Source: Fragilaria crotonensis (lineage: Eukaryota > Bacillariophyta > Fragilariophyceae > Fragilariales > Fragilariaceae). Taken from it: a DNA stretch of 60,826 bases. Positions 1 to 60,826 of the stretch are shown here, one piece after another (within the stretch, counting starts at the first letter, position 1; the number at the start of each line of letters is the position of its first letter). Under the pieces are notes generated by a model. It worked only from the letters and a program-made list of their open reading frames with translations, was not told the DNA's origin and ran no database searches. Location of the stretch: assembly GCA_022925895.1 (NCBI GenBank), contig JAKSYS010000366.1:1-60826 (forward strand). The letters are read 5' to 3'. A program made the position numbers and the translations under genes.

Positions 1-475
1 AGTAGGAGTAGAGCATAATTCCCGAACTTGCCCGCCCGCCCTTGGTGATATTTGTAAGCAGACAAATATCTAATAACGCGAGTGCGTACCACGGATACCA
101 CACGTACAGACACGATTTTACTGACAAGAAGAGATTGTTACGTACTCACAGGCACGACGCGTACACATGATTCGAAATATTCACAACGCCCAAGAATCCC
201 GCATGCAGAACATCCAGGAACGCATACAGTTTTCCATCACTTCTTCGCCGCTCAAGCTGCGTATGGTTGGGAACAGTATCGTGTTCCCTCCACGAATGAA
301 CTGGAGCGCGCTTGTGCAGAGTCGTGACATGATTGTGAGATTGTGAGACACCCACCGACTGGACGCCACACCTGTATGACTCGATTCTGACTTCTGGGTC
401 TTGCTTTTTAAACTTGGAATTTCTTTCAACTTTTTCAAGTCGTTTCACACAAAAAAATACTCACCAAACATCAAT
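1..475. other. Left-edge intergenic region
   Basis: No reading frame here resembles a known family. The last 60 bases before the CAP-domain start are A/C/T-rich and look like a 5' UTR. No RNA gene seen. Confidence 0.4.
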
Positions 476-1210
476 ATGCATTTCTCGTTTGGAAGAGGAC
501 AAACAAGTAAGAAGGGCCTTCGAGTTGCAAACTCAAGTAGCGAGAAGACTCTCACCATTGGAGGTGGCTACCGAAGCGCCCTGTCACATCAACACGGAGC
601 TCGAGAATTTGTGCGCGATGAATCCGCCGATAGTATCGGCACCTCAAGTAGCACGCAGGACCTTGAATGTTGCAGTTGGTCAAGCTCTGGTGAATCAGAT
701 TTTCACAAGCACGCACCACTTCTCACGAAGCCTCTTAGAACGTTTTTGACGCGACAAGGGTCAGACGGAGCTGCCAAGGAACAGCCGATTCTCGACGAGA
801 TCTCTGAGTTTGGCCAGATTATGGCAAAGCAACGCCAGCATCTTCCTGGTACTTGGTATTACAGCAGCAATCACATCCTGGTTAATAAGGAGAGAATAAA
901 GCGCAATATTCCTGCACTGACAAGACGGATAGAACTCGATGCGCTCGCAAGAGAACGCGCCGAGGCAATGGCCAGGCTAGGAAGTATTGATCACGGCCGT
1001 CCAGAAGAAATTCAATTTCGAATCCAACCTTGCCGTCGATTCGGAGAAAATGTCGCATGCGGAACTTCTATCAGAGAAATACATAATGACATGGTGAAGA
1101 ACGATGCGGATCTGAATAACATGCTGGATCGTCGTTATTCGTACATGGGAATGGGAACCGCAAAAGGAAAGAATGGAGCACTCTATTTTTGTCAAATATT
1201 CAAGGGCTAG
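476..1210 (+). CDS. CAP/SCP-domain protein, copy 1
   Basis: About 244 residues. The C-terminal half (about residues 125-244) fits a CAP (SCP/PR-1/antigen 5) domain: a helix with NHILVNKER and ALTRRIELDALARERAEAMA, a GENVACG motif matching the CAP 'GEN' signature, and a final strand ending YFCQIFKG. The N-terminal half is Ser/Arg-rich and probably disordered. The ATG at 476 is preferred over an in-frame ATG at 401 because the extra stretch is unlike the paralogue and the bases before 476 look like leader. CAP proteins are usually secreted, yet no signal peptide is visible. A close paralogue lies 1.4 kb downstream in the same orientation, so this is a tandem duplication. Molecular function is unknown; the family includes sterol-binding and defence proteins. 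Single exon, no frame breaks. Confidence 0.7.
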   Translation: MHFSFGRGQTSKKGLRVANSSSEKTLTIGGGYRSALSHQHGAREFVRDESADSIGTSSSTQDLECCSWSSSGESDFHKHAPLLTKPLRTFLTRQGSDGAAKEQPILDEISEFGQIMAKQRQHLPGTWYYSSNHILVNKERIKRNIPALTRRIELDALARERAEAMARLGSIDHGRPEEIQFRIQPCRRFGENVACGTSIREIHNDMVKNDADLNNMLDRRYSYMGMGTAKGKNGALYFCQIFKG

Positions 1211-2606
1211 ATTGCCTAGTACATTATAACTTAGTTAAGCACGAGCCATGTACAATGCAGCGCTGCTTCATTGGAAACCGATTAGACGGTAGAATAGGTC
1301 TGCTATCCCCAAAAGCCACATGATTTTACAAGGTGACGAGATGGGATGGCATCAATGAAAAAGTCCTGGGCAGAAAATCGGTTCGCCGAATTCGTAATCC
1401 AATGGCCTGGACGGCTTCGTGAAGGCCTACTCGAGTAATTGGCAGTAATGGTAAGATCTGCAGTGGACTTCAGGCAACATATGCTGCTAGTAGTCGGAGT
1501 ATGCTCTTATTACTTTTCGATGCCTGGGCTTATTAAGAGTGGGAGTCAAACTTAAGAGAGTTGAAAGTTGTATATAGCTTGTACTCCGAGTACTACTATA
1601 GTAGGCACTCCGACGTCTCTCGGCACTCCGAGCTCCGAGTATTCATATGCCGGTTACCATAGTCTCCCTTCTCAGACCCGTCCCGGGCGTTTCACGGCAC
1701 TTCAGTCTCCAGCATTGTAAAGATTCTGGGACTCTCCAAGTTGAAGTAAGTGACCCTGTTGGAGTTTCGAAGTGGGAGTACAACTACCAGGTTCCAGGTA
1801 TTCGGAGTACACAGTACAAGTATGCCGAACTCGGAGTATTCCGTGTTGTTCTGTAGCCTACGAGTTCTGAAGTATCAGAAGTTCTTGTAACAGGAACAAC
1901 TGGAACATGCGCTACTAGTACCACTTGAGAAGTCTAATGTTGTGGAGTAACATGGACATCGTTGAGTCTCGCGCCAAATCTCGCCCTCGAAAAAAGAAAA
2001 ATGAGGTTGCCGTTGTTTGAAATATATCGGTATACGTATATAATATATCTTTGCTTACTACACGACACAAATCCTGTCCTTCTGCCGTGGTTCGGTAGGA
2101 GGGATACAATCAGCAGCTGACGTAGGCGTGACATGAATCAGATGGAACAACGAGAACACACATGGATCGTACCTGTTGTCTACTGTTGAAAAGTACGGCT
2201 GTTGGAGAAGTCTTGGGAAACTGAAACGTTGGGTACTTCGTATATGGCGATGAATGTTATAGATTGACGGCGGGAATGAAGAGTGACTGAATACATACAA
2301 AAAAGCGCGCGCAAGGAACATTATTTTAATAGATATAGCTTTTCCCACATGTTTTTAACGTTAATGGAGAACAGCACCTGGTACCAAAATTCACTTTCTT
2401 CAAGGAGGGCTTGAGTTTGACACCTCGGTGGAGCTCAAGAACCCAGTAGTTTTCCGGGACTTCAAAAGGCGAGGGTTTCTACACTGATTTGTACATGCTA
2501 CCAGTACCGTAAATGCAAGATCAAAATCGAAGTCAGTCGTTCATGACGACCTGCCACCCACAAAAACCTGAAGGAAACAATCGTATCACTGCGATAAGAA
2601 TCAATC
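1211..2606. other. Intergenic region with CTCGGAGTA-like words
   Basis: No convincing coding frame across about 1.4 kb. Between about 1575 and 1840 short words of the type ACTCCGAG/CTCGGAGTA recur in both orientations. The last 100 bases are the likely 5' UTR of the second CAP gene. Confidence 0.4.
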
Positions 2607-3386
2607 ATGGTTCTGGGATTGAATATGAAACCACCCTCATTCAGAGGCCCCAAGAACGGTAGAAAGAACGCCTCACTCGCTGGTTGTGACCAAACGACGT
2701 CGAAGCGAACTGTGGAACCTCGCGTTGGATTGCAACGCTCCAACTCGTTTCAGTTTGGCCGACGAAAGCTTCTCCAGGTGGAGCGAACTGAATCTGACCG
2801 CACCATTCATCTCACTGACAGCTGGTTTAACACATCCGCAAGGAACTTGATGGTTGACTCTTCTGTAGGTGCGAGTCCTCCGCCGCGTCCAACTCACACA
2901 AGGAACTTCTCGGAAGATACAACTGCGAGTTCGATCAGTGCATCCTCCGTGGACGATGCAAGATTGCAAGCAGCGAGAGAGTTTGGTCTGATGCTAGCAA
3001 AGAACAAGAGACTTCCCACTGTGTGTCCAGGATTTGTGAGCAGCAACCACGTGTTGGTGAACAAGGAGCGAACAGCATTACACCTTCCTGCACTCACGAG
3101 ACGGATAGAACTCGATGAACTCGCTAGAGAGTTTGCCCAAGTCATGGCGAAGAGCGGAAGGGTTCAACGATACTATCCTATGGATCTCGACGATGGAATT
3201 ACGCAGTGTGAAGTTCTTGGAGTGAACGTTGCGTGCGGACCATCCGTGCAAGAGATTCACGAAAAGATGCTGCTGAATCCTAGCGAGCGAAGTAAGATGG
3301 TGGATCGTCGCTATTCTCAAATGGGAATGGGGACCGCAAAGGGAAAGAACGGCAAGCTTTACCTGTGCCAGATTTTCAAGGGCTAG
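2607..3386 (+). CDS. CAP/SCP-domain protein, copy 2
   Basis: 259 residues, a tandem paralogue of the protein at 476-1210. The CAP domain occupies about residues 120-259: SSNHVLVNKERTALHLPALT, then GVNVACG where copy 1 has GENVACG (the Glu of the family motif is lost here), and a nearly identical C-terminus MGMGTAKGKNGKLYLCQIFKG. The N-terminal 110 residues are basic, Ser-rich and diverged. There is no signal peptide, so a cytosolic or non-classically exported protein is more likely than a standard secreted CAP protein. Both copies keep full-length open frames while the N-termini drift, which suggests the domain is under selection. Function unknown. Confidence 0.7.
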   Translation: MVLGLNMKPPSFRGPKNGRKNASLAGCDQTTSKRTVEPRVGLQRSNSFQFGRRKLLQVERTESDRTIHLTDSWFNTSARNLMVDSSVGASPPPRPTHTRNFSEDTTASSISASSVDDARLQAAREFGLMLAKNKRLPTVCPGFVSSNHVLVNKERTALHLPALTRRIELDELAREFAQVMAKSGRVQRYYPMDLDDGITQCEVLGVNVACGPSVQEIHEKMLLNPSERSKMVDRRYSQMGMGTAKGKNGKLYLCQIFKG

Positions 3387-4840
3387 ATTGGAGTCTTTAA
3401 CTCCCATCGGCCCTGATGCCAATTGTTGCTGGTAGAGTTGATTCTCAACTCTTTTGACCAGTGATTAGATTACTAGATGCGAATGCTGCAGGCTTTATAA
3501 TTGTATCACTAATACACCTGTTACACTATACTTCTGATTCTTCGTATTATGAATAGATCTCAGTTACAGTATGATCATATGCTGTGTTCGATTCACGTGA
3601 AGAAGTCTTTCGAGGTGTCGTGCATGGTTGAATCGCGACGACCAGATTCGAGGTGCATGTTGAGGTGCGTTTCCCACGTGACAACGCGATAAACACAAGC
3701 GGCATTTTAGTTCGTGGTTCGTTTATGCCTCGGATACGTAGGTTCTGGTATACTTCATAGAGGGATGTTCAAAAGGCACTTGATCCGTCGTTTGTTTTTT
3801 GGTTCGCGACAAGTAGGTTCTGGTATAAACTGCACTTGATACATCATTAATGACCTGCCGTGGAATGTTGGACATTTCTCGACTTCATCAAAAATTTCAA
3901 ACCGTATTTAGCAAGCACCCGGTAGCGATACGACATATCTTGTATGTTTATGCCTACAGCGTCTAAGGTTCTGATGCGAAGCCCTATGGCGATCTCATTC
4001 CAATCGACAACGGTTTAGACACATTTAAAAAGAATAATGATACAGATAAATACTTACAGTGCATATAATATAACCACACCAGGTCAGTGCTCAACGCTTG
4101 TAATCGGCTGTCAGATTTGACGCAAATGCACAGGCTGTCAAATGAAATCGCCGATGTCCCTTACAATTATTCAAAGAACTTTTGCAGGGTGTGCTTAATT
4201 AGGATCTCAGTACCAGATTCGGTTTTTCTGAAGCATTTCACCATTCCATATCATCCCAATGGACAAACAACGCCGTGTCGATGACACTGACCCAGCTACG
4301 TATCTCGATGTACCACGTATCGAACCCTGCTTTCTCACTAATCCTTGACAGCACTCGAGACTCAAATGGAGGGACAATAAATGTCTTGGTATCGATGTCG
4401 TCCATTATCGCTGATAGTCGAGATTGCTATCAACAGCACGAAAGGTCGAACAAGCACACTATGGGTGTCGTATGATTCATACAAACGCGCGAAACTTGGG
4501 GTCACCGATTGACAATCCGCGATTTTTTGAACAGAAAAAATAGGCGTGCTGACTGTCTACCAACCCCGCCATGAGGTGTCGCCGACGGGCATGACACAAA
4601 CAGCTTCCGTTCTATCGACCAGATCTTAATAGTGAGTTTGTTATGATGATGATGATGGTTACTGTATAGTGCGATTGTCTTGATAAAAAAATGCTCATCG
4701 TTAAAGACGAAATTGCGATGCGACTACTGATAATGAATCGCACAAGAACAGCGCTTTCCTTCCGCGTGTAGTTAAAACCCCGCTGAACCACATGTGAGAA
4801 GTGGAGACTGGCGCCATAGTCAGTAGTAATAGTAAGGAAC
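3387..4840. other. Intergenic region
   Basis: No recognisable gene. A phrase containing 'taggttctggta' plus a nearby 'cacttgat' occurs twice (near 3740-3790 and 3810-3845), a small local duplication. The rest is featureless by eye. Confidence 0.4.
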
Positions 4841-5354
4841 TGGTCACAAACTGTGAACAACTTCTCCGTCACACTTTCACACTATTGCACGAGTCACGTC
4901 TAGTCTAAATAGTGCGATGACAATGGCGACCCATTCATATTCTATTCACGGACAAAGGAGTCTCAACGCACTTCCCCGTTGACATTGTCTACATAGGTTG
5001 TTGCTCTTGTTGTTGAGTAACTTGCTGAGGAATCTCGACACATTGCTTTGGAGGTTGCTGCCACATCATGCCCATGGGAATTGCAGGTGGAAAGCCAATG
5101 AATTGTATTCCCTGTGCAAATTGAGCTTGACCAGCCTGCTGGGCAAATGCATTAATGGCATCCGCATAGGCCTGTTGTGGGCTGGCTGCCGGGTTCATAC
5201 CCATGGCAGCCTGCATTGCGGCCGCAGCAGCTTGTTGAAAGGCAGCCATTGCTTGCATAGTGGCGCCTGGTTGCATCTGAGGTGCTCCAGAGGCTGATGT
5301 GGCGTTGGATGGAGTCTGATCAGGACCAGCAGTAGAGGCATTAATGGCCTGCGA
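4841..5354 (-). pseudogene. Partial duplicate of bZIP gene 3' end
   Basis: This block repeats 5471-5984, 630 bases away, with only one or two differences until the last 20 bases. It holds the C-terminal Ala/Gln/Met-rich coding part and the same 3' flank as the bZIP gene to its right. It lacks the basic region, zipper and intron. Read leftward, an open frame of 149 codons starts in unique sequence (about 5438) and runs in phase into the duplicated C-terminus, so a chimeric short protein is formally possible. Near-identity means the duplication is young or homogenised by gene conversion. Confidence 0.8.
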
Positions 5355-5456
5355 ATTACTGATACTGGACGTGGTCCCACTCGGATCATATCTGGTCGTG
5401 CGAGTCGACCTTTTATACCACGAAAGAAGCGGCAGCACGTTAACTTAGATTTGAGG

Positions 5457-5471
5457 TTTTTTTTTTTTTTT
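5457..5471. repeat. 15-base T run abutting bZIP duplicate
   Basis: Uninterrupted T15 exactly where the homology between the two bZIP 3' copies begins. On the coding (minus) strand it is A15 directly after the gene's 3' flank, as a polyadenylated transcript would look. Confidence 0.8.
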
Positions 5472-5618
5472 GGTCACAAACTGTGAACAACTTCTCCGTC
5501 ACACTTTCACACTATTGCACGAGTCACGTCTAGTCTAAATAGTGCGATGACAATGGCGACCCATTCATATTCTATTCACGGACAAAGGAGTCTCAACGCA
5601 CTTCCCCGTTGACATTGT

Positions 5619-6652
5619 CTACATAGGTTGTTGCTCTTGTTGTTGAGTAACTTGCTGAGGAATCTCGACACATTGCTTTGGAGGTTGCTGCCACATCATG
5701 CCCATGGGAATTGCAGGTGGAAAGCCAATGAATTGTATTCCCTGTGCAAATTGAGCTTGACCAGCCTGCTGGGCAAATGCATTAATGGCATCCGCATAGG
5801 CCTGTTGTGGGCTGGCTGCCGGGTTCATACCCATGGCAGCCTGCATTGCGGCCGCAGCAGCTTGCTGAAAGGCAGCCATTGCTTGCATAGTGGCGCCTGG
5901 TTGCATCTGAGGTGCTCCAGAGGCTGATGTGGCGTTGGATGGAGTCTGATCAGGACCAGCAGTAGAAGCATTGATTGCCTGAGCTGCTGCACGAGCAGCA
6001 CCAGCTGGGAAACCTTGAGACTCGTACAGCGCTTGAGTGGCAACAGCCTGGGCTTGAACTTGTTCATTCAAGTACGGAGGGGCCCTTTGTTCCACAGGCT
6101 TCTGAGGAATCTCAGGCTGAACTGGTTCGGAGTTCTTGTTGGCTTCAATTGCAGCAACTCTAGCTTGCGCCTCCATAAATCTGCGTCCAAGCTCCTCATT
6201 TTGCATCTTGAGTGTGCCATTGGCCTTGGAGAAGAAAATTACCGACCTCTGGAGTTCTGCTCAGTAAATAATTTGAGAAAAATTGGGGAAGAGACGTGAA
6301 TGAGTGAAACGAAGAAAGGCCAAGACTACCACATGTATTTGCGTCAATTGTATTGAAAGGTGCAAGGTAGCAACAACGAGTCACGAGTTCATCGAAAGGA
6401 AAAATACTAACCTTCAATCATCAACTTCTTCCTTCGGCGTGACTCTCTCGCTGCCTTTCTGTTCTGCTCCAATCTGTTTTCACGAGCCTTCGTCACTGGT
6501 GCACGTGTACTTGAAGGCATAGACATGGACATGGTATTGGCAGTTGAAACAGATGCCAAAGCGTCCAAGCCGTTCTCAGTCTTAATTCTCTTTCCATCCT
6601 CCTGATCCTGAAGCTCATCTTCACCATAGCGTTTCATATTCATGTTCTCCAT
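5619..6652 (-). CDS. bZIP transcription factor
   Basis: Two exons, 6652-6412 and 6256-5619, separated by a 155-bp intron (donor GTTAGT, acceptor GAGCAG). The spliced product is about 292 residues. The basic region ENRLEQNRKAARESRRRKK has the invariant Asn-x7-Arg of bZIP proteins. Across the splice it runs directly into the zipper (IEELQRSVIFFSKANGTLKM, then QNEELGRRFMEAQARV). Splicing therefore falls just after the basic region, as in other diatom bZIPs. The remaining 170 residues are Ala/Gln/Met/Pro-rich, like an activation domain. Expected role: nuclear, dimeric, sequence-specific DNA binding. The last roughly 170 codons and 3' flank are duplicated at 4841-5354. Confidence 0.9.
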
Positions 6653-7952
6653 CTGTAATAGTATTGTTGTTTGAGTGTTGAGGGTTTGCGCTAAAGTTTA
6701 AATTCAAAAATGCTGCTGCGATGGTTTATGGGCCTTCGTCTGAGATCTGAAGTTGTTCAACAAACTTACTGTAGTCGTCATCTTCTCGTCACGAATAATG
6801 ATGATGTGGCTCTACGACCTTTTCTGTCGGCGTTTCGGACCTCCACAAGTTTGTGCAAAAACGGAACAAACAGATGGCTTTTGCTTGGGTTCTCATTGGA
6901 TAGCGTCATCATTTTCCGGGTTTCCAATGCAACGTCACATTTCCATATAATCAGATTTGTATACAATTTAATGAAAATGACGGAACAAACGACGTCATCC
7001 TTGGACGACATCTTACGCAGTCTCATCTGCTTTCGTCGATTTCCCCGAGCGGAGGAGTTATCGACGTGCAACAAGAAACCTGTCCTGGTACTTCATAAGT
7101 GTTACGCCTTGTACTGAAAACGAACCGGAAGAAATCGACGTCACTGTGACGAGCGGAACGGCGAATTGCTGACGACATTTGGTATCGACAGCTGGTTTTG
7201 ACCCTTGGGAAATTCCGGTACATGACGTTTTTTCTGAAGTGAAGATAGCTAAACTTCTCTTCATTGGCCTTTCCAGTGAATTTTTTAGATCACAGAGCTG
7301 TATGTACTATTTGTGTATGTTCATACGCAGTACCTTCGACACGACCACTCAGATTCAGTGTTCCGAGTTCTCCGTGCAGTCTCCGAATTCTCCGAGTTAT
7401 CGACGTGCAAGCGTGACGCACTACACTTCGGAAGAAGAGGAAGGCAAAATCGACGTCAGTGTGACATAGATATCGACGTAATGCTCTCGAAATTGACATT
7501 CCACTTGTCGTAATACCGGTAGTAGTTGCAGTTGAGATGTGTATGTACCAGTACCATTTCGTACTACTCGGAGTACTTGGACAGTTCTCATTATTCGTTA
7601 TCAGTTCTATCATACACTGTATCAGTGTAGGTCTACGTGCCAGAAATGCCTCAACTATCCTCTATTTTAATGCTGATATTTTAATGCTGATATTTTAATG
7701 CTGATATTTTAATGCTGATAAACTCTCTAGCCGAGGTACCAGGTACATTTAATTCACGATAAGAAATACTGAAATGCTACTGAACGACCCTCCAACCGAT
7801 TGGAGACGTTAAAATGTTAACTGGAGTACGATTACTGCTGAAGACTCACTAAACTAGACTCTACTAACAGAGATCACTCATTAAGTTGGCGTGACCGGAA
7901 AGACAATGTTATTGCATTACAACTTGGGGTTACAATATCTTATCCATCACAC
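6653..7952. other. Intergenic region with small repeats
   Basis: No gene recognised. A degenerate direct repeat sharing GTTATCGACGTGCAA and AATCGACGTCA-GTGTGAC lies near 7058-7150 and 7395-7465. A 14-bp tandem array lies at 7664-7719. The rightmost 200 bases flank the 3' end of the ProRS gene. Confidence 0.5.
7664..7719. repeat. 14-bp tandem repeat, four perfect copies
   Basis: Four back-to-back copies of ATTTTAATGCTGAT in AT-rich intergenic DNA. No coding or structural role is evident. Confidence 0.95.
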
Positions 7953-10900
7953 CTAATACGAACGTCCCCAAAGGACCCAACACTTGGCATCCTTGCCACT
8001 TGCAAAGCACTTTGTCCCAGGTGGGAGATCCGGCTGATTGAAAGGAATGCACAGCGTCTTGGCTGCGACAGAAGTGGACGTGCGAACGTCCTCCTCTGCC
8101 TCTCCACTCGCTGCCAACGATTCCTCTCGCGATTTGTTCTTGACCCACTCTTCCCAGTCCTTATGCTCTCCACCGCACCATGGAGTAAGAACTAGATTGT
8201 GTTTTTCCAAATTAGGGACAAAGTCTTTCCATTCCGTAACTTGAACCAAATGGTCGTCACGGAACTTCTTTGCCTTCTCAAACAAACCGTGTTGGATCTC
8301 TTCAAGCTTCACAACGAGAGCAGCACCCAAGCCAGCGATTGGCATGTCGACCTTTTCGCCATTATAACGAACCACGATTCTGGCTTGCTCCTGTTCCACA
8401 TCACGAGGGCCAATTTCAATGCGAATTGGGACACCCTTTTGTTCCCAATGGTTATACTTCCAACCTGGGTTGTACATGGTGCGATCATCAAATTTGGCAC
8501 GGATCTGGATATAAAAACACAGGTGTTAGGTACCATGAATCTCGATCCAATTGCATCAGCATCACGCCAGAAAGCAAGCTGCGAACTTACTCCATTGTCA
8601 GATAAATCCTTGGCAATCGATTGACAGTACACGGCAACGTCGTCCATGCTCATGCTCTTGCTTGTAATCGGAACAATGACGCACTGGAGTGGACTTATAC
8701 GAGGTGGCAAGACAAGGCCCACATTGTCTCCGTGAACCATGACCATGACACCAATGGTACGAGTGGTCAAACCCCACGACGTCTGCCACGCCGTCTCAGT
8801 CTTTCCTTCATGATCTTGGAACTTGATATCAAACATTCTACCAAAGTTCTGTCCCAAATTGTGGGACGTGGCGCCCTGAATGGCTCGACCAGCTACTGGA
8901 ACGTACGCTTCGACCGTCGTTGTCTGCATGCCTCCAGCAAACTTCTCTCTCCTCGGTCTTGTATCCTGGAATGACAGGGACGGCAAGGAGTTCTTCGTAT
9001 ACTCGTCGATAAAGTTCGAGGGCTTGTAGGACCATGACATTTGCGTCCTCGTAGGTCGCATGGGCCGTGTGACCCTCTTGCCACAAGAATTCTCGCGATC
9101 TAAGGAATGGGGTTGGGTACTTGAATTCCCATCGAACAACATTGGACCACTGATTCAGCTTGAGTGGCAAATCACGATGTGATTTGATCCAATCAGAAAA
9201 GGAAGGGTACATGATCGTTTCCGATGTTGGACGGATGGCAATGGGCTTGGCGAGTTCACCATCACCCGATCTTGTCACCCACGCGACTTCTGGAGCGAAT
9301 CCTTCGACGTGGTCCTTCTCTTTCCAAACGGTCCTGAGTGACGAATAGAGGAAAGTAGCAATTTTCAACTCCAAGTGGGCCAATCTAATCAGAATGGGTG
9401 CGCGTACATGGTTAGTGTCCGTGTTGAACGGATGAAACGTAGTCATTCATGTTGGTTAGGCAAAATACACGCCGCACGTACCTCCTTATTAAACCATTCC
9501 TGAATCATCTCCCACATTTTGTAGGACCAAGGGCGAAGGATGTAACAACCAGAGATATCATAGTAGGAAATCATTTCCGCCAGAGTAATCACGTCGGAAT
9601 ACCACATACTGAAATTCTCCTCCTTTTTGAAACCCAAAGCAAGCAATGTTTTCCCCTTCTCCACGTTTTTCTTATCCTTGTTTTTAACCGGAGCGGCATT
9701 CGGTGCCGCTTTTGCAGTTTTGGGTGGAATGACCTTGGTGGTGGCAGGGGCTTTCCCGTCGTCCGAGACGTCGGTTGGGAACTCCAAAATGATTGCCTCG
9801 TGATCCGTCAACTGAATGTACTCCTGCAGGGCAGCTGGGGTCAAAACGACGGACGCGTCATTGCGGAATGGATGGGAATGAATCTTGGTTTTGGTCAAGA
9901 GTGCTTGGTCGAGAATGAGTGTCACTTCCTTGTTCATGTCCTTGATAATGGCGAGCGGTCCGACTGTCCCAGGCTCGCAACCAAGAAGGTCAAGGAGAAT
10001 ATCAGGAGTTGCCATGCGGAGATTGGTCTTTCCTGACAACTTGAGCATCGTTCCGAGGTCTTTCGTGTTGACTTTGGTATCGGGATGGAGAGTAATGAGG
10101 AAATTTCCGTGTTTCTTATCTCTCAAGAAAAGATTCTTGGTGTGCGTTTCATCGTCGGATGGGAGCGGGACTTTGGCGACGAGTTCTTCGGCAGTGACAC
10201 ATAGTTCGTGCATGTAGACTGAGTGTTCCAATTTGAGCTCAACAAGTCGTTGAACAATGGCATTATCGGCAAAGTCACCAATGGCAGTCTCCTCCAATGG
10301 TGTCACGGCAGGAGCAGCTGCAGGAGGACTGGAAACACCTTGCTGCGGAAGCGATGCGGGAGCAAATTCCTTCAAGGCTGGATGATTAGCGATTGCAATC
10401 AGCAATCGAAATGATTGTTGCGAAAGTGCATCGAGGGAAACAATCTCACATGCTTGTGCCAACCATAGGCCAACGCAAATGTCAGCCGCCGTGGGAGTGT
10501 CACTAACCAAGTAAGTATACTCCTTTCCGAAAAGCCAATCCTCAAGTTTGATGACGAATGCTTGCACAGAGGAAGCATCCGAGTCACTTGCTGTGAATTA
10601 TATGGAGATTCCCTGTTTGTTAGACTACACGAGACATGACATTTGTTTGATTCGCCTTGCATGACTACGATGTCAATCACGTACCTTGTTCGGCTCCTTT
10701 TGAAAGAATGGGAACAAGTGATTCAGCGGCAGTCTCCAACCAAGAAATGACCAAGGCCTCTTCTTGTGCAGAAGCACCAAACAATCCAACCGATGGAACT
10801 TGTTGACTAAGAGCGCGACAGCAATCAACCCACGTAGTTGCCTTGGTAGTTGACGTCAAGCCAGTCAAAACATTGCTTGTCGAGACAGACACTGAAGGCG

Positions 10901-11018
10901 ACGAAGATTCAACTACTTCAACCTTCAAATCAGTGTCAAGACCCAACACTTTAATCAATGCCTTTAATGCATTCGACGCAGGCGCTGGCGCTTCACAAGA
11001 AAGCGAAACGATTGCCAT
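7953..11018 (-). CDS. Prolyl-tRNA synthetase, cytosolic type, with GST-like and YbaK editing domains
   Basis: Attaches proline to tRNA(Pro). Four exons: 11018-10685, 10590-9482, 9384-8591, 8504-7953; introns of 94, 97 and 86 bp with GTACGT or GTAAGT donors. Domains in order: an N-terminal GST-C-like region ([20 protein letters not shown]), a YbaK/ProX editing domain that hydrolyses mischarged tRNA ([20 protein letters not shown]), a class II catalytic core ([12 protein letters not shown], motif 2 [16 protein letters not shown], motif 3 region [14 protein letters not shown]) and the anticodon/C-terminal domain ending WGRSY, the terminal Tyr typical of eukaryotic/archaeal ProRS. Two frame breaks lie in exon 3, near 9320 (one base missing in a purine run) and near 8960 (one base extra). 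They cancel, so strong core conservation continues on both sides; sequence error is the likeliest cause. The ATG at 11018 gives [13 protein letters not shown]. Confidence 0.93.
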
Positions 11019-12096
11019 GGTCAATTACAATCTACAATGACGATGTTCTAGAATGATGGTACTCTGGTAGTGACTGCTTTTTGTCCAGCAATTCTGATGG
11101 ACAGTGTGTAACCATTCAGTACTCTTGAATTCAGTAATAGGCTTCAACAGTACTACAAAATATTAACATACATGTATTTATGTGATAAATATATTTATGA
11201 TGCACGCTTCATGTCTATGCATATGGATAGTCTACATTGACAGGCGACACGTGGCATCGACATTGTCCAGTTCTACAGTGCTAGCTAGAACCTGGTACTG
11301 TACTACCGGTAGAGAAAGTAGGCCCGATATTCAAATAACCTATTGTGAGATTATACATAGAGTAGTACAGTAGTAGTACTCCAGTACGACATACAGATTC
11401 GTCCATATTTCATGCTACAGTACTGTAGTAGTCTGACATTCATCAGTTAACATAACCGTCTAACCGTCTACTGCAGTACAGTATACAGTACCGTAGAAAG
11501 TTCTCGTCCAGCGTTGCTGGTAGACCGTCGTACCGTAAAGTGCGTACGATCCATGTTACCTCTTACTCGAACACTTTTGTAAGTGCATTGAATATCAAAT
11601 GCTACGGTACGGTCGAGACTGTACTTACTGGACTACTCGAAGTACCACACATCCTATCGAGGGTAAGTGTGTGATCACCATGGTCCTCCACGCCGATCAA
11701 AAAGCAGCGTATTTCCAAATCATCAGGAGCTTCTGTACCATGTAACACTCGAATGGCTTCAAGCGGATCAGGTGTAGAATGGAGATTTCAAGGCAGATAG
11801 AATTTTGATGGAAATGCGCTGAGCTCGTAACGTGTTGTAGTCGATCCCAGGATTGAGACCGTCAGATGTGCCTGCGTCCTTTGTGCAAGCCGATCTGCGA
11901 TCTGCATCAATAATCATTAACGCTACAGACAGCAGAGAACACACACGCACATTTCTGTTGTTGGCGCATCACCTGTTCACACGCGTACACTTGTTGCCCC
12001 AACCTCATTATTTGCCGTCACCTGGTCTCAACAATTGCTGCCATCCCCCCTTCCCTTCTTCACAGTCATTACATAGTATTCAAAAACAACAACAAC
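11019..12096. other. Shared upstream region of ProRS and eS21
   Basis: Divergent promoter interval of about 1.1 kb between ProRS (minus) and eS21 (plus). No coding frame recognised. The middle (11250-11650) is dense in overlapping GTACTGTA/TACAGTAC words. The last 130 bases are C/T- and CA-rich and form the likely eS21 leader. Confidence 0.5.
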
Positions 12097-12357
12097 ATGC
12101 AGAACGAAGCCGGCGAGAATGTCGATCTTTACGTGCCACGCAAGTGCCACTACACCAGCCGAATTTTGGCGGCCAAGGATCATTCAGCGATTCAAGTCAA
12201 TGTTGCCAACGTGGACCCAGTGACTGGAATTGCCACTGGAGAATACACTCCATTCTGCCTGGCAGGATACATTCGATTCAAGGCAGAAAGTGATATGGCC
12301 TTGACGACCCTAGTGAAGGAACATGATGAGAAAGTCTTGACGAGTGTTGTGGAATAA
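12097..12357 (+). CDS. RPS21: 40S ribosomal protein S21 (eS21)
   Basis: 86 residues in a single exon, the normal length for eS21. It starts MQNEAGENVDLYVPRKC, followed by the conserved stretch TSRILAAKDHSAIQVNVA (the canonical family opening is MQNDAGE-VDLYVPRKCS). It is a structural component of the small ribosomal subunit on the solvent side, involved in late 40S maturation. The ATG sits after an A/C-rich leader (CAACAACAAC). No frame breaks; the reading is unambiguous. Confidence 0.97.
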   Translation: MQNEAGENVDLYVPRKCHYTSRILAAKDHSAIQVNVANVDPVTGIATGEYTPFCLAGYIRFKAESDMALTTLVKEHDEKVLTSVVE

Positions 12358-13737
12358 ATGAAAAGAACTGAACTATAGACGCGGTAGTTTTTGTCTATAT
12401 TCTGCTCATCTTGTATATTGTTGATGATTCGTTGGTTTGGTCCATCTATGCTCTTATTTTTGCACTTGGTTACGTTTGGAACAAGGTGGATGGCAGTTCT
12501 CGTTCGGTGATGCATTTCTACTTTGCAGTCTTGCCCTTGGACCCTCCACTCATGATCACCTAGTTCGTCCTCAAGTTAGCTTCCTATCTACGGCTGCGTA
12601 TAGTAACGGATTCTTTATTGCAGAGCGCTCGGATCGGAATCCCCTGCTGCTTGCAAGTCCTAGTTCTCCATTACACGCTATGGAGTGCTCCGAGCATGCC
12701 TCTAAATAGCACTCCAGTTTTATAGTTTTTTACTAACCCTTCATCGCTTTAACGTAAATCCTCCCAATAAACTCCACACACTTCTTGGAGACATCCAATT
12801 GCACGCCATACGCCTTGATCAAGCATGATGAATGATAACTGATCACACGGAACCATTATAAAGTTTACAGTAGTGCTGTCGCACAGTATTCTCATCGACA
12901 ACCCCATCGCCCGTTGCCCAGTACTGTACAAGTACGCCCACAACATCAAGTTGATAATTGGGCGTCATGGCGCTGGTACTGTGTACTGTAGTCATCCTGG
13001 TGGTACAGTACACTGTACGCGCAAGTTGCAATGTACTATGGGATTGTACTGTGGAGTGTGGAGTACAAAAGAACTACATACCGGTAGTAGGATCCAGTAC
13101 CCCAGTTTGACCGCTACTAGAGCCACACACTAAGATATCTTGAGTCATTCGATGTCCTACTCTACGTTACTGAGTAGGTGATTTCCATGCGACATCTGCC
13201 AACCACTCCCAGAAGTGCTATGGCAAGAGTTGCGTGCTGCATGTCCCCGGCATGTTGTTTCTTACCTCGTTGGTGGTACTAAATTGTTGAGTCATTTCTC
13301 TTGTCTAATTGTATTCTCAGCGTGTGAACATGCCGTGATACTTGGTACAGCAGCAGACATTCCAGCCGGTACACAACAGTCGTGCTTTTCGAAACGAGTA
13401 TGACAGCATGACCCTTGTCACCATTTCGATCAACGAACTGGTCTGGTTTCACATTGATTCTGTTAGTATTCGTCGTCCACATAACTACCTGGCGAGGCAA
13501 GGCAACGCAGCAGTTCTCTGTCGCATTTCGTGCCCAGAACAATCGATTGGCGATTGGAAGAGCGGTGTTAGTGTGGGGTGTGAGAGTGGTGTCATTCACA
13601 ACAGGCATTTTAAGTGCTCCAGACACAACAATTCATTACTCTGCCAAATATCAAGACATATATTTGAGTTTGAGGAACTGCATCAGCTTCGCAATTATTA
13701 ATCAACGGTTGAAGTCGAAGGGATAGAGCTTTACAAA
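12358..13737. other. Intergenic region
   Basis: No gene supported. 12880-13100 is rich in GTACTGTA/TACAGTAC words. Short open frames at 13200-13700 on both strands show no family resemblance. The final 30 bases are the leader of the LRR gene. Confidence 0.4.
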
Positions 13738-16700
13738 ATGAGCGATAATGGCCTTTCTTACGAGGTTGACACAAAAATCAATGATGACGACCAGTACTAC
13801 GAAAGCAGAAAACCAGTGCCCGTGTCATTTGACATGATGACATTCGAATTACCGGATGCGAGCAAGGAACCGAGCGTGTATGAACCATCCATGAAAGAAC
13901 CGAGCTTGTACGAACCCACCACAAAGGACACACCTCCTGCTCCTCCAACTAGGAATGATCATTCACAATCTGCCTCCAACATTCGTCGGAAACAGAGAGC
14001 ATCACGACGAAACCTAATGGCGTCAGCCACACCAACCCCTGCACAGGACAACCTCAAGAATCCGCCACGGGAGATGCCTGAATCCATCCAAACAAGCAGT
14101 AACAGTAGTACGCCAGTCGAGCCTAGTCGCTCTTCGGAAACTGAAATGGACCCTGTTAGGGAAGCCAAGTGGACGGGCGAAGCTGAAGAAGAGTCCACAA
14201 TCGCTCGACGCAAAGCTATTCAAGAAATCATGAAGGACACATCGCTCAGCGCTGCCGAAAGGAATCAGAAAATACAACAGCTCATGAGTGGAAAGATTGT
14301 TATAGATCCAACACCATCCACACGGACCGGCGAGACCAATGACAACGTGTCGAAATCAATGCGAAAGAATGTCGAGGCAGTCAACATTGGCGGTGCTTCG
14401 GCCTCTTTCAACTCTTCAGGAAAAAATCGAAACAATCTCGACACGAAACCAGGTTTTACTGCGGTCAAAGGTACCGATACCAGGGCTGACATGAAAGCAC
14501 GACGCGAAATGGTTCCCATGAGTCCAGGAGATCAGAGAATAGGGAACATGGATAGTCAATCCGGTTCCGATTCCAAAGTGGGGTTCACAGCTGTTCGAGG
14601 GGAGGACTCGAGGGTCAAGGGTAAAGTGAGTCGAGGAATGGCACCAATTTCACCCGGGATATCACAATTGCAAACTGCAGAAGATTCCAAGGACAACCAA
14701 AGTGGAGATGTGCGACCAGGTGTGACTGCTGTCCGAGGCGAGGATGCACGAATCTCGCGTAAAGCCAACCGTGGTTCCACCACTGTAACCTTACCGTCAG
14801 ATTTGGTTGCAGCTCCGCAGTTTGATAACGACGAACCCACTCGTGCTGGTGGGCAAGTTTCGATGGATCGATCAGGTGCAATTGATGCCGAGAACTCCTT
14901 TCCTCCTCATCGATTCCTGGCGCATCACCCGTGTTGGGACGCGACTCACGAGTTTCCCGCAAGCTGCAATCAAGCTTGACTGTGCCACCGGTGGCTTCAC
15001 TAAAGGTGGATGATCCTTCCTTCTCATCGACTCCCGGAGTGTCGGCCATGCGGGGGAGTGACTCACGAATTTCGCGCAAGTTGCAATCGAGCACGATTGT
15101 TCCAGCCGTGGCATCATTGAAGCTAGATGATAGTGAATCCGATGAAAAACCAGCCTCTAAACCCGGCGCAGTCGTTTCCTATTCAAATTCGCGTGTGGCT
15201 CGAAAAATCGGTGTCGCAACCACGGCGAATGCATCCAATTCTGCCACCTCCTTTGCTTCCTACGATGTTACGATGGATGAACCCGGCGCCATTGCGCCAG
15301 GCAGTGCCATGTCAATGGCCGACGACTCACGGGTGGCTCGAAAGATGCAATCAAATTCGAATAAAGGTCCTGGAGTTTTCGCGTCAACTGATGATTCTCG
15401 CGTTCGACGAAAAAAGAGCGGGTCTAGACGCTCATCCAGTATATCAGATGGACGAGCTGCAGAAAACGCTGAAACCTTTGAGGACGAACCTGAGAGCCTC
15501 GCCCTTCCAGGCAGTGCCGTTGCATCAAGGAACGATTCTCGTCTCGCCCGAAAAATTGCGCAAGGAGGTACTGGTGCCGGCGCTCAAGCAGCATCCGACG
15601 ACACGGCTGTTTCCAAGAAAGTTGGTCGAACGCGAGGGGCTGCATTGGGCCTTGCGGCAGCGACCGCTGCAGCAAACATTGGTGCTGTTCAAGCATTTGG
15701 CGAAGATGAAGCTGCCCAGAAAAAATCATTTGTGCAAGACGAGCTATTCTCTACTGACGACGGCAATGATATCAATCCTGACGATTACCTCATGCAACAA
15801 GTTAGAGCAACGCAGCAAGCGCAACAGAAAAAGATTGCAAAGAAGAAGCCAGATAAAGATTTGGACGAATCCGAAGGGTTGCATAAAGACGGGGATGCTG
15901 CAGTCCCCAAGGTTCCTGGTGCCTTTTCTGTGAAGGGAGGACGAGGCTGGTTTACGGGGGGCTTTCGCCAGCGCGCCGCTCGGGGTATGGTACGCATTCG
16001 GAACCAGGTCATCTTGGACGCGGACGTTACCGCGGTTGCCGAGGATGGCATCGATGAGGAAGAAACTTGGTGGGATCGCGCTGACAAACCGACTCTGATT
16101 GTTGGTGCTTGCGTATTGGTATTTGCCATCATTGTCATAAGCGTCCCTGTTGCGCTTGCGGTAACGAAAGAAGATCCACCAACACCGGCGCCGACAAGCC
16201 CACGTTTCTTCGCTACGGATGACTTCAAACAATTGCTCGCCCCAGTTACGGATCCTGCAGCGTTTGAAAATCCAGAGTCTCCCCAGAGTCGCGCCCTAGA
16301 TTGGATTGTCTACGACGACGAATTGCAGCTTTTACCGAATGACGCGGCCACCATTCAGCGATACATCTGCATGGTTATGTACTTCGGCAATGGTGGCGAG
16401 AATTGGGACTTCCCGCAACCAGCTGTTGAATGGGGTTCTGGGGTTCACGAATGCGAATGGGATTACATCACTTGTGAATCCAACATGACTGTTGGGAAGC
16501 TGAACCTTCTTGAGCTAGGGTTGACAGGATCTTTGCAAGCAGAGATGGTGCATCTTTCACAGCTATCATCGTTGGATCTTGGTCGAAATAAGTTAAGCGA
16601 AGTCAGCTTCCCAGTTTTGCTTTTGCAAATGACAACATTGAGGTTCCTCTATCTTGATTCACTTGGCTTGAAAGGAACCATACCCAGTGAGATTGGCAAA

Positions 16701-17444
16701 CTCAATAAGCTCGAACAATTGTATTTGGGCTCCAACAGCTTCTCTGGTTCATTGCCGACCGAAATACAGGGATTGACTTCCATCGAGGGTTTCCAGGTCA
16801 ACACAAACAACTTGGAAGGCGACATCTTCAACATCGTTGGAAGCTGGCCTGTGCTCAAGAACTTAGATTTTGGTAACAACGATTTCATCGGGAAAATTCC
16901 GACGAATCTTCCTTCAAGTCTGGTGTCTTTGCGCCTCGACCGGAACAGTATTAGTGGCAGTCTTCCGACAGAATTGGGAGCGCTGAAATTTCTCAAGTCG
17001 GTAATTGTGACACAAAACTTTCGACTTGGTGGAGCCCTTCCTAGTGAGCTAGGGAGGTGCTCCTCACTGGAAACCCTGCAAATTGACTCAAACATGTTTA
17101 GCGGTAACATCCCATCTGAATTGGGCAACCTGCCTGCCATTCAAGAATTACGTCTTGGTCAGAACGAATTCACAGGAATGATTCCCTCAGCGTTGGGGAG
17201 CTGTACAACGTTGACCAGTCTTGATTTTAACAACAATAATTTCATCAGTGCAGTGCCGACCGAGTTGGGCAAGTTGACCGCACTGTCGTTGTTGTGGCTC
17301 CAATTCAGCAACTTGTCCGGCTCCATGCCGAGTGAAATTTGTTCTCTACGAACAAACAAGTTGATTGATCTTCAAGCCGATTGCAAATTCTCCAATGCGG
17401 AATTAAAATGCCAAGAGCCTGAATGTTGCACGCTTTGCCATTAA
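13738..17444 (+). CDS. Type II membrane LRR protein with long repetitive cytosolic region
   Basis: About 1,235 residues if one frame break near 14900 is bridged (one T apparently missing: TCCTTTCCTCC where the repeat expects TCCTTTTCCTCC). Residues 1 to about 780 are low complexity and carry roughly nine copies of a motif of the form PG-x-A-x(4)-DSR-V/I-S/A-RK. One transmembrane helix follows (TLIVGACVLVFAIIVISVPV, about 16095-16160). C-terminal to it is a cap with CEWDYITC and then about ten plant-type LRRs (LxxLDLGxNxLSG, G-IPSELG), ending in a Cys-rich tail (CQEPECCTLCH). Lack of an N-terminal signal and an LRR part after the helix imply a type II topology with the LRRs outside or lumenal. 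Such LRR proteins are expanded in diatoms. Ligand and role unknown. It converges with the methyltransferase, with 27 bp between stop codons. Confidence 0.85.
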
Positions 17445-17471
17445 AAGTGAAAATCATAAAAGTCAACGGTA

Positions 17472-18685
17472 CTACACTTTATTTTCCCACACTTTGAGAT
17501 GCGTGTCTTCCACAGTATAGACACCATTTTCGTCAAACCGCAAATCTTCCAAGGTATGCTCGCCGTCCAATGTCGCTCCTTTGGTTGCAACCATTGCAAA
17601 ATGTCGGCCAGTAGCCGCTCCGACCTTTGTTGTGGCAAACAGTTGCAGCAATAGGTCCCTGTACTCTTGAGAATGATCTGCGTAGTCATCCAAATATGGT
17701 TCTGTCGCACGGATTAGACTGACAATAACGGATTCGCTCGTTGGGCAGCATAGGCTGGCGTTTCAAAGTCCATTTCACAGAACCAAAACTGACCGTTGGG
17801 TTTGAGAATGCGATGGGCCTCTTGAATAATGGCAAGTGTGACTGCCGCGGGAAGCTCATGAGCCACAAACTGTAAATTGACAACGTCGACCGATGCATCT
17901 GGTAGACCAGTCGCTTCAGCTGCCGCTATTTGGTACGAAATACGATCGTCGCGAGTGATGGAATTGATCCAAGTGCCTCCCTCCTCAATGGATTTGGGCT
18001 GTAGGGCCAACAACCTTCTGCCCACTTCACAAAAGTAGGGACTCAGGTCCAACCCGAGAATCTTGGAGGCATGTGGGTATTGTTGTGCAAGCCGCCGTGT
18101 GCTCATTCCAGTTCCACATCCTAAATCCACAATGAGAGCACCGTCGTTGTTGTTCACAGAGGCACCGAGCTGATGTAAGCAAACTTGGAAGGAATCCCGA
18201 AATGCTTCTTCGCCTTTACTCCCATGCGCTGGGAAATTCCTTGCTCCAACGGAGGCACTGGCAATTTCTGCCTCCCAGGCTGCATCCCAACATAAATTGC
18301 CATTCGGATAGGCATGAAAGGGTTGTTGGTAGTATGTAGGAATGTGCGAGGTATCAAACTCTAAATCAGTCGACTGCCAGTCATCAAACGACTTTGCAAT
18401 CCATTCTTTGCATTCCATCCATGGAATTCCATTGGAGGATGCCGTATCCATCATTTTTTGATGTGCTTGAGGTACCAAGACGTACTCCCATAAGGGAGAT
18501 TTGAGGGCGAAGTTAAGAATACCATGTAAAAGTCCAGTTCGAGGAGTCGGTCCTGCTTGACTCACGTCGGTGGCGTAGAGAGAAGAGGGAAGCCGCACCA
18601 CAGGATTGAGGTTAAATGCCTCTGATGAAGATAGCGCCGTTAACGAAACGACAAGGACAATGGGGACTCTTGCATGCATCTTCAT
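17472..18685 (-). CDS. SAM-dependent methyltransferase, probably organelle- or ER-targeted
   Basis: About 404 residues after bridging one missing base near 17730, where NPLL and SLIRATEPYLDDYADHSQEY lie in adjacent frames. The leader MKMHARVPIVLVVSLTALSSSEAF is a hydrophobic signal peptide ending SEAF-N, close to the diatom plastid ASAF motif with Phe at the cleavage site, so plastid import via ER is plausible. The class I Rossmann core shows motif I VDLGCGTGMSTRRLA (about residue 185), the acidic motif II LGLDLSPYF and motif III region HRILKPNGQFWFCEMD. It resembles type-11 methyltransferases of photosynthetic eukaryotes; the substrate is unknown. The ATG at 18685 is followed at once by the leader. 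The gene is tail-to-tail with the LRR gene. Confidence 0.8.
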
Positions 18686-19108
18686 TTTGCCAGATTATGT
18701 CTGTGTATGTTCACATTCGCATCTGACCATGATACTACAATCTACGATCTGCTGATATGATTTCTTCAAGAAAACAACAGTATGATGTGCTACAGTAGTG
18801 CTGTATCACTAAAGTATAAGTAATACTGGAGTACCAGTTTCATCGCTTTTTAGTGTTATATGTCGGCTATTTTAGTATGACATCACCGTGCCCACAGTAC
18901 TTGCTCTACTACAGGCTACAAGGGAAACACATGAATCACTGATAGAAGGAGATATGTAGCAGTTATCTTTCTGGCATGACAAAGGGTTGACATGCGCGTT
19001 AGGAAAAGCGCCGACAGAAGTCAACAACAAAGATTCCGTGTTTTGTCAGCCATTCAAATTTCCGATGTCTTCAAAAATCTTCTACAGGAGGACTCACTGT
19101 AGTTTATT

Positions 19109-19136
19109 ACTGTGACGTCAGTGCCCACGTCACAGT
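19109..19136. promoter_or_regulatory. CRE-like palindrome
   Basis: Perfect 10-base arms ACTGTGACGT / ACGTCACAGT flank 8 bases and contain TGACGTCA. In diatoms TGACGT is the published core of CO2/cAMP-responsive elements. It lies about 430 bases upstream of the methyltransferase start. Any function is inference. Confidence 0.35.
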
Positions 19137-19294
19137 ACTGATGTCTGCACGTTCAACGTACTGACATGCAGTACTACAGTAAGACAGTAACATACTGAGA
19201 GCATCCTGATTGGTACGCGCTGACGTCAAATCGGTGAAACCTTATCGGATCTGATCTCACAAATCCATTGCACACTCTGCCGCACGACAGGCCT

Positions 19295-19319
19295 AGCATG
19301 TCTTATCGTTGGGGGTACA
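19295..19319 (+). repeat. Left arm of 2.5-kb-spaced inverted repeat
   Basis: 25 bases beginning AGCATGTCTTATCG. They match the reverse complement of 21833-21857 at 24 of 25 positions. Both arms lead inward into GGGGTACA and poly-G/poly-A rich DNA. Candidate TIR of a decayed DNA transposon, or two solo elements in opposite orientation. Confidence 0.7.
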
Positions 19320-21207
19320 CCGGCCCTCTTGTGTACCCTGGGTACATCGATGTACCCTTCAAAAAAAATTGAAAAATTGGCAATCTTTATCGTGTACTGT
19401 AGTACTGTGTACTGAACCACCGCGCAGTTTTCCGATTACCGGAGCGAGAACGGCGTGAGTGGGCACACGTGCACACAATTTGATACACTGCAAGTTGATA
19501 ATTGTATCCAACATTGTTGGCATTCGCACAATGCTGATTGTGAGACTACTACTTGTACTTAATAGTGGGGGAGTGATAGTTGTATGGCTGGTTTCACCTT
19601 CGACCCTCGCGAGGTAGGTCATAGTACTAGATGTACTTAACTCCTACATATTATATACTAATTCTTTCGTAAAGATATGATTGCTCTCTCGTGTGATGCT
19701 GGGATCAAAGCATTAATCGCACAACCAATTAGCTACTGCGTGGTGCCTTCCTCATCGTCGCTTTATTCAGCCCCCGTGTTGGTCAAAGTAAAGCGTGAAC
19801 CGTGGTGACTCGAACACGAGCCGCTCATTCTTGTTGCACTAGAGCTGCTGTTCTTGCTGGGATGCATGGGCGGATGAGCAAGGTGGGCGCAACAAGACTT
19901 TCTCGGCAGATTCGCGATTCGATGGTAGTTTGCTATTCTTCAACAGCTATCATGGGCTTGAGGAATGGTTACGATCTAAGATTTCCCAGCCAAGAATGTA
20001 TGGCATTGGTAAAACAAGGACGTTTCCAAATCATGCCGCATGATGCCATCAGTATTCACCGCCGGCCCCAGAGGATAAACACATCGTCACGTCGGAGGCT
20101 CATGTGATTGAAATTCGGCACAATGATTGACCGTATCCTGTGGTGAAGCTGTGCCAAATAATCAATGGGTAGCTTCTGGTAATCCTGGCAGATGCTGGGG
20201 GTTGCAAACTACCTTAGCAAAAATCAGCCCAGTTGGTGAAATTGTTTTCGGATCTTTGTTTCATCCCACTGAAAAATCATCTTTTGCGATGCGACACTGC
20301 AAGTGCACAATGTGTTTATAACTAGCTACTACATGATACTTGACTGTTTCAAATCTATATGCCACAATAGAACCTTAGCGAAAAGGGGATTGCCCAAATC
20401 ATTATCAAATATGTTGTTGGCAAGGAAACAGACCGCCGACTCTCTTATGGGAGATGGAAAGCAACATGCAAGTATGGGCCTTGGACTATTCATCCACCAG
20501 GAACACATCAAGTAATTGGCATTTTTGTTACAACAAACTGTATCCTATTGTAAATCCACTCCCAAATTGTCAAATCACGGATGCCATAGATTATGGCATA
20601 GAGAACGCCATTGCTCGTAGACATGATCATGACTCCACGATTCGTTTGCGAAGATCAGTTCTTTAAGTAAGCACAATAGTTGGTCGATGTGGTATACGCA
20701 AATTAAGCAACGGCCGAAGGTTCACGTGTTGCTCGTTCCTATTCAACTGTATGGGAGCCGAATCCTGAAGCGCCTTAAATTTGCGATTGCCTTGATACAC
20801 ATCATCATTTGCATGCAATTACCGTGGGTATCATCGCCAAAGAAATCGTCACCATAGTGGTCAACATGATCATTCTCTCCCTCTTCTTCTGCTCCGGCAT
20901 CCGCCTCCACACCATTATCGTTGTAGTTGTAGAAACTCTTGTTCCGTGTTCTTTAGTCGTCATCATACCAACTCCATTCCGCTTGTTCAAGGTGTCAAAA
21001 ATCTCTCGACAATTATTTGGGAGGGTAGAACGGCAGTGTTTCAAAGCTTACTCAAGTCGACAAGGAGTATCCGCGGATCTCGTCATAGCCTTGCAGACGA
21101 ATGTTGCTTGGCGGACTCACGATTGTTTGGCTGATCACTGAGCATCGTTGTGCACACGCAACTGAAATTGGTGCTCCTTACACATGCCAAAATATTTGCG
21201 AGAATTT

Positions 21208-21288
21208 GAAGACTATCGTCCTCACTCATGTTTCTCGATCCCTCAGGCGATGATTAATACTGCTGTCCTAGTGAGGACGATAGTCTTC
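21208..21288. repeat. Perfect 19-bp inverted repeat (stem-loop)
   Basis: GAAGACTATCGTCCTCACT at 21208-21226 is followed, 43 bases later, by its exact reverse complement at 21270-21288. It is not a terminator in any gene seen. It could form a hairpin RNA or be a small palindromic element. Confidence 0.9.
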
Positions 21289-21832
21289 ATGGCGTGATCG
21301 TTTGAAAGCCGTGTAATCCCATGGTCAATGCCCTTGGTTGCATCGTGGTAAAAATCCATTCTTATGACGTCACTTATCAGAAAACACTTAAGGAAATCAT
21401 TTTCCAAGTGGAAAACGTACCACGGCCTACCTGCCGATTCCTCAGGGTGAAACCAGCCATATATCTATGCTGGGAGGGCGTGCATCCTTTTGAGGTGTCA
21501 TCACAGTGCAGGATGCGTTTCGATTGCAGGGCAATTGTTGAGATATCCCATAATCCGAGTACACAACTGCTCCAACGTTCGACGAAAACACGAGGATCAG
21601 GTATTTGTACGTTTTGTGGTATTAAACATATGCAGTGAAAAGCCACAAAAAGGTCACTGTATATTCCCACTGGAGCAATGATACAGTACTGACCCCGGGT
21701 ACATGAGGGGGGGTCAGATTTTGAAAATGTGACCCTAGGTCATCAAAAAGGTACATCATCTGACCCCCCCCAATTCGATGTACCCCCCCTCATAAGAAAT
21801 GCTTTTTTGAAAAAAAATCGAAAAATCAGGGA

Positions 21833-21857
21833 TGTACCCCCCACGATAAGACATGCT
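21833..21857 (-). repeat. Right arm of 2.5-kb-spaced inverted repeat
   Basis: Inverted partner of 19295-19319 (24 of 25 matching). It lies 23 bases before the first recognisable MBF1 exon, so the element may have removed the MBF1 5' end. Confidence 0.7.
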
Positions 21858-21880
21858 CTAAGTAATCAATCATACCACAG

Positions 21881-22500
21881 CAAACCCTTCCCTCCGGACA
21901 AGATTGGGAGAATCAAAATGCGGGACGAGGCACTGGTGGAATGCGCATGTCCCTTCCAACGACGGGACGTGAATTGGAACGGGCCAAGGCCATGGGCTTG
22001 GTCACGACTGAGAAACGGTACGGTAACAATTACATGAGTCCTTGTATCGGGATGAAATTCAACACTGTTTTGGGTGCAAAAATGATGAAGGACGAGAATG
22101 TAGTTGTTGTGGTGAAAGAATGGAGGAACGAAGTTGTAACGCTTGGGACGGTCATCGTCGAGGTTTTTCGTCGGTTTGGAAATCGATCTCATAACCTATT
22201 CTCAACGACTCGATTTTGTACTCACTTTTTTTTTTCCGTTCCTTGTCGCTGTCTTGTCATGACATTATCATTATGTTATAATACTATTTTGATACACACA
22301 GACAAACAGCAGGTGGTGCCAAAACCCACAAAAGCATGATCATGTCGGCCCGAACATTGGACGATGCTACCGAGGCAGGTCGGATTGTCAAAGTCGACGT
22401 GAAATTGTCCAAGGCTATTGCTCAGGCACGTACATCCATGAAGCTTTCACAAAAGGACTTGGCGGCTTCCATCAACACTACGCCAAACTTGATACATGAG
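21881..22500 (+). pseudogene. Truncated multiprotein bridging factor 1 (MBF1) gene
   Basis: Two exon-like blocks. 21881-22022 reads SGQDWENQNAGRG then TTGRELERAKAMGLVTTEKR. After a 279-bp GT-AG intron (22023-22301), the second block reads KQQVVPKPTKA and, one frame over, VKVDVKLSKAIAQARTSMKL then SQKDLAASINTTPNLIHE. This is the MBF1 linker and first half of its Cro/C1-type helix-turn-helix. MBF1 is a transcriptional coactivator bridging TBP and bZIP factors. The protein normally continues YE-x-G-x-AIPN and about 40 residues more; here homology stops at 22500, followed by ACW-stop. There is also a one-base break near 22334. The upstream start is missing or in an unseen exon. A broken copy is likeliest; a functional copy would be expected elsewhere. 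Confidence 0.7.
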
Positions 22501-22653
22501 GCGTGCTGGTAACTTTGTTCGCACGAATGAGACAGTACGAGCTACTCGACGGAAGGCACACAACTTGTTGATCTTGACTAATTTATAGATGACTTTTGAC
22601 ATGCCTAATACCAGTCGAATCTCATCACGACAAGTTATGATGACAGTGGAGAG

Positions 22654-22960
22654 TTGAAAGTCGGAGAGGTCGGAGTAGACGACCTGACCGTTGGCCAACT
22701 GTCGACCTTCATGTTGTGTGGCGGCATTGACTCTGATGACCGCATCTGCCTTTTCAGCCAGTGGCACTCGGACGAAATGTACCGCTACATTCATGTCCGA
22801 TGTCCAGGCGCAACCAGGTATGGCGGGAGTCGCTGCCATCATGCTTCGCGGTGGCGAGTGGCGACTACCACCTGAACACCCCACCCTTTTCCGCTTCGAT
22901 TCTGGCCCAACTGGCCGAAGAGGTGCCACCGTGCCACCACCTCTACCAGAGAAGTAAAGG
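22654..22960 (+). pseudogene. Tyrosine-recombinase-like C-terminal fragment
   Basis: Reads LCGGIDSDDRICLFSQWHSD then EMYRYIHV. After a one-base shift it continues QAQPGMAGVAAIMLRGGEWRL. This pattern (LCGGID-x-D-x-IxLxGRWxSDxMxRYLHVQAQPVM) recurs in diatom repeat proteins that resemble the C-terminal half of tyrosine recombinases (Crypton/DIRS-like), where RW and the final RYLHV Tyr belong to the catalytic region. Only about 90 codons remain, with shifts. It lies directly after the break in MBF1, so this mobile element may have truncated that gene. Assignment rests on motif memory, not on a search. Confidence 0.45.
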
Positions 22961-23729
22961 AGGTGTCAGGAGATAGCACCCCCGAGGATAGAGCGCGCGG
23001 CAGCGAAGTAAGGGCGCCGCCACTGGAAGGTCCAGCAGAATGCATGTTTCTTCCTCGTTTCTTTTACACACAATTAATACCAAGCAGAGGTGAGTTGCCG
23101 GACCTTTCCTGCCAAACACTTCACCTACCAGATAATTCACCACTGTACATATCTCGCAAAGTCGCCAAGTCGGAGATCCCGTTGTATTAAGCGGGATGTC
23201 CTGCAATATTTAACTTCCTTGATTATGTCGAGACCAACCATTCCATGCACCTTCTAGATGCATGATCAGCTGTGCTTTCCGACGGCTTTGTTTAGTACAG
23301 TACAATTTCTTGACAGACTGCGGGCTCAAACCGGGATCAGCAGGAAAAAGTCATACCCCATAATACTGCGTTCGCCATTTGGTGCTCAATCAAGAACGGC
23401 GACGAAACCATTAAGATGACAGCTGAGCAGCTGAGGCATGCAAAGTCATCATAGAATTCCAAAACCGATACGATGATCTGCCGAAAGCGGTACATGCAGG
23501 ACGTTGAGGCGAGAAGTACAGAAAAAGCGGGTGACTAGTACATCTAGAAGGCCCTGATAACACAAAACAAATGAAACACTACTTTGAGCGATGGTGAGGC
23601 CGCTGACAGTGGGCTTACACATGTAAAATATAGGGTCGGCCCGTCACTCTCAGCAAAGACTCCCTTGACCTGAGAGCTCATCGCCTTCTCTCCAATGCAT
23701 TATTTGCCTGTATCAGGCAAGAACGTCAA
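22961..23729. other. Intergenic region
   Basis: No gene recognised between the recombinase fragment and the 3' end of the receptor-PARP gene. Possibly the remainder of a decayed mobile element. Confidence 0.35.
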
Positions 23730-26511
23730 TTACACGGAAACGGACGTTTGTCTTCTACGCACAGAACGCTGTCGGTTGTTGGGATGCCGGATATTTCTCT
23801 GCAACATGGCTACCACATCAACTACGTATTCCCACTGCCCGGCATGTATCCGCACTAGGCTTGATGATGAAGTCCTACTGACAGCGAAAGACTGAAATGC
23901 AGTTTCAAGCTCCACCTGGTGCGAGTCGGAAAACGGTGTCCAGTCATCGTCACCTTCGTACTCCCATATGAAGGTGATGCCGTTTCCCATCTCAACGTCT
24001 GGTGCACCCTCTCTGGCCTCATCCTCATTCTCGAACGGAGTGCGATTTCGATCACGCGAACCCCGGTAGTATCGAACTAAGTAGTCCGGATAAGCACGTC
24101 CATTCTCGTACACCACCCAAACTTGCGATCCAGCTGTGTGTCCGGTCACAGTGTTGTACTTTAAGTTTGTCACGGGGTCAGTAGGCGGAATGATAAGTTT
24201 CTTGCACTCGGCAGCTATTAATGGGCTCTCATCTCGATCCAAGAGAACTTCCTTGCCCACCAGAAGCTTCGTCAAGAACATCTCATGTTCGTCCTTCACA
24301 GCTCCGGGCCGTTGTACGGACGATGGAAGCAAACCAGAAGTACCAAGGAAAGGCTGGTAAGAGTAGCCTTTCGAGTAGCTGCTCTTTTCCGCAAAATAGA
24401 TCCCACGTCTACAGATAATGGTGAACAGAATGAGAAATCTCAACCCGACGACGCATACAACGCACACGACAATGCTTTCACATTCCAACTTACCCCCACA
24501 ATCCACTTCGAGAGTATTGCATCATGAAACCATCCTGGCGATCGTTGTAGATAACGCTTGGGTCGACACTTGACGTACCGTGCCAGACAGTCTTTTCGTT
24601 GTGATCAATTCCGTTCATTTCAAGTCGATCTTTGTGAAAGGAGTAATATGTCCAAATTGAGATGTTTTGGATCCTCCATAGCTTGGATATATGTGCATCG
24701 CTCATGTCTCCTCGCAGTCGATTGCACACCGCCCAATACTGCGTGTCATCAGGCAAGACTTCCACAAGGACTTCGTTAGAGCCGGACCACGTTTCTGGCC
24801 TTTCTATCAAAGCTGCTCGCTTTTGCATGAGCGATGCTTGACGTCGTTTGGCTGCTTCAACTTTGTCATCGATATCTATGATTTCGTCATCAATCTTTTG
24901 CATCGCCTGCATTCTTTTCTCAATATCCGACATGTTGGACTTGAGAGCAGCCTTCCCCCTGCGACTCCTCCAGTACTTGAGCAAAACCGCGACAAGGAGA
25001 ACCAGCAAAACGGAGATGACAGCTATTACCCAAATTTCAACAGGAACAGGGTACTTATCCGATGGAAAGGGTTGCGGGTTGCAGCCTCTCGCAGCAACAC
25101 AAATGCCAGTCCGATTTGGCTGAGCCAACGAAGTAGTGGCATCCCCGACCTCAACCCATTGTCCCTTGCCATCTATTTTCTGCATATTAAGTATTGTATA
25201 GCGAGGGTTGCTACGATCTCCCTCTGTTGTGAAACTGACATTTCCGCTAACGCCTTGGAACGTCAGGTTACGGAGTTGCGCAGTGACGAGTGACCCGATG
25301 CGGCGTGAGTTTCTTGAGACCATCGAAAGCGCTTTCACGAGGGCAAGAATCGAGTCAACCAGTAAGGGAGCAGTGAAGTCTGATGGTAGTTGGGACATCT
25401 CGCTAAGCCCCTGCACCTCTTGGAGCCGTTTGAAGTATGTCTGATATTCCTCAGCATCACTGTTCCTAAACGGTACCAAGCCAAGGTATCCTGGATATTC
25501 AGGCACGGCGAAGTCATCCGGTGGATCTCGACCGACCCAGGCTTGAGGTCCAACCCAAATTGTGTCATTTTGAAAGCCTATCTCACCAGCTTTTTTCAGA
25601 ATAGGATACGCATTGGTGTCCTCAGCGACTAGCAATATCACTCGTGAATTTATTTTCGGATCACCGGTTGGGACACCCTCCAAGGCTTTGACGACAGAAT
25701 CTGAATCTATTTTTCCTTTGTCGAAAGTAATCGTGGACGAGTACGCCACCTTTCCTTCCCATGGATTACTGCCGTCCACTTGGTGCATTCCCTTCCAAAG
25801 CTTTTCAAATGCAGTAGAAAAGTCGTTTGCATACTGCGTATCAGTGCTGAGAATCGAAACACGGTCCCACTGAAACGATCGCAGCAAAGCAACCATTGCC
25901 AGAGCTTGTCCCTCAGTATCGTTAGCAACCAGGCGGGAGAAGAGAGGAAAGTCGTTTTTGTCACTCAGTTTGTATGATGTGGAGCTTGGGGAGACTTGAG
26001 TAATATTTTCCAAGTTTGTGATACCTCCGACGGTAATCGATGCACCTGAACACCGAGGGCCCACCACACCATGAACAATTCCATCCCAGTTGTTTCGGAT
26101 TTTCCAATATGCCTCGGCAGCAGCAGTTGCCGCATTGCACGCTGTGTTGGTGATGTTATAATTAACGATCGTTCCGTCAGAGAAGATACCGTCAGGGAAG
26201 ACCTCCTTAACCCAACGATCTGTGTGATTATTGATCAACGAGAAGGTGAAGTCGACCAGTTGCTCAGTCCAATTAAACAACTCGGTGGTGTCAAAAAGCA
26301 CAGCGATGTGCACGACACTCTCGTTGGATGCGTTTTGCAACTCTCGGTGTTGCACGTCGATGCCTCCACCAACCACCTCCTTCTCGCATGGGCAGATCTC
26401 TGCTGGGGCGCTGCTCGTCGCGGCATTCGCGGAACCAAGGGGAGTGCATCCGCTCAACAACACGATGCTAGTCAACAACTTCGCAAGACGGCTTCCTTGA
26501 AGGAATCCCAT
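23730..26511 (-). CDS. Receptor-like PARP: ANF-receptor ectodomain, TM helix, PARP catalytic domain, WWE domain
   Basis: 898 residues from two exons, 26511-24494 and 24408-23730 (85-bp GTAAGT/CTGTAG intron), with no frame break. Signal peptide about 1-30 (LTSIVLLSGCTPLGSANA). Residues about 65-440 form a type 1 periplasmic-binding/ANF-receptor ligand-binding domain (VVGPRCSGASITVGGITNLE, QVSPSSTSYKLSDK, WDRVSILSTDTQYANDF) with several N-glycosylation sites. TM helix about 484-507 (IWVIAVISVLLVLLVAVLLK), then a basic stop-transfer and coiled coil about 515-560. The PARP domain (about 570-800) has WHGTSSVDPSVIYND, GLWGRGIYFAEKSSYSKGYSY and AYPDYLVRY. A WWE domain closes the protein (WEYEGDDDWTPFS ... 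MLQRNIRHPNNRQRSVRRR). The NAD-binding His and Tyr are present; the catalytic Glu position (YPEYL in tankyrase) appears to be Asp. Inferred role: ligand-controlled cytosolic ADP-ribosylation. Confidence 0.88.
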
Positions 26512-27150
26512 GCTTTGTTCTCTGATATGATGTTAATCGATTTCACTCTCTGGGAATTGTGAGCCAGCAATCGCTGCAGCGTTTGGAAGTTCTCAGTCGT
26601 GCGTAGATTAGAATTCACCGAGAAGAACATGCCCCCTCTGGAGTGGTCGTATTGATTGTAGGTAGAAGCAACGAGGAGAAGTCTGATGCCGGTTTCCCAA
26701 CTGGATCTCGGAACTTCATCATTCAACAGACAAGTGCGTGTGCGTAATGCGTGATGTGTGCGCAAATGGAAGGTTGATCGGCAATCGGCACTGGCGCGAA
26801 GGAACTGATGACACAACCTCCATCACTCATCATCTCATCATGTTCTGCCTTCTGGCCTTTCCCAACTCACAACAGGACCAGTACTGCACCCATTATCCAG
26901 TCGGAGTACTCCCAACCTGAATGCATGATGTAGAGTTCTACGCCTTGGTGTACCATTCTTGTCGTCCGCTCACATCAAATAGATCTTCACTCACCTGTCG
27001 ATCCACTGACCATGACGGCGTGCTTATCTCAGCGAATCCTTGACCATTCGTGGAACTTCTCTTATAGACATGTTCTCTTTGGTCATGATTATGAATGAAA
27101 ACATGCGGAAGTTCCACATGAAGGGTGCGTCATCCATTCGTGGGGCGTCA
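26512..27150. other. Upstream region of receptor-PARP gene
   Basis: No coding frame recognised. It contains the promoter of the receptor-PARP gene. GTGGAACTTC (27051 on) and GAAGTTCCAC (27109 on) form 10-bp inverted arms. Confidence 0.4.
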
Positions 27151-28004
27151 TTTCCATGCAGTATTTCAAGATGCTCAATTCCGAGACGTTTGATGGCAAG
27201 CAGTCACATTGGTGGACGAATTCATGCAAGAAACCAACTTGGAAATGATATGAACGCGACAACGTTGGCGCTGCTATGGGGTGTGTGCACTTTAATTTAA
27301 AGTTGCTACTTGGTGAGAACACCAGCTCGTTTTGCTTTTGACCATGGCAATCGCGCTCCGCAAGCATTCAACTTTGAACGTTTCGAAGAAAGCAAGGGCA
27401 TGGGAAGGTGTGCTGATATCCACCAGGTCTGAAATCGTCTCGACAGCGGCAGGCACAGGAGCGACTGTACCACCTTCACGTGCCACTTTCATGGAACTAC
27501 AACTGTTGCTATCGTATCCCTCAAGTATCCAGCCTCTAAACTCTCGAAATCGCCCGTCGATCCGGCAGTAGTGTATGCAAGGCGAGCAGGGGCATCCTAC
27601 GGAATGAATACATCGACGACTTCTGCAGCCGTCGCGATAGCACCATGTGCAAGAGCTGGTGTGCCATTCTCCCGGGCCAGTTTCTTGGAAGCTACCATGG
27701 CAATTGTATGCTTCAAGCATTCAACTTTGAATGTTTCAAAATCTTTCTTTGCTTCGAAGTAGTGTACGCAAGAAGAGTGGGGGCATGGGCTCGAGAGGTA
27801 CCGCTGAGAGGCGCAGGTGTTTCGATTTGAACTGCCCCCGGTGCTTCCTGTGGTATACATCTCTTCAAAGATTCTTCGTAGCGGTGAAGGCAAGAGCCTC
27901 CCCAACACCGAATACTTGTATGATTGCTTCGTTGTAGTGCAAGGTTTGAGGAAGATGTTGACGAGAAGGTGCATTCGAGCAAAACCACAAATAACCCTTT
28001 TCAA
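27151..28004 (-). pseudogene. Decayed repeat protein, family not identified
   Basis: On the minus strand, three units of about 65 residues can be read if stops and shifts are bridged. Each has the order 'APxLLAYTT', 'TFKVECLKHTIAMVASK', then 'LARENGTPALAHGAIATAAE' or the diverged 'VAREGGTVAPVPAAVETISD'. A DNA phrase CAAGCATTCAACTTTGAA recurs on the plus strand near 27361 and 27712. The alternation of a helix pair and an 'EGGTxAxVxA' turn recalls armadillo-type repeats common in diatoms, but similarity is weak. In-frame stops and lost start argue for a remnant. No function is proposed. Confidence 0.35.
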
Positions 28005-29314
28005 ACTTGGAGGTCTAGGTTTGGGAGGGGCGATTCGGACCGCACTACACTCAACAGCAACAGAACGAGGATAGCGACAGAAAGCTCCATGCTGGTGGGA
28101 TTGGTTGTTACTACTAGGTGAGCAGAAGCACTCATACAGATCCTGTTAAGATTTCCTGTTGCATTCTAGAACTGCTTGGGAATTCAAAGCGCATCGATGT
28201 GCAATTGACTTCGTTTTCAAGTTTGCTATGAACCCCGATTCTCGCATCAATCGTTTGTCAAAACCATCGCAAACAAGTCCAACATTGTACTCTACTAGCA
28301 TGATTAGCACACGTGGCGTCCCTTGCACGTGTATTATATGTACCCCGTTTACCCATTTGCATCAACATATATGTACTATGTACTGTACCTGGTACCACGT
28401 ACTTGTACTGGGGTACGAGGTACGACTTTTGTCATGCTTGGTGTTTGTGTTGAGTTCGACTCGTGCTATCATGATTTAAGGCTACTGTATACTGTGCAAG
28501 ACCGTAGGGGACATGCCCATGCGGTAGCAATGTCAACAGTAGAGAATTCGGTATCTTTTGTTATAATTCTTAATTTGATATTAACATCACCAACATGCTG
28601 CCCTTCGGGGCATGATCACCTTGCGAAAGGTTCCGAATAGATTGTTGATCGTACAAATAGAAGTTAACAGTTTATCAGACCCAGACGCTGTGCCCGCTGC
28701 AGGGCAACCTTGGCAGCGCCAACGTCGTTTCGGTATATGGCAGCTTGGCTGGGCTGAATCCAATCGACGACGAATGTGTGACCGGATTGGCAAGTGCGCC
28801 GGTTACATGGGTAGCAAGAATGAGCCCCAGCCCTCAAAGAATTGGTTGGAACCTGGTGACGGTGATTTACTTTGTTTGACGACGTCGAGATACGCTTTGT
28901 CAACCGGCATCGTGGTGGTCGAAACATGGATATTGTCCGTAGCGCCTCGTGCGGAAGAAACGCACCAATGCAATTGATGGAAGGTTCGTCCATCTGTCAG
29001 AGGGGTTGTTTCAAGAGGATCGTTGCTACCGTTTGATCGAACGGGGCAATCGGGCGACGAGTTGGAAAGGATTTTTCGGTCTTTCCTTTTGTGATACTAG
29101 TACGTTCGGTTGGAATCGCCACAACCGACGCTATGTTATCAGGCACGCGGTTACATATGCGATGGCTTTTGTCAGTTGGCGCAACTTTGATCTAAATATA
29201 TTAGATCGTGGGATCCGTTAAGGGGCTGGTGGTCGCATGGTCGTTTCACTGTCTGCTCGGTTCTTGGACAAGTTGTGTTTCACTCGTCTTCACACAATTA
29301 TCGAAATTTGAAAG
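28005..29314. other. Left flank and probable 5' leader of the copia element
   Basis: 28005-28600 shows no gene and is rich in GTAC words. 28600-29314 precedes the gag start and may hold the 5' LTR and leader. No TG...CA-bounded LTR or primer-binding site could be fixed, since the 3' LTR is missing for comparison. Confidence 0.4.
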
Positions 29315-31304
29315 ATGGCCGATGCTGTCAACATGCGCGCAGCCTTGGAAAGGTGTGGTCTTAATCAGACGACTGCCACCTATGTGATGACCGATCAAGG
29401 CTTCGACTCCACCGAAGAACTACTCATGGCGTCGAAAGAAAGTTTTGACACGATGATCAAGAACGCCATCAAATCTTCACCACCTGATGTCATTTTCTCA
29501 ACTGCCTCGATTAGGCGGTTGAATGCGTTTAAGTATTGGGCTGAGGAACGCCACATGTGTGGTTTACCAGTGACGCCTATTCTTTTTACCGCCGCTGTCT
29601 TAGCAGAATACATGAATGTTTTACGTTCCGATGAAATCGAGATTGCTGCCAGAAAGGACCAGGTTCCGACAAAGCCGGACCCTTTGAAGGCTGAAAAGGA
29701 TTGGTTCAAATTCTGGGAGAAACTCAAGAATTATCTCGGGCGAATTCGCGGTGCAGCGAAGATTCCGTTGTCGTACACGATTACAGATCACGATGTGATT
29801 ACGGGTGAGATTCGTAGTGCAACGTATTCTACGCATGCATACGAAGAAAATCATCGATATTGTCCTGTTGTCGGGTGAACATTTCGCTGTGGACAACGTG
29901 AGTTTGTGGGAAATCATCAAAAGCCTCGTTATTGATGGTTTTGGATGGTCATTTGTCAAGCGATTTGACAGGACGATGGACGGAAGAGGTGCAGTACTTG
30001 CACTGCGTCGTCAGTGCGAAGGGAAAACGTCAGTCAAGACCCGAAAAAACAAGGCCTACGCTTCAATTGCTTCGTCCAATTACCGTGGAATCAGGAAGCA
30101 GTTTACCTTTGCTCAATATGTAGCAATTCACCTGGCGGCACATAATGAGCTGGAGGACTGCAACGAGCCAATTCCCGAAACTAAGAAGGTGTCGGACTTC
30201 CTTGCAGGAATTTCAGACTCATCACTTGAGGCCGGGATCACGTGTGTCTTGAGTGAAGACCGATATCAAGATAGCTTCGAAGCGACGCAACAGTTCCTTG
30301 GGACTCTGGTCGCTAATCAGATGATACATCGTCAAGCGAAGCGTGGTGGGAGCGATGATCGTAATGTGTCTTCGGCTGACAGCGGAAACAAGAGCCATGC
30401 GAATGCAAAGGGCGGCAAGAAGAAACTTGAGGCTCGTTTTTACTCGGCGGAGGAGTGGAAGCAGCTCACGTCCGAGGAGCGGTCTAGTAAGGTTATCGAG
30501 CTCAAGAAACAACAAGGGTCAAAAAGCAAGGATAAGAAGGGTTCTAGCAAGAGGAAGGCACCCTCAGCCGAGTCAACTAAAGACAAGGATGATGAGGCTG
30601 CACCAAGCGATGGCGATGACGCTCAAGAGACCGATGCGACGGTACAAGGTGGGAATGAGTTTGGCCGTGGTGCGCACAAGAAGGCTAAGAAGAAAGCCAC
30701 GATTTCGGCAGTTTCTTCTATGGCTGCGTTGCCAACACCGAGGACTGTGCGCCATGTTATGATGGTATCCCGCAGAGTTGTGATGGATTCGAGTCGATTT
30801 GATGTGAACGGCGGGGGAAGGATGGAACTCGATACCCACGCAGACACATGTGTGGCGGGTAGCAATACGGTGGTTCTTGACCTAACCGGTAAAGTTGCTT
30901 CAGTGTCACCCTTTTGTGATTCTGAGTTCAAGGCGCTCGAGGATATTCCGATCGCAACTGTTGCAACCGCTTATGATTGTCCGTCAACTGGCAAGACGTA
31001 CATTTGGTGATTAACGAGGCCTTGTATTTTGGGGACAAGATGAAGCATTTGCTGCTTTGTCCCAACCAACTGAGGGCACATGGATTGAGGGTACATGACT
31101 GTCCGCAGCAATATGATTCTGATTCTACGCACAGTATTCATATACCGGAGTCTGACCTAACCATACCGCTAACACTACGTGGTGTCATCTCTGGGTTCAC
31201 TACACGGATTCCTACGACGGCAGAGCTTGAGGATTTGGCAAGACACGTCGACCTTACCTCCGAGGAGGAATGGGAACCTTATTCTGCTGAGGAAGAACGT
31301 GATA
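29315..31304 (+). pseudogene. Copia gag and protease
   Basis: Starts MADAVNMRAALERCGLNQTT, the gag-like N-terminus. After a one-base loss in an A run (about 29850) it continues LSGEHFAVDNVSLWEIIKSL to a Lys/Ser-rich linker. The aspartic protease active site is LDTHADTCVAGSNTV (about 30828-30870, DTxA form). Another one-base loss in a T run (about 30999) shifts into LVINEALYFGDKMKHLLL. The first LINE is inserted after EEERD. Known role of the family: particle formation and polyprotein cleavage. Confidence 0.75.
31292..31304. repeat. Target-site duplication of LINE 1, left copy
   Basis: GAAGAACGTGATA, repeated exactly at 32946-32958. It lies within copia coding sequence. Confidence 0.9.
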
Positions 31305-32945
31305 ATAATAAAACCTAATTATAGGGTTAGCACCGGCCTTGTCCATTTTATCAAAAACTAGGCGTGTACCCCGGTACAGCGAATCCCGTGAAATCCGCGA
31401 TACCTTATCGTTTGTGGATGTTGCGTCGCAACTGTGACTCCTTCATTTCTTACTGTATGTTTTCACCCTTGACTCGGAAGAAATCCGTCATCATCATCTG
31501 TTTCTTTGATCCATCTATTTCGAACCTTTCTCTCGCCTTTCGCATGTACTGTAACCACCGTCTTCGAACCGACGAACGTGCGTTTATTATCTCCTCCAGT
31601 GGCCGTTCGCAGAAGTGTCTATCGCTCGCATTGACCATGTGTACCTGCTCGTGTAGACGTGTTATTTCGTCGAATTCGGGATATCGAAGCTGTCTGCAGG
31701 CAATCTTATCAGTGTTGTGTAAATGGCTGTTCCGAGCTTTCCACAGCTGCATACTGAGCGTGTGTATCGCCATAGTCACCTTCCGCATAGTCTGACTACC
31801 CTTTGCCTCATCATAAACACCTGTGCCGTCGTCGCGCGCCGCAATGTCGCTCCAAGAGGCGGCTAAAATTCCTCTTAGTGCTGCTGACCACCCAATTTGC
31901 TGTTGTTGATGGAGTGCCTTCTCGACCGTGTCTAAATGTCTCGATGGTATCATCGACCTATCTGTGTCTGCTATCTCCTGATTGAGCCAACCCAGAACCT
32001 GACTTTTGATCACACGTGTTGCCAATGGTGCCCCGAGAGCGTCCATAGTCTTCCGAAAATTTGTAATAGCCTGGTGGCGCCCAGGATTTGCGTGACACTG
32101 TAAAACGTGCTCTGAAGTTTCTTCGGTGGTAGAACAGCAGGGACAGAGTAACAAAGTCGGGTTTTTGATCGTTGCCACGCGGTATCGTCGAATTCCCGTG
32201 TGGCGCTGGTCGTACATCAACTCAGTCTGTGCTACTTGTCCTGCCGGTGACAGTGAACGACAAAACATCCCGAGTACTTTGAAATCAATCATATCCCACA
32301 CTCTGTTGGACCACCTGTTTCTTGCTTGGAGGTAACTTCTGAGATGGTAACCGTTAATGTGAAACCGTATACAATCTTCCACTTTTCCTACTTGTCGGAT
32401 ACCATTTATTCTCACTGAGACTCGTTCTTCGGGAACATGATCAGTTTTTTCGCGCGATTGACCGCTGTCTCTGTTCTCACGAAACCATGTCGCTAATTCA
32501 TCAGCGCGATTGTTACGCGCCACATCTGGGGATTGGTTACCAATGGACCCAGCTGTCTGGTGACCTTTGACCCACTTCGTACTGACTCGTATGCCCAATT
32601 CACATTTCATAGCTCGAATCTGTGACAAGAGATCCACGTTCTCTGGTTGCCTTCGTCGATGATGTTGTATCTTTGTATGCTTGTCCACATTGGACATAGC
32701 TGCTTTGCTATCACATACCCATCAAAACTTACACTTGTATTTCGTTCCCCAGTGTCTGGCTAACAATGTAAGCAGGAGCATCGGAGCCGCGAACCCTGCA
32801 ATTTCGCATCGAGTGGAATTCGCCACATCACGAGGACCATCAACTGGTCCTGCTCCTTCGTAAATGGTTGTATTATCAGCCGTGCTGATTGTCCACCCGA
32901 ATGTCCCTCTTGTACCTTTCAGTCCTCCATCCGTTGCTATATGGT
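31305..32945 (-). mobile_element. LINE (non-LTR) fragment 1, 5'-truncated, antisense to copia
   Basis: 1,641 bp flanked by a 13-bp target duplication, the mark of target-primed insertion. Only the 3' third is present: RNase H and the C-terminal zinc-binding region, then a 3' UTR. 5' truncation is usual for LINEs. The tail lacks a long poly(A). Same family as the full-length LINE at 33630-42392 (shared GPVDGP, DDCIRFHxNGYH-like and CPCC segments) but clearly diverged. Confidence 0.9.
31450..32945 (-). pseudogene. LINE 1 RNase H and zinc-finger C-terminus
   Basis: Begins within RNase H (HIATDGGLKGTRGTFGW, with the first catalytic Asp), GPVDGP and NSTRCEIAG (the Glu). A one-base shift near 32700 leads to CDSKAAMSNVDK (second Asp) and KWVKGHQTAG. 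The C-terminal Cys-rich stretch is LLCPCCSTTEETSEHVLQCH. It ends MMMTDFFRVKGENIQ-stop at 31450. No endonuclease or reverse transcriptase remains, so it is a dead fragment. Confidence 0.8.
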
Positions 32946-32958
32946 GAAGAACGTGATA
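32946..32958. repeat. Target-site duplication of LINE 1, right copy
   Basis: GAAGAACGTGATA, identical to 31292-31304. Confidence 0.9.
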
Positions 32959-33629
32959 CGTACTGGAAGGACAGAGAGTTGTCCTCCACCTCGGTGATTC
33001 CGAAGAGGGAAGGCGCTGACTATGATACCTCGGTTGAATTGGCAATTGCAGAGTCAAATGATTTAGCGGATCGTGGTCTAATTGCCTCGGTTCGAATTGA
33101 TCTAGTTGGGGATGATCCCGTGAGGTCCGCTGGTGCTTTAGAGCTACGCTCTGTCGAAGCGGTAGTTCGTGACGGGACGCGTTCCATCATCACGCCCGAG
33201 GATGTTGCCAAAAGATGGAATGTTGGTTTATCAACGGCGACGAAGACCCTCCAAGTCACGACGCAGCTAGGTGTACGAACACTGACATATCCGGCACAAC
33301 GTCGTTTTCAGACTGCCATGCCCCACTTGCGCTACGCACCCACGCTTGAAGGGGACCTTTTATGCGGACACTCTTTTCTTTACGATGAAGTCGGTCCGTG
33401 GGTTCAAGTGTGCGCATCTGATTGGGAATGGTTTAGGGTTTGCTAGGTTTACGCCAATGGAGTTGAAGAGTGATGCACATTTGTCGCTCACAAGCTTCAT
33501 TCAGCAACATGGCGTGATGGAAAACTTGGTGGTTGATAATGATCCAACGATGGCGTACAAAGAGTGGCGCAAAACAGTTCGCGAGTTCCGGATTGAGCAG
33601 CGTATGACGGAGCCCTACTCGCCTTGGCA
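32959..33629 (+). pseudogene. Copia GAG-pre-integrase and integrase N-part
   Basis: The GAG-pre-integrase segment reads ITPEDVAKRWNVGLSTATKT then LQVTTQLGVRTL. After a shift in a G run (about 33350) the integrase core gives TFYADTLFF (first Asp) and NLVVDNDPTM (second Asp), then MTEPYSPW. The catalytic Glu (RAELDVREIKR) lies beyond the second LINE at about 42415, so that insertion separates the D,D-E triad. Confidence 0.75.
33615..33629. repeat. Target-site duplication of LINE 2, left copy
   Basis: CTACTCGCCTTGGCA, repeated exactly at 42393-42407. Confidence 0.92.
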
Positions 33630-36600
33630 CACTTTTCACAGTCTAAGTTTTCGAAACTACGTTCTGTCCGTCGTCCGTCCCTTAGTATTCTTCCAACGTG
33701 GTGTTTTCGTTGAAACTCACCATGATCGACAAGTCGGCACCAGCCGTCGCTCTCCCCTTCGACTCCCCAACTCCTCCACATGATCCCATTTTCGACTTCG
33801 ACACCTCTACCTGGATTGATCCTCCAGTTTACGTGACAACGCTCCCTGAAACAACGCCAGAATCCAACATTCGCGAAATGACCGAAAAAGAATATCGTGA
33901 CTCCACCACTCCTACCTTGTGGCACCGTTACATTACTCTTGGCCGTTATGTCGTAGATGGTTTCACGTTCGACTCAATCATGGAAGACGGTGTTATCGAT
34001 CCTCTCAAGATGCATTGTCTCGTCTGGTATCAGTATGCCTATCATCTTGATCAAAAGATAGACATACCTCCCAAGCTCCAAGCCTGGGGAGCGACGAGAT
34101 CACAACCTTACTTGGCAAAGCATGCTGATTCCGCCTTCAAACTTGACACCAACATCACTACCTGGAAAGAGTTCTCTCGAACCCAATCTCTTTCCAATCC
34201 GTGGTCTGAAGTTCCATCTAAGTCGAACAAGCTCAAAAAAGCCAATCCTACAAAGACTTTTGTCACGGCATCATCTCTCCTCTCAAACCGTTCCAAACCA
34301 GGCACTATTGTTGAGGAGACATCCAAAGCTAGCACTTCCACGGTGTCCAGAGGACAAAAACGCCCTTCGGATCGCGACGAACAATCAGCTGCTTCAGATG
34401 GCAAACAGTCCGCGTTGATTCCTACTCTCAACGTCCCTGTATGTGATGGCACCCATCGAGTTACTCTGCGCTGGAAGGTACCTCTTGACGTTAATCAACT
34501 CTCGCGCAATACTCAGCAACTGAAGGAGGAGATTTATAAGCTCCTGGATGACCTTTTCGATGACGATGATGGCTTTCTATACAAATGGCAACACTCTGGA
34601 ACTGATGTGAATAACTCCATCTCCAAAATGTCTCCAGACGAAGTTCGTCAGTATATCTGTCCCTCTATTGGAATCATACCTTCCAAATCGATGATTGTTA
34701 TCCCTATTCGTTTCGGATTCTCCAGCACAAACCCCAGTAAATGGAGGAATCTTGAGACCACAAAGGAAAAACTCGACAAACATGATGTTACTGTCTCGTT
34801 CTCCAATTGCACAAGTATCAGCGGAAAATTGGTTGTTGCCGGCTATATTCTACTCAAAGCTCCTATGACAACGCACCGTCTTAGGTATCTGCAGAGTCTT
34901 CGACTGATGTTACCACAATCTACGTCCCCTTTTGACATTCTCCTCCATAAACGTACTCCCCCTGGACCAACAAATTCCACACCTGGCGGTACAGTGTGGC
35001 AACAAGAATGTTCATGCTCTCAGCGAAGCATTAGCTTCTATTTTAACTGGTGAAAGCTCGGCTCTCTACATCCCTCGGTTTGCCTTTTCCCAGATGACGG
35101 ACTCAGAAGCGCACGCTTTGTTCCAAACCCACGACGAGTATGTTAAATCCCTTCGTTGGCTACCCCTCTCTCCTCTTCTCTCGAATTTGGACCGACCTCG
35201 CAAAGAGTACCAACCAGATGGAAGTTTCATTGAACGCACCACCCGAGAATGGGCTAGGAGCATCAAAGATCTTGACGGGGAAATCATCTGCTCAGTGTGA
35301 CGTTGTTAATGGTGGTCTGGACCAATTGCCATACCTCTTGTTTACACCACCATACACCGAAGCTGCAACCTTGGCCCTAGAAGACTACCGCAGACGTCTT
35401 TATCCGTTCACGCAGCGCGAAGCTCAATTCCGCGAAAACGTCGGTCCTCCTCCCTACATCCAATTCAGCAAAAGTGTTATTGCAAACTTGGATTTCATCA
35501 AACGTTTATCGGCAACCAAACATTCGTCCTCACCCTCTCCTACATCCAAAGATTCGGAAGTGGAACAATGTTCGGTCACCACCCCGGAATCTGGTATTAC
35601 AGATTCATCGTCCGTTAGTCAGATCACGCGTCCTCTTACTTCCGCTGAATCACTCCGCCAACAATACAGTCAACGACGTCACAAATCGGATTCTTCTGGC
35701 GACCAGCAGTCTGATGATTCTTCCACTGCAGGATCAACGGTTACTTCTCCTTCAAAGTTGAGCGATGGCCGCATGTCCACCAGTTCTGCTAAGCTAAGAG
35801 AACTTGATGTTGCCATCCAACGGCAAAAGAAAACCAATGAAAAGCAGGATGCCAAAAATTCTGAGCGGCTTTCCCATATCGAACGGAAACTCCATCGGAT
35901 CGACGATATCGATACCAAATTGGATGAAGTACAAACGGATTTTGGGCAAAGGCTAACTATTTTCGAGTCTCGCATGGTTGAAACGGTAAAGGGTCACATC
36001 GAGTCCTCACATCACAACATGGAAAACATGAATACAAGCCTTGAGAAACTGATGCTTGTTGTCAATCGCCTGTTGACACACAGTGGAAATCCCAGCAACA
36101 ACTCTACACTGGATCCGATGAGTGTCTCTGACCCGATCGATCCCTCGTTGGACACTGGTATTGTCGCTCGCCCTCATACCCATCATCTCGACGAGGAACA
36201 AGTGAATTGTGCATCTCATTCCAACTCCAGCTCCTCTCGCTCCTCGATGTCTTCCGAATCCCTAAGCGCCATTCAGTCGCCTGAACACAAACGCCTTAAG
36301 TCAGGTCAGAAGCCATCCAATGACCCTGTCCGTCGCCAGCTCGCCCGGGCCATGGAAGAAGCAAATCAGCCTGTCTCCTCGCCACCAACCAACTCCTCGC
36401 AAGGGTCCCTCGACTCTCTCGATGAAGCAATGCTACAACTGGAACACATCGCTCAAGCCAATAAGAGCAACACAGCATCATCTGTTGCTGAAAACGATAA
36501 CCCTGACCCTGAGAGTCAATACACAGCAAGTCCACCAAATCAAGAAGATAAGGACACAAATGCAACCCCTCTCATCGTCGGGCATCGCAACCATAGCAGT

Positions 36601-39600
36601 CCGAACGCCACGAGTTTCCGCCGACAGCCCATTGATCCTTCTATTCCCCTCGTCCCAGTTTCCCGTTTGCTTTCTATCCCCTCCACCCGACCCGGACGCC
36701 AACCACGTCATACAAGCATTGACCCGGCACCCTCGGTCTCCTATGGCGATCCAGTGATACAAAAGCCCACCGGATCGATCAGGCTCTTTTTTCAAAACGT
36801 GAAGGGTCTTACCTACACTTCCACCAAAGAAGACTACAACTATTACCTAAAGTGTTTGCAGGGCCTCGATGTGGACATTATGGGATTATCTGAAACAAAT
36901 ACATGTTGGTCCCATCATCACTTGTCGTCTGATTTCCGCTCAACCTTACGTCGATATGTTCGTCAAAGCAAAACTGTGTTTGGAATGGTCTCTACGGACA
37001 TTGATAAATGTCTACAGTCAGAATCATTCCAATCTGGGCAATCTCACGAGTATTCTTGGTTCTCTCGCATCTCGAGTTGATGGTTCGGATATTTTGGATG
37101 CTACTGGATTGGGTCGATGGAGCGGCGTCAAACTGGCAGGTCCCGATAACAAAAAATTATCCATCATCACTGCGTACAGAGTTTGCTCAGGCTCTCCACA
37201 AACCTCTCCCATTGGAAGTTCGTTTCTTCGGGAATACGAATTTTTCAGAGAACACAACCACCCATCACCAAATCCAAGAAGACTTTTCTTTGTCGACCTT
37301 CAGAAAGTCATCTTGGACCTCCAGGAATCGGGTTACAGTACTATTCTCATGCTTGATGCAAATTCAACTCTGGACGACAAACAGCTCACGGATGTACTTG
37401 CGAGATGCGGTCTCCAGGATTTACATTCCCATGATCCGCCTCCCTCAACCTTCATTGGTTCGGCTCATCGCCGTATTGATTTCATATTTGGCTGTGCAGA
37501 TGCTCGACGGCATGTTATTCGCAGTGGATCTCTGGCGTACACAGAGGGACCTCAATCCGACCACCGAAGCTTGTATGTAGATCTTTCTCCGGAATTCATG
37601 ACAACTCCTCCTTGGCAGTCCATAAATTCCCTGCAATCACGGGATCTTTACACAGGTAATCCAGAAAAGGTTACGACGTACCATAATGCTATGCTATCTT
37701 ATTATGCTCAACATCGGATGATAGAACGAATTCAACATCTTTATGATGTACGGGACTCCATGGATCGCGACGAAATTCGTTCGGCACTCATCAAATGGGA
37801 CAACGACCAAGGACGGGCCATGGAACTCGGCGAAAGGACTTTACGACGCCCTCCTCAGAAGTGTGCCTGGTCGCCGACATTGCGGAACTCAGCTATACTA
37901 CGCAGGTACTGGCTTCTTCGCCTACGAGAGAAACTACGAGACGAAAATTATGCAACGACCTTCTGTCGATGGCAAATGGAAATTCAAACGAATGATCCGG
38001 CCTTCCGACTCCCATCATTGGGACAGAGCTTATCGATTGATCAGATCCGTTTGTCTTTGAACCGAGCCAACAGGGAATTTCGTCGTATTCAAAAACAATC
38101 TGTTCCACTCCGGCTACACACCTATCAAGAGCTATTGGAGACCTACCAAGAGGATACAAATCCCGCTACCAAAGAGGAGTCAAGACGCAAAGCAAAGATT
38201 GTCCAGACGACTATAACTGGTGAAAGTATCCGACACGTGTTTGGGAATATTCGAAAGATTGTCCGCCCATCAGAGCAGTCTGGGCTCTCGAAAGTCATCG
38301 TCCCTCAACCACTTCGGCCCTGGATATAGACACCTATTCGGCGTATCAAATAACTCAAGACACTCCCAGCGAAGATATCCTGTGGGAAACAATCGTTACT
38401 CGGGAAGAGATAGATCGTCACCTGCTCGAATACAACCGCGACTCATTCAGAGCAGCATCTTCTTCCCCGTGCGGCCATGGGGTCATTCATGATGCACTTA
38501 CGTTTACTAGCCTCTCTCCGGCTTCTGAAGAATTACTCGCTGGAAATGTACCGCCTCACTGGGTTTCTCGACAATTATCTCCGGGAATTCCTCGCTTCCT
38601 TTGTCATCCCGTCGACGGTTATCAATCATGGCGAAATCCCAACGGATATATCGGAAGATGATGTGCTTCGAGGATTCAAAGCATGGAAGGAGCGTACGTC
38701 AACCTCTCCGTCGGGGCGCCATCTTGGACACTACAAGGCTATTATTCAACACCCTGTACTACTGAAATGTTTCGTGCAGTTTATGAATATCGCTGTATCC
38801 CGTGGCATCGCTATTCCCCGCTGGTGCCAGGCTACAAATGTCATGATTGAAAAAGATGTGGGCTCGCCCAAGATACATCGACTACGCATCATCCATCTCT
38901 TCGAAGCAGATTACAACTTCTTCCTCAAGCTACAGTGGGGCCACAGGCTAGTACGTCATGCCGTCTCGTTGGATCTACTACACGACTCTCAACACGGCTC
39001 GATACCCCGGCGTACTGCGATGGATCCTATAATGCTCACTCACCTTACCTCAGACTTGTGTAGGATTCTCAAACACGACCTCGCTCGTTTCGACAATGAT
39101 GCGTCTGCGTGCTACGATCGAATCATCGTTGCCCTCGGAATGCTCGCGGCTAGAAGGTGCGGTATGCCACGTAACGCCATCCGACTTCACGCTGAGGCAC
39201 TCCAATTTATGCAGTATACAGTTAAAACCATTCATGGGATTTCTGAAGCCAACTACCAAGGGACACCATTTGCTCCTCTGTTTGGTACCGGACAAGGAAG
39301 CGGCGCTTCTCCAGCTGTCTGGCTTACCCTTGTGGTTCTTCTTCTTCATACCTTCGATCGTCTGATACCTCACAGAATGAATTTTGTACCCGTTTCTGGC
39401 GCGAGGAGGCATTCACGATCCTCTGATGCTTTTGTTGATGATACCTCTGTCGGCTTCACCTCAAGCGACGACACAAGTTTCACTGATCTCATCGCTCGTC
39501 TCGAAGAGACAGCCCAAACCTGGGAGAAGCTTTTATCGCTTTCCGGTGGCAAGTTAAATCTCACTAAGTGCTCATGGTATGTCCTCCGCTGGGAATGGAA

Positions 39601-42392
39601 AAACGGACGACCAGTCATCAGAAAAATACAACAAGACGATCCCACAATCGCTCTCACCCAGGGTGAGTCTACGACAACAACTACTATCAAGAGGAACGGT
39701 CTGCAGCAATCATCCCGCATGTTGGGCGTATACCTCAACCCGATGGGCGACTTTTCGGATCACCTACACATGTTGAAGAAAAAGGCGGACGACTTCTCCC
39801 GCAGTATTCTTTCCCCGCGACTAACGGAAACAGACGTCGCCATCTTCCACCGATCCATATACATCCCATCTATGCGTTATAGCTTGGCTGCTATAGCGGT
39901 TGACGAAGAATCTCTGGCGTCTGTACAGACCAATGTCATCAAGTCTATGCTTCAAAAATTCCATCTGAGCAGCACGATTCCGACGTCACTCCGCCATGGT
40001 CCCACAGAACTTGGAGGGTTGGGTCTTTATGACCTACGCACCGAAGCAGGGATAGAAGCTATTAAATTTCTCCGAAACTCCTTGTACAGCGACTCAGAAG
40101 CGGGAAATCTTATACGTCTAAATCTACAATACTCTCAACGAGAGGCCGGAGTTGGATTCTACTTGCTCGAGGAACCGCGGAAACACATATCATACTTGAC
40201 CCCATCGTGGATTTTATCCATTCGCCAATTTCTTGCCAACCACAATATGTCAATTAAAGTGTCAGATATCCACAATGACCAGCTCCAGGGACCGACGGAT
40301 GAATATATAATGAATGCCTCCCATCTCCAGCGCTACAGTCCTGCTCAACAACTCGATCTAAATCTAGTTCGAACTTGGCTCCAAGTTACGACGCTCGCCG
40401 AGATGTCTGATCCAGAGCGTCCGAACCGAATTCTTTTGTCCTATCTTGATGCCAAACGTCCGGATGGGTTTCAAATGTCAGACACATGGCCCCGCCAACT
40501 CCAACCATCCAAAGCTCAGGTCCGCTTGTGGAAACGCTTCATCTCGTCGTCCTTTCTCCGCTACATTCCATACTGGAAGAAAACCCCGGTTTCAAAACCT
40601 TCACAAACTGCGATGTCCCACGAGCCCAGCACACCTGTCAATGACATGGAGTCTTTCGACGAATATCTCTACTGTACTTTCACGAACTGAACGACGATTA
40701 CTCGATGGCTTGGAGCAAATGAGCTCCGACATAAAAATCTGGAGGGCCTTCCGTTCGAAAGCTCGGTTACATCTGGCATCCGACGGCGGACTTGGTGAAA
40801 TGTCAGCTACCCACGGTTGGGTACTGAGCTCGGGTAAAGAGGTGCTTTATCAATGCTCGGGACCGGTCGACGGTCCCATCGATACAAACTCATCGACAAG
40901 AAGTGAGCTCGGTGGATGCGCGTCGTCACTATTATTCCTCTCATCTCTCTCCGGTTTCTGGGGTATTCGTCACCGTTGTTCGTTCCGTTGGTACACTGAT
41001 AGCACTTCCGCGATCAGCCGTTTTCACAAATTCTGCGGCCGAGGACATCGTCCCACTCGCATGCCCCCCGATTCCGATCTCTTGTCCATTATTTCATCGC
41101 GCCTAAGAGACCTCAAGCGTCCATTTAAACCTCGATGGGTCAAGGCACACCAAGATAACTCTATGGCGTACGATAGGTTGCCTTTGTCCGCTCGTTTAAA
41201 TATTGATGCAGACTTTCTCGCAACTCGATATCGACAACATGGCCGCCTTCGCGCGATCGAAACAATCGACCACAGCTCGAATCAACAAGTTTCGATCTAC
41301 ATAAACGGTATCCCAGTCACGAGTCAATACGATGACTGCATCCGCTTTCATGTCAATGGATATCATCAGCGCCAATATGTTCAACATCGCCACGACTGGG
41401 ACAATAAGACCTGGGATTCAATTGACTTCCACACCTTTGGTAAGCACTTCAAACGCCTTCGACCACATCATCGGGTTCAGCATTTCAAGTTTGTTCATGA
41501 TCTACTCCCCTTAGGGGAGCGCCGTCACCGCGAGGCCACCATAAAGGATGATTCGTTGAAACTCTGCCCTTGCTGCCAAGCCTCAGACGAGACTTCCTTC
41601 CATTTTATTCGGTGCACTTCCAACCCAGTACTGCAGTCCAGTCTTGCTACGTTACGGTCTGACATTGTCACGAGCGACATCCATCCAGTTCGATATCTCC
41701 TGGCTGATGGTTTTTGCCACACGATCCAATCGGAAACACATTATTCTCCCACATTCACCCAATTCCCACTCCACTTCCAAGACCTCATCTCTGACGCACT
41801 GACCAATCAACGTCAGATCGGGTGGGACAACTCGCTGAAGGGTTATTTTGCCAAGGAATGGGGTCGGATGGCCCAGTATGATATGCATGGCAACGCTCGA
41901 GACATCCGAAAGGAGAAACACGCATGAAGGAGATTATTAGCGCATTGAGTGCGCATTTTCGACGCCTGTGGATTTCTCGGAACGGAGTACTACACTCTCC
42001 AAACGACGCTATTCTTGCAAGCATTCGATCCGCGGAGTCGGTGGAAATAGAGTACTATCATAGCCGGCCTCACCTACTTCGTACTGGGGACAAACACTAC
42101 TGCGACCGACCTCTATCATCCATCCTGTCGGGCACACCAGCCACGAGGCGTCGATGGTTACGAAAGGTCAAACAATCCTCGGCGGACCTCACTAAAGATG
42201 GTACACGGCAGACCTTGCTTACAAATTTTTTTCGCAGATCGAGTGGTTGAGTCACGGTTCAGTCCCAACAATTTGAATTTATTTTGATTTTCTTATTCTC
42301 GCGGATTCCCGCTGGAACTGGGTACACAGTAGCGGCCTACCGGCCGGTACATGGTGAAAACCCATTAATAATTAGTTCATATTTTATTTTAT
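33630..42392 (+). mobile_element. Near full-length LINE with APE endonuclease, RT and RNase H
   Basis: 8,763 bp bounded by a perfect 15-bp target duplication, inserted in copia integrase. Order: N-terminal gag-like region, coiled coil, AP-type endonuclease, reverse transcriptase, RNase H, CPCC zinc region, short 3' UTR ending AT-rich (TTCATATTTTATTTTAT). Because nearly the full coding length is present with short frame breaks only, this insertion is much younger than the copia or LINE 1 decay would suggest. No LTRs. Confidence 0.92.
33722..42250 (+). pseudogene. LINE polyprotein: gag-like, endonuclease, RT, RNase H, zinc region
   Basis: Probably a single long frame from MIDKSAPAVALPFDSP (33722) to the stop at 42250, now broken at about seven places (near 35045, 35260, 37000, 38320, 38555, 40685 and 41925). 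Coiled coil about 35770-36090. Endonuclease about 36778-37585 (RLFFQNVKGLTYTS, DIMGLSETNTCW, MLDANSTLDD, SDHRSLYVDL). Reverse transcriptase about 38600-39620, with FDNDASACYDRI and SSDAFVDDTSVGF as catalytic Asp blocks. RNase H about 40770-41240 (LASDGGLGE, RSELGG, WYTDSTSAI). Cys block LKLCPCCQASDETSFHFIRC. The endonuclease is in the same open frame as the upstream coiled-coil region (35140-37080), so no ORF1/ORF2 stop separates them. Confidence 0.85.
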
Positions 42393-42407
42393 CTACTCGC
42401 CTTGGCA
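42393..42407. repeat. Target-site duplication of LINE 2, right copy
   Basis: CTACTCGCCTTGGCA, identical to 33615-33629. Copia coding resumes at once with QNRAELDVREIKR. Confidence 0.92.
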
Positions 42408-44207
42408 GAATCGAGCGGAACTAGATGTGCGGGAGATAAAGAGATCGATAAGGAGGTTTACGAAAAGATCGGGTTCCCCGAAACGTCTATGGTGTTTCCT
42501 TGGGGAGTTGGTTGCCACTTTGCGGGGTCTGACAGCATATGATACTCCAAAATTACAAGGGCGTTGCGCGACCGAGCATGCTTTAGGATACACACCTGAC
42601 ATTTCTCCTTGGGTTCAACATGCTTGGTATGAGAATGTTTGGTACCGAGATGCCGATGGGGAAAGCAGGATCGGGAAGTGGCTAGGGTTGGCGGCAAACA
42701 TCGGAGGAGGTGATTGTTTTTGGATTTTGCCCTTGTCGGCAAGATGGTCGATCACCCGAGATAAATTGGCCGGTGACGCTGTCAGGAGGGCAATTGAATC
42801 TTTAGACCTCTCGATAAGAGACAAGATTGGGGATGGCGTGGAAGATGGAATTGCACAAGAAAAGGTTGGAGCTCTACCGGTGAATGGGGATTTGTTGGAG
42901 GATTTGGATGATGATACAGCTTTCGACGAAGAGCCTGGCGTGCCTGAGATGGATGAGTATACGCTAGAGACTTTTGATGGATATTTAACTGCATCAGTCA
43001 TGCTACCTCGAGGCGATGAAGTGCTGAAAGCACAGGTTGATGCCAGGAAGAGGGACATCAATGGGAATCCAATCGGTAAAGCCAACTCGAATCCGATTTT
43101 GGATACGAGGGAATATGTTGTTGAATTTGAAGACGGCACTTCGGATGTGTACGCTGCGAACATGATTGCTGAGAACATGTACGCTCAGGTGGACAGTGAA
43201 GGCAAATCTCACGCGTTGATATCCGAGATAGTCGATCATGAGTCAGACGAAAGAGCAATGAAGGTTGCTGACGGCACCTTTGTTGACAAGCAAGGCCAAC
43301 AGCGGCCGCGGATTACTACTCAGGGATGGCGACTCTTGGTAGAATGGAAAGACGGGACGACAACCTGGGTACCTCTGAAGGATTTAAAGGAGTCGTTCCC
43401 GATAGAAGTGGCTGAATATGCTGTTGCGAACAAAATTTCAGATCAACCCGCTTTCAAATGTTGGGTGGACGAGACGCTTAGGAAGCGACATCGTATCATC
43501 AAGAAAGTGAAATCAGCCAAGTATTGGAAGCGGACGCACAAGTTTGGTATCCGACTACCGCATTCAGTTGAAGAGGCTTTGAAGTTTGACGAGGAGACAG
43601 GGACTGACTTCTGGCGAAGAGCAATTGAAAAGGAGATGAGAAATGTTTTGCCTGCCTTTGAGTTTACAGACGACGATAAGATGCCTATCGGCTACCAATG
43701 CATTAGATGCCATATGGTATTTGATGTCAAGATTGGCGATTTGACAAGGAAGGCGAGGTTTTGCGCGAACGGTAATGAAACGGATCCCCCGAAGGATTCG
43801 ACTTTCTCGACCGTAGTTTCCAGAGACACCGTTCGACTCTTCTTTTTGATGGCAGCACTCCACGATACTGATATACTATCAGCCGACATACAGAATGCCT
43901 ATTTGAATGCTCCGGTGAAGGAGAAGTTATACACAATAGCTGGTAAGGAGTTTGGTCCCAAGAATGAAGGACGTCCGGTAATGATCGTGCGTGCACTTTA
44001 TGGGTTGCGGAGCAGCGGCAAGTCTTTTCGCAACTTTCTCGCAAATAATCTTCGCGAAATGGGTTACATAAGTACTAAGGCAGACCCGGACCTGTGGATG
44101 ATGCCAGACACCAAGACTGATGGTACGGAATACTACAGATACGTTATATGCTATGTCGATGATGTGGCAGTTATGATGGCGGAACCTAAGCGGTTTATGG
44201 ACGAACT
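42408..44207 (+). pseudogene. Copia integrase C-part and truncated reverse transcriptase
   Basis: One open stretch from the integrase Glu region (RAELDVREIKRS) through the integrase C-terminal domain to RVT_2-type reverse transcriptase: FWRRAIEKEMRNVLPAF, SADIQNAYLNAPVKEKLY (catalytic Asp), VRALYGLRSSGKSFRNFL and ICYVDDVAVM (YVDD box). It ends after KRFMDEL at 44207. The codons that follow (HLRVPKPSRLLDM) come from the repeat that begins there, since the same codons occur at 60422. RT thumb and RNase H are missing. Confidence 0.85.
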
Positions 44208-44615
44208 ACATCTAAGGGTGCCAAAACCAAGTCGGCTCTTGGATATGAAAAACCAATCATCTTTGATATGACAATTTTTTGTTCATAATTTTTACCTTAA
44301 ATACAGGTAAAAACTTAGGACTAAAGAGCTTGTACATCATGTGTATGAAGTGGGTTTCTTCGTATTTCCTGAACTCGGAAATTTATTCTTCCTGAATTTT
44401 TTAATCTCTTGCATAGGAGCTCATACTTTGTATTCTTGAACTCCAAAATTTCAAATCCTGAATTCTACTGACTCATTTTTACTAGAACTCGAGTGGAATT
44501 CCTGAGCTCTTGGACTCAAAATATATGAACTATACCACTTCTTTGTTTGTGATAATGAATTTCAATTCCTGAACTTGACATCCGAAAAGAAGAAGTTTGC
44601 TGTAAAGTGTGTATG
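44208..44615 (+). repeat. Dispersed repeat, copy A, with TTCCTGAA-type subrepeats
   Basis: Begins ACATCTAAGGGTGCC and aligns over its length with 60422-60826 with scattered mismatches and small indels. Inside it, words of the form TTCCTGAAYT/TTCCTGAGCTC recur about every 30-60 bases (near 44367, 44388, 44436, 44455, 44502 and 44563). Dense subterminal motifs like this are typical of DNA-transposon ends, where they bind transposase. No matching inverted end was found in the window. Confidence 0.85.
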
Positions 44616-44769
44616 AAGTCATCTCCTCAGTATTTCTGAGCTGACATTGTTCATATAATTCATGTAATTGTCGCTCATTTTAACTTTTGTTGGAGATTAG
44701 TTTTAATGGTCCTATTTGTGTGGCTTTGATGAAGCATTCTACTATTCATTACTAAGTCTCTGATCTATT

Positions 44770-45568
44770 CTAAACTGGTTCCACTTTCACTTCACCGTAG
44801 ACAAGTTCAGATGCAAGATGCCTGGAGTAGTTATCATCCTCCTCATCGGAATCCTCGTCAAATACATCAATGCACTTGTGTGGGCGTTTCTTACCCTTGT
44901 CATCAAATTGTTTCCTGACCCCCCAGCCAGACTCCTTTTTCCTTCTTGACAGAAACATTTTAAGTAGTTCCTGGGTGAATGTTGGGGCGGCTGATTTCTT
45001 TCTATCATTCTTGATGGCCATGTATAATTCATCGTATTTCCTCATTCCAGCCTGTGACCAACCACAGCCTCCCCCATTATCATGAGCACCCTTGTTCCTG
45101 GAGAATGTGTGAAGTGGTGGCTGCGGAAAATGGTATTGCAAAGATTCGTCAGAATTTAGGATGTTGCTTATTCATTTTATTTATCATAGTGTAACTTACT
45201 GGTAGGTTTTTGTTGTCCTCATCTGTCCATGTACCGATTTGCTGTTTCCAACAAGTGACAACAAAACAAGTCAGTTCCTTGTTTTTTGTTCTGTGACAGA
45301 CCAATCGGAAAAACTTACCATTTTCTCTGTCTTAACTAATTCGGCAAACCACCTCTTCCCATAGTTGATCAGGCATAGCAAAATGAATGCTTCGTTGTTT
45401 CGCGTGACGACGTTGTTTTTGTCCTACGAGGCGTTGAGCCTCGTTTGAAATTGATTGTTCAATCTCATGGGACGAGATGAACATGTTTTGAATCGACGTG
45501 AGTTTTGATTCCAGTTGTGTACTGTCGCACTGGTTACTGGAGTATCGATGTATTGTTTTACTGCGCAC
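44770..45568 (-). CDS. Small three-exon gene, possible transposon accessory gene
   Basis: Exon 3 (45120-44770) and exon 2 (45241-45200) are certain from phase-matched GTAAGT/CAG borders. Exon 1 ends at 45319 with FAELVKTEKM; its start is unclear and one frame break (about 45362) separates it from the stretch up to 45568. The product has an acidic tail (CIDVFDEDSDEEDDNYSRHL) and a Lys/Arg-rich middle (FLSRRKKESGWGVRKQF) after a segment GWSQAGMRKYDELYMAIKND. That segment resembles the 'GW-x(2)-G-x(4)-ELY-x(5)-DR' opening of small proteins that are abundant in diatom genomes. Its position just inside the repeat at 44208 suggests it belongs to the same mobile element. No function assigned. Confidence 0.55.
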
Positions 45569-46017
45569 TTGGGAGTAAGTAATTAGGAATAGGGATAATG
45601 TAAAAATATGTAGGGCGATACGGAATGTTTACAACAGTCTGGGCTGGTACTTCCATGAGCGTAGATTTACGTGGGTACCCATGGGTTTGATATTTTCAGA
45701 AATTCCCGTCTCTGCTCTGCAGCCACAATGTACGTGTAGGTGTGTAGTACCACCTACAGCACCTACCACGGGTGAAAGGAAGGAGGAATGAACGTCGAAG
45801 TGAGTAGGGACCGCTACTGTACCTAGTACAGGAACTGCAACACCAGTGTGATGATACATGTAGTACACCGAGTCTCCGACTAGACTATCCCCTTGGCATC
45901 GATCACAATCTGCATGGCATCGATGGGTTTGCAAGGTTACAAAGCAGGATATGCTACTACTACTAGCTCTACTAGTGGAGAGTAACATCATCTTCCACAG
46001 TCAAGGTGAATTTACCC
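45569..46017. other. Intergenic region
   Basis: No coding frame recognised. Short GTAC-rich words occur. It contains the 3' flank of the Rab5IF-like gene. Confidence 0.4.
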
Positions 46018-46512
46018 TTAAAATTCAGTGTCTTGGGTCACATCAGCAGTTCCTATCGATGAGCTTTCAGACAACGAATCCGCAGAGGACAATTGTTGCT
46101 GCTGCAAACCATCATCTGGATCTTGATTGACCACAATTTGTTGCATCACAACCATTGACGCCATCTTGAGTTCATCCGCAGAAAAGTGTCGAGTGAAACC
46201 AAAGATCCACGTTAAAATCATCATGGCGAGTGCGTTCAAGACTCCTGCAAAATGTAGATTCTTGTATTCATCCATGTCGGCAAGTAGAATCATTTGGCAG
46301 TATAGTACGGGTATAAAGGTGATAACGTTCAAGCCAAGGATGCAAGCCAGTGCGCCGGGTGTGGAACCAAGATAGGTGCCGTACGCAATGGCAATGATGA
46401 AACGGAGCCACACAATGCAGTCTTCCAATTCTGGGAAGGACTCTGGCGTCGGTTTTGATCCAACTGCCGCGAACTTTCGTAGAATGTGTTGAAAACGCTT
46501 CAGTGTCAGCAT
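46018..46512 (-). CDS. Rab5IF/EMC6-family small membrane protein
   Basis: 164 residues. The ATG at 46512 (MLTLKRFQHILRKFAAV) is chosen because the longer upstream frame is low in similarity and histidine-rich. The core ELEDCIVWLRFIIAIAYGTY, then LGSTPGALACILGLNVITF, fits the Rab5-interacting (Rab5ip) family, in which the animal Rab5IF/OPTI and EMC6 proteins have two close membrane helices. A third hydrophobic segment (AGVLNALAMMILTWIFGF) follows. The C-terminus is acidic and Gln/Ser-rich. Family members assist membrane-protein insertion or respiratory complex assembly at the ER or mitochondrion. Single exon, no frame breaks. Confidence 0.6.
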   Translation of the reverse strand: MLTLKRFQHILRKFAAVGSKPTPESFPELEDCIVWLRFIIAIAYGTYLGSTPGALACILGLNVITFIPVLYCQMILLADMDEYKNLHFAGVLNALAMMILTWIFGFTRHFSADELKMASMVVMQQIVVNQDPDDGLQQQQLSSADSLSESSSIGTADVTQDTEF

Positions 46513-47119
46513 GATACTAATCAGAATATGATGAGTGTGTGTCGAGTGTAAGAGTGTTGAGGATGTTACAATGTGATCGAGAGCTGAGTCGAGCGTCGAG
46601 TGGATTGAGCGTGGTTGTCTTGAGATCTCGTGTCTTGTTGTCTTTCTATCATACGACAGTAGATATCCCAGTACGGAAGGATCAGTACCAGTATCTCGTA
46701 TCCCGTCGTCATCAACAATTCTGAGCGAGTTATTTGTAAATATCAGTATCAGAGTCGATATTATCGTAACTGTTCGTAATACGGTATATGTGCCAGGTAC
46801 CAGATGCCGCCAGTTCTCGACTTCTTCACCGACGTCCGTCCGACAACCCGTAACACTCATACACAATACACAATCCTTGGTCGAGAATCTTGCTTCCAGT
46901 GGTGGTGAACTGTGAGCCAATGGTGTTTTGTGTTTTGGCTGGTCAGAGTCGCACCAGTACCAGTCGTCTGGAGATTTGAGAGATTTTATGTATTTCGTCA
47001 CCGAAAATTAAGAATGCGCAAAGTGGCATAATTTTCTGTTCATCGACACTCTGCCTCGTCTCTACATATAGTGCTGCTTCTCGTTTGATTTGGATGATTG
47101 TGTGAGATTAGATTAAACA
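46513..47119. other. Divergent promoter of Rab5IF-like and importin genes
   Basis: About 600 bases between two divergent genes. An open frame continues upstream of the Rab5IF ATG but looks non-coding. No RNA gene seen. Confidence 0.4.
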
Positions 47120-50100
47120 ATGACGAGCCCAGAAGACATCACCCAGATGGCATCCTTGATGCTTGCGCTGACGCAGCCAGATACCGAAACGATTCGACAA
47201 GCGGAACTTGCTTTGAAACCCATTCTCAAGGATGCCAGGTCGGTCCCAGCATTGTTGGAAGTTATCAAGGCGAGAGGCATCCATGTAAGTTTTGATATTG
47301 TTATTCCATTTGCTGTTTATATATGTGTTGGGATGGCTAGTATATATCGGTGTTGAACTGGCGACTATGACATGTTTTCGCATTGGCATGACGGCATTGC
47401 TGCCTGCATCCCACATGGCAGTCGTCATCTATTGATGGAGTTGTACTCGAGGACATGGCATTCCACTTGTGGCTGCGCCGATGCATATTCAATGTGAATG
47501 CACAATGCTTATAGTGACACCTATATCATCCTCCTTACTAACTATTTCACTCTCCACCACACCGACGCTACCCACACAGTCCAACGCAGTTCGACATGTC
47601 AGTGCCATTGTCTTGCGAAAGCGCATCACAGGTCACTACACCAAGTTCGACGAAAAGACCAAGACGGATCTCAAGACGGAGATCCTGCACGTGCTCGCGA
47701 ACGAACCGGAACGTCCGGTTCGCGGTGGAGTGGTCGGAATCGCTGCGGCGATTGCCAAAATTGAAGAACAAGCCAACGGATGGCCCGATTTGTGGCAGTT
47801 TGTGGCGGCAGCCTCGTCCGATCCACATCCCGATGCACGCGAACTCGCATTTTGGATCCTTTCCGAAACGACCGATACGATTGGAGTGCATCTTGGAACG
47901 CAGTTCCAGCACTTGAGCGACTCGCTCTTTCGGGCGGGTCTGCAGGATACCGAAAGCAAAGTCCAGAAAGCCGCAGTCAAGGCTCTTGGCCAACTCATGT
48001 CATTTTTGGCGAACGAGCCTGACGTTGATACCTTTTGTGTGCTCTTGCCAGGCGTCTTGCAAGTTGCTGCGCAGTGTGTTCAGGCGCACGATGAAGATAC
48101 GGTCGCGACGGTTTTGGACGTTTTGTACGATTTGGCATACTCGCCGTCGACTGCCGTGGCGAGTCAATTGAATGAAATGGTGAGATTCGCCCTCATGTGC
48201 ATGGCGGATTCCAACTTGGAGATGGGCGTTCGTGACTCGGCCGCCCTTGTCATTGCCACCCTGGCCGAGGCGAAACCCAAGTCGCTGGGAAAAGAGGAAC
48301 TTTTGATCTCCACCATTCTGGACACTTTGTTTCTTCTCATTGAGAATTCACCAGAATCCGCGGCTGGTGCTCTCCTTGAGTCTAATCCCGCGTGGAAGGA
48401 GGACATGAACCTTGAAGATGCTACCGATGAGCCGACGGAAACGAGTATGGCCCAGGGAACACTTGACATGTTGGCTTGTGAGATTCCCAAGAAATACATT
48501 TTTCAACCAGTCATGTCGCGGTGCATTGCTCGATTGTCCTCCAAAAGCATCGGCACGTAAGGCCGGTATTGCTGGATTGGGTGTTATTGCCGAAGGTGCG
48601 CCGAGCCTCTTCGAGAACACTTGCACGATGTTATGCCCCACGTCTTCTCTGCCGCCGGCGATGGTGACGCTCAAGTTAGAGAGTGTGCCTGCTTTGCGTT
48701 GGGTCAGATCTCCGAACATTGTCAACCAGAAATCTTGGGATACTCAACCCAAATTTTGCCCATTGTCTTTGCTCTCCTTGACGACACTACCGTCAGTGTG
48801 CAAGCAACTTCTTGCTATGTTCTCGAAATGTTTTGCGAACGCTTGGAGCCAGACGCAGTCCGCCCTCTTCTCGACCCATTAGTCCGAAAGCTGGCTGCCA
48901 TGCTTGAGGCAACTACCAAGCGCAGTGTACAGGAGATGGCTGTTGCAGCATTGGCGGCCACTGCTGTTGCCGCAGAGGAGGAGTTCACGCCTTATGTTGG
49001 TGGTGTTGCAGCTCTCATGACGAAGCTCATGGCCCTGCAAGAGGAGCGTCTCTATTCCCTTCGTGGACGCGCCTTGGAATGCATGGGCCACATGGCTATT
49101 GCTGTTGGAAAACAAACCTTCCGTCCTTATTTCACAGGCACCATGCAGTGCGCGTGTGACGGTTTGGCGACCGAAAGCACCGACCTTCATGAGTTCGCCT
49201 ATGCTGTGTTTGCCAACCTTGCCAAGGTCATGGGCGAGGAATTTGCTCCAGTCTTGCCGGACCTTGTCCCTCATTTGATCAAGGTTATTGGTGCTAATGA
49301 GGGTCACATGGAAAAGGCTGATGGCGAAGATGTAAGTGCTCAGTTGATACGGTTGTGATGTTTAGGATGACAACGATTAAACTCACTATGCAAGCATGAA
49401 TTGCAATCGCTTTGTTATGTGTCCCCTCAGGGTGATCAGTTCAACAACTTGGATGACTCGGACGATGAAGAAGATGAGGATGGGGCTGGATACGTCCTCC
49501 ATGTTCGTACTGCTCTTCTCGAAGCCAAAAAGGGTGCGATTACTGCGATTGGCGAGATGGCTGCCCACACTGGATCTGCGTTTGTGCCTCATTTGGAAGA
49601 AGTCATGGAAGTTCTCAGTGAAGCTGGCCGAACTCACTGGCACCCGCTGGTCAAGTGTGAAGTTGCAGAGGCGTTGCCATCCATGGTCATTCCGTCGGTC
49701 GCTGCCTATCACAATGGAGAGATTTCATGGGAAAAGGGTGACGTGAGAGGCGCCAACCCCATGTCGCAGCATACCGCCGCTATTACTTCTGCTGTCCTTG
49801 CTGAGCTGATCGCACTGATGCAAGATGATGACAAGGATACCGTTGGAAAGGCTTGCGAAGGAATTCAGTCTGTGATTGAGCTTGTTGGACCACATGCATT
49901 GGTCCCCGTGGCCTCGGAATGCTTGAAGAATACTCACGAGCTCCTGACAAAGAAGGCGCCATGCCAGCAAACAGATGAGAGTTTTGAGCAGCTCGAAGAT
50001 GACGACGATCATGATTCTTTCATGACTTCTGTCTGCGATCTGGTCGGCGGTTTCGCGCGAGTAATGGGACCTCACTTCAAGGAATACTTGACCGAGTTCC

Positions 50101-50702
50101 TACCAGCGATTTGCTCTTACGGTAAATCGTCCCGCCCACCCTCAGACCGATCCATGGCGATGGGATGTCTCAGCGAGATTGCTCAAGAACTTGAAGGCGC
50201 TATTGCCGAATTTTGGCAACCAGTGTTTTACCCGGCTATTCTCGCTGGATTGGCCGATCCTGATGACAGCGTGAAGAGAAATGCTGCCTTTTGCAGCGGA
50301 GTATGCTGTGAGAATTTGGGAGAAGCGATTGTTGGCGAATATCCCACCATCCTGCAAGCTATCTCGCCACTGTTTTCCATTGACCCTGCGCAAGGTGATT
50401 CATCTGCCGCTTGTGTTGACAATGCTGCAGCTTCCGTTTCCCGCATGATTATGGCGTCGCCGAACTTTCCTTTGGGACAGGTTATCCCTGTTTTGCTCAA
50501 GGCGTTGCCTCTCCTCACGGACATGACGGAGAACATTACTGTATACACGTGCTTGTTGGGACTGTTGCAAATGAACCAGCCCGATCTGTTGGAAAACAAG
50601 GCGGATCTGAAGAGAGTGTTTATGGAAGCCACATCAGACGCTTCCAAGGTTGCTGAGGAGATTCAAGAAAAGTTGCGATTGGCCGCGTTGTCTTTGAACT
50701 AA
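47120..50702 (+). CDS. Importin-beta family karyopherin, importin-4/Kap123-like
   Basis: Nuclear import receptor made of HEAT repeats. Three exons: 47120-47284, 47580-49331 and 49431-50702, with GTAAGT donors and CAG acceptors (introns 295 and 99 bp). Predicted about 1,060 residues, close to the roughly 1,080 of importin-4. The N-terminus carries an importin-beta N-like segment (QPDTETIRQAELALKPIL, VRHVSAIVLRKRITGHY). HEAT repeats follow throughout (RKAGIAGLGVIAEG, VRECACFALGQISEHC, ALECMGHMAIAVGKQTF). An acidic loop DDSDDEEDEDG binds basic Ran or cargo surfaces in the family. Two opposite one-base breaks near 48535 and 48600 cancel and sit in otherwise conserved sequence, so sequence error is likely. 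Cargo cannot be told; relatives import ribosomal proteins and histones. Confidence 0.88.
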
Positions 50703-51954
50703 TTAATCTGAAGCTGACGTGAAATTAGGATATTCTTGCATGTCGATTATAATTCTTCTATACTGTATACTGTATCTGACCCGTCCATGATGCGATATGG
50801 ATTGTTTTCAGACTCACTGTTGTTCCAACTATTTGTTCCCATTTCTCCTCTTTTTTTGTATGATTCTCAAGACGGTACTAAAGATTTGTCATTATCCAAT
50901 TTGGTTCTGCTGGCGAATCAGGCGGCATGCATCCGTGGGAAATGATATAGCTCTGACGATGTTTGGGCTGCGTTCATCAAACCTCTTTCCGTGATGCCTT
51001 TATACTTGAAGATCTGAAGGCTTGGTACACTGGACTGGTCAGTAGTTGCTGAGTGCTGAGTGCTGAGGTGCATGGCCCGCATGCAGGAAGAGGCCAAACA
51101 AGTCAACCTAGCAACTACCAGGTACAATCTGCAGTACACGCAAGGAAACGAAATGCAAGCATTGTCATGAGAGAGCTGACCAAAGCCAACAGCTTGTGAT
51201 GAACTTGAGAGTAAGGAATGAACGGAGTACGAGAGATTCCCAATGTGTCGCCCCACTCAACAAGTTATAACTCATAACTACAATGCCATACTCCCTCTGT
51301 CCTAACCATGACTGCGTGGTCGTTCACGTTTGAGCGCCTATTCCCTTATATTATTAAATGTTCCATTTACAATGATGACGAAAAGACAACTTGAGTTCGA
51401 CTCGGGAACAAAACCAACGAATGCCATGATACTACAGTTTGAGAGTAGCGAATGAGATACTCGCATTCCAACATTCTGCCAGATGGAGCAAATGTCGCCT
51501 TTTGATTTGAGTGACGAATGGAAACCTTCTCGTTCACGGACGATTAGGATAAACATATTACTCCGGACTCTCGGACTATGATGTAAGGGAATACGTATTG
51601 CACATAGACGACAGCATATATTTGGAGCTACATTTAAGAAGGATTTCGATTTATTTGATATACTGGAACTTACTGGGGTACAAGAAACTGCGATGCTCGA
51701 AATACGACTTGGCTCTCACTGGTACTGAACCACTATGTCATACTTGTACTTGTTGTACTATTAGGAAGTATGTGTAAACGAGTCATTCCGAATGCCGATT
51801 GTAACGTGACTCTCAAATCGTAAAAAAGGCTCGGACGAAAAGGTCGCACAACAATTACCACAAAAACCCACTTTCTTGGTTTGTTTGGTCACATATTTCC
51901 TTCCCTACCCTTGAACAACAAAGCCAGCCTCTTTCGTGTAAAGGATTCATCCCA
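50703..51954. other. Intergenic region
   Basis: About 1.25 kb with no gene recognised. A short CTGAGTGCTGAGTGCTGAGG microrepeat lies at 51049-51068. The last 100 bases are pyrimidine-rich and lead into the secreted repeat protein. Confidence 0.45.
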
Positions 51955-54900
51955 TGAAGTTTATCGGTGCCGTCAACATCGCCTTTGTGCTGGTCGCCTT
52001 CTCAGATGTTGTCAACGCGAGAATGCCTCGTCCAGAGACTCCGACTGCCAGTCCTTCAGGAAGTGCTTCCCCAGCGACTCTCCTACATCGAGCGTTGGGC
52101 CGTCTGCTACTCTAGCAGACACGGGAATTTGAGAACGGAGGCTCCTAGTCGTCAGACGTTGCTCCCAATTACTCAACGGTGATTGAGCCGACCTCTCCTC
52201 CGATCCAAACACCGAGGCGATCAACCTAACCAAGTACCAAATGATTCTCCAACTGACTCACCGAACGATCAAGCACCAAATAATGCTCCTACCGAGGCAC
52301 CAAAGATTCTCCGATTGGCTCACCAAACGTTGCACCTACTGAGGCGACGACAGCCTCACCTACCGAAGATGTCGATCCTTCGAGTCACCAACTGATCCTC
52401 CAGACGAGGCAAAGACTGATGCTCCTATCCAGGCACCAAATGATGCTCCTTTCCAGGCTCCCAACGATGCACCCGAAGAACCACCGACTACTGCTCCTTT
52501 CGAGGCACCAAACAGTGCTCCTAACGAAGTCCCCAGTGATGCTCCTGCCAACGCACCAAATGATGATCCTGCCAACGCACCCAATGATGCTCCCTTCGAG
52601 GCACCCAGCAGTGCTCCAAATGATGCTACAGCCAACACTCCTGATCCATCACCGACTGAAGTACCAGACGATGCTCCCTTTGACGTTCCGAGTGCGGCAC
52701 CCAATGATGCGCCTTTCGAGTCACCGGACAATGCTCCTTCTGTTGATCCGACGGATCCTCCGTTCGAGCACACGATGCTCCAAACCAAGAACCGAATGAC
52801 ATTCCAGGCGCAGCACCAAATGATCCTCCATTCGAGCAACCAAACAATGCTCCTAGCCAAGCACCCAACGATTCTCTAGCCAAGAGCCGAATGACGTTCC
52901 CGACGGAGCGCCAAGCGGAGCTCCTGTCTTAACCAAACGATGCTCCTACCCAAGCACCCAACGAGGTTCCTTCCGATGAACCGAATGATGCTCCTAACCA
53001 AGCACCCAACGGTGCTCCTAGCCAAGCCGAATGACGTTCCAGACGCACCACCCGTTGAAACACCAACTGGAGCTCCTGTTGAGCTTCCAAACAATGCTCC
53101 TAACCAAGCACCCAACGATGTTCCTTCCGAAGAACCGAAGGATGCTCCGACACCGAATGATGCTCCTAACCAAGCACCCAACGGTGCTCCTAGCCAAGAG
53201 CCGAATGACATTCCTGATGCAGCGCCAAGCGGAGCTCCCTTTGACGCACCAAATGATGCTCCTATCGACGCGCCAAACGATGTTCCTTCCGATGAACCGA
53301 AGGATGTTCCGAGCGAAACACCGAATGATGCTCCTAGCCAGGAGCCGAATGACGTTCCCGACGCAGCACCAAGCGGAGCTCCTGTCTTGCAACCAAACGA
53401 TGCTCCTACCCAAGCACCCAACGATGTTCCTTCCGATGAACCGAAGGATGTTCCGAACGAAACACCGAATGATGCTCCTAACCAAGCGCCCAACGATGGT
53501 CCTAGCCAGGAGCCGAATGACGTTCCCGACGCAGCACCAAGCGGAGCTCCCTTCGACGCACCGAATGATGCCCCAGCCAGAACCGGGTGACGTTCCAGAC
53601 GCACCACCAGTTCAAACAGCAACCAGAGCTCCTTTTGAGCTTCCGAACGATGCTCCTAACCAAGCACCGAACGATGCTCCATCCGATGAACCGAAGGATG
53701 CTCCAATCGGAGCACCAAACGGTGCTCCTAACCAAGAACCAAATGACGTGCCTGACGGAGCACCAAATGATGCGCCCGTCAACGCATCAAGTGGAGCTCC
53801 TGTCGTGCAACCGAACGATGCTCCCAGCCAAGAACCGAATGACGAACCTTCTGAGGTACCGAATGATGCTCCCGACGAAACACCGAGTAATGCTCCAAAC
53901 GAGGAGCCAAACGATGTTCCTAACCAAGGACCGAATGACATCCCCGGTGCAGCACCAAATAATGCTCCCTTCGACCCACCAAACGCTGCTCCCTTCGAGG
54001 CACCAAAAGATTCACCCTCCGCAGCACCAACACCCACTACTATGTTGCCGAACTTGACAACAACTCCGATCCAAGATTCTACACCCGTCCAATCACCAAC
54101 CAAGTACGATCAGCCCCCATCCCCTACCAAAAATGACTCCGATGACATTCCAACGGGTAAAGGAAAGGGTTCAGAACCCGTCAAGTCTCCAACCAAATAC
54201 GACCAGCCCCCGTCCCCTACCAAGAATGGCTCGAACGATGCCCCATCGGGTAAAGGAAAGGGTTCAGAACCGGTCAAGTCTCCAACAAAATACGACCAGC
54301 CCCCGTCGCCAACCAAGAATGGCTCGAATGATGCCCCATCGGGAAAAGGAAGGGTTCAGAACCCGTCAAGTCTCCAACAAAATACGACCAGCCTCCATCG
54401 CCAACCAAGAATGGCTCGAATGATGCCCCATCGGGAAAAGGCAAGGGTTCAGAACCTGTCAAGTCTCCAACCAAATACGACCAGCCTCCATCCCCAACCA
54501 AGAATGGCTCGAACGATGTTCCATCGGGTAAAGGCAAGGTTCAGAACCTCAAGTCTCCAACCAAATACGACCAGCCCCGTCCCCTACAAGAATGGCTCGA
54601 ACGATGCCCCATCGGGTAAAGGAAGGGTTCGGAACCCGTCAAGTCTCCAATCAAGTACGACCAGCCCCGTCCCCTACCAAGGATGACTGCAAACCTGTCC
54701 AATCACCAACCAAGTACGATAAGCCCCCATCCCCTACCAAAAATGGCTCGAATGACGTTCCATCGGGAGAAGGCAAGGGTTCGGAACCCGTCAAGTCTCC
54801 AACAAAATACGACCAGCCCCGTCGCCAACCAAAATGGCTCGAATGATGCTCCGTCGGGTAAAGGCAAGGGTTCAGAACCCGTCAAGTCTCAACCAAATAC

Positions 54901-55526
54901 GACCAGCCCCCGTCGCCAACCAAAATGGCTCGAATGACGTTCCATCGGGTAAAGGCAAGGGTTCAGAACCCGTCAAGTCTCCAACCACGTACTACCAGGC
55001 CCGTCGCCAACCAAAAATGGCTCGAATGATGCCCCATCGGGTAAAGGAAAGGTTCAGAACCCGTCAAGTCGCCAACAAAATACGACCAGCCCCGTCGCCA
55101 ACCAAAAATGGCTCTAATGATGCTCCGTCGGGTGAAGGAAAGGGCTCGGAACCCGTCAAGTCTCCAACCAAGTACTACCAGCCTCCGTCGCCAACCAAGA
55201 ATGGCTCGAATGACGTTCCATCGGGTGAAGGAAAGGGCTCGGAACCCATCAAGTCTCCAACCAAGTACTACCAGCCTCCGTCGCCAACCAAGAATGGCTC
55301 GAACGATGTTCCGTCGGGTAAAGGAAAGGGTTCAGAACCTGTCAAGTCTCCAACCAAGAACGACCAGCCCCCGTCCCCTACCAAGAATGACTATAAACCT
55401 GTCCAATCTCCCAGCAAGTACGACCAGCCTCAAAACAACAAGCCGGTGCAATCGCCAACCAAGTGTGATCCATCTCAAACTTCTACAAAGTATTACCAGC
55501 CTTTCAAATCGGGGTCAACGCATTAA
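51955..55526 (+). CDS. Secreted repetitive Pro-rich protein, possible cell-wall or silica-associated protein
   Basis: Starts MKFIGAVNIAFVLVAFSD with cleavage likely after VVNA, so it enters the secretory pathway. The body is two repeat arrays. About 52200-54030 consists of 8-residue (24-bp) units of the type xPNDAPxx, with N/D/E/Q variation. About 54090-55400 consists of about 14 units of 31 residues (93 bp) with core PTKYDQPPSPTKNGSND followed by SGKGKGSEPVKS. No folded domain or Cys pairs are seen. The reading frame slips many times, mostly where G, A or C runs vary between otherwise identical units, so the true protein is probably one frame of about 1,180 residues. Ser/Thr-Pro-Lys richness and a signal peptide recall diatom frustule- or mucilage-associated proteins, but no known family motif (for example a PSCD domain) is present. 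Confidence 0.7.
54090..55400 (+). repeat. 93-bp coding minisatellite
   Basis: About 14 head-to-tail 93-bp units within the secreted protein gene. Units differ by few substitutions and by single-base length changes in short C, G and A runs (for example AGCCCCCGTC versus AGCCCCGTC). Confidence 0.9.
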
Positions 55527-56136
55527 TCGTTTGCATATCCGCCTCGCCATGGCATGCTGAAAGCAGTCGAAGTCCATTTATTGACATCCCCAGCCGTAGT
55601 ATCCTCCTTCATCAAGAATAACACGAATAAATTGCAACTTTGCTTGTTACAGGCAAATCATGAAACCTTCAAAGATTTCCGACTCCTGGATCTAAGTATC
55701 GCCGTGCATCCAAAGGAAGGCCATCGTGATGTCTCGTCCATTTATCCTACTCCTATAATTTGCTTTTGCGGGTGTGATGAGTGCGTGTATCATATGTTCT
55801 GTGTTCGTTTGTTGCGGACTTATGACCACTGACCATTCTGGGTACTGTCGTAGTGTCACGTCGATACACGTACTACTGGTTTACAGTGCATAAATCGATC
55901 TGTAATTTATGTTGAAACGGCAGTGTGTACAGAACTGGTACTTCGCTACTACCAGTACAGTAGTGGGGGGAAGGCAAAATCGGGATTGCCGTCATTCCAA
56001 TGACTTGCAGGCACATGTAGTATTCCTTTGTCCTTGAATATTTCGCATTGCGTCGTTTGCCAAACATCTACCACTCTGCTGACTGCCGTGTTGCACAGTT
56101 GCTGCCCCTTAAACACAGCACCGATCATCAAACGTC
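55527..56136. other. Intergenic region
   Basis: No gene recognised. 55850-55970 contains several GTACTG-type words. The last 60 bases are the likely ArfGAP leader. Confidence 0.4.
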
Positions 56137-57502
56137 ATGACTGCCGCGGAAGAGAAAGTGAAACGTTTGGCAAAATTGAAAAGCAACACGATTTGCCCAA
56201 ATTGTGGAACGGAGAAGAAATTTGGTTTTGGTTCTGTCTGCATCAAGTTTTACACGTTTGTTTGCAATGAATGCAAGTCTAGCCATCAAGCTATATCCCA
56301 TCGATGCAAGTCAACAACCATGTCCAGTTGGACTGATGAAGAGGTTGCTGAATTGGAGCGCAAAGGCAACGAATATTGTCTTGGAACCTGGCTAAAGCAT
56401 GCTCCACCTTGTGGTCAGAACGGTCGTCCACAGCCCGGAAGTGATTTGACCGTGTACAAACGATTCGTCGTGGATGCTTATGAAAACAAGCGGTACTTTG
56501 GAAATTACGACGGACCTGTCTCTGCTACCGTTGCCGTTGCTGCGCCTCAGGCACAGGTTGCACGGGCTGCTCCTCCACCACGTAGCGCCGCGAGGACTGA
56601 TTTCCAAAGGATGAAACAAGTGCCGGCACCTGCATCGGCCCCGACGCCTCCGTTGGTAGATTTGCTGGACTTTGCTTCTCCCGTTTCTTTGACAACAACA
56701 GCAACTCCTGCACCCTCGATTGATCTCTTTGGTGACTTTACATCTGCACAATCCGAGGCTCCGACCTTTGATGCTTTCGCCGTTCCCTCCAGCCAGGCAC
56801 CAGCTCCAGCGGCGAACAACGATTTGTTCGAATCTCTAAACCAGAACTCTAACATGAAACCAGCTTCAGTGGCACCAGCACCAAGATCGGCGGACTTTAG
56901 TGGATTCGCCATGCCGCCAGCTACTGCTGCTGCTGCTGGAGCTCCATCGACTGCGTCTGATTTCAGCGGACTTGTGGCCCCGACCGCTTCGAGCACAAAA
57001 AAGCCAATCATGCGTTCCAGTGCTCAAGGTGGAGTCATTTCCATGATGAGTGCAGTACCACCGCCTGTCCCACAGTCATATGGCCATCAAATGCCACCAC
57101 ATCAGAATACCACCAGGATGCAACAACAGGGTGGAGTCATGATGAATCAGAACATGAGCATGATGGGTGGCTACAACAACCCACAAATGCAGCAGCAGTT
57201 TGCGATGCAGCAACAGATGTTATGCCTATGCAACAAAACCAAATGAATGGTTTCGCCATGAATCAGACGGGAGGAGGAACAATCGGTCACGGTTTCGGTG
57301 GAACGATGAATGGTGTCATGCATCAATTTGGAGGTATGAGTATGAACAACGGAGGCATGATGGTGGGTGGGATGAACCATGGCGGCATGGCGCATGCTTC
57401 CTTCGCGGTGGTACCGCCGCAACAGCAACGACAAACAATGTCAGACAACGTGATGCCGGCGGAAACGTTATGGATATGTTATACACTCAAAAGAAAACCT
57501 AA
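56137..57502 (+). CDS. ArfGAP-domain protein, AGD14/HRB-like
   Basis: About 455 residues. The N-terminal ArfGAP zinc finger is CPNCGTEKKFGFGS then FVCNECKSSHQAISHRCKS (C-x2-C-x19-C-x2-C), followed by MSSWTDEEVAELERKGNE. The stretch is closest in style to plant AGD14/15 (TFVCVNCSGIHREFTHRVKS). In active ArfGAPs the motif is GIHR with a catalytic Arg; here it is SSHQ, so the arginine finger is replaced by Gln. The C-terminal two thirds are Ala/Pro-rich with LLDFAS, DLFGDF and NDLFES boxes, like clathrin/adaptor-binding motifs, then a Met/Gln/Gly-rich tail. Frame breaks near 57220 and 57460 are bridged to reach the end NVMDMLYTQKKT. Expected at Golgi or endosomal coats, possibly as a scaffold rather than an active GAP. 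Confidence 0.8.
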
Positions 57503-58415
57503 AGAGCAATTTTTGATGTTTCTGTAGAAATGCCCCGAGGAATCGGATCGACTAACTGCTTCCACACGAGCACTTCTTGAGGAGGCATTCTTTTTGCCAG
57601 CCCCGGGCCACCCAGGGTCACACGTGGACTAATATTCATGTCATTGGATCTTGGTCTCTCGGTCAGGATACTGTCGGCTACAGTTCGCTGCGATCTCGAG
57701 AGTAATGACCCGATAATCTTCTGAACTATTGGTGCCACATTCGATAACGATATCAGCAAAATCTATGTTAAACCCAATTTGTTCGTCGTTCGTTTCCACG
57801 ATGGAATTTCTGACGACTCGCGCTCACTCTAGGCTGCGTTAATCGCTCTCGACTTATCCACGTCAACACGATCGACTTTCTCAGTCAATACTGTCATCCG
57901 ATGATTCGTCTGCGTCTAGTGTATCATCATAGTAGCAGTGAATTAGGCTTTCAAGATCTGCTTTCCAACTATTTGGAGTGTTTAGCGATAGACCAAACGA
58001 AAATCTCTTGATTCAATTTGATGAACGAGTACGATACATGTTGTATGATTTGGCATCCAGTCTTCGAATGCCCTTCACGTAATCCAACATAAACCTTTGA
58101 AACTAAAAGATTAACACGTGTCAATTAGAAATCAGGTTCCACCTTGTCTGTCAAATGAAGTCCGATCCTGCATCAAAGCTTAGGGTCGACCAGACAAACA
58201 GATACAGAGTTTGTTCAGTGAGCGACCGCATCTCGTTGGAATAATATCATCTGAGCCATTCCATTTAAAGTGTACCATTGCTTGTGCGAGTCAGGTACGG
58301 AACAGGAATCGATGGACGAAAGCGAGGTGGATCTCCACCCTGAGGGGACAACATCGAGACTGCCTTCGGAATCGTTCTGAAGTGCGATTGGTTTCTCAAA
58401 TTCCTTGTCCACCAA
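57503..58415. other. Intergenic region
   Basis: About 0.9 kb between convergent genes. A small minus-strand open frame (57759-57499) lacks family similarity. Nothing else seen. Confidence 0.4.
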
Positions 58416-59957
58416 TCAGCTTCTCTTCTTCGTGCGGTCCAAGTCTCCCCATTCAGATTGATCCAGAGGTTGATCTGGGTCACAATAGGTTTGAATCTGA
58501 GTCATGCAGTGATTGAGCCACCGGAGTGCCTTCGTGTACTCCGCCTTGCTCACCGACGACTGATGAAGCCCTGCTGGCCGCACCAGATCAATACATCGCC
58601 CCAGGGACAACGTGGCCCCCTCAAAACAATGTCAACGGTGTCTTCATTATCCGGAAAGTGGTAACTTCCCGCAACCCACTTCGCAACCCCGGTGAAGTCC
58701 TGTACAGATCTTCCATGAGTGACACCAACTGGTGTCGAATGGCGGCAGCCGTGACGTAGTTGTCTCTCTGAAGGAATTCCCGTTCTGCCACAACGCCCTT
58801 CATGTTGACAAACAGAGGCATGAGCTCTTCGCCCAGCAGATAACAGCGACCCATGAAGGCGCTTGCGTCGTCATTGGTGTACGAATAAGGATACGTAGAA
58901 TACATGTAGCTCCAAGAACATTCGATAATGCCGTGGATAAGATCAGTCGTCTTTCTGTCGTTGCTGTGGTTTTCAAAGAGATAGTTCGTCATCGTATTCT
59001 GTATTGATTTCTTCATGCGACCGATCCGTCGTTCGCAGCATCTCAATCGGCCTCAGTGGCGATTGGTTTGGAGATCTGTGGTGAATGTCATTGAGATTGC
59101 ACAAGTGATATTCATTTGAAATGAGAGTAAAATGCAAGTGAATCTTTTTGCGGGGCATCTTTCGTTCCATCCCGTACTCGTCTTTTGGTGATTCCGCCTC
59201 TTGACTGATGGCCAGCCATTCTGTGACGTGTTCTTTTCGAATATGTGTCGCAACATGCTGCAAGGCTTTCCCTTCGTTACCGCTCGTACGATCAATAAAG
59301 AATTTGATATTGTCTAGGGAGATTCCCTCGTTGGCGCACACATGTTTGAAGAACATGAAGCCAGCGTCCGAGTCGGAAACATGATTGCCTTGACGAATCT
59401 CTCCACAAAAGCAAATGAGATCAGGATCCAGCTCCTCATTCTTGAGCAATTGTGCCAAGGTTCGTATCCTTGAGGCGTATTCCACCGTGACTTGATCATC
59501 AATGAGGTGCTTTCCGAACAATACAACAATCTCGTGACCAGCTTTTGTTTTCTCTTCGTTGTTAAATCCAAGCAGTGCTCCTATGGGATCTCTTGATAAA
59601 TTGATTCGTCCATCTACAAAGTTTGATGACGGACCATTTCCTCGAAGTCTGGCGTCAATTGCTTCGGTCAATGGGTTAGCTTTCCAACGCGGTCGTCTCC
59701 TGTGACTGTTGACGGTGACCTCACTGTGTTCTTCACGGTGTTTCTCAATGCCCTTGCTCGCGATAAGCGTTTCAGAACGACACCAATATCTGCGGCTGTC
59801 CGCTTCCCTTGCGTTCGTTTACCACGATCTTTCAAGTCTCTGGACGACGTTGCTAGTTGACGAGTCGTTGATGATCGAGCATGAAGCCTTATGGAACTGA
59901 AGGCGTTGGCACCAGGAGAGTCACTGTCACGAAAAGAAGCAATTTCAAGGATACCAT
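58416..59957 (-). CDS. DUF218-like (YdcF/SanA-type) protein with signal peptide
   Basis: The ATG at 59957 encodes a signal peptide (MVSLKLLLFVTVTLLVPTPS); a shift soon after (about 59900) leads into a basic stretch. The central part fits DUF218: HEIVVLFGKHLIDDQVTVEY, ASRIRTLAQLLKNEELDPDL, ICFCGEIRQGNHVSDSDAGF, EGISLDNIKFFIDRTSGNEG. That is the usual 'vvlG, aRi, p-iifsGG, EA, Gi, E--S-nT' order. C-terminal frames (FENHSNDRKTTDLIHGI, SLGRCIDLVRPAGLHQ) connect after one-base breaks near 59700, 58990 and 58620, mostly in T runs. DUF218 proteins are membrane or secreted and poorly understood; bacterial SanA/YdcF affect the envelope. Function in this cell is unknown. Confidence 0.55.
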
Positions 59958-60421
59958 GGTGTGATGTGTGATGGGTGTGTGTGTGTATCAACTTTCAAGG
60001 ATAGCAAGGGTTTACTACCGGTAGACCACGACGGTATCGGTGCTGAAGCGTTAGCTGTACAGGCAGACAGACAACCACAACCGGAATTCCGCTTACGGCG
60101 AATTCACTCGGGAATCGGAACAGGAATGGAATGGAATTTATTACTAGTTGGCAGAGTCACGATCCAGCTATTAGTCGTCGTGAGCCGTGAGTCTATGTGC
60201 AAAGGAGCGATACTTGCTCTGGTTAATAGGGATATAACTAGTATATGCTAGGCTGGTCAACAAGAAATGTTGAGGGTATTCATGGCAAGCAATTACAATG
60301 AGGGAAGGAATGCCAGACAAGATATCAAAACTTTGCCATCATGTCATAATCACATTCTTCATCGAATGCTTTTGGAAAAATCCTTAGCCCAACATGCGAG
60401 CCACCAGTCATCAGTGTCATC
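59958..60421. other. Intergenic region
   Basis: No gene recognised between the DUF218-like start and the terminal repeat. Confidence 0.4.
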
Positions 60422-60826
60422 ACATCTAAGGGTGCCAAAACCAAGTCGGCTCTTGGATATGAAAAAACCAATCATCTTTGATATGATATTTTTTGCTCAT
60501 AATGTTTACCTAAAATACAGGTAAAAACTTAGGACTAAAGAGCTTGTACATCATGTGTATGAAGTGGGTTTCTCGTATTTCCTGAACTCGGAATTTCTTT
60601 TTCCTGAATTTTTCATCTCTTGCATAGGATCTCTGTACTTTGTATTCCTGAGCTCCAAAATTTCAAATCCTGAAATTCAATGACTCATTTTAACTAGCTT
60701 CCAAGTGGAATTCTGAGGCTTTGGGACTCAAATATCTGAACTATACCACTTCTTCATTTGTGATCATGAATTTCAATTCCTGAATTTGACATCCGAAAAG
60801 AAGAAGGTTGCTGTGTAGTGTGTATG
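60422..60826 (+). repeat. Dispersed repeat, copy B, cut by window end
   Basis: Same start (ACATCTAAGGGTGCC) and same order of TTCCTGAA-type words as 44208-44615, with a few indels and substitutions. It runs off the window, so the element continues to the right. Confidence 0.9.

Follow-up and report, generated by a model that had tools for sequence, protein, structure and literature searches.

Kinase, cyclase and phosphatase tails are all known among receptors with a built-in enzyme. Among described flytrap receptors, the Venus kinase receptors dimerise and respond to arginine (PMC2680970, PMC4026697). On the side of the enzyme, a 2014 survey of >1900 PARPs describes transmembrane and H_lectin domains in Rhizarian PARPs, where clade 3 members are said to have both, as well as a transmembrane domain in a sponge PARP; membrane PARPs in protists are therefore not new (PMC4245714). 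In diatoms, PARPs were once reported missing (PMC2964712) and were later found in Thalassiosira oceanica (PMC4245714).

Here, we describe a gene that joins these two themes in one chain. It lies in a window of 60,826 nucleotides, the whole of contig C299 in a genome of 62.1 Mb and 881 contigs, at 23730-26511 of the minus strand, and is read from 26511 to 23730. The order along the protein is a signal-peptide-like start, a Venus-flytrap/ANF ectodomain, a transmembrane helix, a coiled coil, a PARP domain and a C-terminal WWE domain. Both the coordinates and the domains match those given in an earlier note on this DNA, which had named no strand. The features are as follows:

24494..26511, minus strand: exon 1, an open frame with residues 1-672 plus two bases, covering the signal-peptide-like start, ectodomain, transmembrane helix, coiled coil and first part of the PARP domain
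24409..24493, minus strand: predicted GT-AG intron of 85 nt, at a position common to two paralogues; three others read through in frame
23730..24408, minus strand: exon 2, an open frame with the rest of the PARP domain, a linker, the WWE domain and the stop
26422..26511, minus strand: signal-peptide-like N-terminus (by eye), residues 1-30, basic and hydrophobic, with an ANA end at residue 30
25072..26316, minus strand: ectodomain of the Venus-flytrap / type 1 periplasmic-binding kind, residues 66-480, of which Pfam matches 111-445
24976..25041, minus strand: single transmembrane helix, residues 491-512, then basic residues; Kyte-Doolittle maximum 3.34
24826..24942, minus strand: juxtamembrane coiled coil, residues 524-562, heptad pattern in 6/6 paralogues
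24069..24825, minus strand: PARP catalytic domain and the lead-in before it, together residues 563-786, split by the intron; H644, Y677, Y684 and V769
23754..23969, minus strand: WWE domain (PF02825), residues 820-891

Once 24409-24493 is removed, 898 residues can be read in one open frame; with the intron left in, the frame hits a stop inside this segment. The intron ends are GTAAGT...CTGTAG, and splicing joins LWG to RGIYFAEKSSYS; the two exons meet within the PARP domain. The splicing model is predicted from the same intron position in three loci and from three intronless homologues, which supports the proposal of a one-intron gene free of frame breaks. When the spliced protein was searched against Pfam, as had been suggested for it, ANF_receptor (111-445; E 2e-45, 155.8 bits vs cut-off 25.4), PF00644 PARP (605-786; E 1.4e-11, 44.7 bits vs cut-off 26.7) and PF02825 WWE (820-891; E 1.9e-12, 47.8 bits vs 21.1) each scored above the curated cut-off.

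A protein search of the genome returned 18 matches, which were grouped into nine loci. The intact architecture of ectodomain, transmembrane helix, coiled coil, PARP and WWE is present at six of them, namely C299, two on C94 (C94a and C94b), C328, C843 and C658. The three other loci are damaged or partial and comprise one on C49 that is much like C658 and has stops in its PARP part, one on C81 with ectodomain pieces and stops, and one at C94:3.4-5.0 kb with ectodomain and transmembrane helix, one in-frame TGA and no PARP. Because five further loci have the whole architecture, it exceeds chance and is not an assembly join, and we regard the fused architecture at 23730-26511 as confirmed by this comparison to be genuine. 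With at least six intact genes in the genome, the window gene does not stand alone. The intron lies at the same place in the window gene (85 nt) and in the two intact C94 copies (71 and 76 nt), while in C328, C843 and C658 no intron interrupts that site and the frame reads through. Upstream of this intronless clade no signal peptide was recognisable by eye; these copies may have a 5' exon that escaped notice, or may have arisen by retroposition.

Identity of the window gene to the two C94 paralogues is 69% and 66% over exon 1 and 77% and 72% over exon 2. Compared with them, the window gene has an overall dN/dS of 0.21 and 0.27, with values of 0.11 and 0.16 for PARP, 0.25 and 0.33 for the ectodomain, 0.22 and 0.24 for the transmembrane helix plus coiled coil, and 0.26 and 0.31 for WWE. 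The only loose region in these comparisons is the N-terminal 58 residues (0.78 and 0.54), and across the three intron-bearing copies this segment ranges from 0.54 to 0.94. Taken exon by exon, the PARP domain is constrained in both of its parts, at 0.08 and 0.13 vs C94b and at 0.07 and 0.25 vs C94a. Other paralogue pairs have overall values of 0.30-0.39, with single regions reaching 0.98 (juxtamembrane, C658 vs C843). Between the window gene and C328, synonymous sites are saturated for most regions. PARP dN/dS was computable for 6/7 pairs and lies at 0.11-0.18 in these; PARP is the lowest main region in 4/6 pairs, with a juxtamembrane stretch and WWE lower in one pair each. Between the two clades, ectodomains are 33-43% identical and PARP domains 63-70%. 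Altogether, the aligned copies show that the fused unit has been duplicated and is under selection, and they suggest a family with a conserved output and a faster-changing input.

At C94:3436-4965, sequence related to the ectodomain and transmembrane helix of the window gene is followed by what looks by eye like a kinase-like glycine loop instead of PARP, and kinase-like and zinc-finger-like sequence is seen by eye downstream in other frames. Pfam found ANF_receptor only in the scanned piece, so that the kinase there is a reading by eye. The locus may be a relic, or a chimera in which the output domain was exchanged.

The input side was compared with solved structures using a profile of five paralogues, C658 being left out for its deletion. 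With E no higher than 0.001, the profile matched 202 sequences in the PDB. Among the best 60 of these 202, mGlu7, 4 and 8 stand at the top (mGlu7 8.3e-24), followed by mGlu6, 3, 5 and 2 and by calcium and taste receptors; 1jdn, the clearance receptor for natriuretic peptides, matched at 1.6e-14. In mGlu1, the alpha-amino-acid motif is described as S165, T188, D208, Y236 and D318 (PMC2680970, PMC4026697). These places are occupied in the window protein by S155, T178, D198, Y227 and Q323, as mapped via the mGlu7/4 alignments, in which the first four residues are spaced as expected; S176 was placed at mGlu1 S186. The mapping assumes an mGlu1 residue numbering obtained by counting. Over the six paralogues, the equivalents of S165, T188 and Y236 are kept in 6/6, that of D208 in 4/6 and that of D318 in 2/6. 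Counted per copy, the motif is 5/5 in C328 and C843, 4/5 in the window gene (Q at D318) and in C658, and 3/5 in C94a and C94b; two paralogues have S at the D208 place, and C658 has G at the D318 place in addition to its ectodomain deletion. Since the ectodomain is near mGlu receptors and the motif is mostly kept, an amino acid or derivative appears the likeliest ligand, perhaps tuned differently in the two clades. The idea of amino-acid-like sensing thus gains support from the best 60 of the 202 matches and from the motif residues. A single-sequence structure model of the window ectodomain was unusable (mean pLDDT 38.8). The genome contains 21 ANF matches, 12 of them outside the receptor-PARP family, and several of these 12 continue by eye into GABA-B-like seven-transmembrane regions; GABA-B-like seven-transmembrane flytrap proteins have already been reported in diatoms (PMC3727952).

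Between ectodomain and PARP, each of the six paralogues has one strong transmembrane-like stretch. Residues 379-399 inside the window ectodomain reach a marginal Kyte-Doolittle value of 1.69, and the hydrophobicity scan found no such stretch after the PARP domain. The N-terminus of the window protein stays below the threshold of 1.6, which only the C94b copy exceeds there (10-30). Within residues 524-566, the heptad repeat is hydrophobic at 7/8 a/d positions, a value equalled by 25 of 2000 shuffles, and across the paralogues the heptads were matched by 4 to 27 of 2000 shuffles.

On the output side, a PARP profile built from four paralogues plus the C89 protein found PARP15 as the nearest solved structure (E 6.9e-34), with PARP14, 12 and 10 following and then tankyrases and PARP13. 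The PARP15 alignment begins at a PETW/PDTW motif that directly follows the coiled coil. All six paralogues have H644, Y677 and Y684 unchanged, and the third triad residue is V (V769) in the three intron-bearing copies and I in the three intronless ones; the C658 copy has GWG instead of GRG beside the triad Tyr. Human mono-transferases are listed mostly with I, L or Y at the third position (E in PARP3 and PARP4), polymerases with E, and among human PARPs V is given only for the inactive PARP13 (Y-Y-V), which also lacks the His (PMC7955679). Because V769, or I in three paralogues, stands where polymerases have E, we expect a mono-ADP-ribosyltransferase, with mono-ADP-ribosylation and not polymer as the predicted product. 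The proposed PARP output holds as far as the ADP-ribosyltransferase domain goes, and in the absence of the polymerase Glu it is narrowed to a predicted mono-transferase.

For the WWE domain, a profile of five paralogues placed HUWE1 nearest among solved structures (4.2e-5), ahead of PARP13 and Deltex. Ligand contacts of the HUWE1 domain are reported to include Y1658, Q1667, N1669 and R1676 (PMC11269756). By alignment spacing these correspond to Y867, Q876, N878 and R885, which are kept in 6/6 paralogues; the HUWE1 W1619 place is taken by Y or F. Reading of ADP-ribose by this domain is plausible. Iso-ADP-ribose is the internal unit of poly(ADP-ribose), and structures of HUWE1 and DTX1 are described in which WWE binds ADP-ribose or ADP (PMC11269756). 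Since a mono-transferase does not itself make iso-ADP-ribose, the suggestion in the earlier note that output and readout sit in one chain would apply only if the WWE reads ADP-ribose or ADP, or polymer made elsewhere.

Taken together, the protein is probably a type I, single-pass, dimeric receptor mono-ADP-ribosyltransferase gated by a ligand. Its domain anatomy and the selection on it can be read from the loci themselves, and its likely working mode is modelled on that of Venus kinase receptors. An extracellular alpha-amino acid or a similar small molecule would close the flytrap, and this closure would rearrange the dimer. The transmembrane helix and coiled coil would pass the change on and switch on the PARP domain, which would then mono-ADP-ribosylate the other chain of the dimer or cytosolic proteins close by. 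The WWE domain at the C-terminus could retain the ADP-ribosylated products at the membrane or feed back on the receptor, and the PARG-type and macrodomain matches of the genome are candidates for erasing the mark.

One alternative starts from the active site. The protein could be a receptor pseudoenzyme, whose inactive PARP fold would act as a binding scaffold while the WWE reads ADP-ribose made by others. Valine at the third triad position, as in inactive PARP13, the kept ligand contacts of the WWE and the GWG that replaces GRG beside the triad Tyr of C658 are consistent with this, and a scaffold role has been suggested for plant RCD1/SRO proteins (PMC4245714). However, H644, Y677 and Y684 do not vary in any of the six copies, PARP dN/dS remains at 0.11-0.18 in 6/7 pairs and is the lowest main region in four of those six, and hydrophobic or Tyr residues (I, L, Y) are listed at position three of human mono-transferases (PMC7955679); we judge this reading unlikely. 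A location in endomembranes is quite unlikely as well. The flytrap would then face the lumen of ER or vacuole and sense a luminal metabolite, with the PARP domain in the cytosol, and the protein would not be a surface receptor. Plasma membrane and ER are not distinguishable by sequence alone, and the only human membrane-associated PARP, PARP16, is described as an ER protein whose catalytic domain lies in the cytosol; yet PARP16 is tail-anchored (PMC10789625), as opposed to the type I layout seen here, and the nearest ectodomains, among the best 60 of 202 PDB matches, belong to surface receptors.

Improbable in our estimation is an ectodomain that lacks a ligand of its own and pairs with class C GPCRs encoded in this genome, which would link the transferase to G-protein signalling. 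In favour of this, 12/21 ANF matches fall outside the family, several of them running into GABA-B-like seven-transmembrane regions by eye, and class C receptors are described to work as dimers (PMC2680970), but the pocket motif is largely kept, which would be needless for a pure dimer module. The chance that two neighbouring genes were joined by the assembly or by a wrong gene model is negligible. The exon junction does fall inside the PARP domain and the model is drawn from sequence alone; against this stand six loci with the whole architecture, of which three are read in a single unbroken frame, the conserved intron position and the constraint on both exons, and the assembly-join reading was rejected on these grounds.

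In addition, the genome contains a second family of membrane PARPs. In the loci C89 and C41, a transmembrane helix is followed by a stretch that looks by eye like a coiled coil, then by WWE and finally by PARP; the two are 76% identical from the coiled coil on. The C89 ectodomain has repeats, one of which matches dCache_2 (2.4e-9, 37.2 bits vs cut-off 26.5); the C41 ectodomain resembles these repeats. The Pfam scan of C41 gave no Cache match. C41 is an unbroken frame that starts near the contig edge. In C89, the WWE-PARP frame overlaps the transmembrane frame but is read in another phase, which places an intron or a frameshift between the two. These loci suggest that the membrane PARP theme arose twice, with Venus-flytrap and with Cache-type sensors. 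All eight PARP loci without stops that we found look membrane-linked, C89 with the reservation about its phase, and diatom ADP-ribosylation may therefore be partly about sensing. The PF00644 genome scan gave six matches, five over the cut-off, and missed the intron-split window gene, so that soluble intron-split PARPs may escape it. The PF02877 (PARP1-type) scan of the genome gave no match, and as the controls were also silent this does not show absence. Among possible erasers, PARG_cat was found at one locus in two pieces (C656) and Macro in six places, one of them marginal; no ADP_ribosyl_GH (PF03747, ARH-type erasers) was found in the genome, with 5/14 controls matching and with the limit that intron-split domains could escape. 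At C273:129691-130071, a macrodomain is followed by eye by a sirtuin-like start in the same 413-residue frame, possibly a SirTM-like fusion.

The surroundings of the gene were inspected as well. In the window, 24/30 2-kb bins have 45-50% GC. The silicon-transporter family has 19 matches in the genome, 18 over the cut-off, and matched 1/14 control genomes, below the cut-off, so the genome is that of a diatom. At C97:29749-33762, three tandem silicon-transporter units lie in one 1456-residue frame. An 852-residue open frame at 14886-17444 of the window (plus strand) appears receptor-like by eye, with a transmembrane-like stretch and then leucine-rich repeats. Near the receptor gene, long retrotransposon-like frames were seen by eye at 29312-31010, 31450-32721, 33686-41927 and 42376-44271, which suggest reverse transcriptase, RNase H and Copia-like proteins.

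The pairing of flytrap and PARP was not found in the open-access papers searched, and it may be annotated somewhere we did not see. The coupling had been proposed as undescribed: its output domain appears new, while receptor-enzymes with such an ectodomain are known as Venus kinase and natriuretic-peptide receptors. If the proposed reading is true, an ADP-ribosyltransferase tail would add a further signalling currency at the membrane and would couple a small molecule in the surroundings directly to the consumption of NAD+ in the cell. Whether receptor ADP-ribosyltransferases form a receptor-enzyme class beside kinases, cyclases and phosphatases, with two sensors in the diatom and ADP-ribosylation as a direct output of chemosensing, we consider evenly balanced.

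Searches of prokaryotes and viruses yielded pattern matches only. No relative was confirmed for the PARP domain (0/30 stretches in genome_contigs, 0/153 in viral_contigs), for the ectodomain (0/60 in genome_contigs, 0/66 in viral_contigs) or for WWE (0/25 in viral_contigs), and these collections say little on other diatoms.

Compared with known PARPs, the window protein shares its PARP domain, an H-Y-Y site with a hydrophobic third residue and WWE with PARP10/12/14/15 and the WWE-bearing PARP7/11, from which it differs by its membrane receptor layout. Moreover, its WWE follows the PARP domain, whereas WWE precedes it in the human PARPs described (PMC11269756). Plant SRO/RCD1 proteins have an N-terminal WWE and a C-terminal RST, unlike the C-terminal WWE here, and the Pfam scan of the window protein gave no RST match. 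PARP16 and the transmembrane PARPs of sponge, Rhizaria and rice likewise place a PARP domain on a membrane protein, yet their descriptions name no flytrap ectodomain; in the PARP16 type the transmembrane helix is C-terminal, after PARP, whereas here it precedes PARP (491-512 vs 605-786).

Among flytrap receptors, class C GPCRs (mGlu, CaSR, GABA-B) have the nearest ectodomains, with the residues for the alpha-amino-acid group largely kept, but they span the membrane seven times, in contrast to the one strong helix (6/6 paralogues) and enzyme tail here, and the Pfam scan of the window protein found no Cys-rich domain. Natriuretic-peptide receptors of the guanylyl cyclase type share the Pfam ectodomain and the single transmembrane helix; the match to them (1jdn 1.6e-14) is weaker than that to mGlu7 (8.3e-24), and no cyclase domain appeared in the same scan. 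Venus kinase receptors of invertebrates differ in their tyrosine kinase output, in place of which the window protein, from a diatom host, has a PARP-type transferase plus WWE and no kinase domain in the Pfam scan; their flytraps are reported to group near GABA-B (PMC2680970), whereas the window ectodomain has its best PDB matches among mGlu receptors. As described, they nevertheless offer the same plan, with a flytrap carrying an amino-acid motif, one transmembrane helix, a cytoplasmic enzyme and an expected dimer.
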